NCBI GenBank assembly: GCA_002256435.1
Contig: NKJC01000001.1
Location: 1,240,001-1,304,000, forward strand
DNA from: Chitinophagaceae bacterium BSSC1
GTDB lineage: Bacteria; Bacteroidota; Bacteroidia; Chitinophagales; Chitinophagaceae
DNA: 64,000 bases
Reading direction: 5' to 3'
The stretch's first letter is position 1. Each line of letters opens with the position of its first letter. The notes beneath the pieces are model-generated. The model was given only the letters and a program-made list of their open reading frames with translations. It did not search any database and was not told where the DNA came from. Positions 1 through 64,000 of this stretch are shown here, piece by piece. The translations under genes were made by a program, and so were the position numbers.

Positions 1-3000
1 TGACTGTTGCTCCACACTGACCTTCATCATTGTTCACTGTAATATTCGCTGGAGCAATTAAGCTTGGAGCCAAGCCACTCACCACAACATCAAAACTAGA
101 AGTCTCTGTTAATCCTGCTCCGTCTGTAACTGTATAAGTAACAGTGGTGGTTCCAATTGGGAATACTGATCCACTTGATAAACCAGCAGTTAATGTATTG
201 GAAACTACCGTACAATTGTCGGCCCCAACAGGCGCATTATAGGTTACAACGGCTCCCAATGCACTAGTAGCCAAAACCTGACCCTGTACATTGGTTGCTG
301 AAGTGATTGTACCTACCGAGCTGAAAAACGGTTTAATAATATCTTCAATAGTTACTACTAATGCGTTTGATGTATTTGAAACACATCCGCTAGCACTAGT
401 TACCACCACCGTATAAGATCCTGAAACAATGGCAGTAAAGCTAGCATTGGTAGCAGTTGGAATTAGTACCCCATTTTTAAACCATTGGTAGGTTGCAGGG
501 CTAGCATTGCTGCTAGCGTCTAATAATACCGCGCCTCCCAAGCAAACCGTCAAAGGACTAGCCGTTGAAATGCTGGCGGTTGGTTTGGGATTTACGGAGA
601 ATGTTGTTGTACTAATTCCTCCGCAAGTATTGGTAAATGTTATTGTAGTTGTTCCTTCTGCAATAGCTGTTACTTGACCAGCTACATTTACAGTGGCTAC
701 TGAATTGTTGCTACTAGACCAAGTACCTGAATTGGTATTGGCTAGGGTGCTAGTTGCACCAATACAAGCAGATGCTGTTCCTGTAATAGGAGCAGTTGCT
801 GGAACAAATGTTGGGCTATTGCCAGTAACATTGCCTGCTACCCAATTGCCTGTAGCGGTACTTGCAAAGTTGAACAATGTTCCATTGTTGTTATTTCCGC
901 TAGCATCGGTTAGCGTTGTAATACCAACGTTGTTGCCACCAATAAATCCTTGGTTAAATTTATAATAAGCAATCAAACCATTTTGTGTGCCTGTTAGTTC
1001 TCCGGTGCGATTGTTGTTGATTTCGCTTAAACAAAGTGCTCTATTCCAAATTCTTAATTCATCCAATTTGGCACTTGAGAAAATAGTAGGATTACCAGCA
1101 TTGAGTGAATATGCCCCAATTAGCAAATCTCTACCAACATTATTTAATACCGTTCCGGCTGGAATAGTAATACTAGCATCTAAAACGCCATTTACGTACA
1201 AGCTTAATAATGTTCCTTTACGAACAACTGCTAAATGATACCACTGATTTAAATTCATCACAGTATTGCCATTCAATTGATGAATTGTATTTGCAGATTC
1301 AATCCAAAATGCAGGTTTGTTGTCCATGCCTGCAGCTGTATTATTTAGCACCCATTCGTTGGTTCCCAATACAGCACCAGTATTCCATTTACCCACTAAT
1401 CCACTATTATTATAACTAACCGAATTGGCTTGTTTTAAAGTCCAAGTTTCTATTGTAAAATCATTGGCGCCAAAATCCAAGCTGGCGTTGTCTGCCACTT
1501 TCACATAATCATTTGCACCATCCAAAGCCAAAGCAGTTGCAGGCAATGCATTAACTACTACCGTTGCAGTTGCAGTGCCAGGACAACCATTAGTTGTTCC
1601 AGTTACCGTATAAACTCCTGCATTTACCAATTGTGCATTTGCAATAGTTGGATTTTGTGTAGTTGATACAAATGCATTGGGTCCAGTCCATGAATAGGTG
1701 GTTGCCCCAGATGCAGTTAAATTAATATTTGTTCCAGCATTTACAGGAGTGTTGCTAGAAGCTGTAACTGTTGGCAAAGCATTTACTGTAAAGTTCAATG
1801 TTTTTACGCCGCTACAAATACCGGTAAAAGTGATTACAGTAGTTCCTGCTGAAACTCCAGTTACTAAACCAGATGCGTTAACGGTTGCTACTGCTGTATT
1901 ACTGCTAGACCAAGAACCAGTGCTAGTGTTTGTTAAGGTTGTTGTTCCATTTACACAAACGCTACTTGCACCAGAAATTACATTGACTGGAGTATTATAT
2001 ACAGGGCTAACTGCCGTTGGCGATAGTATTCCAGCTACCCAGTTTGAAGTAGCGCCTGTATTGTTGAAACCAACCATGGTTCCGTTCTTATTATTTCCAC
2101 TAGCGTCTGTAACGGTAGTGATGGCGCTATTGTTAGCACCTGTAATACCTTGATTAAATTTATAATAAGCTGTTAAGCCGGTTTGTGTTCCGCTTAACAT
2201 AGCATTCATATTGTTTTGTATTTCTGTTTGACAAAGTGCCCTAGACCAAATTCTGGCTTCATCAAGAGAGCCACTTAATAAATTTAATGATAGTTCATAA
2301 GCACCTAATAAAACAACATTTCCACCGCCGCCATAAGCCGGCACTGCATTATTGGTTGATACCAAAACACCATTCTTATATAGTTTCATGGTAGTAGTTG
2401 GGGCATCATAAGTAACAGCAACATGATACCATTGACCAGCTACCAAAGCTGTAGGGTCTTGAACTTGATTCCATACTTCATTATGCCCAGCACTCAACTT
2501 ATTTCCATAAGCTGTTGGAGCCCAGAAAGCATGTTGGCTAGCAGCCCCACCAGAAATAAAATTATTGACAGCAGCTGGATTACTAATATTAACCCATGCT
2601 TCCTTGGTATAAGATGCACCAAGAATATTTCCAAGATTTACATAATCATTACTACCATCAAAATTCAAAGCACCTGCATTGGTATACGCATTGTTTTGAT
2701 TGATTTCCATTGCAGTTCTATTTCCTGCTGTGATGGTGGTATTGGAAACAATCAGTTCTGCCAAATTACCATTATAAAAAGCACCAACATCCCTACCAAT
2801 CCATGCATTACCAGTGTAGTTAAAAGAAGATCCTAATGTACCGTTAACAATAGTACCATTTCTAGATTGAACAACGGTACTACCATTACCAGACCATGTA
2901 GCATTAACAACATAAGCTTGGTTAATAGCAACTGGTCCAAGTGTAATATTGTTAGGACCCCAAGTAGTATATAAACCAAATGCACCTGCACTATTTAATG

Positions 3001-3622
3001 GACCAAATCCTGGTCCTTGTGTACCTCCCCCTAAAGACCAAGCAACAACTGCATTAAAACCAGACTGCAATACTGGTTGTACTTGAACCGCAGAGATGGT
3101 TCCTGCTGCATTGATAATAGAAGAAGACATAGGTAGGTCCATGAATTGAGCTGAACCATTAAAGCTCAAAGTGGCTTTGCTATTTAAAACAGAACTAGTT
3201 ACTACAACCCCGTTAGATACCAATAATGGCTGATTAGCAGCGGTTGTTTGTGTAGCGTTACGCCCATTACCTGATTGATCATACCAGATAGAGACAAAAG
3301 CGTTAGTGGCTGCCGCAAAACTGCTTAAAGCTACCGAACCGGTACCCCCTGAAACAAATGTTGCTATACTATTGGCACTAATGATCCCATTAACATCAAA
3401 TGCTAGGTCAGCCACAGCATTATCAGACGCCCTTCTAATTCTAACTGCTGCTCCTGTATAAGAACTACTCAGTTTTCTGGTGGCATAAGCTGCAGCAGCC
3501 GGCGTGGCCGATGTTAAACCAGCTAGATCCAAAACATTTTGAGCTTGAAGGGAATTGTTCGCAGAAAAAAGCGAAATAGCGCATACCAGTAAAAGGTAAT
3601 ACTTACGTAAAACTAATCTCAT
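1..3622 (-). CDS. Giant secreted modular adhesin (LamG/Ig/HYR), 3' end outside window
   Basis: One open frame runs from the ATG at 3620-3622 to the left edge (about 1,207 codons) without a stop. It opens with a Sec signal peptide (MRLVLRKYYLLLVCAISLFS, cleavage near SLQAQ). Residues ~25-305 resemble the arabinofuranosidase-B-like concanavalin fold common in Bacteroidota adhesins (motifs RIRRASDN, WYDQSGNGRNATQ). A LamG domain follows (~315-490), then a Big_2-like Ig domain (~545-597) and an Ig-like stretch (~620-650). A second LamG (~694-884), second Big_2-like (~944-987), PKD/Ig-like (~1020-1077) and a HYR domain reach the edge. The two LamG-Big_2 modules are clear duplicates (AYYKFNQG, TDASGNN, SWSSSN/TWSSSN). 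Such proteins are usually exported by the type IX system, but the C-terminal sorting domain would lie outside the window. Ligand unknown. Confidence 0.85.
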   Translation of the reverse strand, partial: MRLVLRKYYLLLVCAISLFSANNSLQAQNVLDLAGLTSATPAAAAYATRKLSSSYTGAAVRIRRASDNAVADLAFDVNGIISANSIATFVSGGTGSVALSSFAAATNAFVSIWYDQSGNGRNATQTTAANQPLLVSNGVVVTSSVLNSKATLSFNGSAQFMDLPMSSSIINAAGTISAVQVQPVLQSGFNAVVAWSLGGGTQGPGFGPLNSAGAFGLYTTWGPNNITLGPVAINQAYVVNATWSGNGSTVVQSRNGTIVNGTLGSSFNYTGNAWIGRDVGAFYNGNLAELIVSNTTITAGNRTAMEINQNNAYTNAGALNFDGSNDYVNLGNILGASYTKEAWVNISNPAAVNNFISGGAASQHAFWAPTAYGNKLSAGHNEVWNQVQDPTALVAGQWYHVAVTYDAPTTTMKLYKNGVLVSTNNAVPAYGGGGNVVLLGAYELSLNLLSGSLDEARIWSRALCQTEIQNNMNAMLSGTQTGLTAYYKFNQGITGANNSAITTVTDASGNNKNGTMVGFNNTGATSNWVAGILSPTAVSPVYNTPVNVISGASSVCVNGTTTLTNTSTGSWSSSNTAVATVNASGLVTGVSAGTTVITFTGICSGVKTLNFTVNALPTVTASSNTPVNAGTNINLTASGATTYSWTGPNAFVSTTQNPTIANAQLVNAGVYTVTGTTNGCPGTATATVVVNALPATALALDGANDYVKVADNASLDFGANDFTIETWTLKQANSVSYNNSGLVGKWNTGAVLGTNEWVLNNTAAGMDNKPAFWIESANTIHQLNGNTVMNLNQWYHLAVVRKGTLLSLYVNGVLDASITIPAGTVLNNVGRDLLIGAYSLNAGNPTIFSSAKLDELRIWNRALCLSEINNNRTGELTGTQNGLIAYYKFNQGFIGGNNVGITTLTDASGNNNNGTLFNFASTATGNWVAGNVTGNSPTFVPATAPITGTASACIGATSTLANTNSGTWSSSNNSVATVNVAGQVTAIAEGTTTITFTNTCGGISTTTFSVNPKPTASISTASPLTVCLGGAVLLDASSNASPATYQWFKNGVLIPTATNASFTAIVSGSYTVVVTSASGCVSNTSNALVVTIEDIIKPFFSSVGTITSATNVQGQVLATSALGAVVTYNAPVGADNCTVVSNTLTAGLSSGSVFPIGTTTVTYTVTDGAGLTETSSFDVVVSGLAPSLIAPANITVNNDEGQCGATV

Positions 3623-3839
3623 AGAGTGTTGTTAGGGGTTAGAAGCAAGGAAAATAGTACCAATGTTGAAACTTTGCAAGGCCTAATCGACCACTCAAGT
3701 GCAGAAAGTAGACGAAATAGTATTATTTGTAGACGATATGTTTACATTATGCACATTCTCTTACATATTTAGATGATCATCCTAAAAAACAAGAAACTTG
3801 GTTGGTCAATCCTTGAATTGTTTACTTTAGGATTGATTT

Positions 3840-6800
3840 ATGCAAAAATTAGCCCTAATTATTTTTGTACTGGCTGCATGGATTCAAGTAAAAAGCCAGG
3901 ACCCAGCACCTAAGTTGTTGGGCAATTTTAGTTGGGTAAAAACGGGTAATTCATCCAAACCGGCTTCCTTAAAAGTGAAAGCCATTCCGGTAAAGATGGA
4001 GACAAAGGAGGTGCCCAACCAATATCCCATTACGCCGGTTAGACCCATCAATCCGGGAACCCTGATGCTGAAAATGGGAAGGACCATCCCAAAAACCAGT
4101 CCCTATCAATATGGAAAAAAATGGTTGCTAAAGCCAGAAGTCAAAGACGCCCCTCCCTTATTAGAAAGAGACAATGCTTGGTTTAACGTTTCTTATGCCG
4201 ATAGGCAACATGGGTTTGCGGGCATTTTTACCAGTGATTTTGCAGAAGATAGCAACCACCATATTTGGATGGCCACCGACAAGGGGTTGATCCGTTACGA
4301 TGGATATCATTACTATATCTATGATAACCAATCAGGTTTACCCAATATGACAATAGAATCCATTCAGTTTGATCAACTCAATAGGTTATGGCTGGGATCA
4401 GACAAAGGGGTATACCTGATTCAAAATGATTCCATCTTAAGCATTCAAACCCCAGAACTAGATTTTAAAAATTTGTATTGTAGACACATACAACTGGATC
4501 AACAAAATAGGATTTGGTTGGCAACAAAGGAGCATGGGGCCATCTGTGTTGATGAAAAAAAACTTAGCATTTATGATAAGAGCTCTGGACTCCCATCCAA
4601 TTATGTACACACAACTCATGTAGCCAAAAACGGGAATTTACTTTTTGGCATGTGGGATATTGGATTGGTAGTGGTTGAGCCTGACCAAATGAAATTTCTA
4701 TTTAGTCAAAACAAACAATTATTGTATCACGATATTTCTGCCATTTATGAAAATGAACAGGGCATTTGGTTGGGTGGTTTTTCAGCAGGACTGATTAAGT
4801 TGGGCAAAGCCGATACCCTGCAATACAGTTTTATGGGTGATTTTGCTGATAGAATCTATGATATAGCACAAGGACCAAAAGGTATTTACTGTTCTATTTA
4901 TGGTGGTGGTGTAGCCATCTTTAATGGCAAAACACATATACGAATCAATGAAACCAATGGCTTACACGATAGAAATTCCTATAACTTATTTGTTGACAGT
5001 TTTGAAAATCTATGGGTGGCAGATTTAGCCAATGGTTTTTCAAGATTGAATGAAAATAAATTCTACATACAGCCTCTTCAAAATAAAAATTTAAAACAAG
5101 TAATGGGCTTGCTGCCCGATGGTAAACGAGGCAATTGGATTCTTTCAGAAGGAAACGGTTTGGCATATGATAATGGAAAATCTGTAACTTATTATAGTAA
5201 TACTTTGCAAAATGGGGTCAAGCCCATGTTGCACCCCATGTCTGGTATTGTAAATCCTGATGGTTCCATTTGGTTGAGTTCTTATGGTGCAGGAATAGTA
5301 TATGGTAAGAACAAAGATTTTACATTTTATCAGTATGACGATTTTTGGGAAAATGAAATCATCTTCTCTGTAAAAAGAGACAAGGACCAAACCATCTGGT
5401 TTAGTACCATGCGCTTTGGGGTAATTGCTTATCAGAACAATCAATTTTGGCACTATGATAAAAGCAATGGTTTAATAGACAACAATCCAAAACTATTATA
5501 CCATGATGCAAATGGACAAGTCATTGCAACTTATGAATACGGCTTACAAAAATTGTCTAATAACCAAATTGAAACAATGCACCTGAATGGCAATACATTC
5601 AAAGCAAAAGTGAATGATTGGTTGGTTTTAAAAACTGGCAAAACCCTAATGGCAACAGAGAATGGGGGTTTGTTGTTGATGGATCAAAATCAAATTTGGC
5701 AATGGAACCAAGACAATGATTTAATGTCAAATACCATTAAGAAAATCATTGAAGACAAAAGCGGAATTATTTGGATCACTACTAATAATGGCATTGAGTC
5801 TTTTCAATTAAAAGACAAACAATTGGTCAACCATCAAATCTATCATACAGGTAATGGATCTTATATTCTAAATGCCAAAGAACCATTTTTAGATAGTGCA
5901 GGTAATCCTTATTGGTTTTTGGGAAATAAGAAATTATTATTTGATCCTGAAGGTCAGAGACAACTTGAACAAGCACCCATTTTCAGAATTAGAGATATTT
6001 GGGTAGATGGCACATCAAAAACTACTCAAGAAAAAGTATATCTATTACCGGATGAAAAACTAGCTATTAATTTCAGTACCATTTTTTGGGGTAGAGAACA
6101 ACACTTAGAAATAGGTTATTTGATTATTTCTGGCCAAGGCGATAGTAGTTATAGAAGCATTGGGAAAAAAGGACAGATCTTAATCAATGACTTGGTACCA
6201 AATTCCTACAAGATTTTGTTAGTAGCCAAGGATGGTAATAAGCTGTATTATTCAAAACCAATTTGGATGGATATCCTGAATTTCTGGTACAATAGATGGG
6301 GATTCAGGGTGCTCATGTTATTGATTTTGTTAGGTGCTATTTTATATTATTTTAAAAACAAACAAGCACAGCAAGAGAAATTAAATCAGGTATTGGAACA
6401 AAAAGTAGCAGAACAAACAGAGCAGATAGTACAAGAGAAAGAAGAGTTGGTTAAAAGCAATCAGGTAATTCTACAACAGAACAAGGAAAAAGATGCATTG
6501 ATTCAAGAAGTGAATCATCGTGTAAAAAACAATTTGCAATTCATGTCGGCCATGGTGCAAATGCAATCCAATACCAATCAACATCAACCAACCAAGGACG
6601 CACTATTAGAAACTAACAGAAGAATCAATGCAATGTCATTGGTGCATGAAATGTTGTATCATAAAATGGATACAGAAGGATTGTATATAGATGGATACTT
6701 AAAAGAGTTGGTGAACCAGTTAAAAGAGTTAACCAATCCAGGACAAGCGCCTATTGTTTTCAAATTGGAATTGGCAGAATTATTTTTAGATTCCAAAACA

Positions 6801-7091
6801 GCCACTTCATTGGGTATGATTGTTTCAGAACTGGTGAGTAATTCTATTGAACACGCTTTTCATCAAACAACAGATCCAAAAATTGATATTCAATTATTTG
6901 TACAAGAAGTGGATAAAATCTGTTTAATGGTAAAAGATAATGGAACAGAAGGTCCTAATAAAATTAAAATGGGTTCTGGATTGGGAACCAGATTGATAGA
7001 TATTTTCTGCAGGCAATTAAATGGTGATTACAAAGCGGAACATAATAATGGATTTGAATTCAAATTGGTTTTTAAATTCAGAAAGCCATGA
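3840..7091 (+). CDS. Periplasmic-propeller sensor histidine kinase (Reg_prop, Y_Y_Y, HisKA_2)
   Basis: This 1,083-residue protein starts with a signal peptide (MQKLALIIFVLAAWIQVKSQ). About 650 residues of Reg_prop-like beta-propeller repeats follow (recurring IWLGS/IWMATDKG/LWVAD blades), then a Y_Y_Y-like domain (~690-800). One transmembrane helix lies near 820-840, then a coiled coil (~843-885). The kinase is of the HisKA_2 type, with motif EVNHRVKNN and phospho-acceptor His893, followed by a HATPase_c domain (N box SELVSNSIEHAF, DNGTEG, GSGLGTRLI). A HisKA_2 kinase, rather than the HisKA plus AraC output of classic Bacteroides hybrids, suits the separate regulator encoded next. Its stop codon overlaps the regulator start by 4 nt (ATGA), so the pair is probably translationally coupled. 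The ligand is unknown. Confidence 0.9.
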   Translation: MQKLALIIFVLAAWIQVKSQDPAPKLLGNFSWVKTGNSSKPASLKVKAIPVKMETKEVPNQYPITPVRPINPGTLMLKMGRTIPKTSPYQYGKKWLLKPEVKDAPPLLERDNAWFNVSYADRQHGFAGIFTSDFAEDSNHHIWMATDKGLIRYDGYHYYIYDNQSGLPNMTIESIQFDQLNRLWLGSDKGVYLIQNDSILSIQTPELDFKNLYCRHIQLDQQNRIWLATKEHGAICVDEKKLSIYDKSSGLPSNYVHTTHVAKNGNLLFGMWDIGLVVVEPDQMKFLFSQNKQLLYHDISAIYENEQGIWLGGFSAGLIKLGKADTLQYSFMGDFADRIYDIAQGPKGIYCSIYGGGVAIFNGKTHIRINETNGLHDRNSYNLFVDSFENLWVADLANGFSRLNENKFYIQPLQNKNLKQVMGLLPDGKRGNWILSEGNGLAYDNGKSVTYYSNTLQNGVKPMLHPMSGIVNPDGSIWLSSYGAGIVYGKNKDFTFYQYDDFWENEIIFSVKRDKDQTIWFSTMRFGVIAYQNNQFWHYDKSNGLIDNNPKLLYHDANGQVIATYEYGLQKLSNNQIETMHLNGNTFKAKVNDWLVLKTGKTLMATENGGLLLMDQNQIWQWNQDNDLMSNTIKKIIEDKSGIIWITTNNGIESFQLKDKQLVNHQIYHTGNGSYILNAKEPFLDSAGNPYWFLGNKKLLFDPEGQRQLEQAPIFRIRDIWVDGTSKTTQEKVYLLPDEKLAINFSTIFWGREQHLEIGYLIISGQGDSSYRSIGKKGQILINDLVPNSYKILLVAKDGNKLYYSKPIWMDILNFWYNRWGFRVLMLLILLGAILYYFKNKQAQQEKLNQVLEQKVAEQTEQIVQEKEELVKSNQVILQQNKEKDALIQEVNHRVKNNLQFMSAMVQMQSNTNQHQPTKDALLETNRRINAMSLVHEMLYHKMDTEGLYIDGYLKELVNQLKELTNPGQAPIVFKLELAELFLDSKTATSLGMIVSELVSNSIEHAFHQTTDPKIDIQLFVQEVDKICLMVKDNGTEGPNKIKMGSGLGTRLIDIFCRQLNGDYKAEHNNGFEFKLVFKFRKP

Positions 7092-7780
7092 ACAGTTTAA
7101 AAGTATTAATAGTAGAAGACGAGATCTTGATTGCGGAGCATATCAAAGATCATCTTATGCAATTTGGAGTTCAGCAAATTAGCATGGCCCATAATAAAGA
7201 GGCGGCGCTTACCATGTTGGAATCAGAAAAACCCAATTTGGTTTTATTAGACATGCATTTGCAAGCTGCATTGGATGGATTGGACTTAGCCAAGCATATA
7301 GACTCAGAAATAAATGTTCCTTATATTTTTATTACGGCAAATTCAGACATGTTGGTCATTAAAGAAGCCGTACAAACAAATGCAGCGGCCTATATTACCA
7401 AGCCCATCAAACAATCTGATTTGTTTGCGGCCATTCAGTTATCCAAAAAAACCGGAGCGGGTTCCAACGAAAAGCATTTATTAATCAAAGATGGTTATTC
7501 GGTTCAAAAGATTTTGATAGACGATATTCAATATGTAGAAAGCAATGGCAATTATTTGAACATCATTACCAAACAACAAAAACATTTGTGTAGACAATCC
7601 ATGGATTGGTTGCAAACACAATTGCCAGAAGCACAATTTATGCGCATCCATCGTTCTTATTTTGTGAATCTATATTTAGTTCAAAAAGTCAATTCTAAAT
7701 TTGTGTATTTAAACAATTTGGAGTTGCCCATTTCTAGAACCTATTTGCCAAAAGTGCAAGAATATTTGAAAATCAGTTAG
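7088..7780 (+). CDS. LytTR-family response regulator
   Basis: A receiver domain occupies residues 1-~118, with acidic residues in IVEDE, phospho-acceptor Asp55 (LVLLDMHL), Thr83 and Lys105 (ITKP). A LytTR DNA-binding domain covers ~130-225 (IQYVESNGNYLNI, MRIHRSYFVNL). The gene overlaps the propeller kinase by 4 nt and is almost certainly its cognate output. LytTR regulators typically bind tandem imperfect direct repeats upstream of target promoters. Plausible targets are the divergent adhesin gene and this operon, but no site is identifiable by eye. Confidence 0.93.
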   Translation: MNSLKVLIVEDEILIAEHIKDHLMQFGVQQISMAHNKEAALTMLESEKPNLVLLDMHLQAALDGLDLAKHIDSEINVPYIFITANSDMLVIKEAVQTNAAAYITKPIKQSDLFAAIQLSKKTGAGSNEKHLLIKDGYSVQKILIDDIQYVESNGNYLNIITKQQKHLCRQSMDWLQTQLPEAQFMRIHRSYFVNLYLVQKVNSKFVYLNNLELPISRTYLPKVQEYLKIS

Positions 7781-7798
7781 CAATAACTAACTTCAAAG

Positions 7799-8632
7799 AT
7801 GCGCTACCTGCCACTGATTTTCTTGTTGTTCTCATGCACCAGCAGCAAGTTGGCAATGAAGCAATGGAGTTCACCTCCAGAGCCGGCAGGCTGGGGAGGG
7901 GCTGGGTCCGCGCAAACACGCACCACAGGATCAGCATTTTACCAGCAAGCCATTAGCTACAATTGGCAACAAAGAGACTCTCTTGCCACAGCGCTTTTTT
8001 TGCAGGGCGATGTTCCTGATTTTTACAAACGCTTTGTTAGCATCAAGAGTAGTTTTACAGATAGTCTGAAGCAGGTTCATCGTATTGAGTATGAAGTGGC
8101 CCCAGACTATCTAAGCATTGGCACTAATGAAGACTGGGCCCGCGTTCCCCTTACGCCCATGGCCGCTCAAGTCATTGCCGATAGTCTCCATTGTTTTCTA
8201 CCAACCAGAAAAATGGTCAACGAGATCTATGTGCAAAGCAAGGTGAAGTTAGCCCCGGTTCCCATGTATGCTTTTAGAGATAGTACCGTTACTATGTGGC
8301 AGCACCACTTGATCATTGAAGGACAAAGACAGGGAAGAAAGGGGTTGATTGCTGGAATTAAAAAAGACGTGGTGATTAGCAATGTGGTGAGTCAACACGC
8401 CAAGTCTAATAGAGTAGCTATTTATGGGTGGCATCTCTTGAACGGCAAAGCCATTCAACCTTTGTATGCTGGCCATGTGAACTGGTACGTGGATTATAGT
8501 CATGGCATTAGACTCATCAAAAGAACAGTAAAGGTTGATGAAAAAAAAATGGATTACAAAGACGTGCTTCGTAATCCATTACTAAGTGGGCTCTTAACCG
8601 ATGAGGCAGAGCCGATATTTCTTTCTTACTAA
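7799..8632 (+). CDS. Conserved hypothetical lipoprotein
   Basis: The 277-residue product has a short hydrophobic N-terminus and a lipobox (LLFSC, Cys13), predicting a lipid-anchored envelope protein. I do not recognise a family with confidence. A GC-rich stretch (about 7876-7925) encodes a Pro/Gly-rich linker (PPEPAGWGGAG) right after the anchor and differs in composition from its surroundings. The rest is a compact soluble domain containing GTNEDWARVPLTP, LPTRKMV and GWHLLNGKAIQPLY. Conservation of Trp and His residues suggests a folded, possibly enzymatic domain, but no catalytic motif can be named. The gene lies 18 nt after the response regulator and may belong to that operon. Its stop codon overlaps the convergent oxidoreductase stop by 4 nt. 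Confidence 0.6.
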   Translation: MRYLPLIFLLFSCTSSKLAMKQWSSPPEPAGWGGAGSAQTRTTGSAFYQQAISYNWQQRDSLATALFLQGDVPDFYKRFVSIKSSFTDSLKQVHRIEYEVAPDYLSIGTNEDWARVPLTPMAAQVIADSLHCFLPTRKMVNEIYVQSKVKLAPVPMYAFRDSTVTMWQHHLIIEGQRQGRKGLIAGIKKDVVISNVVSQHAKSNRVAIYGWHLLNGKAIQPLYAGHVNWYVDYSHGIRLIKRTVKVDEKKMDYKDVLRNPLLSGLLTDEAEPIFLSY

Positions 8633-10038
8633 ATCTTGTAATACTGCTCCCATCCTTTTCTTGGAGGCAGCCCTACCAACATTTCATTAGCCATTTTATT
8701 ATTGGTGATCTGTTTGGTCTTTCTATCAAATTTCAAAGTGGTATTCAAGTGCTGCGCCAATACACCTAAGCAGAACACCTGACTCAAAGGACCAGCAATA
8801 TGGAAAGGAGAACGGGTTTCTTCCTGACCCATACAAGCTTTTAAGAAATTGGCGTAGTGATTACTTGGGCTCTTAGGCACTTCAGGCAAACGGCCAGCCA
8901 TTTCTTTTGCTTTCTCTTCAGGTATAATAGAAAGTGTGGTACCATGAGAACCACCTTTGAAGGTTAGGTCCTTACCATAGATAATCTTACCGGGGTTTAG
9001 TTTGGCAGCCTGCACTTTGGCGTTGCCGGCCGGAGGAATATTGGCGTCTAATTGGGTGTTGGTGTAACCGGCCGGAAGTGGCGGTTGGTTGTCAACACCG
9101 TCATACCAAGTGATGTCACAGGCAGGCATTTTAGCGCGCTCCGGAAAATGAAACTTGATGGTAGAAGAAGTTGGATAGAAGAAAGGATTGTGACCAGTTG
9201 CTTTGAGCATGCTGATCTCTGTAGGCAAACCAAGGTCTAGAAACTGGTGAGCCGTATCAATAATATGCGCACCCCAATCGCCCAAGGCACCCATGCCAAA
9301 ATCATACCAGCAGCGCCACTGACCATTAATATAGTCATGGTTATAGTCATGCATTTGCGTAACACCATGCCAAGTATTCCAGTCAAGGGTAGCAGGAATG
9401 GCTTCAGCCGCAGGCAGTTTTTTAATATTGGTATCCCAACCATGCCATCTGCGTGCATTATTCATGTGCGCGGTAATAGCTGTAACGTCTTTGATAATAC
9501 CTGCTTCAGTCCAGGCTTTGAACTGAAAATAGTTGCCATCGGAATGACCTTGGTTACCCATTTGAGTCACCACCTTAGAATGTTTCTTAGCGGCTTTCAT
9601 CATCAGCTCCACTTCATTAAAAGTGCGGGCCATGGGTTTTTCCACGTACACGTGTTTGTCCAAAGAAAGCGCCATCATGGTAATGGCAAAATGCGAATGG
9701 TCCGGAACGCCAATGGAAACGGCTTCAATTTGAGAACCCATTTTGTCAAACATGGTTCTAAAATCTTGAAAGCGCGGAACGTCAGGAAACATTTTCAAAA
9801 CTTCCTGTGTTTGGGGAGCACCCATATCAACATCGCAAAAAGCAACAAAATTGGCCAAACCAGTTTTGGCAAAAGACATGACGTCTGAGCCACCTTGGTT
9901 ACCAATACCAATACAGGCAAGGTTTACTTTTCCGCTAGCGCGATTGGCAAAGCCATTGTTCCAAATAGCTGGAAAAGCAGTGGCTGTAGAAAGCAGGGCG
10001 GCATTCTTCAGGAATGACCTGCGGGATTTATTAGGCAT
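8629..10038 (-). CDS. Tat-exported Gfo/Idh/MocA-family oxidoreductase
   Basis: I take the ATG at 10036-10038 as the start (469 residues). The frame extends to a TTG three codons earlier, but the ATG places the twin-arginine signal (KSRRSFLKNAALL) at the very N-terminus. A Rossmann NAD(P)-binding motif follows (LACIGIGNQG), then the family's EKP motif (HVYVEKPMA) and the typical C-terminal region (GMGALGDWGAHIIDTAH). Proteins of this family oxidise or reduce sugars or inositols, or act as glycosidases through a redox mechanism. Export with a bound cofactor is common in Bacteroidota. The substrate is unknown. It is convergent with the preceding lipoprotein, the two stop codons sharing the bases CTAA. 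Confidence 0.9.
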   Translation of the reverse strand: MPNKSRRSFLKNAALLSTATAFPAIWNNGFANRASGKVNLACIGIGNQGGSDVMSFAKTGLANFVAFCDVDMGAPQTQEVLKMFPDVPRFQDFRTMFDKMGSQIEAVSIGVPDHSHFAITMMALSLDKHVYVEKPMARTFNEVELMMKAAKKHSKVVTQMGNQGHSDGNYFQFKAWTEAGIIKDVTAITAHMNNARRWHGWDTNIKKLPAAEAIPATLDWNTWHGVTQMHDYNHDYINGQWRCWYDFGMGALGDWGAHIIDTAHQFLDLGLPTEISMLKATGHNPFFYPTSSTIKFHFPERAKMPACDITWYDGVDNQPPLPAGYTNTQLDANIPPAGNAKVQAAKLNPGKIIYGKDLTFKGGSHGTTLSIIPEEKAKEMAGRLPEVPKSPSNHYANFLKACMGQEETRSPFHIAGPLSQVFCLGVLAQHLNTTLKFDRKTKQITNNKMANEMLVGLPPRKGWEQYYKI

Positions 10039-10087
10039 AGCAAGCAATTTTTTAGGTTCACTAATATAACTATAAAGCCTACAACAA

Positions 10088-13000
10088 TTAAGGCAAATCC
10101 TTCTTTAGTAGCTGATAATCGGTGAGTACCGCTTTAAACTGCTCTTTTAAGTTCTTGGTCATCTGTAATTGTTGGGTAGTAGGCGCAAAATCCGCTCCAT
10201 AGGTCTGAGACTCTTTAGAAATAGCCAAGAGTCTTTCTGCAATTTGAACAGGGTTACGGAAATCATCCCAACGCGCACCGGTTTGATGCGTATCAAATAA
10301 TTTAGACTCCAATACATACACCTGTTGCTCCAAAGCCAAAGATTTGGCAGAGTTCTCTTTCAACAAAGCGGCACGTTTAATCTCCATTTCAGCAATCAGG
10401 TCAAAGCAGGCTTTGATACTTGTCCGCAGATCCTTACCCAAAGCGTACTGAGCGGCAATGGCTTCTTTGGTAGAAGCTGCGTTAGGATCTTGTAACACTT
10501 GCAGCATTTGTTTCTCAACGCCAGCATCGGTTTTGAGCAAGACTTGGTAAGATCCAATAGGAACACGAATAGGCTCCATACCAGGACCAATATCCAAATC
10601 AGGCACAAACATCAAACGGCTACCAGTTGCATCTAATCTTACAAAATCCTTACCCTTGGGTTTGGTTTTCAACGATGGCATTTTCAATTCCTCATGCGCC
10701 AGATCCCACCAGACACGGTTCACACCTTTCAGATTGGTGACCTTGATGGTTTGAATAGTATCGCCCGAAGAGCTTAAAACAAAAACCTTTGGCGCTGTTT
10801 GTAAAGTATCGGCCAAGAAATAATTGATGCTAGCACCATAGGGAGGATTCTCACCCCTAACCGATCCGCCACCGTCGTGATTGGCACCTTTCATATTAAA
10901 TCTGTAAGCAGGACGCAACGGATACAAACTTGTTTTACTAGTAGCCAAGCGTTTGCTCCATTCACGAATAGGTGTAATATCATCCAAGATATAGAAGCCG
11001 CGGCCATATGTAGCCACTGCCAAGTCGCGGAAATTTTTCTGAATAGCCAAGTGATACACCGGCGATGGTGGCAGGTTGTTCTTGAGTTGCAACCACTGAC
11101 CGCCGTCATCAGGACTCACATAGAGCGCATTGTCCGTACCCACAAAAATCAAACCCTTCTGAGCGGGATCCTCTTTTACAAAATGCACAAAGCCACTATT
11201 AGACTCAGGTAATTTCTGACCAATATTGGTCCAGTGTTTACCAAAGTCAGCAGTCTTAAACAGATAGGCTTTAAAATCTCCCTGCTGTTGATAATGCACG
11301 GTCACATAAGCAGTACCCGCGTCAAAATTAGAAGGATCAATATTGCTAATGGTTCCCCAAGCTGGTAGGTTTAAGTTGGCCGTGAGGTTGGTCCAAGAAG
11401 CGCCGTCATTGGTAGTCAGTTGCACTTGACCGTCATTAGTACCCACCCAAATCATTCCTTTTTTAATGGGCGATTCAGCAATGGCAAACAAAGTACAGCC
11501 GTCAAAAGTCATCAGGTTATCCTTTACAACGCCACCAGAACTTTGCTGGTGCGATTTATCATTGGTAGTCAAATCCGGACTAATGACTTTCCAAGTATGA
11601 CCACCATCGGTGGTTTTGTGAACGTACTGACTACCCACATACACTGCACCGCGCTCATGACGCGATAAGGTCATGGGAAAATTCCAATGCCAACGATATT
11701 TCATATCGGCGGGAGCCACACCATAACCAGCTTGAGGCCAAGGGCGCACATCGTGCGATAGACCTGTGCGGGTATCGGTAACATCTAAACCGCCATCGTA
11801 ACAACCAGACCAAATAATCTTAGGATCAAAAGGATCCGCTTGTGCAAAACCACTTTCACAACCACCCACCGATTCCCAATTACTTAATGGGATGCTACCG
11901 GTGCGGCTAATGGCTTCTGTTCTATAAGAATAACCATCCTGTCTATTACCCATGATATGGTAAGGAACCATCTCGTCCAAAGCCACGTGATACATTTGGG
12001 CAATGGGCAGATTTACATTTTTCCAGTTCCTACCACCGTTAAAAGTCATGTTCATGCAACCATCGTGGGCCACCATAATTCTATTGGCGTCTTTGGGGTC
12101 AAACCAGATTTCATGGTTATCGCCACCAGGCGCATAGCTACCATTTCCGTTAAAGGTTTTACCACCGTCTCTGGATTCCATAATGGTGACACTGATAGTA
12201 TACAATTTGTTTTCATCCTGAGAAGAAACACGCACCCTAGTATAATATGGACCACGTTGTGCTAAAGAGTGATTCTCCAACATCAGTTTCCAAGACTCAC
12301 CACCATCGGTAGATTTATACAAACCAGGTGCTTGGGCTTCTACCAAGGCATAAATGGTATTGGGGTTACTAGCGGCTATATCAATACTGGTTTTACCAAT
12401 GATTTTATTTGGACCACCTGGTAAGCCATTGGTCATTTGTTTCCAAGACTTGCCCCCATCGGTAGTTTTATAAAAACCGCTACCCGGGCCACCACTGTTT
12501 AGGTTCCAAGTGTTCATTTGCACCTGCCACATAGCAGCTACTAAATTGTTGGGGTCTTTGGGGTTGATAGAAATATCAGAGCAACCCGTGTTCTCGTCAA
12601 CGAATAAGACGCGGTTCCAACTGATCCCGCCATCGGTGGTTTTGTAAACACCTCTTTCTTGTTGCGGACCACCTGTATGACCCAGTGCCGCCACGTAAAC
12701 AGTATTGCTATCCGTGGGGCTCACCAAGACTTTGCTAATCCGCACGGTATTTTTGAGACCCATATTCTTCCAGGTCTTACCCGCATCAGTGGATTTATAA
12801 ATCCCATTTCCGTTTGGATGCGCCGGTCTAATAATAAATGTCTCGCCCGTGCCCGCCCAAACCTGCTTGGGATTGGATTCAGAAATAGCCATAGCGCCAA
12901 TGGCAGAATTGTCCATATCGTCAAAGACAGGCTGCCAGCTAACTCCCGCATTGCTGGTCTTAAAGATCCCGCCCGATGCGGCACCAACATAAGAGACATT

Positions 13001-13369
13001 GGGATTTCCCGGTTCTCCCACTACTGCGCAAGCGCGATTTCCATCGGGACCCACAAAGCGAAAACGGAGGTTACTAAAGGGATTTTGATCTGCGGAATTA
13101 AAACCAGATCCTTTACCCGTACTGATTCTAGAACTAGTTACAGAACTGATTCCTGAATTGATTCTAGAACTAATTCCTGAACTTGTTCTTGAACTTGTTG
13201 CTGAACTAATTCCTGAACTTGTTCTTGAACTTGTTGCTGAACTAATTCCTGAACCAATTCCTGAACTTTTTGCCCCCATTTGTTGGGCTTCAACTTGGTT
13301 CAAACAAAGACCCATTGCAGCAATGCACCATGCATTCATGCATAGCGCGGCCAAAGCGTTTTTTCTCAT
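10088..13369 (-). CDS. VPS10/sortilin-like beta-propeller protein (glycosidase-like) with Ser-rich repeat linker
   Basis: The likely start is the ATG at 13367-13369 (1,093 residues), which leads directly into a signal peptide (MRKNALAALCMNAWCIAAMG, ending VEAQQ). The frame extends further upstream, but that part looks untranslated. Residues ~30-90 are a four-residue repeat tract (SSGI, SSAT, SSRT) coded by 12-nt DNA repeats. The body consists of Asp-box/VPS10-type blades (KTTDGGKSW, STDAGKTW, KSTDGGESW). These proteins are usually annotated as sialidase/glycosyl hydrolase or VPS10-domain proteins, and many have no proven activity. A helical C-terminal region (~970-1090) follows the propeller. 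A hairpin lies in the leader. Function is inferred only at fold level. Confidence 0.85.
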   Translation of the reverse strand: MRKNALAALCMNAWCIAAMGLCLNQVEAQQMGAKSSGIGSGISSATSSRTSSGISSATSSRTSSGISSRINSGISSVTSSRISTGKGSGFNSADQNPFSNLRFRFVGPDGNRACAVVGEPGNPNVSYVGAASGGIFKTSNAGVSWQPVFDDMDNSAIGAMAISESNPKQVWAGTGETFIIRPAHPNGNGIYKSTDAGKTWKNMGLKNTVRISKVLVSPTDSNTVYVAALGHTGGPQQERGVYKTTDGGISWNRVLFVDENTGCSDISINPKDPNNLVAAMWQVQMNTWNLNSGGPGSGFYKTTDGGKSWKQMTNGLPGGPNKIIGKTSIDIAASNPNTIYALVEAQAPGLYKSTDGGESWKLMLENHSLAQRGPYYTRVRVSSQDENKLYTISVTIMESRDGGKTFNGNGSYAPGGDNHEIWFDPKDANRIMVAHDGCMNMTFNGGRNWKNVNLPIAQMYHVALDEMVPYHIMGNRQDGYSYRTEAISRTGSIPLSNWESVGGCESGFAQADPFDPKIIWSGCYDGGLDVTDTRTGLSHDVRPWPQAGYGVAPADMKYRWHWNFPMTLSRHERGAVYVGSQYVHKTTDGGHTWKVISPDLTTNDKSHQQSSGGVVKDNLMTFDGCTLFAIAESPIKKGMIWVGTNDGQVQLTTNDGASWTNLTANLNLPAWGTISNIDPSNFDAGTAYVTVHYQQQGDFKAYLFKTADFGKHWTNIGQKLPESNSGFVHFVKEDPAQKGLIFVGTDNALYVSPDDGGQWLQLKNNLPPSPVYHLAIQKNFRDLAVATYGRGFYILDDITPIREWSKRLATSKTSLYPLRPAYRFNMKGANHDGGGSVRGENPPYGASINYFLADTLQTAPKVFVLSSSGDTIQTIKVTNLKGVNRVWWDLAHEELKMPSLKTKPKGKDFVRLDATGSRLMFVPDLDIGPGMEPIRVPIGSYQVLLKTDAGVEKQMLQVLQDPNAASTKEAIAAQYALGKDLRTSIKACFDLIAEMEIKRAALLKENSAKSLALEQQVYVLESKLFDTHQTGARWDDFRNPVQIAERLLAISKESQTYGADFAPTTQQLQMTKNLKEQFKAVLTDYQLLKKDLP
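13118..13270. repeat. 12-nt tandem repeat inside the VPS10-like gene
   Basis: About a dozen 12-nt units lie end to end. Clear ones are TGAACTTGTTCT, TGAACTTGTTGC and TGAACTAATTCC at 13178-13213, repeated identically at 13214-13249. More degenerate units extend to both sides. Because 12 is a multiple of three the frame is kept, and each unit encodes four residues of the Ser-rich linker. A perfect 36-nt duplication inside the tract indicates recent slippage. Confidence 0.95.
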
Positions 13370-13373
13370 TGTA

Positions 13374-13397
13374 CTTGTCTTGGTGAAGAAAGACAAG
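13374..13397 (-). promoter_or_regulatory. Inverted repeat in the leader of the VPS10-like gene
   Basis: Arms CTTGTCTT (13374-13381) and AAGACAAG (13390-13397) are perfectly complementary around an 8-nt loop and end four bases before the chosen ATG. In RNA this would form a hairpin next to the start codon, and in DNA it could be an operator. It is the only symmetric element I see in this leader. Function is inferred. Confidence 0.35.
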
Positions 13398-13471
13398 TTA
13401 CTAATAAAATACTTCTCTTCTTTCTTACCAATCAGATACAACAATTCAATCCTACTTCAAACTTGAATCCT

Positions 13472-13732
13472 CTACCAGCGATGCAAGTCTTTGAACTTCT
13501 TGGGAAGCCCTTTGGTAGTTCTCCCTTGGTTCAAGTGAATGGCAATGGGAGCCATTTCAGCTTTATAGACAGCTAAGACCTGATTCACTTTGTCAAGTTG
13601 TAGTGACTTTTTTCCTTGTTCCATATTTCTGATAAAATGCAAGCCCACACCAGACATATCTGCCAAATCCTGTTGCTTATGACCGTAATACCTACGCTTG
13701 TATTTTACAAATTCAACCAATTCCATAATCAT
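13472..13732 (-). CDS. XRE-type HTH regulator (HipB/y4mF-like), no HipA partner
   Basis: This small protein is 86 residues from the ATG at 13730-13732; an in-frame GTG five codons earlier is possible. It has a Cro/C1-type helix-turn-helix (HKQQDLADMSGVGLHFIRNMEQGKKSLQ) followed by LDKVNQVLAVY. This matches the y4mF/HipB antitoxin family, which normally precedes a hipA-like kinase gene. Here the next gene downstream on the same strand is the VPS10-like protein, and no HipA fragment is visible nearby, so it is an orphan or has been recruited as a local regulator. It lies between the VPS10-like gene and the repeat block. Confidence 0.8.
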   Translation of the reverse strand: MIMELVEFVKYKRRYYGHKQQDLADMSGVGLHFIRNMEQGKKSLQLDKVNQVLAVYKAEMAPIAIHLNQGRTTKGLPKKFKDLHRW

Positions 13733-13938
13733 CGTTGATTCAGCCACTAAACTATCATTTATGGAATGCAGCTACAAGTAAATACACTAGAATTTTTAGA
13801 TAGTAAAAAGAGTTTAGCAATACTGAAAGTCAATTCTGTCCTGTGTTTGGGCCGGGGAGTTGTTTTTTAGGAGATGTACTTGGGGGCTGGTTTCCTTTTG
13901 GTGGGTGTTGTGATTTGGGTGGGTTTTAAGGTGAGTTT

Positions 13939-14022
13939 TTGTGGTGTGTGTTTGAGGTGCGTTTATGAGGTGTGTTTGGAGGTGTATTTGGAGGTGTATT
14001 TGGAGGTGTATTTGGAGGTGTG
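13939..14022. repeat. 12-nt GT-rich tandem repeat (TTTGGAGGTGTA)
   Basis: Four adjacent units (TTTGGAGGTGTA three times, then one ending TG) lie at 13975-14022. Degenerate copies (GTTTGAGGTGCG, TTTATGAGGTGTG) extend upstream to about 13,939. The complementary strand is AC-rich and reads His/Thr/Pro/Asn simple sequence. The same AC-rich style recurs in frame in the photolyase and SRAP genes further on. Confidence 0.9.
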
Positions 14023-14140
14023 AGTTCAAAGAGATTGTTAGGAGTAAAATTTTGGATTAGTGTTTGGGTTTTTGTTAGTGGTGAGTGTATTTTGGAGGAG
14101 AAGCATAGTAGTTTTTTGAAGTTTTCAAAAAGGGCGTTTT

Positions 14141-14287
14141 TTATACTTGTTCTAGTATAAATATGGGGGTCCTATTTTATACACGTTCTAGTATAAATTA
14201 AGCACTACGCTCCCCAAAAATGTCTGGCTCATTATACTCGTTCTAGTATAAAATAGACAGCCTGTTTTTATACTTGTTCTAGTATAA
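14141..14287. repeat. Palindrome array 1: four copies of TTATACNYGTTCTAGTATAA
   Basis: The 20-bp copies lie at 14141-14160, 14177-14196, 14232-14251 and 14268-14287. Only the two central bases NY differ: TT, AC, TC, TT. Arms TTATAC/GTATAA are complementary, and the asymmetric core GTTCTA points the same way in all four. Start-to-start spacing is 36, 55 and 36 bp. Copy 4 extends to a perfect 14-bp arm (CCTGTTTTTATACT with its complement) around TGTTCT. A homologous array lies at 55525-55650. No known site type (parS, LexA box, attC, CRISPR repeat) matches. Confidence 0.95.
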
Positions 14288-14326
14288 AAACAGGGGTATT
14301 TTAAAAACACGAAAAAGAGGTTATAC

Positions 14327-14549
14327 TTGAGCAGGATTATTCATGAGCGAGGTTTCACCTGAGCTAGTTCATTCTTGAGCAAGGTTTCACTTGAGTTGGA
14401 TTGAATCAAGATAGGGTTTTGATTGAGCAGGATTATTCATGAGCCAGATTCCCTTGAGCAGGATTATTCATGAGCGAGGTTTCATTTGAATTGAATCATT
14501 CTTGAGATAGATGATTCATGAGCGAGGTTATACTTGAGCAAGGAAGATT
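14327..14549. repeat. 16-bp satellite, 14 tandem units
   Basis: Fourteen head-to-tail units of 16 bp (one of 15) fill 14327-14549. Typical odd units read TTGAGCAGGATTATTC and typical even units ATGAGCGAGGTTTCAC, giving a 32-bp higher-order period. TTGAGC/ATGAGC at the unit start is the best-conserved part. The period is not a multiple of three and the frames are interrupted, so it is not a coding repeat. It begins 39 bp after the last palindrome and ends about 100 bp before the M1 peptidase start. Confidence 0.93.
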
Positions 14550-14652
14550 AGGGTTCTTCAAAATCGGGAACAGCTTTTGATTGAAGAGCTCTTACTGTCA
14601 AAAAATGAATTATTCTAGTTACATTGAAACATAAAACTAACCAGGGACCATT

Positions 14653-16260
14653 ATGAAAAAGACCTTGTTCATTCTTTGTTGCCTAGTAGCAACCGTTTCT
14701 AATGCTCAGAATAGAGATATCAGCAGCCTATCTTCTGGCGGTAAGTTGCAGCCATTACAGGTCATCATGGATATTCGGCATTACACTATCAACCTCAATG
14801 TAGATTTGACCAATAAAACAATTCAAGGTGCTACTGAGGTAACCATGGTGCTTTCCAAAAACACGGATACTATTTTACTAGATCTGGTGAATCTCTTGAC
14901 CATTCAAAAAGTGAGTGTCAATAATAAAGCAGTGAAATTTGAGCACAAGGATCATAAAATTTATATCACGGCTGCTAGCCCTTTTTTACAAGGCAAGCAA
15001 TTGGTGAAAGTGGAGTATGGTGGTGAACCGCCTATCGCCGTAAGGCCACCGTGGTTAGGTGGATTTACCTTTACAAAAGACAGATCTGGCAATCCATGGG
15101 TAGCCATTAATTGCCAAAAAGAAGGGGCCAGAATTTATACGCCAACCAAGGATCATCCAAGTGACGAGCCCAATGAAGGCGTAGACATGATGATTACGGT
15201 TCCTGATACTTTGGTGGTGAGCGGTCCTGGTCTTTTGCAAAAAGTAACCAAGTCAAAAGGCAAGAAAACCTATCACTGGAAAACCAATTATCCCATGAGT
15301 ACTTATACCATGGTATTCAATATTGGTAAGTTCCATGTTGCATCGGATGAGTATACCACCATCAATGGAAATAAGGTTCCAATTCAATTTTATATTTTAG
15401 CAGAAGACAGTGCTGAAGCCAAAAAAATCATTGCGCTAAAAAAGCGCGATAGTCAGGTGCTAGAAAAATATTTTGGTGAATACCCTTGGGTAAAAGAAAA
15501 GATTGGCATTTGCGCCGTTCCAAATTCTGGTATGGAACACCAAACCAATATCACTTTCCAAAACAAATTCGTTTATACAAAAATTGGGGAGAGTGATTAT
15601 AACGCAAATTTATTTCACGAGTATGCGCACGAGTGGTGGGCCAATAAAGTAACCAATAAAGACTGGGCGCATGAATGGATTCAGGAAGGCATTGGCACTT
15701 ATGCAGAAGCTTTGATCCATTATGACTTGGGTGGTCAAGAAGCTTATGACAAAATTATTGATGGTCATAAACGCTCTATTAAATATATCAAACCCATGGT
15801 AGGTGGTGAAGAAATGAGTGAAGATGAAACCTATGCGCAAACAGATATTTATACCAAGGGTTCATTCTTTATGCATAGCCTTAGATATGTAGTTGGAGAC
15901 GAAATATTTTTCCCAACCCTGAAGAAGTTGGCAACAGACCCCCAATACACTTATGACAATATGGTTACTACTACCGATGTAGAACAATTGTTTAGCAAGG
16001 CAGCTGGCATGAACCTAAAACCCTTCTTTGATTTTTATTGCAGAACAACCAATCAAATAGAAATTGTAGTAAAAGAAGTGGGTTATCAGAAATACAGCAT
16101 TAAAGTAAATAATGCGTTTATGAAATTGCCATTTGAAATCACTAGCTCTGAAGGGGTTTCTAAAATGATGATTGACAAAGAAGGCATTACCATTACTAGT
16201 AAAACGCCTCCACAGGTTGACAACAAAGGATATTATTTGAAAAAAGTGCAAACCTTATAA
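14653..16260 (+). CDS. Secreted M1-family metallopeptidase
   Basis: The 535-residue protein has a Sec signal (MKKTLFILCCLVATVSNAQ). The M1 exopeptidase loop appears as GMEH (canonical GxMEN), and the zinc site is HEYAH with His322, Glu323 and His326. Glu345 follows after exactly 18 residues, the full HEXXH-X18-E signature. It is shorter than typical aminopeptidase N (~870 residues) and lacks the long helical C-terminal domain, as in many Bacteroidota M1 proteins. It probably trims peptides in the periplasm. A paralogue follows after 38 nt in the same orientation, so the two are likely co-transcribed. Confidence 0.92.
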   Translation: MKKTLFILCCLVATVSNAQNRDISSLSSGGKLQPLQVIMDIRHYTINLNVDLTNKTIQGATEVTMVLSKNTDTILLDLVNLLTIQKVSVNNKAVKFEHKDHKIYITAASPFLQGKQLVKVEYGGEPPIAVRPPWLGGFTFTKDRSGNPWVAINCQKEGARIYTPTKDHPSDEPNEGVDMMITVPDTLVVSGPGLLQKVTKSKGKKTYHWKTNYPMSTYTMVFNIGKFHVASDEYTTINGNKVPIQFYILAEDSAEAKKIIALKKRDSQVLEKYFGEYPWVKEKIGICAVPNSGMEHQTNITFQNKFVYTKIGESDYNANLFHEYAHEWWANKVTNKDWAHEWIQEGIGTYAEALIHYDLGGQEAYDKIIDGHKRSIKYIKPMVGGEEMSEDETYAQTDIYTKGSFFMHSLRYVVGDEIFFPTLKKLATDPQYTYDNMVTTTDVEQLFSKAAGMNLKPFFDFYCRTTNQIEIVVKEVGYQKYSIKVNNAFMKLPFEITSSEGVSKMMIDKEGITITSKTPPQVDNKGYYLKKVQTL

Positions 16261-16298
16261 TGAGGTAACTATAAATATTTAAAAGATCAATCCTTAGA

Positions 16299-17930
16299 AT
16301 GAGATATCAATACTGCTTGCTCTTGCTTTTTGTTTGTTTGATTAGTAACAAAAGTTTTGCTGATACTTATCCGCGCAATTTTTCCATTGATGTGTTACAC
16401 TATCGTTTTGAAATAGCGGTCAATGATAAGAATGATGAAATCATTGGTAAGGCTTCTATTAGCATTCAATTTAAAAAAAACAATATCAAACAGTTTAGAT
16501 TAGACCTGATGAATCAAACTGAGCAAAGAAAGGGTAAGGGCATGTTGGTGCAGAACATCAGTTCCAATCATCAAACATTGAATTATACACATACTGGTGA
16601 TTCCTTGATGATCCAACTGGCCAAGCCTTCCACTCAGGATACGGTGATCACATTTGAGATTCAGTACAAGGGCATCCCAGAAGAAGGACTAAGAATCATT
16701 GCCAACAAATTTGGAGACCGAACTTTCTTTAGTGAGAACTGGCCCAACAAAACAAGACACTGGTTGCCTTCTATTGATCATCCCTATGACAAAGCAACCA
16801 GCGAATTCATTGTTACTGCTCCATCAAAATACCAAGTAGTTTCCAATGGCTTATTAATGGAAGAATCTGTGCTTGGCAACAATACCAAACTCACCCACTG
16901 GAAACAATCGGTTCCTGTTTCTTGTTGGTTATTTGTTTTGGGTGTGGCTGAGTTTGCGGTACAACAGGTAGATCAATTTAATGGAAAAGCCATTCAGACC
17001 TGGGTGTACCCACAAGATCGCGAAGCAGGCTTTGCCGATTTTGCTGAACCCACTAAACAAGTACTTTCTTTTTACAGTGACTATGTAGGACCATTTGCTT
17101 ATGAAAAACTAGCTAATGTTCAGTCTACTGTTTCTGGTGGTGGAATGGAAACTTCTTCTGCCATTTATTATGCAGAGAAATTAATCACAGGTAAAAAAGA
17201 AGTACGTCTAAGAAATGTTGTGATTCACGAGATTGCCCACCAATGGTTTGGAAATGCTGTTACAGAATCTACTTGGGATGATGCCTGGTTAAGCGAGGGC
17301 TTGACTACTTTTTTCACACTGCTTTTTATTGAACACGCATACGGGCACGATGAATATATAGCTGGTGTTAAAAACGCCAAAAAGTCTGTGTACGATTATA
17401 TCAAAAAAGATTCTCTGTTTAGTATTGTTAGTAACCGTTCAGCAGAAACTGGTGCCGTTACTAGTGGACTTACTTATCAGAAAGGTGCTTGGATCATGCA
17501 TATGCTTAGAGACAAAATAGGAGAAGTAAATTTCAAAAAAGGCATTCAGGCTTATTATAAAAAGTATTTTAATGCTAATGCCACCACCCATGATTTGATT
17601 GCTGAAATGGAAAAAGCTTCCAATCAAAATTTGAAACCATTCTTTAGTCAGTGGTTATACAAACCCGATAATTTAAAATTAAGTTGGACCTGGGATTATG
17701 ATGCCGCGTCAAAACAAATATTGATTCATATTCAACAGCATCAATCATCTGGTTTTGTTTTTGATGTACCCGTAGAGTTTGGGATCATGAAGAACGGAGT
17801 AGTTGAACCCCAAGTAGTGAAACAACAATTAAATACCAAGACCGCTGATTTCAAAATTCCTTCTGAAACAAAACCAGCTTTTGTATCCCTTGACCCAAGA
17901 ACTGTTTTGTTGTATGACTTGGTGAATTAA
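16299..17930 (+). CDS. Secreted M1-family metallopeptidase, second tandem copy
   Basis: It has a signal peptide (MRYQYCLLLLFVCLISNKSFA), the loop GGMETSS, and a zinc site HEIAH with His310, Glu311 and His314, with Glu333 after 18 residues (LSEGLTTFF). At 543 residues it is the same size class as the preceding gene, yet the two are clearly diverged (for example SGMEH versus GGMET), so the duplication is old and specificities may differ. The stop is one base from the stop of the convergent sirtuin gene, with no intergenic terminator. Confidence 0.92.
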   Translation: MRYQYCLLLLFVCLISNKSFADTYPRNFSIDVLHYRFEIAVNDKNDEIIGKASISIQFKKNNIKQFRLDLMNQTEQRKGKGMLVQNISSNHQTLNYTHTGDSLMIQLAKPSTQDTVITFEIQYKGIPEEGLRIIANKFGDRTFFSENWPNKTRHWLPSIDHPYDKATSEFIVTAPSKYQVVSNGLLMEESVLGNNTKLTHWKQSVPVSCWLFVLGVAEFAVQQVDQFNGKAIQTWVYPQDREAGFADFAEPTKQVLSFYSDYVGPFAYEKLANVQSTVSGGGMETSSAIYYAEKLITGKKEVRLRNVVIHEIAHQWFGNAVTESTWDDAWLSEGLTTFFTLLFIEHAYGHDEYIAGVKNAKKSVYDYIKKDSLFSIVSNRSAETGAVTSGLTYQKGAWIMHMLRDKIGEVNFKKGIQAYYKKYFNANATTHDLIAEMEKASNQNLKPFFSQWLYKPDNLKLSWTWDYDAASKQILIHIQQHQSSGFVFDVPVEFGIMKNGVVEPQVVKQQLNTKTADFKIPSETKPAFVSLDPRTVLLYDLVN

Positions 17931-17931
17931 C

Positions 17932-18660
17932 CTAAAAATATCTTTTAGAAAAGTCCATTGCAGACTCTGCAAAAATTTGAATTCCTGGATAACGTAATGA
18001 AGGAGCAGGATTAGGGTCTACCACTATTACTTCTTTGCCACCCCTGAGTGCTGACTCCAACACCATATTGGTAATCCCTACTGAATTGGATGTTCCCATA
18101 AAGATGATGGTCTCGGCTTCAGCAGCCCAGTCCATGGCCGTTTCCGTTTCATAGAGATCGGTATAATATTCATCAAAGAGCAGGATATGTGGCCGATACG
18201 ATTTATCAAAATCTATGGTTCCATGCTTGCCAATTTCAAAGAGTTCAAACAGCGCAGGAATTTGATCCTCCGCTTCTTTTACAAAATCCCAATTTGCCAA
18301 AACCAATTCTTCTTTTGAATAAGCTGGAATGCGTCTTTTGAAATTGATGTTTCCATGAATCTCAATTAATCGCTGAGTTGAATGTGCCGCTTTGATATGC
18401 AGGTTGTCTACATTCTGAGTAATCACGCGTATCTGATTGGCTGCTAGAATTTCATGGGTGGCATTAGGAAGCGCATCGCGGCAGCTAACAAATCTATGAT
18501 AGTACCAAGACAAAAAATGTCCGGGATCTGTTTTGAATTTCTCATAGGTTGCCATGGTAGTTGGGTTCTCATTCCACAGACCATTCTTACCCCGGAAGGG
18601 TTGAATCCCCGAGTCTACTGAAATGCCTGCACCTGTTACAACAACAACGCTATTGTCCAT
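17932..18660 (-). CDS. Sir2-family NAD-dependent protein deacylase, zinc cysteines absent
   Basis: The 242-residue protein shows the sirtuin NAD-binding motifs GAGIS (residues 10-14), GIQPFRG and TQNVDNLH, and the catalytic His102 (EIHGN). The RPHILLFDE stretch matches the segment after the usual zinc ribbon. The four zinc-binding cysteines normally lying between EIHGN and RPH are missing; the only cysteine is Cys60. The NAD chemistry should remain possible, but the small domain must be stabilised differently. It is the last gene of a three-gene operon, its ATG overlapping the amidohydrolase stop by one base (TAATG). It may deacylate proteins, though another NAD-consuming activity cannot be excluded. 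Confidence 0.85.
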   Translation of the reverse strand: MDNSVVVVTGAGISVDSGIQPFRGKNGLWNENPTTMATYEKFKTDPGHFLSWYYHRFVSCRDALPNATHEILAANQIRVITQNVDNLHIKAAHSTQRLIEIHGNINFKRRIPAYSKEELVLANWDFVKEAEDQIPALFELFEIGKHGTIDFDKSYRPHILLFDEYYTDLYETETAMDWAAEAETIIFMGTSNSVGITNMVLESALRGGKEVIVVDPNPAPSLRYPGIQIFAESAMDFSKRYF

Positions 18661-19988
18661 TACTTAACTTTTTTACCGTGCTTGTACACCAGATCTACTT
18701 TTTGCAATAGGTCAATATAGCGCAAGACATCACCTTTCACGGCAATGATATCGGCATACTTGCCTTCACTAATAGTACCATAGTCTTTGTCTACACGCAT
18801 AGCCAGTGCGGGCCAATATGTAGCAGCTTTAATAGCATACATGGCGTCAAATCCAAATTTGTTTACCCATACATCTAGTTCGTTCCATGTGCTTTGACTA
18901 TGGAATTTCATGGGGATCCCACTATCTGTTCCAATCAACAATACGGCGCCTGCATTTTTCAACTGATTTACTTTCTTCTCTAGCGTTGGGCGGCGAATAG
19001 GCGTCATCTGAAAATAAGGCATCCTGCCAGGATACTTGAGGGATTCTTTAATATCCTTGATAATATTATCAGGTAAGTCTAATTGCCAAGAAGGATCATC
19101 CAGTTTTTCAGGATTGTCTCTAATGTATTCATAATTGTACAAACCCTCAACTGTGGGTGTCCAAAAGAAGGGACCCTTGCTCATTTGCGCAGTGCGCTCT
19201 TTGATCATCTGAATAATATCATCCGGATATTCTGGTGCCGATGCCAAACCCGTGTGCTCAAAACAATCCACCCCAATTTTCATACCCACCCTAATTTCAT
19301 TGGGTCTGTGCGAATGACCCACAACAGGCAATTTATATTTATGTGCTTCATCTACCACAGCCTGTGCTTCTTCCAAAGTCATTTCGTCTTGGTCAATCAA
19401 CTTAATCACATTCACACCTGCTTCTGCCAGTTTGCGCACTTTTGCTTTTGCGTCTTCCACGCCATTCACACCCCAACGATAAGCTTCTGTATGCGGATAA
19501 GGTTTGTGTTGAATAAATGGCCCAGACACATAAAGTGTTGGTCCGGGTAATTCACCCTTGTCAATGCGTTTCTTTACATTAATGCTTGCCTCCAACGGCC
19601 CACCCAGGTCACGCGCACTGGTAACCCCGGCCATTAGCAACTGGTGGGCCGAAGCCGGCATCACCACTTTCTCAAAATCCTTCATATAAGCACTATCCCA
19701 ATGGTCATAATCACTATGCCCATTGATCATCAAATGCACGTGCATGTCCCAAAGACCGGGCAACACACTCATCCCTTCTGTAGAAACAATTTCCGCTCCT
19801 TTTGGAATGGGTGTAGTGCCCACGGTACCCACGGTTTTGATCCGCTCGTTTTCTACAATAATTACACTGTTGTAAATGGGCTTGCCGCCAAAACCATCAA
19901 TCAGGGTTCCGCCTACAAAGGCTTTTGTTTGTGCTTGCGCGCTAATGCATAGAAAGAATAATGCAATAGCATTGCTGATTTGCTTCAT
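18660..19988 (-). CDS. Secreted amidohydrolase-family protein
   Basis: I choose the ATG at 19986-19988 (442 residues), which gives a clean signal peptide (MKQISNAIALFFLCISAQAQ); the longer frame adds 14 unlikely residues. The metal-site signature is MHVHL, followed by the barrel motifs GVTSARDLGG, GHSHRPNEI and IGTDSG and the C-terminal GTISEGKYADIIAV. This is the imidazolonepropionase/Xaa-Pro dipeptidase-like branch of secreted amidohydrolases. The substrate could be a dipeptide, a lactam or a xenobiotic. It sits between an arginyltransferase-like gene (42-nt gap) and the sirtuin (1-nt overlap). Confidence 0.88.
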   Translation of the reverse strand: MKQISNAIALFFLCISAQAQTKAFVGGTLIDGFGGKPIYNSVIIVENERIKTVGTVGTTPIPKGAEIVSTEGMSVLPGLWDMHVHLMINGHSDYDHWDSAYMKDFEKVVMPASAHQLLMAGVTSARDLGGPLEASINVKKRIDKGELPGPTLYVSGPFIQHKPYPHTEAYRWGVNGVEDAKAKVRKLAEAGVNVIKLIDQDEMTLEEAQAVVDEAHKYKLPVVGHSHRPNEIRVGMKIGVDCFEHTGLASAPEYPDDIIQMIKERTAQMSKGPFFWTPTVEGLYNYEYIRDNPEKLDDPSWQLDLPDNIIKDIKESLKYPGRMPYFQMTPIRRPTLEKKVNQLKNAGAVLLIGTDSGIPMKFHSQSTWNELDVWVNKFGFDAMYAIKAATYWPALAMRVDKDYGTISEGKYADIIAVKGDVLRYIDLLQKVDLVYKHGKKVK

Positions 19989-20030
19989 GTTAGTTGGTTG
20001 TTGGTGGAAGATACAAAATGAATGGAGCAA

Positions 20031-20747
20031 CTATAGCAAGCCATTAAAAAAATACTGCTCTAACATGGTCTTGTCATAATGGGTATAGGGCACCCAATGC
20101 TTTTCAAGAGGAAGAAATACTTCAATGGCGTTGATGTCTGGAAAGAGTTTGTAGTCAAACTTTTCCGTGGCCGTGCTGATATAACCGGTATAGTAGAATC
20201 TACAGCCTAATGACCTTGCATGATCCATTTTGCAAAGTATCAGGTATTTGCCCAAACTAAAAGATTGGTATTCGGGGTCAAAGAAATTGAGGATGCCTGC
20301 AATACTATTGGCCCCCTTGTCAAAATATCCCACCGCCACCAAACGTCCGTGATCACGCAGTTCAATCATCCAAGAATCAAATGGGTTGGGTAGGGTAGCA
20401 TCATGCAAATAATCATCGCATTGTTCCGATGTACTAAAGGGAACAAACTCCCAATACAAGGAATAGAGATGACGGATCTCATCAGTAATTTCAGCAGGCT
20501 TTACTATCACTTGCAGCTTGGCGCATTTTTTCCGAATCTTCTGGGCCGATTTTGATTCCTCCACCCTAGCCAGTTCTAACCTAAGCCAAAAGACCGGCAT
20601 CATATAACTGTTTATATCAAACTGTGTATGGTTGGTGGTAAACACATGATGCTGCATCCGGTAATAGCCATTGGCCAAAAGGGCGTCCAACATAGGGCCT
20701 TTAAAACCAGATTCATCAGCTGTATAATACACCGGAGGTCCAAACAT
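20031..20747 (-). CDS. Arginyl-tRNA-protein transferase-like protein (ATE/Bpt, GNAT fold)
   Basis: The 238-residue sequence has the layout of the bacterial Bpt/ATE family: an N-terminal part with LLANGYYRMQHHVFTTNH and a C-terminal acyltransferase-like domain (GRLVAVGYFD, SIAGILNFFDPEY, SLGKYLILCKMDHA, YYTGY). Known members transfer Arg or Leu from charged tRNA to N-terminal degron residues. The N-terminal CxxC seen in many ATE proteins is missing here, so activity is uncertain. It heads the operon with the amidohydrolase and sirtuin. Confidence 0.7.
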   Translation of the reverse strand: MFGPPVYYTADESGFKGPMLDALLANGYYRMQHHVFTTNHTQFDINSYMMPVFWLRLELARVEESKSAQKIRKKCAKLQVIVKPAEITDEIRHLYSLYWEFVPFSTSEQCDDYLHDATLPNPFDSWMIELRDHGRLVAVGYFDKGANSIAGILNFFDPEYQSFSLGKYLILCKMDHARSLGCRFYYTGYISTATEKFDYKLFPDINAIEVFLPLEKHWVPYTHYDKTMLEQYFFNGLL

Positions 20748-20800
20748 GGGACAATTTACAATTTAGTTTATATTCATATAGCAATAATCAGCTCCATAAA

Positions 20801-21244
20801 ATGAAAAAGTCAATCGGCCTAACAATACTTTTCACTCTTCTGATGTTTGCAAGCATAGCACAGGAAATAAAACCAAATAATAACCTGACCAAAGAAAGCT
20901 ATGAGCATAAGAGAAAGCTGAACAGAAAAACTGGGAATATACTTTTGGGAACAGGTGTAGGTTTAATGGCTGGTGGATTTGTTTTGGCGGAGCTCAATAG
21001 TGATAAAGTAGATTTTCAAAGTTTTGATTTGGTAGGTGTAGGTATAGTAATGATTGGAACCGGTATAGTTTCTTCTCTTGTAAGTATTCCTTTTTATTTA
21101 ACTGCACACAATTATAAAATAAAGGCACAAACGGCAACTGCATTTCTTAAAATACTTCCAGCACCAAATATTCAAGGAAATCAGTTAGAACAAATACCAA
21201 TGCCGGCCCTTGCTTTTCGGATTCCGTTAAACGGTAGAAAATGA
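20801..21244 (+). CDS. Small membrane protein of unknown function
   Basis: A 147-residue protein with an N-terminal signal-like helix (MKKSIGLTILFTLLMFASIAQ). A charged segment follows (KESYEHKRKLNRKTGN), then two hydrophobic helices (~45-65, Gly-rich LGTGVGLMAGGF, and ~77-102). I recognise no family. It is divergent from the arginyltransferase-like gene, with 53 bases between their starts. Probably an envelope protein. Confidence 0.65.
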   Translation: MKKSIGLTILFTLLMFASIAQEIKPNNNLTKESYEHKRKLNRKTGNILLGTGVGLMAGGFVLAELNSDKVDFQSFDLVGVGIVMIGTGIVSSLVSIPFYLTAHNYKIKAQTATAFLKILPAPNIQGNQLEQIPMPALAFRIPLNGRK

Positions 21245-21255
21245 ATATGTGATTC

Positions 21256-21286
21256 TTAAAAAACAAAAGAGGCCTTTCGGCCCCTT
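21256..21286 (-). terminator. Intrinsic terminator for the minus-strand gene ending at 21310
   Basis: Read on the minus strand, AAGGGGCC-GAAA-GGCCTCTT forms an 8-bp stem (one G-U pair) with a GAAA tetraloop, followed by TTGTTTTTT. It lies 24 bases past the stop codon of the AT-rich outer-membrane-like gene. On the plus strand the stem lacks a following U tract. Confidence 0.85.
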
Positions 21287-21309
21287 CTGCGGAACATAAT
21301 CCCCCCGGA

Positions 21310-22833
21310 TTATCTATTTAAAAGACTTATATGTAGAGATAAAAACCAGCTACATTTTAAAAAATCCTTAGTAACATTTTCAAAAGGTAATTTTTGAGTT
21401 GAGTTGACTTTAAAACTTTCTGAAAGATTTTGTACATATCCTATTACAGCTCCAGCAGATAAACTTATTCTATTCTTTTCTCCAAAAATAATATTGGGGC
21501 CGAGCATGATTCTAGGTTTTGGTTTTGCCTCCAATGAAATTCCAGTTCCCAATATACCTCCTATGAAGACACTTGAATTGTAACTTAAGCGGGTAGCAAA
21601 ATAGGTATTTGCATTAATTCCAATTTCAGCACCTCCCGATTGTTTATCGGAAACTAATTGAAATAGACTATCAGTAATTTTTGTATTTGAGAAAGACTCG
21701 TTATAAAGACCTGCAGTATAAAGACCTAAACTCAAACCCCAAATGGTACTTTGCTTTAATGGTATTGGAATATTAGTTTCATATGTTGGAAGCTTACTAT
21801 CTGATTGCCATGGTATCATTTTTATATTAATTGTATGTACATCATCTTTAATAATTATTGGCAAACTTTGATAGGTTGTTCTTAAATATTTCAACTTATT
21901 TATTGATTCAATATATTTTCTAAGTTCACTATATGAGAGAGTTGTATCTATTTTATTTAAAACAATTTTCCATTCTCCAATATAGTTTTTGATTAGACTG
22001 TCAAATTCTTTCAATAAAAGGTTCTTATTTATTTCAATTGCATATTCAGTAGACTTTACTCTGTAATCATTAGAAAATTTTAAATACTCAATTTTTTTTG
22101 AGTATAAGATGCTTTTTAAATTACTAAAGCTTTTTTCAATTTGTAATTGAGTTGAATCAACTTGTAAAAAGCTTTTTGAAATTGGATCTAAATCAAAAAT
22201 AAAATCAAGCTTTTTTGTATTTTCAAATAAAGTACTATCGATTTTATTGTTTAAATCTTGAACACTGCTTTGAATAGTATTTATCTCATTAAAAACAGAA
22301 TCAAAATAATTAAAAACAATAGATTGTTTCCTTTTTGCAATTAGGATTTTTTGTTCAAGAATCATTTCCTTTTTTCCAAAAATATTTTTGGAAATGCTTG
22401 AATCTGTATCAGCTTTTGATTCGGTTGTTTTGGCAAACATTGCTGAGTTTAGATCCGTCAGATTTTGAAAAACGGAGCTTAAAGAACTCATATCAATGGA
22501 AGCAAAGGGAACTTGAGTATCAATTTTGGGATTCACAGTACTGTCTTGACCAGATGTTTCAATTTTATACAAGTAAGGATTATAATTAATTACCTGCAGT
22601 TGAATTACATCCCCTTTTTTTACTTTATAAAAGGATTCAGGTTTTGAAATGTTTTTATTTCTAAAATTCAAAACAAATTTTTTGATTTCGTCCTTCTGGT
22701 ATCCATTAAAAGTAGTTAGATCCTTTGGTGTAAATTCACTACAGCAACTGATTTTGGAAGCCTCAGTTGTATCTTTTTTTTGAGAAAATGAAAATACTGG
22801 AATTAATAATAGAATAAAGATTAGATATTTCAT
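21310..22833 (-). CDS. Hypothetical envelope protein with coiled coil and C-terminal barrel-like domain
   Basis: The 507-residue product has a signal peptide (MKYLIFILLLIPVFSFSQ). Residues ~60-85 (SFYKVKKGDVIQLQVINYN) look like a small beta domain. A long Lys/Ser/Asp-rich helical region (~150-320) is likely coiled coil. The C-terminus (~365-507) has Gly- and aromatic-rich strands (WGLSLGLYTAGLYN, GAEIGINANTYFATRLSYN) typical of an outer-membrane barrel. I do not recognise the family. The gene is distinctly more AT-rich than its neighbours, hinting at a different history. It is divergent from the signalling operon, and an intrinsic terminator follows it. Confidence 0.65.
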   Translation of the reverse strand: MKYLIFILLLIPVFSFSQKKDTTEASKISCCSEFTPKDLTTFNGYQKDEIKKFVLNFRNKNISKPESFYKVKKGDVIQLQVINYNPYLYKIETSGQDSTVNPKIDTQVPFASIDMSSLSSVFQNLTDLNSAMFAKTTESKADTDSSISKNIFGKKEMILEQKILIAKRKQSIVFNYFDSVFNEINTIQSSVQDLNNKIDSTLFENTKKLDFIFDLDPISKSFLQVDSTQLQIEKSFSNLKSILYSKKIEYLKFSNDYRVKSTEYAIEINKNLLLKEFDSLIKNYIGEWKIVLNKIDTTLSYSELRKYIESINKLKYLRTTYQSLPIIIKDDVHTINIKMIPWQSDSKLPTYETNIPIPLKQSTIWGLSLGLYTAGLYNESFSNTKITDSLFQLVSDKQSGGAEIGINANTYFATRLSYNSSVFIGGILGTGISLEAKPKPRIMLGPNIIFGEKNRISLSAGAVIGYVQNLSESFKVNSTQKLPFENVTKDFLKCSWFLSLHISLLNR

Positions 22834-23036
22834 AGCATTTAATTGTTGATTCGTTATGAATTCAGTTAAACTTAATTATTTACAAATTTTGAAACTATAT
22901 TCAAAAAATACAAAAGGATAAAACCGCATTTAATTTAAGGGAAATCCCTTATTAAAAAACAGGAATTATCCTATTTCATAAATGAATATATATTTTCAAT
23001 TTTGATTTGTAAATTGTAAAAAACAAACCCACCATT

Positions 23037-23576
23037 ATGCCTAAATTATTTACAAATTCAGACAGGAAACCAAGCATTCCTGATACTAAAAGATTCAACG
23101 CTTGTACAAATTCTTATGAGTCATACTTAGAACAAAGAGTATTACTTGATGACTTTTCAAGTGAGAAACTAACTTCACTTACAAAGAACTATCAAACACT
23201 TGTAATTGATAAATTCAAAGAGTTGGATCCAACTTTAGAATTTGGACAATATTTTGTAATACCAGTTCAAGAAATAAAGAAAATGTTAGCTGCAGAAGAT
23301 GATAATGCTGACTTTATTCATATTTGCTTTGCTGTAAGACAAACCACTAATTCAAAAAATGAATTAATCAGTTATCCTGTTACCATTTTGGTTCCTGTTA
23401 AAAAAACAATCGATACCGATGGAGAGCCTGTTCATGAATATTGTAAGTCCGAAAAATCAACTTATATAGAGGCATTCCCTTGTCCGCCAGATAGAAGATG
23501 CCCTAAAACTGTTGATAAAACCAATTTGATTTATGATGCAGATACTCAAATTAATGATTTTAAATCATTAATTTAA
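23037..23576 (+). CDS. Hypothetical cytoplasmic protein, first gene of a signalling operon
   Basis: The 179-residue protein has no signal or membrane segment. It is rich in charged residues and has a Cys-containing end (EYCKSEKSTYIEAFPCPPDRRCPK, five residues either side of a possible metal or disulfide cluster). I recognise no family. It lies three bases before a membrane-protein gene and is followed by a kinase and a regulator, all on one strand, so it may modulate that pathway. Confidence 0.6.
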   Translation: MPKLFTNSDRKPSIPDTKRFNACTNSYESYLEQRVLLDDFSSEKLTSLTKNYQTLVIDKFKELDPTLEFGQYFVIPVQEIKKMLAAEDDNADFIHICFAVRQTTNSKNELISYPVTILVPVKKTIDTDGEPVHEYCKSEKSTYIEAFPCPPDRRCPKTVDKTNLIYDADTQINDFKSLI

Positions 23577-23579
23577 ATA

Positions 23580-24218
23580 ATGCTTTGGTATGATTATTTA
23601 CAAGTTTTTTTTCTAATCCTTATTTGGACTCTAATCATCCTTAACAAAGGATGGTTAGATTCAAATAGATTTTATTGGGTATTGTTTTTTCTTGTTCACA
23701 CTATATCTGAATTAGTTCAACTAAATAGTATGATAAGAAATAAGGAAAATTTGTGGGTTAATCTTTTTAGAAACCCTCTTCAATTTTTGTTTCTAGTTAT
23801 CTTTTTTCTTAAGATTTCTATAGCTTCAAAAATTAGGAAACTATTTGTTTTTATTTGCGCATGTTTACTTTGTTTGGTACTAATATTTCTGAAAAAAGAT
23901 GGTGATTATAAAACTATTGATGAATTAGGATATAGTACTGCGATTATCTGTGCTTGCATTTATTATTTTTATTTTTTTATTATAAGTAATAATTATATCC
24001 AGTTGGAAAATTCAGAATTCTGGTTTTGCAGTGCTGTATTTGTATTTTTTGGAGTTCCGCTTAGTATTAATGGAGGTTTAGCTTATTTAATCAATCATAA
24101 TCTTGAATTTGCTCAAAAACTATTTTATATTATTGTTTTCAATACATATATCTTTTATTGCATAGTGCTTTATGCGATCTATTTGAATACAAAAGAAAAG
24201 AAATTCATCTATGGATAA
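23580..24218 (+). CDS. Polytopic membrane protein, candidate sensor partner of the downstream kinase
   Basis: The 212 residues contain six or seven hydrophobic helices (roughly 5-22, 31-46, 66-82, 86-103, 119-136, 146-164, 178-199) with short loops and few acidic residues. No family is recognisable. The gene overlaps the histidine kinase by 8 nt, implying coupled, perhaps stoichiometric translation. The kinase has only one membrane helix and no obvious sensing domain, so this protein could supply the sensing part. That role is inference from gene order. Confidence 0.65.
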   Translation: MLWYDYLQVFFLILIWTLIILNKGWLDSNRFYWVLFFLVHTISELVQLNSMIRNKENLWVNLFRNPLQFLFLVIFFLKISIASKIRKLFVFICACLLCLVLIFLKKDGDYKTIDELGYSTAIICACIYYFYFFIISNNYIQLENSEFWFCSAVFVFFGVPLSINGGLAYLINHNLEFAQKLFYIIVFNTYIFYCIVLYAIYLNTKEKKFIYG

Positions 24219-24954
24219 TGCCCTTTTGTATACCATTATAGTAGCAACCTTGCTGTTCTTCTTTTTAACATGCTTTATTATTTATTTCGCCGTAGTACAA
24301 AATAAAAGAAAGTTTATTTTTAAACAAGAGCTTTTAAGAAGTCAACTAGAAATTCAGGAACAAACCTTTAATAGTATCAGTCAAGAGATTCATGACAATG
24401 TGGGGCAGATCTTGAGCCTGGCAAAAGTGCAGTTGAATATTATTGGCGAGGGAGAAACGGTGAATCAAGAATTACTCACGGATGCAAAAGAAAATATCAG
24501 TAAAGCTTTAACAGACCTGCGTGATGTGGCCAAGGGGCTGAGCTCAGACCGGATTAGGGTATTGGGTTTGGACGAAGCCATTCAACAAGAAGTGACTAGA
24601 ATTAATAGGGCGGGAATTCTCTCTATTCAGTTTGAAACCAATGGACAAGCAAGAGTAATTGAAGAGCAGAAACAATTGATTCTCTACCGAGTGATTCAGG
24701 AGTGTATTCAGAATATTATCAAACACGCCAATGCTAATGCTGTGGCAGTAGATTTTAATTACAGGGAGCATTGTTTGAGAATCATGGTTTCAGATAATGG
24801 AAAAGGATTTAATTTTCAGGAAGAACAATTGAATTATCACGGACTTGGTCTGATGAATTTGTACAAACGCATGGAATTAATTGGAGGGCATGTTAAAATT
24901 GAAAGCGAGCCAGGCCAAGGAACCAAAGTGCATATAAAACTGCCTTATGTCTGA
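24211..24954 (+). CDS. NarL-type sensor histidine kinase (HisKA_3)
   Basis: The 247-residue protein has one N-terminal membrane helix (~7-29) and a short coiled linker. A HisKA_3 dimerisation domain carries phospho-acceptor His61 in SISQEIHDNVGQILSL, and a HATPase_c domain follows (ECIQNIIKHANA, SDNGKGF, GLGLMNLYKRM). It has no extracellular sensing domain, so input must come from a partner. It overlaps both neighbours by 8 nt. The regulator encoded next is the expected phosphoryl acceptor. Confidence 0.92.
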   Translation: MDNALLYTIIVATLLFFFLTCFIIYFAVVQNKRKFIFKQELLRSQLEIQEQTFNSISQEIHDNVGQILSLAKVQLNIIGEGETVNQELLTDAKENISKALTDLRDVAKGLSSDRIRVLGLDEAIQQEVTRINRAGILSIQFETNGQARVIEEQKQLILYRVIQECIQNIIKHANANAVAVDFNYREHCLRIMVSDNGKGFNFQEEQLNYHGLGLMNLYKRMELIGGHVKIESEPGQGTKVHIKLPYV

Positions 24955-25606
24955 TACCAAATATGTTGCCATTGTAGATGACCATACCCTTTTCAGAAAA
25001 GGTCTAGCTTCTTTGATTGCTGTTTTTCCAGATTACAAAGTAATGTTTGACGCCAGTACAGGTAAGGATTTTATTGCCCAACTCAATCCTAAGAAATTAC
25101 CAGATATTGTTTTGATGGATATTAGCATGCCAGAGATGGATGGCTTTGCAACTACAGAATGGCTCAAGAATAATTACCCAGATGTAAAAGTCTTGGCCCT
25201 AAGTACCATGGATGCAGAAACGGCTATTATCAAAATGATCAAATGCGGTGCCAAGGGTTATGTGCTCAAAGACGCAGATCTGAGTGAACTCAAACTAGCT
25301 TTCTCAGAACTGATTCGCGTGGGGTTTTATTACAATGATATTGTATCAAGAAAAGTCATGCAAAGCCTCACACAATTGGTAGATGATAAAAGCGAACTCA
25401 GTGCTTTTATGAACCTCAATGAAAACGAACTTACATTTATTAAACTGGCCTGCTCAGAAAAAACCTATCAGCAAATTGCCAAGGAAATGTTCAAGAGTGA
25501 AAAAACTATTGACGGCTATAGGGCCGATATTTTTCAAAAGCTCAATATCAGTAGCCGCGTTGGCTTAGCCATGTTTGCCATTAAGCATGGGATAGTAAAA
25601 GTTTAA
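24947..25606 (+). CDS. NarL/LuxR-family response regulator
   Basis: A receiver domain has acidic residues in IVDDH, phospho-acceptor Asp58 (IVLMDISMP) and Lys in YVLKDA. A C-terminal LuxR-type HTH follows (LNENELTFIKLACSEKTYQQIAKEM, KTIDGYRADIF). It overlaps the kinase gene by 8 nt, forming a two-component pair. The stop codon shares TTAA with the convergent GH29 gene. Confidence 0.93.
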   Translation: MSDTKYVAIVDDHTLFRKGLASLIAVFPDYKVMFDASTGKDFIAQLNPKKLPDIVLMDISMPEMDGFATTEWLKNNYPDVKVLALSTMDAETAIIKMIKCGAKGYVLKDADLSELKLAFSELIRVGFYYNDIVSRKVMQSLTQLVDDKSELSAFMNLNENELTFIKLACSEKTYQQIAKEMFKSEKTIDGYRADIFQKLNISSRVGLAMFAIKHGIVKV

Positions 25607-26943
25607 CGTACAATCTCAACATCACTTACATCCCCAACAAAATCCAATACCAACACGGTATCATTCATGTCTGGCAATTTACCGGTCAATGGAATATAAA
25701 TTCCGTATTCATCTTGCTGAAAAGCTAATAAGGAACCATTGAGATAACGCACAGAACTCAAGCGCTGTTTGGTTGGAAGATTAGGTAAGGCAATAGTTTT
25801 GGCATCAGTCTTGAGTAAATGCAGGTAAACTTTACTTCCCTTTCTTGTGGCTACTAAATCTTTACTAGGCGGATAAGGACCACCGCGGGTTCCATAAACA
25901 GAGGCGCCATATTGCGTTAACCAATTCCCCATTTCAGAAAGCATCTTTACTTGGCGTTGTTCCATTCTACCATCGGCCATTGGCCCAACATTGTACAAGA
26001 GATTGCCATTGCCACCGGCTGTACCAGCAAGGGTTTGCAAAGATTCTTTTAAGGTCTTCATTTTATCATTGGGTTTCCAAGCCCACTGATTGCAAATGGT
26101 AATGCAAGATTCCCAAGGATCCTTCATATTAATCTCACCAATAAATTGCTCTGGTGTGGCATAGTCACCCACGGTCTGGTCATTCATCAATTTGTGTGTG
26201 CCCTTACCAAGCCGATTGTTGACAATCACGTTGGGATCCAATTGTTTTAAATGCGCATATACTTCTTGACCCATAGACAAGGTCCATGGCGCTTCCCAGT
26301 TTCCATCAAACCACAACATATAGGGATGATAGCCTTTTACAATCTCAGTTAACTGTCCCTTGATCTTGTCTACCAGTTTGCGCATATCGCCAGTTGATTT
26401 AAGACCAGCATTTGGAATATTACTCACAGGATAGAGCGGATCATGCCAATCCAAAAGGGTAAAGTATACACAGAATTTAATCCCGTGTTTCAAACAAGCT
26501 TTGCTCAGTTCATCCAGAATATCTTTTTTGTAAGGCGATGACATGATATCATAATCTGTAAACTTACTTGGCCACAAACAAAAGCCATCGTGGTGTTTGG
26601 CAGTAATGGTTAGGTATTTCATGCCCGCATTCTTGGCAGCTAACACCCAAGCTTCTGCATTAAATAATACAGGATTGAATTCCTTGTATAAATTATCATA
26701 GTCTGCAGTATCTACGCCATTGCCCCTGCTCCAACCAATTTCTGTTCCTCGCAAATTCACGGGACCCCAATGGATAAACATACCAAAACGTTGGTCCATA
26801 AAATTCTGTAATACTGCGGCTGGCGTTTTAGTGATGGCAGTCTTTTGCTGCGCGATGCCATAGCTTGAAAAACAAGTCAATAATATGAACAACAGGAATT
26901 GCTTGGTAGTATTAACTCCAATAATAGCTTTGATTGTTTTCAT
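25603..26943 (-). CDS. Secreted GH29 alpha-L-fucosidase
   Basis: The 446-residue protein has a signal region (KQFLLFILLTCFSSYGIAQ). GH29 hallmarks follow: FGMFIHWGPVNL, YLTITAKHHDGFCLW, DWHDPLYP and MLWFDGNWEAP, the last carrying the nucleophile Asp. GNLLYNVGPMADGRM is the usual region near the C-terminus of the barrel, followed by a small beta domain. It hydrolyses alpha-L-fucosides, probably in the periplasm. It lies 10 nt downstream of a GT2 gene in the same operon, an odd pairing of a synthetic and a degradative enzyme. Confidence 0.93.
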   Translation of the reverse strand: MKTIKAIIGVNTTKQFLLFILLTCFSSYGIAQQKTAITKTPAAVLQNFMDQRFGMFIHWGPVNLRGTEIGWSRGNGVDTADYDNLYKEFNPVLFNAEAWVLAAKNAGMKYLTITAKHHDGFCLWPSKFTDYDIMSSPYKKDILDELSKACLKHGIKFCVYFTLLDWHDPLYPVSNIPNAGLKSTGDMRKLVDKIKGQLTEIVKGYHPYMLWFDGNWEAPWTLSMGQEVYAHLKQLDPNVIVNNRLGKGTHKLMNDQTVGDYATPEQFIGEINMKDPWESCITICNQWAWKPNDKMKTLKESLQTLAGTAGGNGNLLYNVGPMADGRMEQRQVKMLSEMGNWLTQYGASVYGTRGGPYPPSKDLVATRKGSKVYLHLLKTDAKTIALPNLPTKQRLSSVRYLNGSLLAFQQDEYGIYIPLTGKLPDMNDTVLVLDFVGDVSDVEIVR

Positions 26944-26953
26944 GCAGCAAGTT

Positions 26954-27946
26954 TTATTTCTTATATCTAATCAGGATCTTGAAATAAAGGAACATAGCTT
27001 TCTTAATAGCCATCCCACTTTTTTGAAATCGCAAAGCATCGTGCGCAATAATTTTAGCCATTTCTATATCACCATTTTGATGATACTTATTATGGGCCAA
27101 GTGCGCAAAATAATAGGCAAAGTTTTTCCTAGATGCTTTCTCCGCTTTTTTTCTATCGCCCACAGGCAAATAGAGCATGTTCATCTGAATGGCTTTCATG
27201 AGGTCGCGAAAATTATTGCCATTTTTAAAAGAAGCAGAAGTAATATTCTGCTGGTGAACACGATACTTGGCCAACACTTCTGGAATATACGCTACCGGAT
27301 ATTTACTGGCAATGCGCACCCACATAACCCAGTCTTCTGCACAGTGCACACCATAGAAAGCGCCAAGGTCTTCATAAGTGCTACGCTTAACTACCATGGC
27401 TGGAGGTTCTAAATATTGTCTAACTGCAATGCGGTGTAACCAATTTTTAAGAATACCACGTTCGGTATCAATCATCTCGTTATTCCAAAGTCTATTGCCG
27501 TCATCGGTAACATAGTGCCAATCCGTACAAGCTGCACCCGCTTCTGGAAAATCTTCAAACAATTGTTGCACGGCTGCATAATAGCCAGACTCAACATAAT
27601 CATCGCCATGCAGCAAATGAACATAATGGCCACGAGCACGTTTGATACAGGTTTCAAAATTGCGCACATTTCCCACATTCACGGGTTGCTTGTAAAACTG
27701 AACCCTTCCCTTTCCCACGCGCTCAACCAATGCAGCCACGTCTCCATCATTACTGATATCGTCCACCACTTCAATCTGCATCAGGTCTTCACCCGGGTCT
27801 TGGGCCAAAATAGAACGAATGGTTTGTTCCAAATAAGGCAGACTGTTATAAACGGGAATCATCACAGACCATAGTGGTCTAGGAACGCCATCCGGAACAG
27901 GAGGAATAACTGGGGGTGACTGTGGAACGCGTTCTAAAGAAGCCAT
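26954..27946 (-). CDS. Family 2 glycosyltransferase
   Basis: The 330-residue protein has a GT-A fold with SVMIPVYNSLPYLEQTIRSI, then VVDDISNDGD and the metal-binding LHGDDYVESGYY motif. The Pro-rich N-terminus (VPQSPPVIPPVPDGVPRP) is an unstructured extension. There are no membrane helices, so it is cytoplasmic. It probably transfers a nucleotide-activated sugar to a surface glycan. Its partner gene downstream is the GH29 fucosidase. Confidence 0.9.
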   Translation of the reverse strand: MASLERVPQSPPVIPPVPDGVPRPLWSVMIPVYNSLPYLEQTIRSILAQDPGEDLMQIEVVDDISNDGDVAALVERVGKGRVQFYKQPVNVGNVRNFETCIKRARGHYVHLLHGDDYVESGYYAAVQQLFEDFPEAGAACTDWHYVTDDGNRLWNNEMIDTERGILKNWLHRIAVRQYLEPPAMVVKRSTYEDLGAFYGVHCAEDWVMWVRIASKYPVAYIPEVLAKYRVHQQNITSASFKNGNNFRDLMKAIQMNMLYLPVGDRKKAEKASRKNFAYYFAHLAHNKYHQNGDIEMAKIIAHDALRFQKSGMAIKKAMFLYFKILIRYKK

Positions 27947-28003
27947 GAAATCTCAGATTAACTTGACTGCTTAAAGGTAAATGATTTGTAAATTGCTCCC
28001 TAA

Positions 28004-28753
28004 TTGAAACGGCAGCAATACATCCTAAGAATATTTTGTATTCTTTTGGCCTTAGTTTTTATTACTGGGCTAAAAGCACAAAAGCCTGTGCAATATGAAC
28101 AGCAGACTTGGGTGGGTTATAATATCAATTACAAATTGCATCCTAGATGGGGTGCATGGTTAGACGGAGAAGTTCATACCAAGGACCATTTCTTTAATGA
28201 GTATTCCCAATTCACACTCAGATTTGCAGGAACATATTTCTTGAAAAACAAGAATCGGTTCACTGCAGGTTATGGTTTTACCGATTTTTTTCCGGGTGAC
28301 AACCACAAACAAATTGCCATACCCGAACATTTTCTCTGGCAGCAGTTTCAGTTTTTCATGAATACATCAAAACACAAACTCATGAACTGGGTGCGTGTAG
28401 AAGAAAAATGGAAGGCCGATGTATTGAATGATTCAACCACTACCGGCAGTTTTACCAATTATTACAAACTGCGTTACAATGTCTTTTATCAATTGCCCTT
28501 GAGCAGAGATGGCTTTGCAGCAAAAACACTCTCGCTTGCCCTTGGCGATGAAGTCTATCTATATTACGGACCCACACTCTCTAATCACGTGTTTGACCAG
28601 AACAGGTTGTTTCTAGGTTTTAGTTATGCCGTAAACAAGCATGATAATTTAGTCTTTGGTTATTTGAATATTATGCAGCAAAATCAAGCAGGCACCCAAT
28701 ATAAAAACAGTAGCATCTTCAAAGCTACTATGTTTATGAATTTTGGGTTTTAG
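28004..28753 (+). CDS. DUF2490 family outer-membrane-like protein (TTG start)
   Basis: The 249-residue frame starts at a TTG at 28004-28006, because an in-frame stop immediately precedes it and no ATG occurs before the mature region. The first residues form a signal peptide (LRIFCILLALVFITGLKA). The rest has alternating aromatic strands (TWVGYNINYKLHPRWGAWLDGEVH, RFTAGYGFTDFFPGDN) and ends MFMNFGF, typical of DUF2490 barrels. Function is unknown; a porin-like role is likely. It diverges from the GT2 gene by 57 bases. Confidence 0.85.
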   Translation: MKRQQYILRIFCILLALVFITGLKAQKPVQYEQQTWVGYNINYKLHPRWGAWLDGEVHTKDHFFNEYSQFTLRFAGTYFLKNKNRFTAGYGFTDFFPGDNHKQIAIPEHFLWQQFQFFMNTSKHKLMNWVRVEEKWKADVLNDSTTTGSFTNYYKLRYNVFYQLPLSRDGFAAKTLSLALGDEVYLYYGPTLSNHVFDQNRLFLGFSYAVNKHDNLVFGYLNIMQQNQAGTQYKNSSIFKATMFMNFGF

Positions 28754-28756
28754 CTA

Positions 28757-30283
28757 CTATTTTAAAATGGTGGATCCTGTTCCTTCAATCTCTGACAAAG
28801 CAGAAGTTTTAGTGAGCAAAACATTTGTTTGTGTACGCGCTTTCATCCATCTTCCCAAACTAACACTGTATTCTCCACCCATCTTATAAAAATATCCCAG
28901 GTCAGCTGTGGTATAAGACATGTTTAGTGTATTTGAACCATCTCTATAAAATGGTTGGTCTACTAGGGTAATTGGATTTTTCACATCGTACCAATCCGTA
29001 TTCCCTATTCTATAGCCCATGGTACTTGGTGTGGTAGTAAACAAACTTCCTCCGGTTGATACAAACAATACGTCTAAGGGAACAGAAGCTGCATTAATGG
29101 TTGTTCCAGCAAAAACGGCTAGACCAGATGCGTTACCACTATTGGCAAACAATCCACCGGTCTTTGTACCAAATCCTTCCCCATCAGATAAAGTATAGTT
29201 ATAAGCTTTAATCCAGTTTGAGGTTGCCATATTGGTAGAAGATGCTCCGTTGATGGTTTTACCTGTACCACCTACATAGAAGAATGTTCCTTTAGCAGCA
29301 GTACCGCTATTCAAGTTCAATTTATAGGTTCTTAAACCCCCTGTTGCCCAACCATTGGCAGGAAAACCTGTTGGGGTAGATGCATTGGCATTATTGGTCA
29401 CCACAACAGAATACGGTGTTGCGGCAAAATCAATATCCTTAGTTGCTATGAATTGAATATACTCATAGTTACCGTCTGCACCAGAAACATCGCTGATAAA
29501 TCCAGAAATCAAAAGCGGCGTAACATTAATAGTTGAACTTAACACTACCGCATCTGCTGCTGTACGTAAACGTAACTGTGGCATCAGTTGATTGTCTCCA
29601 ACCAATTTATTAAAAGGGATACCGTAAAAATTTCCCAAGAAAGGCAAATTGTTTTTTGCAAAACTGGCCGATACTTCTGTTTTAAGAGTCAAATCTCCAA
29701 AACCATCATTAAGTACTTTGTCACCCGCATAAGTATCTGTTGGAGCAGGTAATGGATTGAATCCAGCTTTTACAATCACAACCAAGGTTGCTTCATACTT
29801 ATCGGGATTAGCTAAAATTAAATTTGAGGGAACCCTATTTGCCGGTATGGAATTTCCAGATGAGATTTTGTTAATGACTGAAGCATTTAATCCTGTGATT
29901 TGCAAAATACCATCTACTCTTTTCAATACACCACCAGCAATATCAACTACAATAGAATCGCCTGGAACATATTTGGCAGCATCGGCTCCTATTGAAATGG
30001 CAATCCCCCTTAATTCATTTAAACGTCTGCGGTCTTGCATCACCAATAAGCCAGCTGGTAAATTTCCACCTGAATGATCAGAAACTACTACCCCAGTAAT
30101 TTTGGCTGAGCCATAGAGCACGTCTTTAGTTAGGGTAATATCTGCACCTTTATAAACATCCCTAACATCGTATATAGAAATGTAAGGGCTAACCTGGCCT
30201 CCAGGATAATTACCGTTCTTGTCACAACCAGTTAAAACAACTAGTATGCAAAGCAGCAAAGAGGGAAATATAATTTGTTTCAT
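28757..30283 (-). CDS. DUF5689 domain lipoprotein of the Sus-like locus
   Basis: The 508-residue protein has a lipoprotein signal (VVLTGCDKN, Cys20) and a DUF5689 domain (~35-240, with YISIYDVRDVYKGADITL and ITGVVVSD). A second domain resembles a lamin-tail-like fold (GGLRTYKLNLNSG, AYNYTLSDGEGFG). In Bacteroidota such proteins are surface lipoproteins encoded after SusC/SusD pairs, thought to help binding of the imported ligand. It is third in the operon, 40 nt after the SusD gene. Its stop is 3 nt from that of the DUF2490 gene. Confidence 0.87.
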   Translation of the reverse strand: MKQIIFPSLLLCILVVLTGCDKNGNYPGGQVSPYISIYDVRDVYKGADITLTKDVLYGSAKITGVVVSDHSGGNLPAGLLVMQDRRRLNELRGIAISIGADAAKYVPGDSIVVDIAGGVLKRVDGILQITGLNASVINKISSGNSIPANRVPSNLILANPDKYEATLVVIVKAGFNPLPAPTDTYAGDKVLNDGFGDLTLKTEVSASFAKNNLPFLGNFYGIPFNKLVGDNQLMPQLRLRTAADAVVLSSTINVTPLLISGFISDVSGADGNYEYIQFIATKDIDFAATPYSVVVTNNANASTPTGFPANGWATGGLRTYKLNLNSGTAAKGTFFYVGGTGKTINGASSTNMATSNWIKAYNYTLSDGEGFGTKTGGLFANSGNASGLAVFAGTTINAASVPLDVLFVSTGGSLFTTTPSTMGYRIGNTDWYDVKNPITLVDQPFYRDGSNTLNMSYTTADLGYFYKMGGEYSVSLGRWMKARTQTNVLLTKTSALSEIEGTGSTILK

Positions 30284-30323
30284 GATATCTTAATTAGATC
30301 TTCTTGTTTTTGTTTCTAGTCAA

Positions 30324-31871
30324 TTATGGTTTCTGCCACCAAACTTTGGTTGAAATTAAATCTGGTCCTTGGGCAGCTACTGCCAATTGATAATTGGTAG
30401 GATTAGACGATTGAACATAAACTGGATAGGTCATTCTTGAAGGCATTGCCCCATTGTTTTTTAACCCAGAACCAATAGGGAGTTTTGGGTGACCTGTTCT
30501 TCTATATTCAAACCATTGTTGCATATCAGCTAGAAAGAGTGCGTAGTATTTTTGCAAATGAATACGCTCCAATTTGTCTTCTAAAACTGCGTTGTTATTC
30601 CATTGAATATCTGCCGCCACCACATAGGTATTGATATTGTTTGGCAAACCAGTTTGAGTGTTGATGATAGTAGGCCAAAGTGGCAACCATAGGGTAATAC
30701 TATTTAAGACACCGTCATTATAAAAGGTTTCTGGTGAACCCGTAATCCATCCCCTTGCAGCTGCTTCTGCCAAAATAAATTTGATTTCAGCATAGTTCAT
30801 AATCATACCCGTTAATGGATCTGTTTGTAAAGACACCAACGATGTGTTAGAATAGAAATAAGATTTCTTGGTTGGATTTTCACCAGGAGCGTATCCCCCG
30901 GGAAGACCTAAATAAGCACCTTGATAAGGAGCAATTCCCCATCTATTAAATCCTGCCGTTCCATAAGTAGGAATGTCTATTCTTGGATCATTCCAGTTAA
31001 CCAAGTTTTGAATAAAGAAGGTAGCCAAACCTGGAGCCCTAAAGTCTTGTTCACGAACAGCAATATAGGGAGAGATATATGGAGATACACCCGTCCATTT
31101 TAAAATTGCAGATTCATCATTGGTAGCAATAATGGGATAGTTTACCGCATTGGTTTCAACAATCTCCTTAATTTTTGCAATGGCTTGCGCCGATACTTCT
31201 GCTTTGCCAGATACACGTAACAACAAACGCAGATACAAGCTATTACCAAACTTGCGCCATTTAGAAATGGTTCCTTGATACACAGGATCACTAGAGGCAA
31301 CAATGGCTGTATTGGCGCTAAGTAAAGTATTGGCCGCTTCAAGTTTCTGAAACAGATTTAGATAAATATCTTTTTGATTATCAAATTTGGGTTCATAATT
31401 CAAAGAATCCCTTCCTGTATTTGATTGTGTGTAAGGAATATCTCCGTAAGTGTCTGTAAGAATGCTGTACATCCAAGTTTGACAAATTAAAGAGATACCC
31501 ATATAAGACTTATTGTAATTGACACCAGTATCGCTAGCCAATTTGTAGATCTCTTTAAAATTGGTTAACTGACTATACATACCATTGTACAAATAATCAG
31601 ACCAGTTAGAACGATAATCATACCTAAATACCTGCCCCTCCGCATCACTTTGGTTAATGGTTACTTGCATCAACTCATTGTTGAAGTTCCTATTACGGAG
31701 CATATTATACGTAAGGGTATTCACCAATGCGGGTGCCAACAATTGTTGTGGAAGCGCATCTGGAATATTGTTTCTATCAGTATTGATTTGAGTAAAATCT
31801 TTGGTACAAGAAGCCAGTGCAATACTGATAAAACCGGCTACTAGAAGAATATATTGAAATTGCTTTTTCAT
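30324..31871 (-). CDS. SusD/RagB-family surface lipoprotein
   Basis: The 515-residue protein has a lipobox (IALASCTKD, Cys22). It carries SusD-like helical features (LLAPALVNTLTYNMLR, TWMYSILTDTYGDIPYTQSN, AEIKFILAEAAARG, LQKYYALFLADMQQWFEYRRTGHP). The TDTYGDIPYT segment assigns it to the SusD-like family. It captures ligand at the surface and acts as a lid on the SusC partner encoded 11 nt upstream. Confidence 0.94.
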   Translation of the reverse strand: MKKQFQYILLVAGFISIALASCTKDFTQINTDRNNIPDALPQQLLAPALVNTLTYNMLRNRNFNNELMQVTINQSDAEGQVFRYDYRSNWSDYLYNGMYSQLTNFKEIYKLASDTGVNYNKSYMGISLICQTWMYSILTDTYGDIPYTQSNTGRDSLNYEPKFDNQKDIYLNLFQKLEAANTLLSANTAIVASSDPVYQGTISKWRKFGNSLYLRLLLRVSGKAEVSAQAIAKIKEIVETNAVNYPIIATNDESAILKWTGVSPYISPYIAVREQDFRAPGLATFFIQNLVNWNDPRIDIPTYGTAGFNRWGIAPYQGAYLGLPGGYAPGENPTKKSYFYSNTSLVSLQTDPLTGMIMNYAEIKFILAEAAARGWITGSPETFYNDGVLNSITLWLPLWPTIINTQTGLPNNINTYVVAADIQWNNNAVLEDKLERIHLQKYYALFLADMQQWFEYRRTGHPKLPIGSGLKNNGAMPSRMTYPVYVQSSNPTNYQLAVAAQGPDLISTKVWWQKP

Positions 31872-31882
31872 GTTTGATTAAT

Positions 31883-34800
31883 TTAAAATCCTACAACTAA
31901 ATTCACACCCATGGTTCTGGTAGAAGGAAACTGACCTGTTTCAAAACCCCTAACAATATCGGTTCCACTAAGGGTTCCAAATTCGGGGTCAAACATGGGC
32001 CATGGAGACCAGATAAATAAATCTCTACCATATACGCCAATGGTTGCTTTTTGTAAGCCCAAGCGTTTTAATAATGATGGGCTAAAACTAAAGTCTAATC
32101 TAGCTTCTCTGAATTTGATAAAGTCTGTACTAAACGTGCTGCCTTCTGCATTATCTATACCATAATGTGAACGATAGTATTCGTCAATATTGGTAGCAAT
32201 GGTGGTGTTGGTTACATATTTGCCACTTGCATCCATGACTACCCCATTTCCAATAATACCATTGTACCTACCTGGGATGGTGATTTTTGTCTTGCCTTGT
32301 TCTGCTAATTTATAGTTCATCAATGAATGCGCTACTCCACCAACCTGAGCATCAAACAAGAAATTCAAACGGAATTGTTTGTAAGTAAATTCATTGGTGA
32401 ATCCAATTTTGTATTTGGGAATGGTATTACCTAGATAAACCACATCGGTAGAAATCAAAGCATTGCCAGTAGTAGCATCATACACCACTTGACCATCGGG
32501 AGACCTAACATAGCCTCTTCCATATAAATCACCCATGCTACCACCTACTTTGGCAACAATCTGGCCACCACCAACTGGACCTGTTTGCAAAACAACCGAG
32601 CTGTCTAGCAATTCTTTAATTTGATTCTTGTTTGCAGAAAACACAATGCCTGTATTCCAACTAATGCCCGTTTTTGATTTGATGGGAGAACCATTGATAG
32701 ATAATTCAATACCACTATTATTTACTCTCCCCGCATTGATCAGTACTTGGGTATAACCCGCTGAGCGATCTAGAATTCTGCGCAAGTGCTGGTCTTTAGT
32801 ATTACCAGTATACAAGGCAAGATCTAGATTCAATCTATTTTGGAACATTTTTACATTGGCACCCACTTCATAAGTAATAGTACGCAATGGTCTAAGATTG
32901 GGGTTGGCCAATAAACCAGGTGTTTGCAAACCACCGTTGAATAGACTACCTGCGGTCTCATAATTATATGCAGTTAGATAAGGAGTGGTTCCACCACTAC
33001 CAACACTTGAAACAGAGAATCTAAGTTTGGCAAAATTTACTTCAACAGGAAGTTTCACCGCATCAGATAAAACAAAACTCATATTAGCAGATGGATAAAA
33101 GAAACCAGCATTGGTGGTTCTTTCAGGAGTAGCCAAAACAGAGTTCCAGTCTTGTCTAGCAGTCAGGTCTAAATAGAGATACCTGTTATAGGTTGCAGAG
33201 ATGATACCATAAAAACTATTGATAGCATATCTGCTACTATAAGGCATGGCTACAATGGTACCTGCAGAATTGGCAAAAGAATAAACACCTGGATAGATTA
33301 AGGAATCCGCTCTGTTCTCATCTCTGTTATAAGAATTTCGTAAAATGCTACCTCCACCCGTTACGTTAAACTCAAACTTATTGCTAATTTTTTTATTGTA
33401 CTTGATTAAGAAATCAGAGCTGGCTTCATTAGAAAAAATATTTTGTGTTCTATAAGAACCTTTTACCAATTTAGAACCGGCGTCATAAGGTCTTTTTTGT
33501 GCACGTGCTTCATAAGACAAGTCAATAGAGGTGCGCAATTGCAAACTCAATTCCTTGGTTAAGTTATAAGAAGCTTGAATATTACCAGTTACATTATGTC
33601 TATTGGAGCTGTTTAAGAATTCGTTTGCAATGGCATAAGGATTCTCAGGAAAGGAACTAAATGGAAACTGAATACGTTTACCTTCTTGACCCAAGGCCCA
33701 ATAGTTTTTAAGCCATTCTGGATCAGCACTTGGTTGCCAGAAAATATACCAATACATAATAGACTGGTTGCCATATCCAGCACCAGGAAGATTATCACTA
33801 AACTTATTGGTATAATTGATTTTAGAAGAAATCTGCAATTTGTCATTCACTTTAGAATTAACTGAAAGTGAAACGGTATTACGTCCGTAACCAGTATTGG
33901 GAGTGATCCAATCATTCTTTACATTGGTTACAGAAAATCTAGCACTGGTTTTTTCTGTACCACCTTCTACACTAATGGTATTGGTAATAGTATTACCAGT
34001 ATTAAAATACTTTCTAGTGCCATTTTCATAAGGAACCCAAGGCGTTTTGGTAGTAGCTTGTTTTTGAGTAATTGGATCATATTGGTAAAAAGACTGACCA
34101 TTAAATCTTGGACCATAGGCTGAACTAGTAGCACTTGTAGAAGCACCATCTATAGAAGCACCATAGGAATAATAAGGTGCACCAGCCAATCCTTGACCAT
34201 ATTCGTATTGCAGATCAGGCCAACGATTAATGTCTTCTCTAGAATAATTAGAACTGATGGTAACACCAAGACCCTTGCGTTTGCTGCTTCCAGATTTAGT
34301 GGTAATAATAATAGCACCATTGGCACCACGTTGTCCATATAAAGCAGAAGCACCGGGTCCTTTTAGAACAGTGACTGATTCAATGTCTTCCGGATTCAAA
34401 TCATTGACGCTACTACCATAATCCGCAGGCATATTATCACTTCCAGTACCATAAACAGTTTCACCTGCAATGGCAGATCTTCTACCACTACCTTGATTAA
34501 TAACAACGCCATCAACCACTATCAGTGCTTCATTGTCACCTGTTAGGTTGTTTTCACCACGAAGGATAATTTTATTGGAACCTGTTGGACCACTACCAGA
34601 TCTAATCAGGTTTAAACCAGCTACTTTTCCAGAAAGGGCATCTGTCCAGTTACCGGATTTAGCGTCTGTTAATTGTTCTCCTTGAATAGTGCTGGCTGCA
34701 TAACCAAGAGATCTTTCTTTTCTGGTAATACCCAGTGCGGTTACCACAACATCATCCAAAGTATTTGCTACTTGCAAAAGTTGAATAGATACATTGGTAG

Positions 34801-35086
34801 CATTTGTATTGGCTTGGTATTGGGTAGGCTGAAAACCAACATAAGAAAATACAATCTTAGCGCCTTTGTTTACACTAACACTGAATTTGCCAGATGCATT
34901 TGTTATAGCAATGCTTTGTTTGTTAACTGTAAGTGCCACACTTGATAAAGGTTGTTTGGCAGAATCCAAAACGGATCCATTAACGGTCACTTTCTCAACG
35001 GTCTGAGCCGTAAGCACAGAACTGAACAATAGCAGAATAGCTACCATCATTTCTCGGCATTTTAGTTTGGTTTGTTGCATCATCAT
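31883..35086 (-). CDS. SusC/RagA-family TonB-linked outer-membrane transporter
   Basis: I choose the ATG cluster at 35078-35086 (about 1,067 residues), giving a signal ending SSVLTAQ. The frame extends 30 codons upstream without signal-like features. A carboxypeptidase-regulatory-like domain (VNGSVLDSAKQPLSSV) precedes the TonB plug (DVVVTALGITRKERSLGYA, VLKGPGASALYGQRGANGAIIITTKSG). The long beta-barrel ends TRTMGVNLVVGF. Its import substrate is unknown. No anti-sigma factor or ECF gene is adjacent, so regulation is not visible. Confidence 0.95.
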   Translation of the reverse strand: MMMQQTKLKCREMMVAILLLFSSVLTAQTVEKVTVNGSVLDSAKQPLSSVALTVNKQSIAITNASGKFSVSVNKGAKIVFSYVGFQPTQYQANTNATNVSIQLLQVANTLDDVVVTALGITRKERSLGYAASTIQGEQLTDAKSGNWTDALSGKVAGLNLIRSGSGPTGSNKIILRGENNLTGDNEALIVVDGVVINQGSGRRSAIAGETVYGTGSDNMPADYGSSVNDLNPEDIESVTVLKGPGASALYGQRGANGAIIITTKSGSSKRKGLGVTISSNYSREDINRWPDLQYEYGQGLAGAPYYSYGASIDGASTSATSSAYGPRFNGQSFYQYDPITQKQATTKTPWVPYENGTRKYFNTGNTITNTISVEGGTEKTSARFSVTNVKNDWITPNTGYGRNTVSLSVNSKVNDKLQISSKINYTNKFSDNLPGAGYGNQSIMYWYIFWQPSADPEWLKNYWALGQEGKRIQFPFSSFPENPYAIANEFLNSSNRHNVTGNIQASYNLTKELSLQLRTSIDLSYEARAQKRPYDAGSKLVKGSYRTQNIFSNEASSDFLIKYNKKISNKFEFNVTGGGSILRNSYNRDENRADSLIYPGVYSFANSAGTIVAMPYSSRYAINSFYGIISATYNRYLYLDLTARQDWNSVLATPERTTNAGFFYPSANMSFVLSDAVKLPVEVNFAKLRFSVSSVGSGGTTPYLTAYNYETAGSLFNGGLQTPGLLANPNLRPLRTITYEVGANVKMFQNRLNLDLALYTGNTKDQHLRRILDRSAGYTQVLINAGRVNNSGIELSINGSPIKSKTGISWNTGIVFSANKNQIKELLDSSVVLQTGPVGGGQIVAKVGGSMGDLYGRGYVRSPDGQVVYDATTGNALISTDVVYLGNTIPKYKIGFTNEFTYKQFRLNFLFDAQVGGVAHSLMNYKLAEQGKTKITIPGRYNGIIGNGVVMDASGKYVTNTTIATNIDEYYRSHYGIDNAEGSTFSTDFIKFREARLDFSFSPSLLKRLGLQKATIGVYGRDLFIWSPWPMFDPEFGTLSGTDIVRGFETGQFPSTRTMGVNLVVGF

Positions 35087-35298
35087 AATTGTTTCAAAAT
35101 GAATCTTCTTTCCAATAGTTATTGGAATTAGCATAATATTAGATAAGTGTAAGCAGCACACTTCTATATGCCGCAAGGTGAAACATCTATGTTACGCTAA
35201 GGTTACCGTAATGTGATGCTAGTGTGAACAAGTATGAATGAAAAAACAAATGCTGTAGTAGAAAAAGGGGATAAAGAAATATCTTTAATAAAAATTAG

Positions 35299-36240
35299 AT
35301 GAAACAAATTGTTGCTTGCTTAACCATGGTTTGTTTTTTTGCCTGCCAAACCAGTCCCATCAAAAACGGATACATCACTTTTACTTCCAATGCAGACAGT
35401 ACCTATAGTATTCATGGCATTATGGAAGATGGAACGGAGCAGCACCAGATTACACATGCCAAAGAATTAGACGCGCATTCCAGTTGGAGCCCAGATGGTA
35501 GCCATTTGGTTTTTAGTAGATCAGTGAATGGTAACTATGATATTTATATGGCCAAGGCCGATGGTTCTGATGTACAGCGCTTGACAACAGATACGGCTTA
35601 TGACTTGGTTCCCTCTTTCTCACCCGATGGAAAGAAAGTGGTGTTTGAAAGCAATCGCACGGGCATTTATCAAATCTTTTCCATGGATATCAATGGGGAG
35701 CACCAAACCCAGTTAACTTTCTCAGGTGCGGGTACCACCAACTACGGTGGCAAATATTCTCCTAATGGAACAACCATTGCCTTTGCTAGTAATAGAGACA
35801 ATGATACCAGTGTACACATCAAGTACAACGATATCTATTTGATGAATACAGATGGTTCTAATGTAAAGAGACTAACTACCAAAATGAATAATGAAGCAGG
35901 AAGGGCTTGGAGCCCAGATGGTAAGCGTATGGTCTTTAGTGCGGTAGTTGATAGTGTTGCCCAACTCTTTGTAATGAATGCAGATGGCAGCGGGCAAACA
36001 CAGATCACGCATAGCAAGGGAAATCCGCATCCTTTTTCTCCAGGTGATTTGTTTCCTGTGTTTAGGGGAGAAGTAACACCCAGTTGGAGTCCCGATGGAA
36101 AGCGCATAGCTTTTGCATCGGACCGAGATTTGGATTATCAGATTTATACCATTAACCCAGACGGAACGGATCCCAAGCGCATCACAAAAACAAAGGGTTA
36201 CCAGCTTTCAACAGGCTGGCAACCCCAAGTAAAAAAATAA
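35299..36240 (+). CDS. TolB-like WD40/PD40 propeller lipoprotein
   Basis: The 313-residue protein has a lipobox (VCFFACQT, Cys16) followed by about six PD40 repeats (SWSPDGSHLVFSR, SFSPDGKKVVFES, KYSPNGTTIAFAS, AWSPDGKRMVFSA, SWSPDGKRIAFAS). These form a TolB-type propeller anchored in the envelope. The function of free-standing versions is unclear; binding or sensing is likely. It is divergent from the SusC gene and ends one base from the convergent cytochrome gene. Confidence 0.9.
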   Translation: MKQIVACLTMVCFFACQTSPIKNGYITFTSNADSTYSIHGIMEDGTEQHQITHAKELDAHSSWSPDGSHLVFSRSVNGNYDIYMAKADGSDVQRLTTDTAYDLVPSFSPDGKKVVFESNRTGIYQIFSMDINGEHQTQLTFSGAGTTNYGGKYSPNGTTIAFASNRDNDTSVHIKYNDIYLMNTDGSNVKRLTTKMNNEAGRAWSPDGKRMVFSAVVDSVAQLFVMNADGSGQTQITHSKGNPHPFSPGDLFPVFRGEVTPSWSPDGKRIAFASDRDLDYQIYTINPDGTDPKRITKTKGYQLSTGWQPQVKK

Positions 36241-36241
36241 A

Positions 36242-38044
36242 CTAGTACGGTTTCTTATTATTAAACCAAGTCTTATCATCTTTTGCCAACACAGGATTTG
36301 CAGGACCACCATAAGGCGTAATTTGTCCGGGCTGTGTAGGAATAGATTTTAAGAATTCAATAATCTCGTAACGTTCTGCATCGGTAAACAAACGGCCAAT
36401 AACACCGGGGCCTTTGGCGTTTTCAAAACTATGACCCGCATTGGAATTACCCATTAATTTTGTGTCAAACATAAACAGGCCAGATTTTACTTCTGTATTA
36501 ATACCCACTTTCACAGGATCAAATTGACTGTTCACATAAAAAGTTTGAGACCTTTCTTTTGCTGGTGATAATAACTCATACAAATTGGGAACAGATGCAT
36601 TGTGCAAGAAAGGACCAATGGCCCAAGAACCATCGCGCGGAGCGGCTTTATATCTTCCAAAAGGAATCTTTGCAGCTGCTAGTCTTTCTAATGATTGATA
36701 ACCGTAAGCGTCTAATGTTTGTTCAGGAGTAAAACCTGCTTTCTTTAAAGAATAACCCATCATGGCTCCTTCTACTACTTGAAAGAATTCAGTAGGTGTC
36801 ACTTTTTCTTTGCCGCCGAAAATGGTTTTCAAGTGTTTGGTTTCAACTACTGCATTGGTATCAAGTGCAATACTTTTTAAATTGGCAGGATCTGTACCAA
36901 CATAACCCTGCGGTACAAGTGCATTTTCAATCATGCGTTTGCCCTGTTCTCTTGGTTCACTCCATCTATGCGGATAGGTACTATGGCAAGAAGAACAATT
37001 GGTGGTAAAGAGTTTGGCACCTCTTGCTGCTTTGGCTTCATCTATTTTACCCAATACTTCTTGGGGCCATTGTGGTGGCGCCAACCTACGCAACATTTGT
37101 TCAATTTGAGCAAGCCATTTTACATCAACCGTTGATATATTATAATTAGCAGGATTGCCTTTAGATGTTAAATCGTATCGTGCAAATACACCAAGGGCTT
37201 CACTATAATTGCGTGTTAAAGGGTTTGGTGAAACACCACTCCATTCTACCCAAGCAGATTGAGAAGAGTTCCAAACAAAGGGAGGTTTTACTGGTGCTCT
37301 ATCAATAGTAACATTATCAAAAATGCCTGTATGGATTCCCAAAAAGGCGTTGGCAATTCCACCAAAAGCATCTACCCTTCCAGGTCCATTTTCTTGTTTA
37401 GAGAAAAGAATTTTATTGATCCAACTTTGAGCAATTGCTGCATCCTCGTTCAATCTTTTGCGCAAATCAGCTTCGTCTACTTTTGCTTTCTTGCCAATCT
37501 CTGCTACCATTTCTTTAAAAGCGCTTTCGTCTTTTTGAACACGGTCTAGTGCACCTGAGAGTTTCTTTAACCAAGGCACCAATTGCAAGGCGCTGGCGTT
37601 ACCACCATCAATACGAATATTGGTTCCGTTATAATTAATTTGATTGGTATGACAAGCTGCACAGGTAAGACCGGCATAGACTCCTTTAAAAGGACCTTCT
37701 TTTACTTCTGACTTAGCAATACCCACGGGAAGTTCATCAGGGTTTTTGGGATGGCCAGCTGGCTCTCTCAAAAATCCAAACTGATTGGTGATGGCAGGTG
37801 AATTAATCAAAGCCTTTGTTTCCGGATCTTTTAAAGCCAAATAAATATCATAAGACAATAAAGCCGAACCTTGGGGAGCCCAATAATATTCAGCACGGTC
37901 ATCGGCAGACCAACCTTGGTTCAAATAAACCGTTTTGCTACTGTCTGTTGTGTTAGACGTTTCGGTTTTTGTTTGCGGACCACTACAGTAAACTGCGGTC
38001 ATAATCACCGCAAGCAATAGGGCCATTGTTAGTATTTGTTTCAT
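36242..38044 (-). CDS. RoxA-like dihaem c-type cytochrome lipoprotein
   Basis: The 600-residue protein has a lipobox-like N-terminus (TAVYCSGP, Cys20). It carries two haem-c sites, CAACH (128-132) and CSSCH (350-354). Features shared with rubber-oxygenase RoxA-type and MauG/CcpA-like dihaem proteins are QGWSADDRAEYYWAPQGSAL near the N-terminus and GPFLHNASVPNLYELL near the C-terminus. RoxA cleaves polyisoprene with O2 and relatives act as peroxidases; the substrate here is unknown. It is second in an operon, 22 nt after an outer-membrane barrel gene. Haem attachment requires the cytochrome c maturation machinery, which is not in the window. Confidence 0.85.
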   Translation of the reverse strand: MKQILTMALLLAVIMTAVYCSGPQTKTETSNTTDSSKTVYLNQGWSADDRAEYYWAPQGSALLSYDIYLALKDPETKALINSPAITNQFGFLREPAGHPKNPDELPVGIAKSEVKEGPFKGVYAGLTCAACHTNQINYNGTNIRIDGGNASALQLVPWLKKLSGALDRVQKDESAFKEMVAEIGKKAKVDEADLRKRLNEDAAIAQSWINKILFSKQENGPGRVDAFGGIANAFLGIHTGIFDNVTIDRAPVKPPFVWNSSQSAWVEWSGVSPNPLTRNYSEALGVFARYDLTSKGNPANYNISTVDVKWLAQIEQMLRRLAPPQWPQEVLGKIDEAKAARGAKLFTTNCSSCHSTYPHRWSEPREQGKRMIENALVPQGYVGTDPANLKSIALDTNAVVETKHLKTIFGGKEKVTPTEFFQVVEGAMMGYSLKKAGFTPEQTLDAYGYQSLERLAAAKIPFGRYKAAPRDGSWAIGPFLHNASVPNLYELLSPAKERSQTFYVNSQFDPVKVGINTEVKSGLFMFDTKLMGNSNAGHSFENAKGPGVIGRLFTDAERYEIIEFLKSIPTQPGQITPYGGPANPVLAKDDKTWFNNKKPY

Positions 38045-38066
38045 ATAAAGGGAGTTGTTTTAATTA

Positions 38067-38861
38067 TTATAAATAAACGGTTGCGCCAATTCTATACACA
38101 TGAATCTTGTTGGTAAAATTGGGGCCCCAATAAGCGTTTAGTTTTAGTTTATTGGGTTTAACAATCTTATTAAAATTCAATTCACCCGTCCAATAAGTGG
38201 TCCAATTGCCATTGCTATTTAAGAAAGAGGGTGTGGGATTTACAAATAAGAAAGTGCTACTATTAAAGGAATAGCTGGCATTCAATTGTAAGCCAATGCC
38301 ATTGCTAGTGGTTTTCAAAGCATCGGGAATTAAGTTGGTCTGTGGCTTTGTTTGATGCACATAACTAATGCCTGGAAATAGAGCTAATTGTTTTGACACA
38401 ACATAACCCAAGACCAATCCACCAGCCAAGGACCAGCTGCTAGAACCCAATCCTTTTTCAAAAGAGCCTGTTGGAATACTAATGTCTAAAAAAGGCGCAA
38501 CAGCAATTAAAGAGGGACTAACATTTCTTTTAACCACATTAAAGTATCTGAATCGTAGGTCTCCTATTCCAGCAGCAGCACCCTTGCTATTGTAGAGTAA
38601 GGGAACTTCAAATAGAAACAAATTATTGGGATTAAAAGCATACTGCACATTGGCCCTTACACCATACAAGTTATTAGATGAAGAACTTTGCCATTCTAGG
38701 TTGGCATTGATCTGCGTATATAAATTAGAAGGTTTAGAAGGGTCTATCTGTGTGGTGGGTTTGACAACCTGAGCAATAGTTTGGGCATTCACAGACCCTG
38801 TAGCCAAAAACAACAAAACAAAACTGGCCAATAATGGGCGGAAAAATTGATAGCATTCCAT
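38067..38861 (-). CDS. Outer-membrane barrel protein (Phenol_MetA_deg-like)
   Basis: I choose the ATG at 38859-38861 (264 residues); a GTG ten codons upstream is an alternative. The signal peptide is SFVLLFLATGSVNAQ. The mature part has regularly spaced amphipathic strands (NLEWQSSSSNNLYGVRANVQYAF, DLRFRYFNVV, SWSLAGGLVLGYVVS, GIGLQLNASYSF). It resembles the barrels encoded beside degradative or redox enzymes. Co-transcription with the RoxA-like cytochrome suggests delivery of a hydrophobic substrate, which is inference. Confidence 0.75.
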   Translation of the reverse strand: MECYQFFRPLLASFVLLFLATGSVNAQTIAQVVKPTTQIDPSKPSNLYTQINANLEWQSSSSNNLYGVRANVQYAFNPNNLFLFEVPLLYNSKGAAAGIGDLRFRYFNVVKRNVSPSLIAVAPFLDISIPTGSFEKGLGSSSWSLAGGLVLGYVVSKQLALFPGISYVHQTKPQTNLIPDALKTTSNGIGLQLNASYSFNSSTFLFVNPTPSFLNSNGNWTTYWTGELNFNKIVKPNKLKLNAYWGPNFTNKIHVYRIGATVYL

Positions 38862-39128
38862 CACGGAGCGCTTAGTAGCAAAGAAGTTCACTGGAACAGA
38901 ATTTTATATTATGAAAATTTATGCTGCAATTTCCAGCTACCTACTGGCAATAGATGTAATAAAATCATTAATTAATAGTAGTAAAACGGCTGATACTTGT
39001 CTTATAATGGCTACATACTGCCGGTTCATTCCATAATTTCTGCAATTCACTCCTTTTTCATTGTTGCAGCGCCAAGTGCATAGTAGCATTGTTGTGTAAA
39101 CATTCATTATCCCATACAACAGAACACC

Positions 39129-39584
39129 ATGAAAAAACTAACACTGCTCCTAAACATTGCGCTGCTAACCATTGGTCTGCAAGCGGCAGCCCAAACAGAA
39201 ATTCCAAAAGGCTTTGAAAAAGCCAGCATTGTTTTAACGGATGGCAGCACCCTAGAAGGATATGCCAAGGATCAAATGCGCAAGCAAGCCTCTATTCAAT
39301 TTTACAATCCAACCACAGGAAAGAAAACCAGTTATGACGCCAATAACTTGAACAGCATAAGCATCAATGAGAACAAATGGATCTGCCTTCAGGGCGATTT
39401 TTTTAAACAACTCAACAATAGCAATCCCATCTTGTTACAAAAATGCAGCGATGTTGCTGGCAAGCCCGTCTACAATGGCATTGAAACCGTAATCAGCACT
39501 GGCAGCCAAGGCAAGATTGATGACCAATTCCAATACAATAGCAATACCAACCAATTAATCCCCGTTTCCAATAAGAAGGGTTAA
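39129..39584 (+). CDS. Small secreted protein of unknown function
   Basis: The 151-residue protein has a signal peptide (MKKLTLLLNIALLTIGLQAAAQ). It shows a beta-rich pattern (ASIVLTDGSTLEGYAKDQM) resembling small Bacteroidota proteins that describe modification of a surface (GSTLEGYA...KKTSYDANNLNSI). No enzyme motif is visible. It lies 14 nt upstream of the TonB receptor in the same operon and may be a periplasmic or surface accessory of it. Confidence 0.65.
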   Translation: MKKLTLLLNIALLTIGLQAAAQTEIPKGFEKASIVLTDGSTLEGYAKDQMRKQASIQFYNPTTGKKTSYDANNLNSISINENKWICLQGDFFKQLNNSNPILLQKCSDVAGKPVYNGIETVISTGSQGKIDDQFQYNSNTNQLIPVSNKKG

Positions 39585-39598
39585 TCCAATTATCCAAT

Positions 39599-41968
39599 AT
39601 GAAACATCCAATCATTTTAATAGCTGCCCTATTCTTAGGGATCAGCTTTACCCAGGCCCAGAAAGCTATTCTTACCCAAACTATTAAGGGTGTAGTCATA
39701 GACCAACAATCCGGCAACCCACTACGCAATGCCACCATAGTAGTAGAAGGTAGCATTCCAGCTATCAGTAGTAATACAGATAGCCAAGGTGTTTTTAAAC
39801 TAGTGGGCGTACCTATTGGAAGACAAAATATTCGCACTGTTTTGGTGGGATATGAAAACGCCACTAGTGCCAATATAGAAGTAACATCCAGCAAAGAAGT
39901 GGTGTTAGAAATCAAACTCAAAGAAAAGATTAGCCTACTAAAAGAAGTAGTAGTAACCAGTGGTAAACAAAAGAACCGTGCACTAAATGAAGCAGCGGTA
40001 GTGAGTGCGCGTCAGTTAAGTATGGATGAAGCCGTGCGCTATTCCGGTACCCGCAATGATCCCAGCCGCATGGCACAAAACTTTGCAGGCGTGAGTGGTA
40101 CCAATGACGCGCGTAATGATATTGTAATCCGCGGAAACTCACCCACAGGTGTGCTTTGGCGCATGGATGGGATTGATATTCCCAACCCCAATCACTTTGG
40201 TACATTGGGCTCAACTGGCGGTCCTGTAACTATTCTGAATACCAATATGCTCAAGAACTCAGACTTTATTACCAGTGCATTTCCTGCGCAATATGGTAAT
40301 GCATTGGCGGGCGTATTTGACCTAAGAATGCGTAATGGTAACAATGAAAAATATGAGTACCTAGGACAAATGGGATTCAACGGATTTGAGTTTGGTGCAG
40401 AGGGACCATTTAGCAAAAACAGTAAATCAAGTTTCTTGGTCAATTATAGATATTCTCTGGTAGCAGCCATTCAGAAATTAGGATTGAATGTTGGAACAGG
40501 TTCGGCCACGCCTTATTACCAAGACGCTTCTTTTAAACTGCATTTTGTAACCAAGAAATCTGGCACCATTGACATTTTTGGATTGGGTGGAGAGAGTCAT
40601 ATTAATTTCCCACCTGACTCTTCAGATAATTTGTACACCAATAATGATGGCAAGTTGCGCAACAGCAATACCAAATCTTTAACGGGAGTGATTGGCGCCA
40701 CGCATACTTATTTCTTTAACCCACGTACTTCTGGAAAATTTACGCTAGCACTTTCTGCTTTTCAGTCTAAGTACAATGAAGAAATTATAGAAACAGGCAA
40801 GCCCGATAAATCCGCATATGTAGTGTTGAACAAACAAACCAAGATTTCTATTGGTTATAATTTTAACCAGAAGCTTAATGCACAAAACCAAATTAGTGCA
40901 GGTCTGTTGACCGATGTGAATTTATTAAACTTGCAAAAAGATTACTTACCCAATGGTTCAACTGTTTTGACCACATTGACCAATGCACAAAACACCGCCA
41001 CACTGACCAAGGGTTTTGGTAACTGGATGCACCGCTTTAATAATCAAGTAAGCACCAACCTTGGTGTGTATGCACAATGGTTTAGTTTAAATAATAGTGT
41101 TGCGGTAGAACCGCGATGGAATTTGAAATACCAATTTCAACCCAACCAATCTCTTTCTTTGGGTGCGGGTTTACATAGTCAAACCCAACCACTGGATGTA
41201 TATTTTTATCAGAGCACCAATGGAGCTGGACAAACCGTGCTCTCTAATAAGGACCTGGGTTTTGTAAGAAGTTTACACGGGGTCATGGGTTACGATATTA
41301 ATTTTAGCAGCAATCTCCGATTCAAGACAGAAGTCTATGCACAGTATATCTATGATGCCGCCACTGAAAGCAAGCCCAGTTCATTTAGCATGCTGAATGC
41401 GGGTGCAGGATTTGCCTTTCCAGAAAAATTCTATTTACAAAACCAAGGAAAGGGTAGCAACTATGGCGTAGAATTTACTTTAGAAAAATTCTTAAACAAA
41501 GGATTTTATTATTTGGTTACAGGCTCCTTGTTTGAATCAAAGTACAAGGGATCAGACCAAGTATTACGCAACACAGCTTTCAATAGTAATTATGTATTCA
41601 ACTTATTGGGGGGCAAAGAATGGAAGCTGTCTAAGCTCAATAGTTTTGGCATAGACACCAAGTTTGCTATTGCAGGCGGTCAACGCTATACACCTTTTGA
41701 TATACCTGCATCAAAGGCTGCAGGGTTTGTGATCTATCAAGAAGACAAAGCTTTTAGTTTACAAAACGATACTTATCTGCGCTGGGACTTAAAATTCTCT
41801 TTTACCCGCAACGGACCAAAAGCAACGCAGAAATGGTATGTAGATTTTCAAAACCTGACCAATCACAAAAACATCTTTGTTAGAACCTTGAATCCAAGTA
41901 CAGGTCAAATCAAAGAGATCAATCAAATTGGTTTCTTCCCCAATATCAATTATCAAATTACTTTTTAA
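39599..41968 (+). CDS. TonB-dependent receptor with carboxypeptidase-like N-domain
   Basis: The 789-residue protein has a signal peptide (PIILIAALFLGISFTQAQ) and a carboxypeptidase-regulatory-like domain (~25-110, KGVVIDQQSGNPLRNATI). A plug follows (EVVVTSGKQKNRALNEAAVVSARQLS, IVIRGNSPTGVLWRMDGIDIPNPNHF) and then the barrel, ending NINYQITF. It is not of the SusC subgroup and has no SusD partner. An intrinsic terminator follows at 41979, separating it from the LytS-type operon. Confidence 0.92.
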   Translation: MKHPIILIAALFLGISFTQAQKAILTQTIKGVVIDQQSGNPLRNATIVVEGSIPAISSNTDSQGVFKLVGVPIGRQNIRTVLVGYENATSANIEVTSSKEVVLEIKLKEKISLLKEVVVTSGKQKNRALNEAAVVSARQLSMDEAVRYSGTRNDPSRMAQNFAGVSGTNDARNDIVIRGNSPTGVLWRMDGIDIPNPNHFGTLGSTGGPVTILNTNMLKNSDFITSAFPAQYGNALAGVFDLRMRNGNNEKYEYLGQMGFNGFEFGAEGPFSKNSKSSFLVNYRYSLVAAIQKLGLNVGTGSATPYYQDASFKLHFVTKKSGTIDIFGLGGESHINFPPDSSDNLYTNNDGKLRNSNTKSLTGVIGATHTYFFNPRTSGKFTLALSAFQSKYNEEIIETGKPDKSAYVVLNKQTKISIGYNFNQKLNAQNQISAGLLTDVNLLNLQKDYLPNGSTVLTTLTNAQNTATLTKGFGNWMHRFNNQVSTNLGVYAQWFSLNNSVAVEPRWNLKYQFQPNQSLSLGAGLHSQTQPLDVYFYQSTNGAGQTVLSNKDLGFVRSLHGVMGYDINFSSNLRFKTEVYAQYIYDAATESKPSSFSMLNAGAGFAFPEKFYLQNQGKGSNYGVEFTLEKFLNKGFYYLVTGSLFESKYKGSDQVLRNTAFNSNYVFNLLGGKEWKLSKLNSFGIDTKFAIAGGQRYTPFDIPASKAAGFVIYQEDKAFSLQNDTYLRWDLKFSFTRNGPKATQKWYVDFQNLTNHKNIFVRTLNPSTGQIKEINQIGFFPNINYQITF

Positions 41969-41978
41969 CCCCCCTATT

Positions 41979-42017
41979 CAAGACCCGGTTTACAAGTCCG
42001 GGTCTTGTCTTATCTTT
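41979..42017 (+). terminator. Intrinsic terminator after the TonB receptor gene
   Basis: CAAGACCCGG (41979-41988) and CCGGGTCTTG (41998-42007) form a perfect 10-bp stem with a 9-base loop, followed by TCTTATCTTT. It lies between the receptor stop and the start of the kinase gene at 42036, so the kinase needs its own promoter or read-through. Confidence 0.85.
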
Positions 42018-42035
42018 AAAGTATCAATTATACAA

Positions 42036-43097
42036 ATGCACAATAAGGTAATTTTTTACAATCCAAAAATTGGGTTTGATGACCGCAAGCTCATGGCATT
42101 GATGATTCCTTTATTGGCCTTATTGATTCCCTTTGTATTCTTTGGATTGCGTTTACACAGACAGCCCTATTTTAATTATAAAATCTATATCACAACCTTA
42201 ATAACCACCAGCGTTGTTTGGTTAGGCAATAGGTATATCATGATCTGGTCTAGAACAAAATATCCTTTGTATGAAGAAACCAAGACCAGGATTAAGTTTC
42301 AAACGGTGATCATGTTGTTCTTTACCTTTTTCTCCACCAATATGCTGGGATGGTCATTAAAAGGTTATTGTGATTTTGAAGACCCCAATTTTCCGGGAAG
42401 GTCATTGGGCGATATTTTATTTAACAGTAATAGCGCTTCCCTGTTTAGCACATTGGCTGTTGCTGCTATTTATGAGAGTCGTTATTTTATGAGTCAATTA
42501 AGACATAGTGTAGAAGAAAAAGAAATGCTGAAAAGAGAAAGTCTGATGGCGCAGTTGAATGCTTTGAAAACGCAGGTGAACCCGCATTTTCTCTTTAATA
42601 ATTTGAACACGCTTTGTTCCATCATTCCAGAAAATCCCAAACAGGCTGTGGCTTTTGTACAAGAACTTTCAAAAGTCTATCGGCATATTCTAGAAGTAAA
42701 GGATGAAACTTCTATTCCACTCAGAGAAGAGATGGAAGTCTTGCAGGCCTATGCTTTTTTATTGCAAACTCGTTTTGGTGAAAACCTACAAATTGAGATG
42801 AAAGTACCAGCTGCCAATATGGAAGACAAAGTGGTACCGCTATCCTTACAGCTATTAATGGAGAACGCCATTAAACACAATATAGTTTCACAAGACAGAC
42901 CACTACATATCCTGGTTACGGTAAAGGATGGAAAATTAATGGTGGCCAATAATTTGCAAAAGAAAAACCAACTCATAGAATCAACCGGCATTGGTCTTAC
43001 TAATATTCGTAACCGTTATAAGATGCTCACCAGCCAAACGGTAGAAGTAATTGAACTAGCAGAATCCTTTTCCGTATCCATTCCCCTAATTGCTTAA
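42036..43097 (+). CDS. LytS/YehU-type membrane sensor histidine kinase
   Basis: The ATG at 42036-42038 (353 residues) is preferred; the frame opens earlier inside the receptor gene, across the terminator. Four probable membrane helices (about 18-38, 50-70, 90-108, 130-150) are followed by a His_kinase domain (KTQVNPHFLFNNLNTL, acceptor His184). A HATPase domain (LLMENAIKHNI, TGIGLTNIRNRYKML) ends the protein. This type pairs with LytTR regulators, one of which is encoded 2 nt downstream. The signal is unknown. Confidence 0.92.
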   Translation: MHNKVIFYNPKIGFDDRKLMALMIPLLALLIPFVFFGLRLHRQPYFNYKIYITTLITTSVVWLGNRYIMIWSRTKYPLYEETKTRIKFQTVIMLFFTFFSTNMLGWSLKGYCDFEDPNFPGRSLGDILFNSNSASLFSTLAVAAIYESRYFMSQLRHSVEEKEMLKRESLMAQLNALKTQVNPHFLFNNLNTLCSIIPENPKQAVAFVQELSKVYRHILEVKDETSIPLREEMEVLQAYAFLLQTRFGENLQIEMKVPAANMEDKVVPLSLQLLMENAIKHNIVSQDRPLHILVTVKDGKLMVANNLQKKNQLIESTGIGLTNIRNRYKMLTSQTVEVIELAESFSVSIPLIA

Positions 43098-43099
43098 TC

Positions 43100-43861
43100 A
43101 TGCGGATCATCATCATAGAAGACGAAGCTCCTGCAGCCAATAGGTTGATTAAATTAATTCAATCGCTGCGCGATGATGTAGAGATAGTCAAGCGTCTAGA
43201 CAGTGTAGAGGCTGCCGTGCATTATTTTAAAACATCGCCGCAGGCTGATTTAATTTTCATGGATATTCAATTGGCCGATGGTTTGAGTTTTCAAATTTTT
43301 GAATCCGTACAAATTCAAACACCCATCATATTTACTACTGCGTTTGATCAATACACCCTCAAAGCATTTAAAGTAAATAGCATTGACTATTTGCTCAAAC
43401 CCATTGATGAAAAAGAATTGGAGAAGGCCCTTGATAAATACCAACAGCTACACCAATCAAACAGTGTAGGCATTTCTGATAAAGTGCTGCAGTTGGTTGA
43501 ACAACTGAACCAAATAAAATACAAGGAGAGGATTCTGATTAAGCGCGGGCAGCAAATGGGTTTTATTAAAACAGAGCAGCTGGCTTATGGCTACGCCGAT
43601 GGTAAACTTTGTTTTGCCGTAGACCTAAGTGGCAACAAACATTTATTAGAATGCAATCTCTCTCAATTAGAAGAGCAGTTACAACCCAAACAATTTTTCC
43701 GCATCAATAGAAACCTGCTGGTGAATATAGACAGCATACAAAAAGTACATACTTGGTTGGGCGGAAGATTAAAATTAGAACTCCTGCCAAGCACGGCCGT
43801 TGAAACCGTTGTCTCCAGAGAAAGGGTCAACGAATTCAAAGATTGGTTGGGAGATAATTAA
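43100..43861 (+). CDS. LytTR-family response regulator
   Basis: The receiver domain has IIEDE near the N-terminus, phospho-acceptor Asp55 (LIFMDIQLADG) and the TTAF and LLKP motifs. A LytTR DNA-binding domain covers ~140-250 (QMGFIKTEQLAYGYADGKLCF, FFRINRNLLVNIDSI). It forms a pair with the LytS-type kinase. The stop shares TTAA with the convergent nucleotidyltransferase-like gene. Confidence 0.93.
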   Translation: MRIIIIEDEAPAANRLIKLIQSLRDDVEIVKRLDSVEAAVHYFKTSPQADLIFMDIQLADGLSFQIFESVQIQTPIIFTTAFDQYTLKAFKVNSIDYLLKPIDEKELEKALDKYQQLHQSNSVGISDKVLQLVEQLNQIKYKERILIKRGQQMGFIKTEQLAYGYADGKLCFAVDLSGNKHLLECNLSQLEEQLQPKQFFRINRNLLVNIDSIQKVHTWLGGRLKLELLPSTAVETVVSRERVNEFKDWLGDN

Positions 43862-44793
43862 GCTCGCAACACGCGTTGGTGTTTTTTGCCAAAGCCTTCT
43901 AAATGATTGTTCCAGCGTTGAATAATTTTGTCAAAATGCCCCGTGAAATGCACTTTGGCCACGTGTTTGCCAATCATTAAATTTCTGGAACCGTTCTCAA
44001 ACAAGTGTTTTGGAAAACGCTTTTCCCAACGAGCTTGGGTTTGTTGCAAGAACCAATTATCCATGGGTTCAGCCAACCATGCAGGGAAGAAAAATTCTGC
44101 AAATTTTTGAAACCAGTGCTGTTCATAAACTGCCTCGCTTTCAGAAGGCGGATAATTGGGAAAATATTCTTTAGCCCAAGGATTGGCGCTCAAAAGCTCC
44201 TGATAAACAGTTGCACCATACATTGGTTTGAGTGTCATCAATTCAATGGCGGGATAAAAAGACTTGTTTTTAAAACTCAAGTCCGCATTGCTGATCATAT
44301 AATTGAAACAGAAATGCTTGGCACTTCTTAAAACAAATCTTTGAATGAATACAAAAAAGAGACGCGCAATCCACAAACGACCCTGTTCAACAATGATAAA
44401 ATAATCAATATCGCTGTTCTCATCCATATAGTCTTTAGAAATAGATCCCGATAACATGACCGCGCGCACAAAGGGAATCTTTTGCATCCAGCCAGCGTGT
44501 TTGGCAGCAATGGGCATGGCAGTTTTGGCCATTTGGTTACCATTGATTCTGCTATTCACCCAGTCTTGGTTGCCATTAATGGTATAGTGATCTCCAAAAC
44601 GTTTAACGGATTCTTGAAAAACCAATTCAGCCAATTCCTGCTCCACATGTTGTAGAGAACTGGTTTGAGAACGCTCAAAAATCTCTTTAGCGGTCAAGGG
44701 GTATTTGAACACTTCAAAATACAGGAGTATCCGGATAATCTCCAACGCATCATAACCCAAGGGGGTCTGGCTTAAGCTATTGGTTTCATTCAT
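43858..44793 (-). CDS. Nucleotidyltransferase-domain protein
   Basis: The 311-residue protein has an N-terminal helical part (ALEIIRILLYFEVFKYPLTAKEIFE). A minimal nucleotidyltransferase-fold motif follows: LSGSISKDYMDENSDIDYFIIV, with GS and paired Asp residues (DID) for metal binding. The C-terminal half (~180-311) is helical and aromatic-rich. Such proteins occur in Bacteroidota cell-surface clusters, but their substrate is unknown. It diverges from the sulfotransferase gene by 127 bases. Confidence 0.75.
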   Translation of the reverse strand: MNETNSLSQTPLGYDALEIIRILLYFEVFKYPLTAKEIFERSQTSSLQHVEQELAELVFQESVKRFGDHYTINGNQDWVNSRINGNQMAKTAMPIAAKHAGWMQKIPFVRAVMLSGSISKDYMDENSDIDYFIIVEQGRLWIARLFFVFIQRFVLRSAKHFCFNYMISNADLSFKNKSFYPAIELMTLKPMYGATVYQELLSANPWAKEYFPNYPPSESEAVYEQHWFQKFAEFFFPAWLAEPMDNWFLQQTQARWEKRFPKHLFENGSRNLMIGKHVAKVHFTGHFDKIIQRWNNHLEGFGKKHQRVLRA

Positions 44794-44920
44794 GGTTCCC
44801 TATTTGAAAACCTATACGAGCCTAACCGGAAAAAGGTAGACTCCGTTTCAAAAAATTTATTGGCTTAGTGGATTTACCTACATTTAATGCCTTAGAAACC
44901 GCCCCACCAACCAACTTAGC

Positions 44921-46069
44921 ATGGGATACCAAGAAATATGGCAGCTGGAACAGGCTTTTGATAGCCAGATTTTTCCGGGCAAACAGGTGGGAAGAACCCC
45001 TCAGAAACAAATAGATGCTGGTCATAAATGGGCTCAGGCTGTTTGGGACCAAGCAACGCAAGAGGGAGCACTCACGTATTCTAAAGAAATCATTGAACAA
45101 GGACTGGCGTTGAGCCAAGAAGCGGTTTATCTCTGTGGTGTAGAAAGAAGTGGCACCACCTTGCTGCGCAACTTACTAGACAACCATTCACAGTTGTCGG
45201 TACTGCCATCAGAGGGAACTTATTATACCCATATAACAAACAAAATGAAAGCCATACCAGCCATAGATAGAAAAGCATATCTCTGCCAAGAATGGCTTTG
45301 GCGATTGGTTACTTCTGACCATCAACCCCCGTTTTGGTTATTGGGAAGAAGCTCTGAAACAACATCGGCCTATGTAGATTTTGCTAGGGCTTTTATTAGC
45401 TGGTGGGAACAAGCGGAAAAACATTTAGAACAGATCAGCGCTTGGCCATCACTAGTGGTGCAATTGGCCTGGGCACATAGTTGCCAACAAATCAGTGGGT
45501 CAAGTGCGGCAAAATTATGGGTAGACAAAACACCCAGGAATGAAATGTATTTGCAAGAGATCTGGCAGTCATTACCCAAGGCCAAAGTGATTTACATAGC
45601 AAGGAACCCAGTAGCCATTATCAATTCAAGAAAAAGAATGGATGCATTTGCGGGTACGCCTACCAAACATTTTATCAAGCAACTGCGGCAATCACTTCAA
45701 ACAATGCTGCGCATGCAAGAAAGTGCTGACTCCAGATTATTGGTCTTGCGCTATGAAGATTTGGTAGCCAAACCAACAGAGACCATGCAAACCATTGCCA
45801 ATTTTATAGGCATCAACTATGAAGCTGGTTTATTGGTGCCCACCATCAAAGGGCAAGTCACCAATAGCAATAGTTCCTTTGCAACAGCAGAACAAGCGGG
45901 CAGTATTTTGCTGGAAAAATCCAAGCAAGAAAATATGGCATTAACCCAAGCGGAGCTTGCTCTCTTATACGCTTCCGTTGGTAAGCAAGCGCTTGCCTTT
46001 GGTTATGAAATGCCCAGCATGAGCGGGTTACAGGCTTTTTGGATTAGACTAAAAAATGGATTGCTATGA
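44921..46069 (+). CDS. PAPS-dependent sulfotransferase
   Basis: The 382-residue protein has the 5'-phosphosulfate loop (GVERSGTTLL, residues 73-82) and the 3'-phosphate motif (KVIYIARNPVAIINSRKRM). LVLRYEDLVAKP is a further family motif. It transfers sulfate from PAPS to an acceptor, here likely a glycan or glycolipid, given the glycosyltransferases in the cluster. An APS kinase gene at the other end of the cluster (50604-51146) could make the PAPS. It overlaps the methyltransferase by 4 nt. No signal peptide, so it acts in the cytoplasm. Confidence 0.88.
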   Translation: MGYQEIWQLEQAFDSQIFPGKQVGRTPQKQIDAGHKWAQAVWDQATQEGALTYSKEIIEQGLALSQEAVYLCGVERSGTTLLRNLLDNHSQLSVLPSEGTYYTHITNKMKAIPAIDRKAYLCQEWLWRLVTSDHQPPFWLLGRSSETTSAYVDFARAFISWWEQAEKHLEQISAWPSLVVQLAWAHSCQQISGSSAAKLWVDKTPRNEMYLQEIWQSLPKAKVIYIARNPVAIINSRKRMDAFAGTPTKHFIKQLRQSLQTMLRMQESADSRLLVLRYEDLVAKPTETMQTIANFIGINYEAGLLVPTIKGQVTNSNSSFATAEQAGSILLEKSKQENMALTQAELALLYASVGKQALAFGYEMPSMSGLQAFWIRLKNGLL

Positions 46070-46890
46070 ATAAATTGCAGGCAGCAGATAATCCATTGGC
46101 TCAAGAAGCATTTAGCAAACAGTCCTTTGTCTTTGATGAAATTTATGCTAGCAACCAGATTGTAGCATACAAAAGAGAGCGAACCAGATTCGCTTTAGCG
46201 TCATTACTCAAAGAGGGAGATCGCATACTAGAACTCAATGCGGGCACGGGACAAGACGCGCTCTATTTTGCCAGCAAGGGATATGCCGTACACGCAACAG
46301 ATATTGCCAGCGGCATGCTAGATCAGTTGCAACAAAAAATTGCCACATCGCCATTGGCAGAAAAAATAAGCACAGAACAAATCTCTTTTGAAGCCCTGCA
46401 TCAATTAGCAGACAAGGGACCCTATAACGCCATCTTCTCCAATTTTGGGGGATTGAATTGTAGCAAGGACCTGGGCCCTATTTTGAAAGAATTAAATCAG
46501 TTACTAGTACCAGGAGGAGCTGCCGTATTGGTGGTCATGCCCGGTTTTTGTTTATGGGAAACCATGCTGTTTTTTAGAGGTGCTTTTAAACAGGCGTTCA
46601 GAAGAATCTTTGCAAAAAATGGGGCCAAAGCACATATTGAGGGCGTGCATTTTTTGTGTTATTACCATCATCCAACAACCTTGATCAAGGCCGCAGCGCC
46701 GGATTTGGAATTGATAGACTTTGAGGGGCTCTGTACCATTGTCCCGCCTTCTTATATTGAAAATTTTCCGCAGAAATTCCCGCGCAGTTTTGCGTTTTTG
46801 GAAAAACTAGAAGCCCGTTGGAAACGTTTTTATCCTTTTAACCGTATAGGAGATTACTACATTATTCGTTTTCAAAAACGGAGACAGTAA
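46066..46890 (+). CDS. Class I SAM-dependent methyltransferase
   Basis: The 274-residue protein has motif I ILELNAGTGQDALYFASKGY (Rossmann SAM site), then HATDIASGMLDQLQ. NAIFSNFGGLNCSKDL is the usual motif IV and the C-terminal part is helix-rich. The methylated acceptor cannot be read from the sequence; a sugar or lipid of the same pathway is likely. Start and stop overlap or closely abut its neighbours (4-nt overlap, 7-nt gap), so sulfotransferase, methyltransferase and GT4 form one operon. Confidence 0.87.
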   Translation: MNKLQAADNPLAQEAFSKQSFVFDEIYASNQIVAYKRERTRFALASLLKEGDRILELNAGTGQDALYFASKGYAVHATDIASGMLDQLQQKIATSPLAEKISTEQISFEALHQLADKGPYNAIFSNFGGLNCSKDLGPILKELNQLLVPGGAAVLVVMPGFCLWETMLFFRGAFKQAFRRIFAKNGAKAHIEGVHFLCYYHHPTTLIKAAAPDLELIDFEGLCTIVPPSYIENFPQKFPRSFAFLEKLEARWKRFYPFNRIGDYYIIRFQKRRQ

Positions 46891-46897
46891 TAGCCCC

Positions 46898-48046
46898 ATG
46901 ACCAACGCACTGAAACTACTAGTAGTTAATTTTGATTATGATCAAGACATGCCCCATGCGCAAGCGCAATTAGAAAAGCATGCATCAACTGATCAGTGGA
47001 TCAAAGCGCTAGATGAACAGGGATTGGAGATTGAATGTTGCAAACGGTTTCACAGCAATTTGGAGCTAGCGCATCAGGGAATTCCTTATTTTTTTCGCAA
47101 TGATGGTTTTGAAGCAAAGCTACCCTTTTGGTATCCTGCCATTCCTTTTATTCGTTTTATCCTTTCAAGAAAACCAGACATTGTGCACGTGCATGGTACC
47201 CATTTTCCTTTACAAACCTTATTTCTAAAACTCTTGGCGCCTAAGCAAACCAAGATAGTTGTGCAACACCATGGGGGTTTAGAAGAACAAGGAATCAAAT
47301 CATGGATCAAGAAAAAAATGTTGGGCTTTGCCGATGCTTTCTTTTTCACCAGTCTGCAACAAGGTGAGTCTTGGTTCAAATACAGTTTTAGAAAAAAGCA
47401 GATCTTCTCCGTGATGGAGGGATCCACCCAGTTTCAACCCATGGCCAAACAAAAAGCCATTGCCGCGTTGGGATTAACAGGTAGTCCCAAATTAGTTTGG
47501 ATAGGTAGACTCTATGACAACAAAGACCCGCTTACTGTATTGGAAGGTTTTGAATTGTTTTGTAACAACTATCCTCAGGCAAGACTCTATATGATTTATC
47601 ATACCACTGATTTGTTGGCAGCGGTAAAAACCAAAATCAGTGAATCCCCTTTTTTAGAAAGAGCTGTTTGTTTGGTAGGCAGTTGTAGTAGCCAAGAAGT
47701 AGAACAATATTTAAACGCCGCAGACTATTTTGTGTTGGGTAGTCATTATGAGGGAAGTGGCTATGCACTTTGTGAAGCCATTGCCTGTGGCTGTGTTCCA
47801 GTAGTGACCAATATTCCAAGTTTTCAGATGATGACCAATGGTGGTTCATTTGGTGGACTTTGGGAACCTGGAAATCCGCAAGCTTTTTACAGAACATTGT
47901 TACAAGTAGTAGCCAAGAACCAACAAATAGAATCAGAAAAAGCACTGGCTTTTTTTGCATCTAGCTTATCTTTTTCAGCTATTGCATCTATTAGCAAAGC
48001 ACACTATCAGCGATTGCTAAATTCCAACACCTTAGTAGCTGTTTGA
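46898..48046 (+). CDS. GT4-family glycosyltransferase (GT-B fold)
   Basis: The 382-residue protein has an N-terminal acceptor domain with HVHGTHFPLQTLFLK. A C-terminal GT-B nucleotide-sugar domain follows (LVWIGRLYDNKDPLTVLEGFELF, SHYEGSGYALCEAIACG). The EGSGYALCEA motif is the EX7E-type sugar-nucleotide site of GT4 enzymes. It probably adds a sugar to a surface glycan or glycolipid. The 3' end overlaps the next, convergent GT4 gene by 40 nt. Confidence 0.9.
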   Translation: MTNALKLLVVNFDYDQDMPHAQAQLEKHASTDQWIKALDEQGLEIECCKRFHSNLELAHQGIPYFFRNDGFEAKLPFWYPAIPFIRFILSRKPDIVHVHGTHFPLQTLFLKLLAPKQTKIVVQHHGGLEEQGIKSWIKKKMLGFADAFFFTSLQQGESWFKYSFRKKQIFSVMEGSTQFQPMAKQKAIAALGLTGSPKLVWIGRLYDNKDPLTVLEGFELFCNNYPQARLYMIYHTTDLLAAVKTKISESPFLERAVCLVGSCSSQEVEQYLNAADYFVLGSHYEGSGYALCEAIACGCVPVVTNIPSFQMMTNGGSFGGLWEPGNPQAFYRTLLQVVAKNQQIESEKALAFFASSLSFSAIASISKAHYQRLLNSNTLVAV

Positions 48047-49062
48047 TAAATGGAATAGGGCATCACACGTTTTGTTGCTGCAGGAGGATGGTCTAAAATA
48101 GTCATCGCTTTTTGCGCCATATCTTCCACAGATGAAGCTATTTGCCAGTGATCAATCTCTGTATGCATAGACTTGACAAAACTGATTAATTGACAACCCG
48201 CTTCCAACCCTTCTAAACAAGCAGCGCTCATACCCTCATAGTTGGAGCTATGCAAGATGATCTTGCTTTGAGACAATAACTGAATGGTCTCATGATGCAT
48301 GACTTCTCCTAATAATTGCACGTTGTGTTCCAATCCTTTTTCCAAAATCATTTCTAATAAGGCATCGTGCAATTCACCACTACCACAAATCAACACTTTA
48401 AGATGAGGATGCTGTTGCTGAATCAAAGCAACCACTTCAATAAAGAGATGAAACTGCTTCAAAGGTTTTAAAGAACCCACACCAATAATATCAATGGGTC
48501 TATTGTTAAAATGTGTATTGGTAGGCGTGGGCGATACACCAAATGGAATGGTCTGCATGGGTCTAATGCCATAGTGTTGTTCAAAGCCATCGCTAATAAA
48601 ATCAGAAATGGCAATACAGTTTGCTGGTTTTAATTTAGAGAGACGCGCAAATCTGTTGCCTGGTTTGGCGTCTTGTCCACAAATCCAAGCATAGAACGGA
48701 ATGCGGTGCCACCAAGCAAACCAGGATCCCAAGAGACTAGTTTCTGCAATCCAAAAACTAACCATGGATTGAATCTGGTATTGCTGATTCAGTGCGCGCA
48801 TTTGTTTCCAGATCTTACACCAAGCAAGCAAGCGTTGTACTTTGTTCAAGTGCATCAGGTTCATGGAAAAAACCTCCATACCATTCCAGAAATAAGTTTT
48901 GTTCTGATAGGGATAAGAAAAGCTAATCAGTTTTACTGGAAGGTCTGCATCAATGGCTTGCATAGACAGAGTGAGTCTTTGCAATACGGGCAACCAATTC
49001 CAATCCTGTTCATGAGCAGGAAAAGCAGGCGTTAGTAATAGGATAATTTTTTCTTTTGCCAT
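48007..49062 (-). CDS. GT4-family glycosyltransferase (GT-B fold), convergent
   Basis: The 351-residue protein has the GT-B sugar-nucleotide motif HSSNYEGMSAACLEGLEAG and GVGSLKPLKQFHLFIEVVAL at the start of the C-domain. The N-domain contains FYAWICGQDAKPGNRFA. It is transcribed toward the other GT4 gene and shares 40 nt of 3' sequence with it. It lies 14 nt after the radical SAM gene. The two GT4 enzymes are unlike each other, so they probably act at different steps. Confidence 0.9.
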   Translation of the reverse strand: MAKEKIILLLTPAFPAHEQDWNWLPVLQRLTLSMQAIDADLPVKLISFSYPYQNKTYFWNGMEVFSMNLMHLNKVQRLLAWCKIWKQMRALNQQYQIQSMVSFWIAETSLLGSWFAWWHRIPFYAWICGQDAKPGNRFARLSKLKPANCIAISDFISDGFEQHYGIRPMQTIPFGVSPTPTNTHFNNRPIDIIGVGSLKPLKQFHLFIEVVALIQQQHPHLKVLICGSGELHDALLEMILEKGLEHNVQLLGEVMHHETIQLLSQSKIILHSSNYEGMSAACLEGLEAGCQLISFVKSMHTEIDHWQIASSVEDMAQKAMTILDHPPAATKRVMPYSIYQTATKVLEFSNR

Positions 49063-49076
49063 GGGGGCTGCTCAGA

Positions 49077-50528
49077 TCATTGAAGTTGGTAGTAGGCTAG
49101 TTTGATTCTACTCAAACATCTATGCGCCAGGCTATGATGAAAGAGCAGCAATTGTTTGGCCAATTGGTTGGGAGATTTTGTTTTGATCAAATGCCGCATA
49201 ATGGCTTTGCCCGATTTCCAATTTTTAAAACAATAATGTGTATACAAATGCAATTGCTTGTAAAAAGCCTTGCTAAATTGGGTACTATACAAGGTTTCTA
49301 AATCATTGCTGTCTTGCCAGTTTTGTTTTTCTTGCATCAGCAGTTTTACTTTCTCATAAAAGCCAGTGCCTGGCAAAGGATAAGAAACAGAAATGCCAAT
49401 ATCATGCGGATCAATGGCTTTGATCATCTCCAAAGTTTTAAGAATGTCTTCTTTCTGCTCATCTAGATAACCGTATTGGATAAAGAGACAAACTTTTACG
49501 CCCATTGATGTTAAGAGGGTATTGGCTTGGTGAATCTGATCTACGGTAATGCCCTTGTCCATGGCATCCAGAATTTTCTGAGAACCACTTTCTGCGCCAA
49601 TCCACACTTCATCCAAACCCGCTTTTACCAAGGAAGCAACCGTGCTATGTTTCAACAACAAATCAGCCCTACACTGAATCTTGAATTTGGGTTGTAATTG
49701 TCTTTCTTGCAAGAGCTCAGAGAATCGGTCCATCCAACCGGGTTTCAGACCAAAAATATCATCGCTCACCCAAAAATGCGTGGCCTTGTATTGGATCATG
49801 AGTAGGGATAATTCTTCTACTACTTTCTCCGGAGAACGGGAATGGTATCTATTGCCATAAATAGGTTTGGCGCACCAATTGCATTTAAAGGGGCAGCCCC
49901 TGGTAGTAGCAATATTGAGTGAGAAATAACCGTGGGCGCGCATCCAGATGTCGCGGTAATCGTCAAGGGTTACTAGGTCCCAGGCCGGGGCAGGAATACT
50001 GTCAAGGTCTTGTAAAACTGGTCGTCTGGGGGTACTGATCAAGGCACCATTTTCTAAATAGGCAATGCCCAAACAATCAACCGATGCGTGACCACCCTGT
50101 TGCATTAGTTCTCTCAGGGTTTGATCCGCTTCGCCCAGCATCACCAGATTAGCACCAGCTTGTAAATAAATCTCAGGATGATCCGTAGCGTCAGAACTAC
50201 TCACCAAGACCCTAACGCCTTGCGCCTTAGCCATGGCAATCATTTGCAAAGCTGCATCTCGCATAACTGAGAGACACATTTTGCTCAAGTAATTAAAACT
50301 ATCGTCATAGATGACCAAAAAGTCTGGTTGAAATTCTTGCAATTGCGGAGCAATTTGTTCGGGACCATATTGCAATCCACTATCAAACAAAGCCACTTCA
50401 TGACCTAAGTCTCTACAATTGGCAGCAGCCAACATAGTCCCATAGGGCGGGTAAGGCCTTTGACTCTGCCACTGCTTTTTGTCAAGGCGATAGAAATAGG
50501 AATGAGTAAAAAGGATTTTAGCTGCCAT
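49077..50528 (-). CDS. B12-binding-domain radical SAM protein
   Basis: The 483-residue protein has an N-terminal Rossmann domain of the B12-binding type (~1-150); the usual DxHxxG cobalamin ligand motif is not obvious, so cobalamin may bind base-off or not at all. A radical SAM domain carries the cluster motif Cys212/Cys216/Cys219 (TTRGCPFKCNWCAKP). GAESGSQKILDAMDKG and YPLPGTGFYEKV are family features. Members modify unactivated carbons, often by methylation or ring formation in lipid or glycan pathways. Here it sits with APS kinase and GT4. Activity is unassigned. Confidence 0.88.
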   Translation of the reverse strand: MAAKILFTHSYFYRLDKKQWQSQRPYPPYGTMLAAANCRDLGHEVALFDSGLQYGPEQIAPQLQEFQPDFLVIYDDSFNYLSKMCLSVMRDAALQMIAMAKAQGVRVLVSSSDATDHPEIYLQAGANLVMLGEADQTLRELMQQGGHASVDCLGIAYLENGALISTPRRPVLQDLDSIPAPAWDLVTLDDYRDIWMRAHGYFSLNIATTRGCPFKCNWCAKPIYGNRYHSRSPEKVVEELSLLMIQYKATHFWVSDDIFGLKPGWMDRFSELLQERQLQPKFKIQCRADLLLKHSTVASLVKAGLDEVWIGAESGSQKILDAMDKGITVDQIHQANTLLTSMGVKVCLFIQYGYLDEQKEDILKTLEMIKAIDPHDIGISVSYPLPGTGFYEKVKLLMQEKQNWQDSNDLETLYSTQFSKAFYKQLHLYTHYCFKNWKSGKAIMRHLIKTKSPNQLAKQLLLFHHSLAHRCLSRIKLAYYQLQ

Positions 50529-50603
50529 GAAGAAACATTAGTCTTATAAACTACGCAGCCTCAGTGGTTTAAGTTGCTTACTGTTTCAGTAAAACTATCA
50601 GAA

Positions 50604-51146
50604 CTACCCTTGAGAACTTCTCTGAAGCAATAACTGCAGCAACTGCTCCGTACAATCATCCAAATGGGTAGCAGCTGTATCCAAACTAAGATCGGGTTGG
50701 GTAGGGGCTTCATAAGGTGCCGAAACACCCGTAAACTCTTGAATCTCGCCCGCCAAAGCTTTTTGGTAGAGACCCTTGGGATCCCTTTGAATACAGGTTT
50801 CCAGCGGGGTGCACACATGCACTTCTATAAAATTCAGGCAGATAGACCTAATCTGGTTGCGGATTTCTGCATAGGGCGATATCAAAGAAACAATCACTGT
50901 ATGCCCTCTTTTCTCAAAAATAGAAGCCATATAACCCACATAATGGTTATGGGTTTTTCTAGACTGCTCGTCAAAACCGCGCAATTGCATCACGGCCCTG
51001 ATCTCATCGCCGTCAAGCATTACGGGCTCAACACCCCTCATCTGCAAGGCAATTTGCAAGGACTTGGCAATAGTGGTTTTTCCTGAGGCACTCAAACCAG
51101 TTAGCCAGATCACGGCTCCATTATCTAACTTGTTTAACAAAGACAT
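50604..51146 (-). CDS. cysC: Adenylylsulfate (APS) kinase
   Basis: The 180-residue protein has the Walker A loop GLSASGKTT (17-25), LDGDEIR, and the APS-kinase signature VIVSLISPYAEIRNQIR. RDPKGLYQKALAGEIQEFTGVSAPYEAP is the family hallmark. It phosphorylates APS to PAPS, the sulfate donor for sulfotransferases. No ATP sulfurylase or PAPS reductase is near, so it is likely dedicated to the cluster's sulfotransferase, with APS from elsewhere. It is divergent from the SSS transporter. Confidence 0.95.
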   Translation of the reverse strand: MSLLNKLDNGAVIWLTGLSASGKTTIAKSLQIALQMRGVEPVMLDGDEIRAVMQLRGFDEQSRKTHNHYVGYMASIFEKRGHTVIVSLISPYAEIRNQIRSICLNFIEVHVCTPLETCIQRDPKGLYQKALAGEIQEFTGVSAPYEAPTQPDLSLDTAATHLDDCTEQLLQLLLQRSSQG

Positions 51147-51209
51147 GCTTGAAATTAAATAAAAAACCTAAATTGATTCTGCCGTTTGTTTCCCACTAAA
51201 ACAAATTAA

Positions 51210-52844
51210 ATGAATCGATTGCAGCCTGCAGACTATATTGTCTTCTTCTTGTACTTTATTGTTGTTAGTAGTTATGGATATTATATCTATAAAAGAAAAA
51301 GTAAATCGGTCAGTAATAGCTCCACCGAATTCTTTCTAGCTGAAGGGTCACTTACTTGGTGGGCCATTGGCGCATCGCTCATAGCATCTAATATTTCTGC
51401 CGAACATTTTATAGGCATGTCAGGATCAGGCTTTGCCCTAGGATTGGCTATTTCTACTTATGAATGGATGGCCGCATTCACACTCATCTTGGTGGCGGTA
51501 TTCATACTGCCCATCTATTTGAAGAACCATATTTTCACCATGCCACAGTTTTTGGCAAAGCGATATAATGATACGGTGAGTACCATCATGGCTGTGTTCT
51601 GGCTCTTGGTCTATGTATTTGTAAACCTCACGTCCATTATTTATTTGGGCTCACTAGCCATCTCATCCATTACTACTATCAGTTTTGAATGGAGTATTGT
51701 AGGACTCAGTTTTTTTGCGGTGATAGTAACGCTGGGAGGAATGAAAGTGATTGGTTACACCGATGTGATACAAGTTATAGTGCTGATCCTTGGCGGACTA
51801 GTCACTACCTATTTGGCCATTACTTTATTAAGTGAAAAATTTGGCTATGGCAAAGACTTATGGAAGGGATTAAGCTTACTCAAAGAACAGGCACCCACGC
51901 ATTTTCATATGATCTTTGACAAGGAACACAAATATTATCCAGAACTACCCGGTCTCTCTGTATTGTTTGGTGGTATGTTGGTGAATAATCTGGCTTATTG
52001 GGGATGCAACCAATATATTGTACAACGCGCGCTGGGAGCGGATTTGAAGACGGCTAGAAAAGGAATTCTATTTGCTGCATTTCTAAAACTCTTGATTCCC
52101 ATTATTGCGGTGCTGCCCGGTATTGCCATGTATGTTCTGTATCAGAATGGACAGTTTCAAAATGAAATGACAGACCTGAATCATGTGATCAAACCGGACC
52201 ATGCTTATCCCACTTTGATGAATCTCTTACCTGCCGGATTAAAGGGTGTAGCATTTGCCGCATTAACCGCAGCAGTAGTAGCATCGCTTGCAGGCAAAGC
52301 CAATAGTATCTCTACCATTTTCTCTCTGGACATTTATCAAAAATTCATTAACCCGCAGGCCAGTGAAAAAAAGTTGGTAGGCGTTGGCCGATGGGCGGTG
52401 ATCATTAGCATGGTAGCTGCCGCACTTGTAACACCAGCATTAAAATCATTGGACCAAGCTTACCAGTTTATTCAAGAGTATGTAGGATTTATATCGCCCG
52501 GCGTATTGGCCATTTTCTTGTTGGGATTCTTCTGGAAAAAAACCAGTTCACAAGCGGCATTGGTTGGCGCAATCATTACCATACCCATTTCAACGATCTT
52601 AAAATTCTTGCCTACTTGGACCAATGGAGGTTTCCCCGACTATCCATTTTTAGATAGAATGAGCATCACATTTGTGCTAGTTGCAGCAACTATGATTCTG
52701 ATTAGTTTATTCTCTTCTAAGAAAGAAAACAATTCCCATGTGATAGAAGTAGACAGCAAGTGGTTTAAAGTGAGCCCCAGCTTTATGGTAGGATCCGTGG
52801 TCATCTCGGGAATCTTAATTGCGCTCTACACCGTTTTCTGGTAA
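51210..52844 (+). CDS. Sodium/solute symporter (SSS family, SGLT-like)
   Basis: The 544-residue protein has about 14 membrane helices. SSS features are FFLAEGSLTWWAIGASLIASNISAEHFIGMSGSG near helix 1-2 and the internal signature region GVAFAALTAAVVASLAGKANSIS. It resembles bacterial sodium/sugar symporters. The substrate is not determined; a monosaccharide would fit. It is followed after 45 nt by the flavin reductase gene, though it may be transcribed separately. Confidence 0.9.
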   Translation: MNRLQPADYIVFFLYFIVVSSYGYYIYKRKSKSVSNSSTEFFLAEGSLTWWAIGASLIASNISAEHFIGMSGSGFALGLAISTYEWMAAFTLILVAVFILPIYLKNHIFTMPQFLAKRYNDTVSTIMAVFWLLVYVFVNLTSIIYLGSLAISSITTISFEWSIVGLSFFAVIVTLGGMKVIGYTDVIQVIVLILGGLVTTYLAITLLSEKFGYGKDLWKGLSLLKEQAPTHFHMIFDKEHKYYPELPGLSVLFGGMLVNNLAYWGCNQYIVQRALGADLKTARKGILFAAFLKLLIPIIAVLPGIAMYVLYQNGQFQNEMTDLNHVIKPDHAYPTLMNLLPAGLKGVAFAALTAAVVASLAGKANSISTIFSLDIYQKFINPQASEKKLVGVGRWAVIISMVAAALVTPALKSLDQAYQFIQEYVGFISPGVLAIFLLGFFWKKTSSQAALVGAIITIPISTILKFLPTWTNGGFPDYPFLDRMSITFVLVAATMILISLFSSKKENNSHVIEVDSKWFKVSPSFMVGSVVISGILIALYTVFW

Positions 52845-52889
52845 GTCAAGCTGTTCCGAACATCTCCCTGCAATTGTTGTTATCCTAGC

Positions 52890-53498
52890 ATGCAACTCAA
52901 TCAACAGGAAATTCAAGGGCTGGACAAAGAATTCAGAAGGGCATTCATTAATTCATTGGCGGGCTTTAGACAGGCGGTCTTGGTAGGAAGTATATCGGCC
53001 CAAGGCCAAAGCAACCTGGCTATTTTTAATTCGCTCATACATTTAGGTGCCAACCCCGCACTGTTTGGACTCATCAACAGGCCCGATAGCGTTCAACGCG
53101 ATACCCTACAAAACATAGAAAGCCAAGGCGTTTATACACTGAACTATGTATCAGGAGCAGATTATCAAAAGGCCCACCAAACATCGGCCCGATACCCCCA
53201 AGGCGTATCCGAATTTGAACAAGTAGGATTTGAAGAAGAATATCACTCCCAGTTTGCAGCACCCTTTGTTGCTGACGCGATAGTGCAGATAGCTATGAAA
53301 TTTGAAGAGCGCATAGATATTACATTAAATGGAACCATTTTGATTGTGGGAAGTGTGCAAGAAATAATTGTAGATAATTCAATAGTAGCGGCCGATGGGT
53401 TTGTCAACCTTTCAGAAGCCGGTGTATTAGTGAGTCAGGGGCTCGATGCCTATTTTACCACATCGCCGTTAGGCAGACTGCCTTATGCAAAACCATAA
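52890..53498 (+). CDS. Flavin reductase-domain (split-barrel FMN) protein
   Basis: The 202-residue protein has the flavin-reductase-like split barrel (residues ~15-180), with AVLVGSISAQGQSNLAIFNSLIHLGANPALFGLINRP as its best feature and TLNYVSGADYQKAHQTSARYP further on. It probably binds FMN and reduces or oxidises a small molecule. It is encoded 2 nt before the TIGR03643 gene and so in the photolyase cluster, a conserved association in Bacteroidota that may reflect flavin or light physiology. Confidence 0.87.
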   Translation: MQLNQQEIQGLDKEFRRAFINSLAGFRQAVLVGSISAQGQSNLAIFNSLIHLGANPALFGLINRPDSVQRDTLQNIESQGVYTLNYVSGADYQKAHQTSARYPQGVSEFEQVGFEEEYHSQFAAPFVADAIVQIAMKFEERIDITLNGTILIVGSVQEIIVDNSIVAADGFVNLSEAGVLVSQGLDAYFTTSPLGRLPYAKP

Positions 53499-53500
53499 AA

Positions 53501-53770
53501 ATGGAACCAAAAGATATTGATAGAATCATTGAAATGGCCTGGGAAGACCGCACCCCATTTGAAGCCATCCATTTTCAGTTTGGATTAACAGAGGCGCAGG
53601 TCATTGCCACTATGCGCAAAGAGTTAAAGCGCAGCAGTTTTAATCTCTGGCGCAAAAGGGTGAATAGTGGTGTGAGTCAGAAACATGCAGTGATCAGAAA
53701 TCAATCCATCAGCCGGTTCAAGTGCAAATTGCAGAAGACCATTAGTATGAATAAAATCAGCAAACGCTAA
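53501..53770 (+). CDS. TIGR03643 (DUF2805) family protein
   Basis: The 89-residue protein begins EPKDIDRIIEMAWEDRTPFE, then AIHFQFGLTEAQVIATMRKEL and SFNLWRKRVNSGVSQKH, the hallmarks of TIGR03643. The fold looks HTH-like, but no function is known. The C-terminal KCKLQKTISMNKISKR tail is basic. The stop overlaps the photolyase ATG by one base (TAATG), so the two are probably co-translated. Confidence 0.9.
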   Translation: MEPKDIDRIIEMAWEDRTPFEAIHFQFGLTEAQVIATMRKELKRSSFNLWRKRVNSGVSQKHAVIRNQSISRFKCKLQKTISMNKISKR

Positions 53771-54999
53771 TGATTTTCAACACAGATTTTGCTAGTATAG
53801 CAGCTCAAATAGAAAGCATTGATCCCATTGCTTACGCTCATAGCCGCAATTATATAGACGGAGCTGTTACCTATTTATCGCCCTATATTTCAAGGGGTGT
53901 GATCAGCACCAAACAAGTATTGGATTCTGTCATGAAAAGAGGATACAAATTGTATCAAATAGAATCTTTTGTCAAAGAGCTTTGCTGGCGCGATTATTTT
54001 CAACGAGTAGGCCAAGAAAAAAATCTATCGCTGCCTATTAAACAAGCGCAGACCAATGTGGCGCATACACAAATTCCCCTAGCCATTCTCAAAGCCAAGA
54101 CCGGCATTGAAGGAATTGACCAAGCCATTGAGCAATTATACGCAACAGGATATATGCACAACCATGCCAGAATGTATACGGCTTCGGTGGTTTGCAATAT
54201 TGCCCAATCAGACTGGCTCATGCCCGCCCGTTGGATGTACTATCATTTGCTAGATGGCGATTGGGCAAGTAATGCTTGTAGTTGGCAATGGGTAGCCGCG
54301 GCCAATAGCGGAAAAAAATATTACGCTAACCAGGAGAATATTAATAAGTATACAAAGACTGCGCAACACGGAACATTCCTAGATAAATCTTACGAGGATC
54401 TTGCTATTATGCAAATTCCTTCTGAGCTAAAAACTGTTGCATCATTTACCGCTGAAACGTCACATCAATTCCAAAATATCACACACAACCAAACACAAGG
54501 ACTCACAACCCAACTCAACAAAAATATTCAATCAAGCCAAGATCTTACACCCAACCAAACCCAAGATACCAGCCTCAACACAGCCATCTATATTTATAAT
54601 TATTACAACCTAGATCCGCTCTGGCATAAGGATCAGCCAGGCCAGCGCATCTTGTTATTAGAGCCCGATTTTTTTCAGCAGTATCCTATTAGTGATAAGT
54701 GCTGGAATTTTATGATGCAGTTAGCCGCTGAGATTCCCAACCTGCAAATATATTACGGATCATTTGCGTCTCTATTGCAAGTGTTAGAGCAGTCAAACCA
54801 AACACAAATCACTCACAAAGAAAACGGACCAATAAGAGAAATTTTGATCAACTCAATTAGATACAAAGAACATCCATTGAACATCGGCTATCAAGGAGTT
54901 TGCGAACCCCGCGATTGGATTGCACCAACAGTGCAAGGATATTATCCCTCATTCTTTGCTTATTGGAAAGCAGTGAAAAAAGTATTGGATAAATATTGA
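53770..54999 (+). CDS. FAD-binding photolyase/cryptochrome-like protein with two simple-sequence insertions
   Basis: The 409-residue protein begins directly with the FAD domain of photolyases (RNYIDGAVTYLSPYISRGV, KELCWRDYFQRV, MHNHARMYTASV, WASNACSWQWVAAANSGKKYY). The N-terminal antenna domain is missing and a Rossmann-like region follows instead (~280-360, ILLLEPDFFQQYPISDK); I recall this order as usual for the Bacteroidota subfamily. Residues ~230-269 are an AC-rich-coded, Gln/Thr/Asn-rich insertion, with a shorter one near 338 (NQTQITHKENG). It may repair UV-damaged DNA or act as a light sensor. Confidence 0.87.
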   Translation: MIFNTDFASIAAQIESIDPIAYAHSRNYIDGAVTYLSPYISRGVISTKQVLDSVMKRGYKLYQIESFVKELCWRDYFQRVGQEKNLSLPIKQAQTNVAHTQIPLAILKAKTGIEGIDQAIEQLYATGYMHNHARMYTASVVCNIAQSDWLMPARWMYYHLLDGDWASNACSWQWVAAANSGKKYYANQENINKYTKTAQHGTFLDKSYEDLAIMQIPSELKTVASFTAETSHQFQNITHNQTQGLTTQLNKNIQSSQDLTPNQTQDTSLNTAIYIYNYYNLDPLWHKDQPGQRILLLEPDFFQQYPISDKCWNFMMQLAAEIPNLQIYYGSFASLLQVLEQSNQTQITHKENGPIREILINSIRYKEHPLNIGYQGVCEPRDWIAPTVQGYYPSFFAYWKAVKKVLDKY

Positions 55000-55134
55000 A
55001 AATTATTCAGCATTATTCATAAGCAGACAATCTTAAAAACAAAAAAATTGAAACTCATTCACAAAACAAAATCAATCCGAATTTACGAACCTTACATATT
55101 ATAAATCAATCCATAATTTTTAAACCACTTCATT

Positions 55135-55275
55135 TTGAAAAAACCTAAAAAAGAAAACCTACCCCAAAAGATTTGTTTGGTTTGTCAACGGCCCTTTACC
55201 TGGCGCAAGAAATGGGAGAAGGATTGGGACCAAGTAAAATACTGCAGCGAAAAATGCCGCAGAACAAAAGCTTGA
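55135..55275 (+). CDS. DUF2256 zinc-ribbon-like small protein (TTG start)
   Basis: This 46-residue gene reads from a TTG at 55135-55137 to a TGA at 55273-55275; no in-frame ATG exists after the upstream stop. The sequence contains [19 protein letters not shown] and [13 protein letters not shown], the full DUF2256 signature, with two CxxC-like pairs that should bind zinc. DUF2256 genes are regularly found beside TIGR03643 and photolyase genes in Bacteroidota. The 135-base gap after the photolyase suggests it may have its own promoter. It ends where the polypyrimidine tract begins. Confidence 0.88.
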
Positions 55276-55432
55276 TTCTTCACTCTTATCTCTTTACTTT
55301 CCTCTTCTTCACTTTTATCTCTTCACCTACTTCCTCTTCACTTTCTTCTTCCAACTCTTCATTCTCATCTTTTAACTTCTTCTTCCTCATCATTCTTCAC
55401 TCTTGACTCTTATCTCTTCACTTTCATCCCTT
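55276..55432. repeat. Polypyrimidine (CT-rich) simple-sequence tract
   Basis: About 157 bases on the plus strand are almost pure C and T, with imperfectly repeated phrases such as TTCACTCTTATCTCTTCAC. Only scattered A residues interrupt it. Such a strand asymmetry can adopt triplex (H-DNA) structures. It begins immediately after the DUF2256 stop. Confidence 0.9.
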
Positions 55433-55524
55433 CTGTACAACTTTCTGTGCCACCCCCAATACTTCACCCCTTGGAACTAAGTGCTGGCGTACTTGTTTTT
55501 CAGGGTTTTGAAAAAGGGCGTTTT

Positions 55525-55650
55525 TTATACACGTTCTAGTATAAATAAGGGGGTTCTATTTTATACACGTTCTAGTATAATTTATTTTCAGATTTTATAC
55601 TCGTTCTAGTATAAAATAGAAGGGCCGTTTTTATACACGTTCTAGTATAA
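55525..55650. repeat. Palindrome array 2: four copies of TTATACNYGTTCTAGTATAA
   Basis: Copies lie at 55525-55544, 55561-55580, 55595-55614 and 55631-55650, with central bases AC, AC, TC and AC. Spacing is 36, 34 and 36 bp. Preceding AAAAAGGGCGTTTTTTATAC and trailing AAAACAGGGGTATTTTAAAA are the same as at array 1. Sequences between the copies also match in part (GGGGGTTCTATTTTATAC versus GGGGGTCCTATTTTATAC). The two arrays are therefore homologous and in the same orientation. Confidence 0.95.
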
Positions 55651-55880
55651 AAACAGGGGTATTTTAAAAATTAAAAAAGCAACTACACTCCGGAACAAAT
55701 CAATTACTAGAATCGAGAATTATTCGTTGGGACAAGAGATTATTCTGAAGAAGTAATGTAGGTGGTGAGATGATTATTCTGTTGGATTGATCTGGGTGGG
55801 AAGTGATTATTTTATGAATGATGAAGAGGAATGAATCAGTGGCGGTTTGTGATTTTGAGTATCGCCGGAGGCAAATATAT

Positions 55881-56783
55881 TTAGATTTCAAGGGCTGGTA
55901 AACCCTCCCAAACATAGGGATCAGTTTTTGACAAACCATCGGGACGAGGTTTAGAAGAACGGATGGTGTAAACAGGCCAGCAATCTAATTCGGCGGCGGG
56001 AAGTTCATAATTCAAAATGGATTGTAAATCTTCGGTAGACAATTCTGGTTCTAGCCATCTATCGCGCAAGCTATCTGTGAGAAAAAGCGGCATGCGCCAT
56101 TTGTTCTCTCCATCATTGTGAATCTGTTGCATCAGCGAGTTGGCGGCGCGGGTAATGAGTGTGAAGGTCCAGCGTTTTTCTAACTCACCTGTCTGGAGAT
56201 TGGGGAGCTCTGCCACGGAATAGAGTCCCGGTAAAAAAAACGGAGAGGGATGGGTTTTAGAACTGAGATCAGAGTTTGGGGTAGAATAGGTTTGTTGGTT
56301 TGGGGTGGAAAGGGTTTCTGAGTTTGAGGTGGAAAGAGTTTGTGGATTAGGGTTTGATGGTTCAGAGTTGTTGTTTGTTTTTTGATAAATAAAATAGGGC
56401 ACTTTTTTGGTAATGCCAGTGACCTTGCGGTGTTCAAAAATGCCTGTGACGGGAATGAGACATCGGCGGTTGCGGATCTTGAACCAATAGCTGGATGTGT
56501 CTCCCAGAATTCTTTCGCTACGGGCATTGAGCATCATGATGCGCTGTTTCATAAATGCCGCTTCGTCCTTGGTGTAAAAAGGAATGCAGCCCCATTCCAT
56601 TAGTTTCAAATGCATCAAACCGTCTTCTCTGTTGCACATCACAATAGGATGCTCGCCAAAAGAATGCGCAACAATATGTGCGCTTTTGTCTGGATGAATT
56701 TGAAACTGGTCATCTTGAATGATGCCAGGAAAAATATCGTGGATGCTTTGAAGGCTGGTATTAAAAGAAAGGTCGTAGCACAT
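55881..56783 (-). CDS. SRAP-family abasic-site-processing protein with in-frame insertion
   Basis: The 300-residue protein starts MCYDLSF, with the catalytic Cys2 exposed after Met removal. NARSE (86-90), GIFEH with Glu117 (GFYEW in most), and His222 in QQIHNDGENKWRMPLFL complete the SRAP active site (YedK/HMCES type). It forms a DNA-protein crosslink at abasic sites and so protects single-stranded DNA. Residues ~136-180 are a Ser/Thr/Asn/Pro-rich insertion coded by an AC-rich repetitive stretch, absent from the compact SRAP fold. It is last in the umuD-umuC operon, 2 nt after the hypothetical gene. Confidence 0.9.
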   Translation of the reverse strand: MCYDLSFNTSLQSIHDIFPGIIQDDQFQIHPDKSAHIVAHSFGEHPIVMCNREDGLMHLKLMEWGCIPFYTKDEAAFMKQRIMMLNARSERILGDTSSYWFKIRNRRCLIPVTGIFEHRKVTGITKKVPYFIYQKTNNNSEPSNPNPQTLSTSNSETLSTPNQQTYSTPNSDLSSKTHPSPFFLPGLYSVAELPNLQTGELEKRWTFTLITRAANSLMQQIHNDGENKWRMPLFLTDSLRDRWLEPELSTEDLQSILNYELPAAELDCWPVYTIRSSKPRPDGLSKTDPYVWEGLPALEI

Positions 56784-56785
56784 GC

Positions 56786-57307
56786 TTAGTGTTTTTCAAT
56801 CTCTATCAATCGGACTTTGGCGTGGTCTCGTCCAAACTTTAAAGTAATGAAAAGCTCACCGAATTGCAAAAACAGTTCTGCGTCCAAACCATCGCTGCCC
56901 TTGGGTTTCCACTTTAGACGGGTTTCTATATAGGATTTGATTTTTGCTTTTAAGGCATCGGTTGGTTTCCATTTTCGCATGGCCAATAGTGGTGCATAGA
57001 TTGCGTATCCCGCAGGTTGGCTTGCAGCTATTTTTAATCTACGCAAATGTTCTGCGTCTTCGGCATCGTACAAATAAGCTTGGGAATCTGTTTCCAGTTC
57101 CGCCATATGAATCTTGGCGCGGGAGAGTTCTGTGTATTCAGAAATTAAGAAGGCCGCTTTTGGTGGAGCGGCGTTTGCTTGTTGGTGTGAAGATGTTGTA
57201 TGTAGTCCCCGCTCATAGGTTTGACGCACAAAATATCTGTTGCCTGATTGCAGGTGAACCGATAATAATTGCGGTGAAAAAATGGTGAGTGGATTGTGCG
57301 GGATCAT
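56786..57307 (-). CDS. Hypothetical protein of the umuDC-SRAP operon
   Basis: I choose the ATG at 57305-57307 (173 residues); the longer frame overlaps umuC and is less likely. The protein opens IPHNPLTIFSPQLLSVHLQSGNRYFVRQTYERG and contains SEYTELSRAKIHMAELETDSQAYLYDAEDAEHL. It is soluble and mixed alpha/beta with a basic C-terminal part (KAKIKSYIETRLKWKPKG). I recognise no family. Placement between a translesion polymerase and an SRAP protein suggests a role in DNA damage tolerance, which is inference only. Confidence 0.6.
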   Translation of the reverse strand: MIPHNPLTIFSPQLLSVHLQSGNRYFVRQTYERGLHTTSSHQQANAAPPKAAFLISEYTELSRAKIHMAELETDSQAYLYDAEDAEHLRRLKIAASQPAGYAIYAPLLAMRKWKPTDALKAKIKSYIETRLKWKPKGSDGLDAELFLQFGELFITLKFGRDHAKVRLIEIEKH

Positions 57308-57338
57308 GTGTTCTGGGCTGTATGATGTTTGAATGGAT

Positions 57339-58601
57339 TTAGATCTGAATAGTGAGTATATCCTGCAATCTGGTGGTATAACAGGGTGAGCATTTTTCTT
57401 GGCGCAAGTGCCAATTTTTGCCGTTGCCCTGTGAAGCAAATTGCACGCTGTTTTTTCCAAGGTCAATATTCAAATTGTCTAAAGCTTTCATCATGGTATT
57501 CTTGCGCAATCTATTTTGGGCATCGAACATACTAAATTGTATTTGATTCTCCGGAATCAAATCAAGGGCCATGCAACCCACTTTGTGGTAATTGATGCCG
57601 GGTCTATAAATTCTGTCTAAACCTAGATTGGCATAGTGCAATAATTCCGTAGAATCATTTGATGCAACGGGCAGGGCCACATCAATTGAACGATAGTATT
57701 GTTCATCCTGCGCGCGGTGTTGATTGGTCTCAACAAACAAGTGCAGTTGTTTGGTGCATAGCAATCCCTTGCGCAATTTTTCTGCTACAATACTTACATA
57801 GTTGGCCAATGCTCCTTGCAAATCCGCTTTGTTATTAATTAACTGACCAAAGCCTCGCGCCACACAAATATTTTTCTTTGCCGCGGGCGATTCTTCCATG
57901 CCAATACTGCGGATTCCTTTGAGTTCATTAAAAGTTCTCTGACCTACCACAGACATATTTTTGCGCACCCATTCCTCGGGGGCATTCAGCAGATCGGCCG
58001 CAGTGTGGAATCCATTTTTTTGGAGAAGCTTAGCATACTGCGGCCCAACCCCCCAAATATCGCCCACGGCAGTAAATGCCAAGACCTCCGCAATTTTATC
58101 CGCAGTATCTAACAAGTGCACGCCAATTTGTTTTTTTGTTTTTTTAGCAAATCTGTTTGCCATCTTGGCCAACGTCTTAGTGGGACCCATCCCCACCGAA
58201 ACGGGAATTCCAATCTCGCTAACCACTTGGTGTTTGATCTCAAAACCCACCTGCTCTAAATTTTGATATGGGTGCGTGCTAAAATCTAAGAAGGCCTCAT
58301 CAATAGAATAGTATTCAATATTGTTACAGAAGCTACCCAGTTTGCGCATCACGCGATTACTCAAAGAACCATAGAGCGTATAGTTGGAAGAAAAAACCTG
58401 CACGCCGTTGGCTTCAAAAAATTCGCGGCTCATAAAAGCAATGGCACCCATTTTCACACCCAGTGCTTTTGCTTCATCTGAGCGCGCAATCACACAGCCA
58501 TCGTTGTTAGACAAAATGACAATGGGCTTTCCTTCTAACCTCGGTTGAAAGACTCGCTCACAGGAGGCATAAAAATTATTACAGTCAACCAAAGCAATCA
58601 T
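57339..58601 (-). CDS. umuC: Y-family translesion DNA polymerase, UmuC type
   Basis: The 420-residue protein starts [20 protein letters not shown], with the palm Asp in VDCNN, then SSNYTLYGS and the second metal site [11 protein letters not shown]. The thumb/little-finger regions follow, and the C-terminal zinc-bearing tail ([24 protein letters not shown]4113-like) is intact. It copies damaged templates together with UmuD'. It is encoded 7 nt after umuD and is second in the SOS-type operon. Confidence 0.95.
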
Positions 58602-58608
58602 GTGCTTA

Positions 58609-59043
58609 TCATTTTGGATCTACCAACACACGGGTCACTACCCCCCAGACCTTAAAGTCCATTTCTTCCGTGAGCACAATGGGTTTGTAAGATGGATTTT
58701 CAGGATGCAGCACCCAAGAGCGGGCGGTCTTGACCAATCGCTTCACGGTAAATTCCCCGTTCAACACCGCCACAATGATTTTGCCGTGACCGGCTTTGAG
58801 TGATCGGTCTACCACCAGGAGGGCGCCATCAGGAATAAAGGCGTTGACCATGGAATCGCCCTTGACCCGGATCAAAAAGGTGGATAGGGGTTTGGGCACC
58901 AGCATCTCTTGCAGGTTAATATCGTCCTCCATAAAATCCTGCGCGGGCGATGGAAAACCCGCAGAAATACTGGTTTTGATAAAGGGAATCTTGCGGATGG
59001 GCAGGGCGGAACGCCAAGATCTGCCCAGAATAGAGATAGTCAT
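58609..59043 (-). CDS. umuD: UmuD-type S24 serine peptidase (translesion polymerase accessory)
   Basis: The 144-residue protein has a self-cleavage site Ala28-Gly29 (ISAGFPSP), catalytic Ser64 (KGDSM) and Lys101 (VKRLV). The N-terminus is short and has no DNA-binding domain, so this is UmuD rather than LexA. Self-cleavage on RecA filaments would yield UmuD', the partner of UmuC. A perfect palindrome lies directly upstream of the ATG and probably controls the operon. Confidence 0.95.
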
Positions 59044-59064
59044 ATTGCTAAATTATTTAGCAAT
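59044..59064 (-). promoter_or_regulatory. Perfect palindromic operator upstream of umuD
   Basis: Arms ATTGCTAAAT (59044-59053) and ATTTAGCAAT (59055-59064) are exact complements around a single T, 21 bp in all. It abuts the umuD ATG. On the minus strand it contains TAATTTAG, close to the Bacteroidota TAnnTTTG element, so it may overlap the promoter. It could be the box for a LexA-like or XRE repressor of the operon. The sequence does not show which one. Confidence 0.7.
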
Positions 59065-59067
59065 GTT

Positions 59068-59100
59068 AAGTAAAAAGATTTTAGTTTGAGAACTAAAATC
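59068..59100 (-). terminator. Intrinsic terminator for the sbtA-like gene
   Basis: On the minus strand GATTTTAGTT-CTCA-AACTAAAATC is a perfect 10-bp stem with a four-base loop, followed by TTTTTACTT. It lies 25 bases beyond the sbtA-like stop at 59125 and just before the umuD operator. It should insulate the SOS operon from read-through. Confidence 0.85.
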
Positions 59101-59124
59101 AATGATTTTTATGGGGGTGGGGTC

Positions 59125-60114
59125 TTAACCCAAACAATGGATGATCATATAATAAAGCGGCATACCCAAGGTCACATTAAATGGGAACGTGACCCCCAGG
59201 GCCATGGGAATATACAAACCGGGGTCAGACTTAGGAGCGGCCAGGCGCATGGCGGCGGGCACGGCAATATAAGAAGCAGAGGCGGCCAGAATGGCAAAGA
59301 TGAATCGGTTGCCTTCTTGATGGGTAATCAACTGACTGGCATAAGCCACCAAGCAACCATTGATACAGGGTACCATAATGGCAAAGAAAAACACAAACCA
59401 ACCGTGCTGACGAAAAGCCGCAAAACGCTTGGCGGTGAGCATGCCCATCTCCAAAAGAAAGATGGCTAGGAAGCCCTTGAAAATATCAGTGGTAAAGGGT
59501 TTAATGCCCTCGGCCTGTTTGGAGTCCGCAATAATCCCAATGATCAAACTACCCATGATCATGAGCACACTCCCATTAGAAACGGCGTGACGTAGAATAG
59601 AACCAATACCCACAGACGCCGATTTTTCTTCCTTGTCAAATTGCATGATCAAGATAAAACCCACCACAATTGCGGGAAATTCCATGAGCGCCATCACCGC
59701 CACCATATGACCACCAAACTGAATGGATTGCATTTCTAAAAAGCTAACGGCAGACACAAATGTTACCGCGCTCACAGAGCCATATGCTGCCGCGATGGCT
59801 CCTGCATTACTCACCCCCACTCTTTTCTTCAAAATGAAAAAACTATAAAGTGGAATTAGGGTAGCTATGAGCATCCCAAAAACAAGGGAGTAGCCAATTT
59901 CTGCGTTGAAACTACTGTGTTGTAATTCCTGACCGCCTTTGAAGCCAATGGAAAAAAGGAGGTAAAGAGAAATGAACTTGATAGAAGGACCAGGTATTTC
60001 TAAGTCCGATTTAATGGCCGTAGCAATAATCCCCAATACAAAGAAAAGTAATGTTGGGTTGGTTAAATTGGCACCCAACATTTGAAAGTTAATATTCGCT
60101 GCTATTGGAAACAT
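59125..60114 (-). CDS. sbtA: Sodium-dependent bicarbonate transporter, SbtA family
   Basis: The 329-residue protein has about ten membrane helices in two similar halves. Motifs typical of SbtA (DUF897) are FSIGFKGGQELQ, AAAYGSVSAVTFVSA, ALMEFPAIVVGFIL and the matching ASASYIAVPAAMRLA in the second half. It takes up bicarbonate with sodium. In a heterotroph it may feed anaplerotic carboxylations. No PII-like SbtB is next to it; a small membrane protein gene overlaps its start by 26 nt. A divergent LysR regulator is encoded upstream. Confidence 0.9.
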   Translation of the reverse strand: MFPIAANINFQMLGANLTNPTLLFFVLGIIATAIKSDLEIPGPSIKFISLYLLFSIGFKGGQELQHSSFNAEIGYSLVFGMLIATLIPLYSFFILKKRVGVSNAGAIAAAYGSVSAVTFVSAVSFLEMQSIQFGGHMVAVMALMEFPAIVVGFILIMQFDKEEKSASVGIGSILRHAVSNGSVLMIMGSLIIGIIADSKQAEGIKPFTTDIFKGFLAIFLLEMGMLTAKRFAAFRQHGWFVFFFAIMVPCINGCLVAYASQLITHQEGNRFIFAILAASASYIAVPAAMRLAAPKSDPGLYIPMALGVTFPFNVTLGMPLYYMIIHCLG

Positions 60115-60286
60115 CTTGTTTGTTCTGCTTTGAAAAATGAGCCGATAGATAGACTAAACTAACAAGAGCCAGTCCGCTGCAGAGTTTAGACAACATGAGA
60201 TCTTCTGAAGTAAAAGCCGTTGCAAGACAAAAACAAAAAGCTAGAATAGCCAGTGGGAGCGTGAGTTTTAAGATTGCTGATTTCAT
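60089..60286 (-). CDS. Small two-helix membrane protein upstream of sbtA
   Basis: The 65-residue protein has two hydrophobic helices (~6-25, ILKLTLPLAILAFCFCLATAF, and ~33-50) and a polar tail (KQNKQDVSNSSEY). No family is recognised. It is encoded directly upstream of sbtA, with a 26-nt overlap, so the two are translated together. It is not similar to SbtB. A role as a transporter subunit or inhibitor is possible. Confidence 0.65.
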   Translation of the reverse strand: MKSAILKLTLPLAILAFCFCLATAFTSEDLMLSKLCSGLALVSLVYLSAHFSKQNKQDVSNSSEY

Positions 60287-60332
60287 GTTTTAATTTCTTA
60301 CAGCAAAATTGAACCGTTTAATTCATATATTG

Positions 60333-60364
60333 TTATTTATAATTATTGTGTTAAGCATAAATAA
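60333..60364. promoter_or_regulatory. Inverted repeat between lysR-type gene and sbtA operon
   Basis: TTATTTAT (60333-60340) and ATAAATAA (60357-60364) are exact complements separated by 16 bases, inside an extremely AT-rich, 83-base divergent intergenic region. The position and symmetry suit binding of the LysR-type regulator encoded from 60370. A T-N11-A half-site is not unequivocal in such AT-rich DNA, so this is a candidate only. Confidence 0.45.
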
Positions 60365-60369
60365 AACTT

Positions 60370-61293
60370 ATGAACTATTCCCTACACCAATTAGCCATCT
60401 TCTTAAAAGTGAGCCAAACCAAGAGCATTACTAGAACGGCAGAAGAAATGCACTTAACACAACCAGCTGTGTCTATACAGTTAAAGAATTTTCAGCAACA
60501 GTTTGACCTGGCACTTATTGAGATCATTAACAAGCGGGTCTATATCACTGATTTTGGAATGGAGATTGCGCAGTGTGCAGAGAATATATTAAATGAGGCA
60601 AAGAGTATTGACTACCGGCTTATGCAATACAAAGGTTCACTAACGGGGACCCTCAAAATCTCCTGTGTATCTACGGGCAAATACGTGGTCCCCTATTTCC
60701 TCTCCAAATTTCTAAAAACAAATGATGGGGTAGAACTACGCCTAGACGTGTCTAACAAATCAAGGGTAGTAGAGACCCTAGAAAAAAACGAAACCGATTT
60801 TGCACTGGTATCGGTACTACCCAATCACTTGCAACTAAACAGTATCTCGCTCATGACCAATACCCTGTTCTTGGTTGGGCCGGGAGACCATCCCTACAAA
60901 AAAGAACCCATGAACAAAAGCCTCTTAGAAACCCTGCCACTCATCTATAGAGAAGAGGGATCTGCCACTAGAATGGCCATGGAAAAATTTATAGAGAACA
61001 AACGCATCACGGTTAGAAAAAAGATCCAGCTCTCTAGCAATGAAGCCGTAAAGCAGGCGGTACTAGCAGGAATTGGTTATTCCATTATGCCCATTATTGG
61101 ATTAAAGAATGAGCTAGCCAACAAACAATTACAGATCATCCCCACCAAAGGATTACCACTCAAAACAACCTGGAACTTAGTGTGGTTAAAAGACAAAAAA
61201 CTATCGCCCGTGGCCAAGGCTTTTATTCAAGATCTGAACCAAGAGAAACAAAGCATTATCCAAGAAAATTTTAGTTGGATCAATAAGTTCTAA
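60370..61293 (+). CDS. LysR-family regulator, divergent from sbtA (CbbR/CmpR-like)
   Basis: The 307-residue protein has an N-terminal winged HTH (HQLAIFLKVSQTKSITRTAEEMHLTQPAVSIQLKNFQQQFD) and a two-lobed effector domain with GTLKISCVSTGKYVVPYFLSKF. Its residues and gene arrangement are close to those of CbbR/CmpR-type regulators, which control carbon-uptake genes, so sbtA is the likely target. Autoregulation is usual in this class. It ends before a bidirectional terminator. Confidence 0.92.
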   Translation: MNYSLHQLAIFLKVSQTKSITRTAEEMHLTQPAVSIQLKNFQQQFDLALIEIINKRVYITDFGMEIAQCAENILNEAKSIDYRLMQYKGSLTGTLKISCVSTGKYVVPYFLSKFLKTNDGVELRLDVSNKSRVVETLEKNETDFALVSVLPNHLQLNSISLMTNTLFLVGPGDHPYKKEPMNKSLLETLPLIYREEGSATRMAMEKFIENKRITVRKKIQLSSNEAVKQAVLAGIGYSIMPIIGLKNELANKQLQIIPTKGLPLKTTWNLVWLKDKKLSPVAKAFIQDLNQEKQSIIQENFSWINKF

Positions 61294-61366
61294 AAAAAAG
61301 ATTCCCCTACCGTTTACGGGAGGGGTGGCCGTAGGCCGGGGTGGGTAGATCAAACCAATCTTTTTT
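61294..61366. terminator. Bidirectional GC-rich terminator between lysR and tlpA-like genes
   Basis: An inner hairpin (CCCCTACCG-TTTA-CGGGAGGGG, 61304-61325, one mismatch) lies inside an outer repeat, AAAAAAGATT (61294-61303) with AATCTTTTTT (61357-61366). Both directions therefore end with a T run. The segment between them (GGCCGTAGGCCGGGGTGGG) is GC-rich, unlike the rest of the window, and resembles repetitive elements that are dispersed in other Bacteroidota genomes. Confidence 0.8.
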
Positions 61367-62765
61367 ATTTAGCCACTGTTTTCACAATCGGCGCCCCCAC
61401 ATATTTAGCCAATGTTTCGCGCGTGTTTTTATCAGAAGGTCTAAGACCAGCAGAAGAAATAATATTACCCTGTGGATCAATCAACACATTTCTAGGAATC
61501 AGACTCACGTTCAAAAATTTCATGAAATCAGATTGCAAACCTTTGTCAGCAATCAGCTGTTGGCCACCCACTTTTTTTTCCGTTACAAAATTGCGCCATT
61601 TGGTATAGTCTTCTTTGCTGTCAATGGAGATGCAAACGAATTCAATGTTTTGATTGCCCTTATAATCAGCAATCAGTTTGGTCAACTCTGGAAACTCCCT
61701 AACACAAGGTCCACACCAGGTAGCCCAAATATCAATGTATACATATTTACCTTTAAAAGAAGCCAGACTAGTTTTACCACCTTTGTGGTTTTCATAGTCA
61801 AAACCAGCCAAAGACATACCCGTTCTATTGGTTTGGGCCGTTGACAAGCGTTTTTCTAATTCTTCCTTGCTTTTTGCTACCCTTACCATGGGTTTAATTT
61901 TCTGATAATTCAATTCAAAATTAGCATTGCGCGCATCTACCTGATTAAAGAGCATGCGCACTACCTGATCCCTAACGGGCTCGTATTGAATTTTGTCTGC
62001 AAATGCGCCCGTAAATTCAATGATAGAATGATTGGGATTTTTCTTTTTAGCATCTGCTTCATGAATCCGCCAATTGTCAATGATCAGGTATCTATAATCC
62101 ATGGAATTATTATAGGCCAAAGCGTCATTCATGTCTAGGTTCCTAATGGGATCCAGATAATTTTCTGGAATAAAAGGTTCCTTTTTGGCATGAAATACAT
62201 AGAATTTTTGATAGTTATTTCTGATTAACAAATAGTCATACCCAATTAATTTTAGAGCAAGATCCCTATCTTCTTTGATAAGTTTTGTTTCATCTAATTG
62301 TTGCCTCATTTTAGCAGCATAGTTGTCAATCCTGATTAAAAAACTATCAACAGGCACTACAAAAAAAGCACCTGCATCGGCCACCAGGGTACCTTTTAAT
62401 TCTGCTTTGTCTTTAAAATATTTATTAAAGTCTGCCCCCTCACCTGAGAAAGTCATAGATTTTGAAAAAGCCTTGTTATCTATGCTCACGGTTAAGTCAT
62501 AGCCATTTTTCAAAAAAATATTGGAATAGGCTTTTCCCTGCTTAATAAAATAAATGCCCGGTTCATGGAGTTTAAATGTTCCAGCAAAATTGCCTTTCTC
62601 ATCAACAGGAATAGAGGTTTCAAAAGAATTGTCAAACTTGTAAATGATCAACTCTAATCCGGATGAGTTCTCTAAATGACCTTGAATTTTGCAACTGGTT
62701 TCCTTGTTTTGGCCAAAAGCGGCAACTACTACAAGCAAGTATAATCCTAAAAATAATTTTTTCAT
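61365..62765 (-). CDS. TlpA-like thiol-disulfide protein with DUF4369 domain
   Basis: The ATG at 62763-62765 (466 residues) gives a signal peptide (KKLFLGLYLLVVVAAFGQ); the frame extends eleven codons upstream. An N-terminal DUF4369-like beta domain (CKIQGHLENSSGLELIIYKF) is followed by a helical middle part and a thioredoxin domain with WATWCGPCVREF. The VSLIPRN stretch holds the usual cis-proline region. It probably acts as a periplasmic or membrane-associated reductase in redox homeostasis. Its gene lies 48 nt after the SusD-like gene, so it may be co-transcribed with a Sus-type locus that continues beyond the right edge. Confidence 0.9.
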   Translation of the reverse strand: MKKLFLGLYLLVVVAAFGQNKETSCKIQGHLENSSGLELIIYKFDNSFETSIPVDEKGNFAGTFKLHEPGIYFIKQGKAYSNIFLKNGYDLTVSIDNKAFSKSMTFSGEGADFNKYFKDKAELKGTLVADAGAFFVVPVDSFLIRIDNYAAKMRQQLDETKLIKEDRDLALKLIGYDYLLIRNNYQKFYVFHAKKEPFIPENYLDPIRNLDMNDALAYNNSMDYRYLIIDNWRIHEADAKKKNPNHSIIEFTGAFADKIQYEPVRDQVVRMLFNQVDARNANFELNYQKIKPMVRVAKSKEELEKRLSTAQTNRTGMSLAGFDYENHKGGKTSLASFKGKYVYIDIWATWCGPCVREFPELTKLIADYKGNQNIEFVCISIDSKEDYTKWRNFVTEKKVGGQQLIADKGLQSDFMKFLNVSLIPRNVLIDPQGNIISSAGLRPSDKNTRETLAKYVGAPIVKTVAK

Positions 62766-62813
62766 TTGGCTATTTATATGTTGTTCAATCTTAAGCAAAC
62801 ATTGTATTAATCA

Positions 62814-64000
62814 TTAGAATCCAGGGTTCTGCGTTATCAAACCATTGGTCAAATCAATCTCTCTTTTAGGAATTGGGTAGACCCATTTGTTTTGATCCGT
62901 TAAAGCAGCATTAGGAGCAACACCAGTTCTAATATTGTCAAACATGTCATGGCCTTCAAAAGCCAGTTCCCATTTGCGTTCTTTTAAAATTGCATTGATC
63001 AAATCAGTAGGTGTAGCAAAACTAGCCGCAGTAAAAGGGGCAGGTTTTAGACCAGTAGGAAAAGAACGTTGTCTAATGGCATTCAAGAGGGTAATGGCTT
63101 CTGCATTCACAGAATTAGTAGACCTAACCAATGCCTCCGCTTTGTTCAAGTAGATTTCACTTAAACGAATCACGGGTAAATGATCTCTACCTGTTGGGTT
63201 AGCAAATTTAGAAGGACAGAATAAATTGGCAGGACCCGTAGTGCTACCCACTGTCATCATGCTAGCGCTGTTTCTAATATCATTGGCAGCATAAGTAGCC
63301 AAGAAAGCAGGAGCTGGCCAAATGGCAGTCTTGGCAAAATAACCCGTGAGGTTATTCTCCGTTGCGTCTGAATTAAAACTTACCGGAAAAGCAAAAATGA
63401 ATTCAGTGCTCAAAGCCAAATTGGCTGTGGCCGATGTAACTGGGAAAACCAATGCAGGAGAAGTAGCTAATACATATTGCGTAGTATTGGTCATGGCAAG
63501 TGCTGAATAGCTAACCGCTTTTGCATAGTCACGCATGTACAAACTAACCCTAGATGCCAAAGCATAGCAAGTAGTTTTTTGTGCCCTACCTCTAAATGCT
63601 TGAGGAGTAGCAGTTGTAAGATCTGTTAGATTAGCAGCAGCTTCATCCAAGTCTTTTAAAATTTGTGTGTACACATCCTGACAAGAAGACCTAGGCAAAT
63701 TTTTGCTAGCATCATAGTTAGAATAATTCACCAATTGCAAGGGAACACCTGGACCAGCTAGGTTACCCGTAATGGCACCACTTCCAAAATCCCTAAGGAG
63801 AATGAAATAGTTTAAGGCACGCACAAATTTTGCTTCAGCAATTAGTTTGGTTTTTACTGCCCCATCAAAATTGGAGCTGGGAATCAGGTTAATGATTACG
63901 TTGGCTTCATTGATGGCATTGTAATGATTGTTCCAAACTGTTTGCACAAGATTAGAACCAGAAGTAAGGGTACCATTCCACAAAGACAAAAATCCACTTG
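62814..64000 (-). CDS. SusD/RagB-family protein, N-terminus outside window
   Basis: The frame stays open to the right edge, so the gene is cut; at least 395 residues are visible and the last TTG in view is not a true start. Features of the SusD family are HYNAINEANVIINLI, LIAEAKFVRALNYFILLRDFG, RLSEIYLNKAEALVR and ILKERKWELAFEGHDMFDNIRTG, with FDNIRTG near the end. It captures ligand at the surface, and its SusC partner should lie just beyond the window. Only the N-terminal lipoprotein part is missing. Confidence 0.92.
   Translation of the reverse strand, partial: SGFLSLWNGTLTSGSNLVQTVWNNHYNAINEANVIINLIPSSNFDGAVKTKLIAEAKFVRALNYFILLRDFGSGAITGNLAGPGVPLQLVNYSNYDASKNLPRSSCQDVYTQILKDLDEAAANLTDLTTATPQAFRGRAQKTTCYALASRVSLYMRDYAKAVSYSALAMTNTTQYVLATSPALVFPVTSATANLALSTEFIFAFPVSFNSDATENNLTGYFAKTAIWPAPAFLATYAANDIRNSASMMTVGSTTGPANLFCPSKFANPTGRDHLPVIRLSEIYLNKAEALVRSTNSVNAEAITLLNAIRQRSFPTGLKPAPFTAASFATPTDLINAILKERKWELAFEGHDMFDNIRTGVAPNAALTDQNKWVYPIPKREIDLTNGLITQNPGF

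Follow-up and report, generated by a model that had tools for sequence, protein, structure and literature searches.

Based on our sequence comparisons, we propose that the 20-bp palindromes recurring in this stretch of DNA are probably operators of an orphan antitoxin of the HipB family, whose gene lies about 0.4 kb from one of their arrays, and we find arrays of these palindromes at 14 intergenic places in the genome. The operator type is a known one in an unusual arrangement: an orphan HipB together with many likely operators in the genome.

Palindrome arrays in the window and across the genome

The window, that is, the whole stretch of 64,000 nucleotides that was analysed, contains two arrays. 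Array 1 (14141..14287, plus strand) consists of four 20-bp palindromes, TTATACNYGTTCTAGTATAA, at 14141-14160, 14177-14196, 14232-14251, and 14268-14287, in steps of 36, 55, and 36 bp; array 2 (55525..55650, plus strand) lies between convergent genes, with four palindromes at 55525-55544, 55561-55580, 55595-55614, and 55631-55650, in steps of 36, 34, and 36 bp. Both were located by motif search with zero mismatches, which reproduces the four copies and their spacing in array 1 and the position and 36-bp outer steps of array 2, as described in the sequence-only reading. The units of array 1 are predicted HipB-type operators by comparison with homologous hipB loci, and array 2 has orthologous arrays (L055 and L063). 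By chance, 0.09 matches to the 20-mer (up to 3 mismatches) would be expected in the window; 12 were observed, representing 8 sites, 4 of which also match in reverse, and all lie inside the two arrays. The palindromes have the form TTATACTTGTTCTAGTATAA, plus AC and TC variants at NN. The variable bases had been read correctly (TT/AC/TC/TT in array 1 and AC/AC/TC/AC in array 2) but wrongly placed at the two central positions, since they occupy positions 7-8 and not the dyad centre. A correlation between copies 1 and 4 had also been suggested; orthologous arrays break this pattern (AC/AC/AC/TT in L056, AC/AC/TC/TT in L055). The constant direction of the core GTTCTA proved to be a strong tendency, although not an absolute one, since two units run the other way, the middle one of L017 and an outer one of L020.

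Each array sits within a repeat element, of approximate extent 14105..14324 around array 1 and 55489..55687 around array 2 (both plus strand). The ends of the first are common, imperfectly inverted stretches of about 36-37 bp, with a score that 1 of 100 shuffles reaches; for the second, no shuffle out of 100 reaches the inverted-end score. Short local repeats, GGTGTGTTTGGAGGTGTATTTGG-like and TGAGCAGGATTATTCATGAG-like, flank array 1 at 13930-14020 and 14330-14540 of the window, and degenerate TTCACTCTTCAC / GTGAAGAGTGAAGAG tracts are found at about 55270-55440.

The window's genome (G000) comprises 4.34 Mb in 6 contigs (C1-C6). The genome-wide search with up to 2 mismatches that had been suggested revealed many arrays with conserved spacing: the 20-mer has 48 exact matches and 70 matches with up to 2 mismatches, 2 of these 70 being reverse readings, which leaves 68 distinct sites grouped in 14 arrays of 1-8 units each (L050 was excluded from all array counts). 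Our script, which reads one strand per array, tallied 67 units because single-strand reading misses the inverted middle unit of L017. Unit-to-unit steps are 36 bp (30 cases), 35 bp (10), or 34 bp (7), with a few of 55-72 bp. The two arrays are thus not a pair, as the window had made them appear, but 2 of 14, and a local duplication is ruled out by this number. No ORF of at least 70 aa contains an array in G000, short ORFs overlapping the array edge in L019 and L023. CRISPR-like unique spacers were not found among the arrays; the 14-16-bp spacers recur between arrays. Contig C2, which makes up 47% of the genome, carries 12 of the 14 arrays (binomial p 0.003, post hoc), and dnaA, at C2:296 kb, lies about 8 kb from one of them. 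A relation of array orientation to the replication axis did not emerge: neighbouring arrays alternate in direction, and the sampled GC skew is noisy and tracks the coding strand.

Copies at non-orthologous places are mostly alike only from about 36 bp before to about 37 bp after the palindromes; in one subfamily (L015, L018, L023, L027, and L028) the likeness extends further and includes heptamer-like tracts. The element ends are imperfect inverses of each other (TACTTGTTTTT... / ...AAAAACAAGTA). In the 38 of 39 arrays tested (the 39th is cut off at a contig end), the inverted-end score averaged 11.1, whereas shuffles averaged 6.7 and the adjoining outer 36 bp 5.8, and in 29 of the 38 the score was met by at most 5 of 100 shuffles, L016 and L024 being among those that failed. 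Degenerate TTCACTCTTCAC / GTGAAGAGTGAAGAG tracts border many arrays (in the flanks of L018, L015, L023, L027, L028, and L059) and recur at the fumC sites of G137 and G155 that lack an array; they are possibly an insertion target or a repeat that spread together with the element.

Gene contexts were tallied by hand from ORF lists, ignoring short unrecognised ORFs. Of 19 loci, 8 are convergent, 7 codirectional, 2 divergent, and 2 unclear (L067 and L069), so that 8 of the 17 classifiable loci have a convergent setting. At 6 of the 7 codirectional loci the array reads in gene sense (two-sided p 0.125). This placing and sense would fit an effect at gene ends, but also a situation in which insertions are simply tolerated there. 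No common pathway is evident among the 28 genes that directly adjoin the 14 arrays; they form a mixed set (fumarase, MetG, photolyase-like, SprA-like, ABC transporters, sulfatase, HigB-like, and others). None of the 28 matches a transposase or recombinase family, 3 of them matching nothing at 1e-5. The arrays of L016 and L025 adjoin toxin-antitoxin pairs (L016:2908-3605 and L025:4264-4994), namely HigB/HigA (PF05015, TIGR02607) and an XRE antitoxin paired with a Gp49-like toxin.

The array pattern with free spacers matches 5 of 147 genomes of the genus: G000, G130, G054, G137, and G155. With the arms alone (TTATACTN6AGTATAA), these five species have 37, 34, 8, 31, and 19 sites, and the remaining 142 genomes have none (135 genomes) or one (7 genomes), like the control. 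By FumC identity, G130, G137, and G155 are nearest to G000, and G054 (two pieces, 97-98%) stands beside G088 (97%). A scan of the collection, which may omit records of the window's own genome, returned 25 stretches. One comes from a Bacillota MAG; the other 24 belong to four Bacteroidota MAGs, which contig coordinates identify as G054, G130, G137, and G155. There was no exact array match among the viral_contigs, and a phage origin was set aside on this ground. For 13 of the 14 arrays an orthologous array exists in another species, and for the 14th (L017) palindromes stand at the same place in G155 and G137. The fumC locus holds an array in G000 and G054 and none in G130, G137, and G155 (intergenic lengths of 79, 158, and 170 bp). 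The unit number also varies at one locus, being 1 in L025, 3 in L054, 3 in L064, and 4 in L051.

Four loci of G155 (L126, L128, L130, and L124) carry single or widely spaced palindromes, some with the cores TATATCGA and TCGATCGA, as well as other inner repeats, AAATCTCGGAGAAA / GGCGGC. Since palindromes there are single or widely spaced, the compact 36-bp arrays may be later arrivals at the same places. An autonomous copy of the element in G155 was considered and rejected: further element ends there belonged to single or widely spaced palindromes, and no transposase was recognised by eye. At the G155 locus corresponding to array 2 (L022), the assembly seems to be interrupted by a tandem GTAGGAAGAAAA tract, with contigs C22 and C9 ending there.

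An orphan hipB gene and the operators of its homologs

Beside array 1 lies an ORF for a HipB-like antitoxin or regulator of 91 aa (13472..13747, minus strand); the start common to relatives gives 84 aa (13472-13726). It matches NCBIfam TIGR03070 (Y4mF antitoxins) with E 1.7e-17 and 63.1 bits, below the curated cut-off of 71.65, and a Bacillota HipB that adjoins HipS and HipT likewise falls below it at 68.6 bits. Near full-length orthologs (68-99% identity) are present in exactly the five array species among the 147 genomes searched, and 20 other genomes have partial matches only (38-52%); this co-occurrence of HipB and arrays may be a single event, since the five species form one group. A search of 5.8 billion proteins at 1e-6 returned 6 clusters, five at 68-95% identity and one partial at 54%. 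Each of the five species has an array upstream of hipB, the nearest palindrome starting 164-435 bp before the gene, a larger distance than in the hipB homologs.

Neither HipA nor HipS/HipT is encoded beside the window hipB. The downstream gene is sortilin/BNR-like (1118 aa; 10088..13444, minus strand; PF15902, E 1.1e-29) and not a HipA toxin, and a gene with the same start follows hipB in G130, G054, G137, and G155. Across array 1 from hipB is a peptidase M1-like gene (535 aa; 14653..16260, plus strand; PF01433, E 8e-18), and a neighbour with the same start is found in G130 and G137. The HipA_C domain (PF07804) has 2 matches in G000, both away from the orphan hipB and each adjoining its own HTH gene, and 0 matches in G130 (92% complete). 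Since G130 has both arrays and hipB, HipA seems unneeded for the arrays to exist.

The recognition helix of the window HipB reads GVGLHFIR. An AlphaFold model built from 7 sequences (mean pLDDT 72, tail below 50) puts the predicted recognition helix at residues 36-43, with His37 at its beginning. A Trp near the C-terminus is kept in all five orthologs and is the last residue in 4. The predicted fold best matches the HipB of Legionella pneumophila, HipB(Lp) (PDB 8ezt, E 8.2e-3; no entry reaches E 0.001), with the E. coli HipB entries lower in the list among other XRE proteins; a sequence search also ranks 8ezt first (E 1.3e-5).

We then compared operators upstream of 26 hipB loci for which upstream DNA was covered (25 of the 29 hits plus the Bacillota one, leaving out G046, G098, G052, and G107), accepting sites with up to 2 arm mismatches and ignoring a few evident chance matches. 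Genes with a GxGLR helix (15 of 26 loci) have sites of the TTATACC..GGTATAA type, often near -15, -55, and -95; those with GVALT (5 of 26) have TTATAT..ATATAA sites; and those with G[VL]GLHF or GIHF (6 of 26, the five orthologs and the Bacillota gene) have TTATACT..AGTATAA sites. The operator type thus appears to follow the class of the recognition helix (Arg, Thr, or His), an agreement rather than 26 independent cases since the classes are clades. In the Bacillota operon, which belongs to the His class, three nearly identical sites, TTATACTYGTTCRAGTATAA, stand 41 bp apart directly upstream of hipB-hipS-hipT. This operon encodes an 89-aa HipB-like protein (TIGR03070), a HipA N-terminal-domain protein (PF13657), and a HipA kinase-domain protein (PF07804), a hipBST-like layout.

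Other hipB genes of the genus have palindromes of the same build upstream, often three, in the form TTATACC-N6-GGTATAA (TTATACCTAAAAAGGTATAA). As a control, this Arg-class operator in its exact form (TTATACCN6GGTATAA) was found 22 times, in 12 of 147 genomes with at most 3 sites each; by coordinates, 17 of these sites immediately precede a hipB match. The 3 kb surrounding four others (one in G050, two in G074, and one in G087) contain no recognisable hipB, and the 22nd (G125) lies outside the neighbourhood comparison. The two sites of G074 (G074:C142:69124-69183, L266) are palindromes 40 bp apart. The paralogous Arg-class hipB of G000 (L243, C2:899000-907500) is followed by small genes other than hipS and hipT; in the G054 counterpart (L244), hipS and hipT follow.

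The sequence-only reading had found no known site type to match, which no longer holds: the build, TTATAC-N8-GTATAA, is that of a HipB operator. In E. coli, HipB binds four cooperative sites with the consensus TATCCN8GGATA (PMC3376134). The likeness to HipBA extends to a palindrome of about 20 bp, 8 bp between the arms, several sites in a row, and an XRE-type HipB, and the arms differ by one base, TTATCC in the E. coli O1O2 oligonucleotide and TTATAC here (PMC3376134). The arrangement differs: in E. coli four operator sites stand at the operon and hipA lies beside hipB (PMC3376134), whereas here there are 14 genome-wide arrays, with steps mostly of 34-36 bp, and no hipA beside the window hipB. 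In Legionella pneumophila, hipBST is preceded by three inverted repeats at even spacing, conserved in the middle, to which HipB binds (PMC10653801), and evenly spaced inverted repeats upstream of hipB are likewise found here. Its authors report no further copies of the operator motif in the Legionella genome apart from one duplicated locus (PMC10653801). The hipBST-like operons of the present genus also differ from the arrays in that their exact Arg-class operator stays at 1-3 sites per genome.

Constraint on the palindromes and alternative explanations

At the hipB locus, 20 units in the five species differ at 1 of 240 arm positions, and units with 2-4 arm mismatches are no commoner than in shuffled DNA; the hipB gene itself diverges with pN 0.01-0.20 and pS 0.30-0.82. 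Among 22 pairs of orthologous arrays, differences were found at 3 of 933 stem, 17 of 468 loop-core, 36 of 156 NN, 222 of 1049 spacer, 215 of 1569 end, and 2529 of 7692 flank positions, a count that leans toward conservation because the arrays were found by a pattern fixing part of the arms. When one pattern-fulfilling pair per array was dropped, the 43 units left, still accepted only with up to 3 mismatches, showed 1 change in 516 arm positions. G137 and G155 depart from the core GTTCTA at the hipB locus; it is retained in other G137 arrays, and those of G155 are mixed. The arms therein appear as the stable part, as would be expected for the half-sites of a dimer. The freedom of the core is one-sided, base 8 changing in 20 of 78 cases and base 13 in 4 of 78. 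Excess pairing beyond the arms was also looked for; of the first seven offsets, only 3 and 6 show it clearly, which disposes of extended hairpin arms.

Several observations speak against operators. A symmetric dimer leaves the unequal freedom of bases 8 and 13 and the nearly uniform core direction unexplained; almost half of the arrays with a classifiable setting stand in convergent gaps rather than at promoters; array 1 starts more than 400 bp from the hipB start, unlike canonical operators; and the inverted ends with an empty site resemble a plain repeat. The palindromes could belong to a MITE- or BOX-like parasitic intergenic repeat, moved in trans by a transposase, without host function and with an accidental linkage to HipB. 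Pneumococcal BOX is a composite repeat, boxA-boxB(n)-boxC, with variable inner units, over-represented between convergent genes (PMC3049150), and the present element shares this composite intergenic build, the variable number of inner units, and the convergent-gene excess. Its inverted ends, beyond which the next 36 bp score no better than shuffles, and the fumC site, filled in two species and empty in three, point the same way. However, old resident copies should decay, yet the arms at the hipB locus are nearly invariant and lack partly decayed units above chance, and the spacers and flanks of the same arrays diverge by 21-33%. In the present element the inner unit is an operator-like palindrome under constraint, for which there is a candidate binding protein, whereas no such protein is reported for BOX in the available part of its description (PMC3049150). 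None of the 28 neighbour genes matches a transposase family, with the 3 unmatched ones noted above, and no clear target duplication was seen by eye, the flanks at fumC being heptamer-like tracts. The Y1 (IS200/IS605-like) transposase (PF01797) is absent from G000 (0 matches; the control was positive in 5 of 14 genomes), which also removes REP/RAYT repeats. We regard a purely parasitic repeat as unlikely. The non-autonomous mobile repeat considered in the sequence-only reading may nevertheless describe how the arrays spread, given the inverted ends and the locus empty in 3 of 5 species, although neither transposase nor target duplication was found.

The palindromes could also form transcribed stem-loop arrays, an RNA regulator or a 3'-end element read on one strand. 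Both window arrays fold better than shuffles (z -3.2 and -3.8), but this does not discriminate, because a palindrome folds whichever strand is read. The nearly uniform core direction, the gene-sense reading at codirectional loci, and the unequal constraint on bases 7-8 and 13-14 would suit such an RNA; the arms, however, keep their sequence beyond what pairing alone would require, and G-U mismatches are no commoner than A-C in the outer arms, so that the strand test by wobble pairs gave no signal. The core altered at the hipB locus of G137 and G155 while the arms stay also weakens recognition of a hairpin loop, and a known RNA found no Rfam match in the 5 of 14 G000 loci searched. The structured RNA raised earlier is thus disfavoured, and we consider it quite improbable. 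Conserved inverted arms around an asymmetric, direction-setting core also have the anatomy of sites for a site-specific recombinase, which the varying unit number at one locus would fit. With direct sites at 14 places, the chromosome between them should be deleted, the hipB locus of G137 and G155 has a different core, and no recombinase is among the 28 neighbour genes, making this explanation highly improbable. What stands from the sequence-only reading is a maintained functional element, an oriented protein-binding array, which the many arrays, the conserved spacing, the constrained arms, and the linked DNA-binding protein all favour.

A proposed role for dispersed, probable HipB operators

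Binding of HipB to the palindromes is likely: a HipB dimer would hold each palindrome via the half-sites TTATACT/AGTATAA, and several dimers would sit side by side on one array. More speculatively, the toxin-less HipB may serve as a dispersed DNA-binding protein, and the occupied arrays may act on their neighbourhood, with gene ends, convergent transcription, or local chromosome structure as candidate effects. A repeat element with inverted ends was probably the form in which the arrays spread, and units were then duplicated or lost. HipB sites have been reported at other E. coli promoters, and parS, matS, and Noc sites are palindromic sites scattered over the chromosome and served by one DNA-binding protein. 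The likeness lies in one (here predicted) DNA-binding protein with scattered palindromic sites; the difference is that the protein here is of the XRE antitoxin family and that its putative sites come in arrays of 1-8 carried in a repeat element.

Our wider scenario is tentative, and we would give it somewhat less than an even chance: a TA repressor was domesticated after losing its toxin, its operators spread in a repeat element to many intergenic sites, protein and arrays came under selection as a chromosome-wide nucleoprotein system, and the Arg-to-His change in the recognition helix marks the operator switch. Antitoxins are usually viewed as local autoregulators. No report of dispersed HipB operator arrays was found in the literature searched at the level of titles and abstract openings. 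If true, the toxin-less HipB with its 14 operator-like arrays would be a clear case of an antitoxin turned genome-wide DNA-binding protein. It would also offer a testable rule, by which one residue of the recognition helix (Arg, Thr, or His) corresponds to the operator, and a natural system in which to study the multiplication of operators and their maintenance by selection far from their gene.
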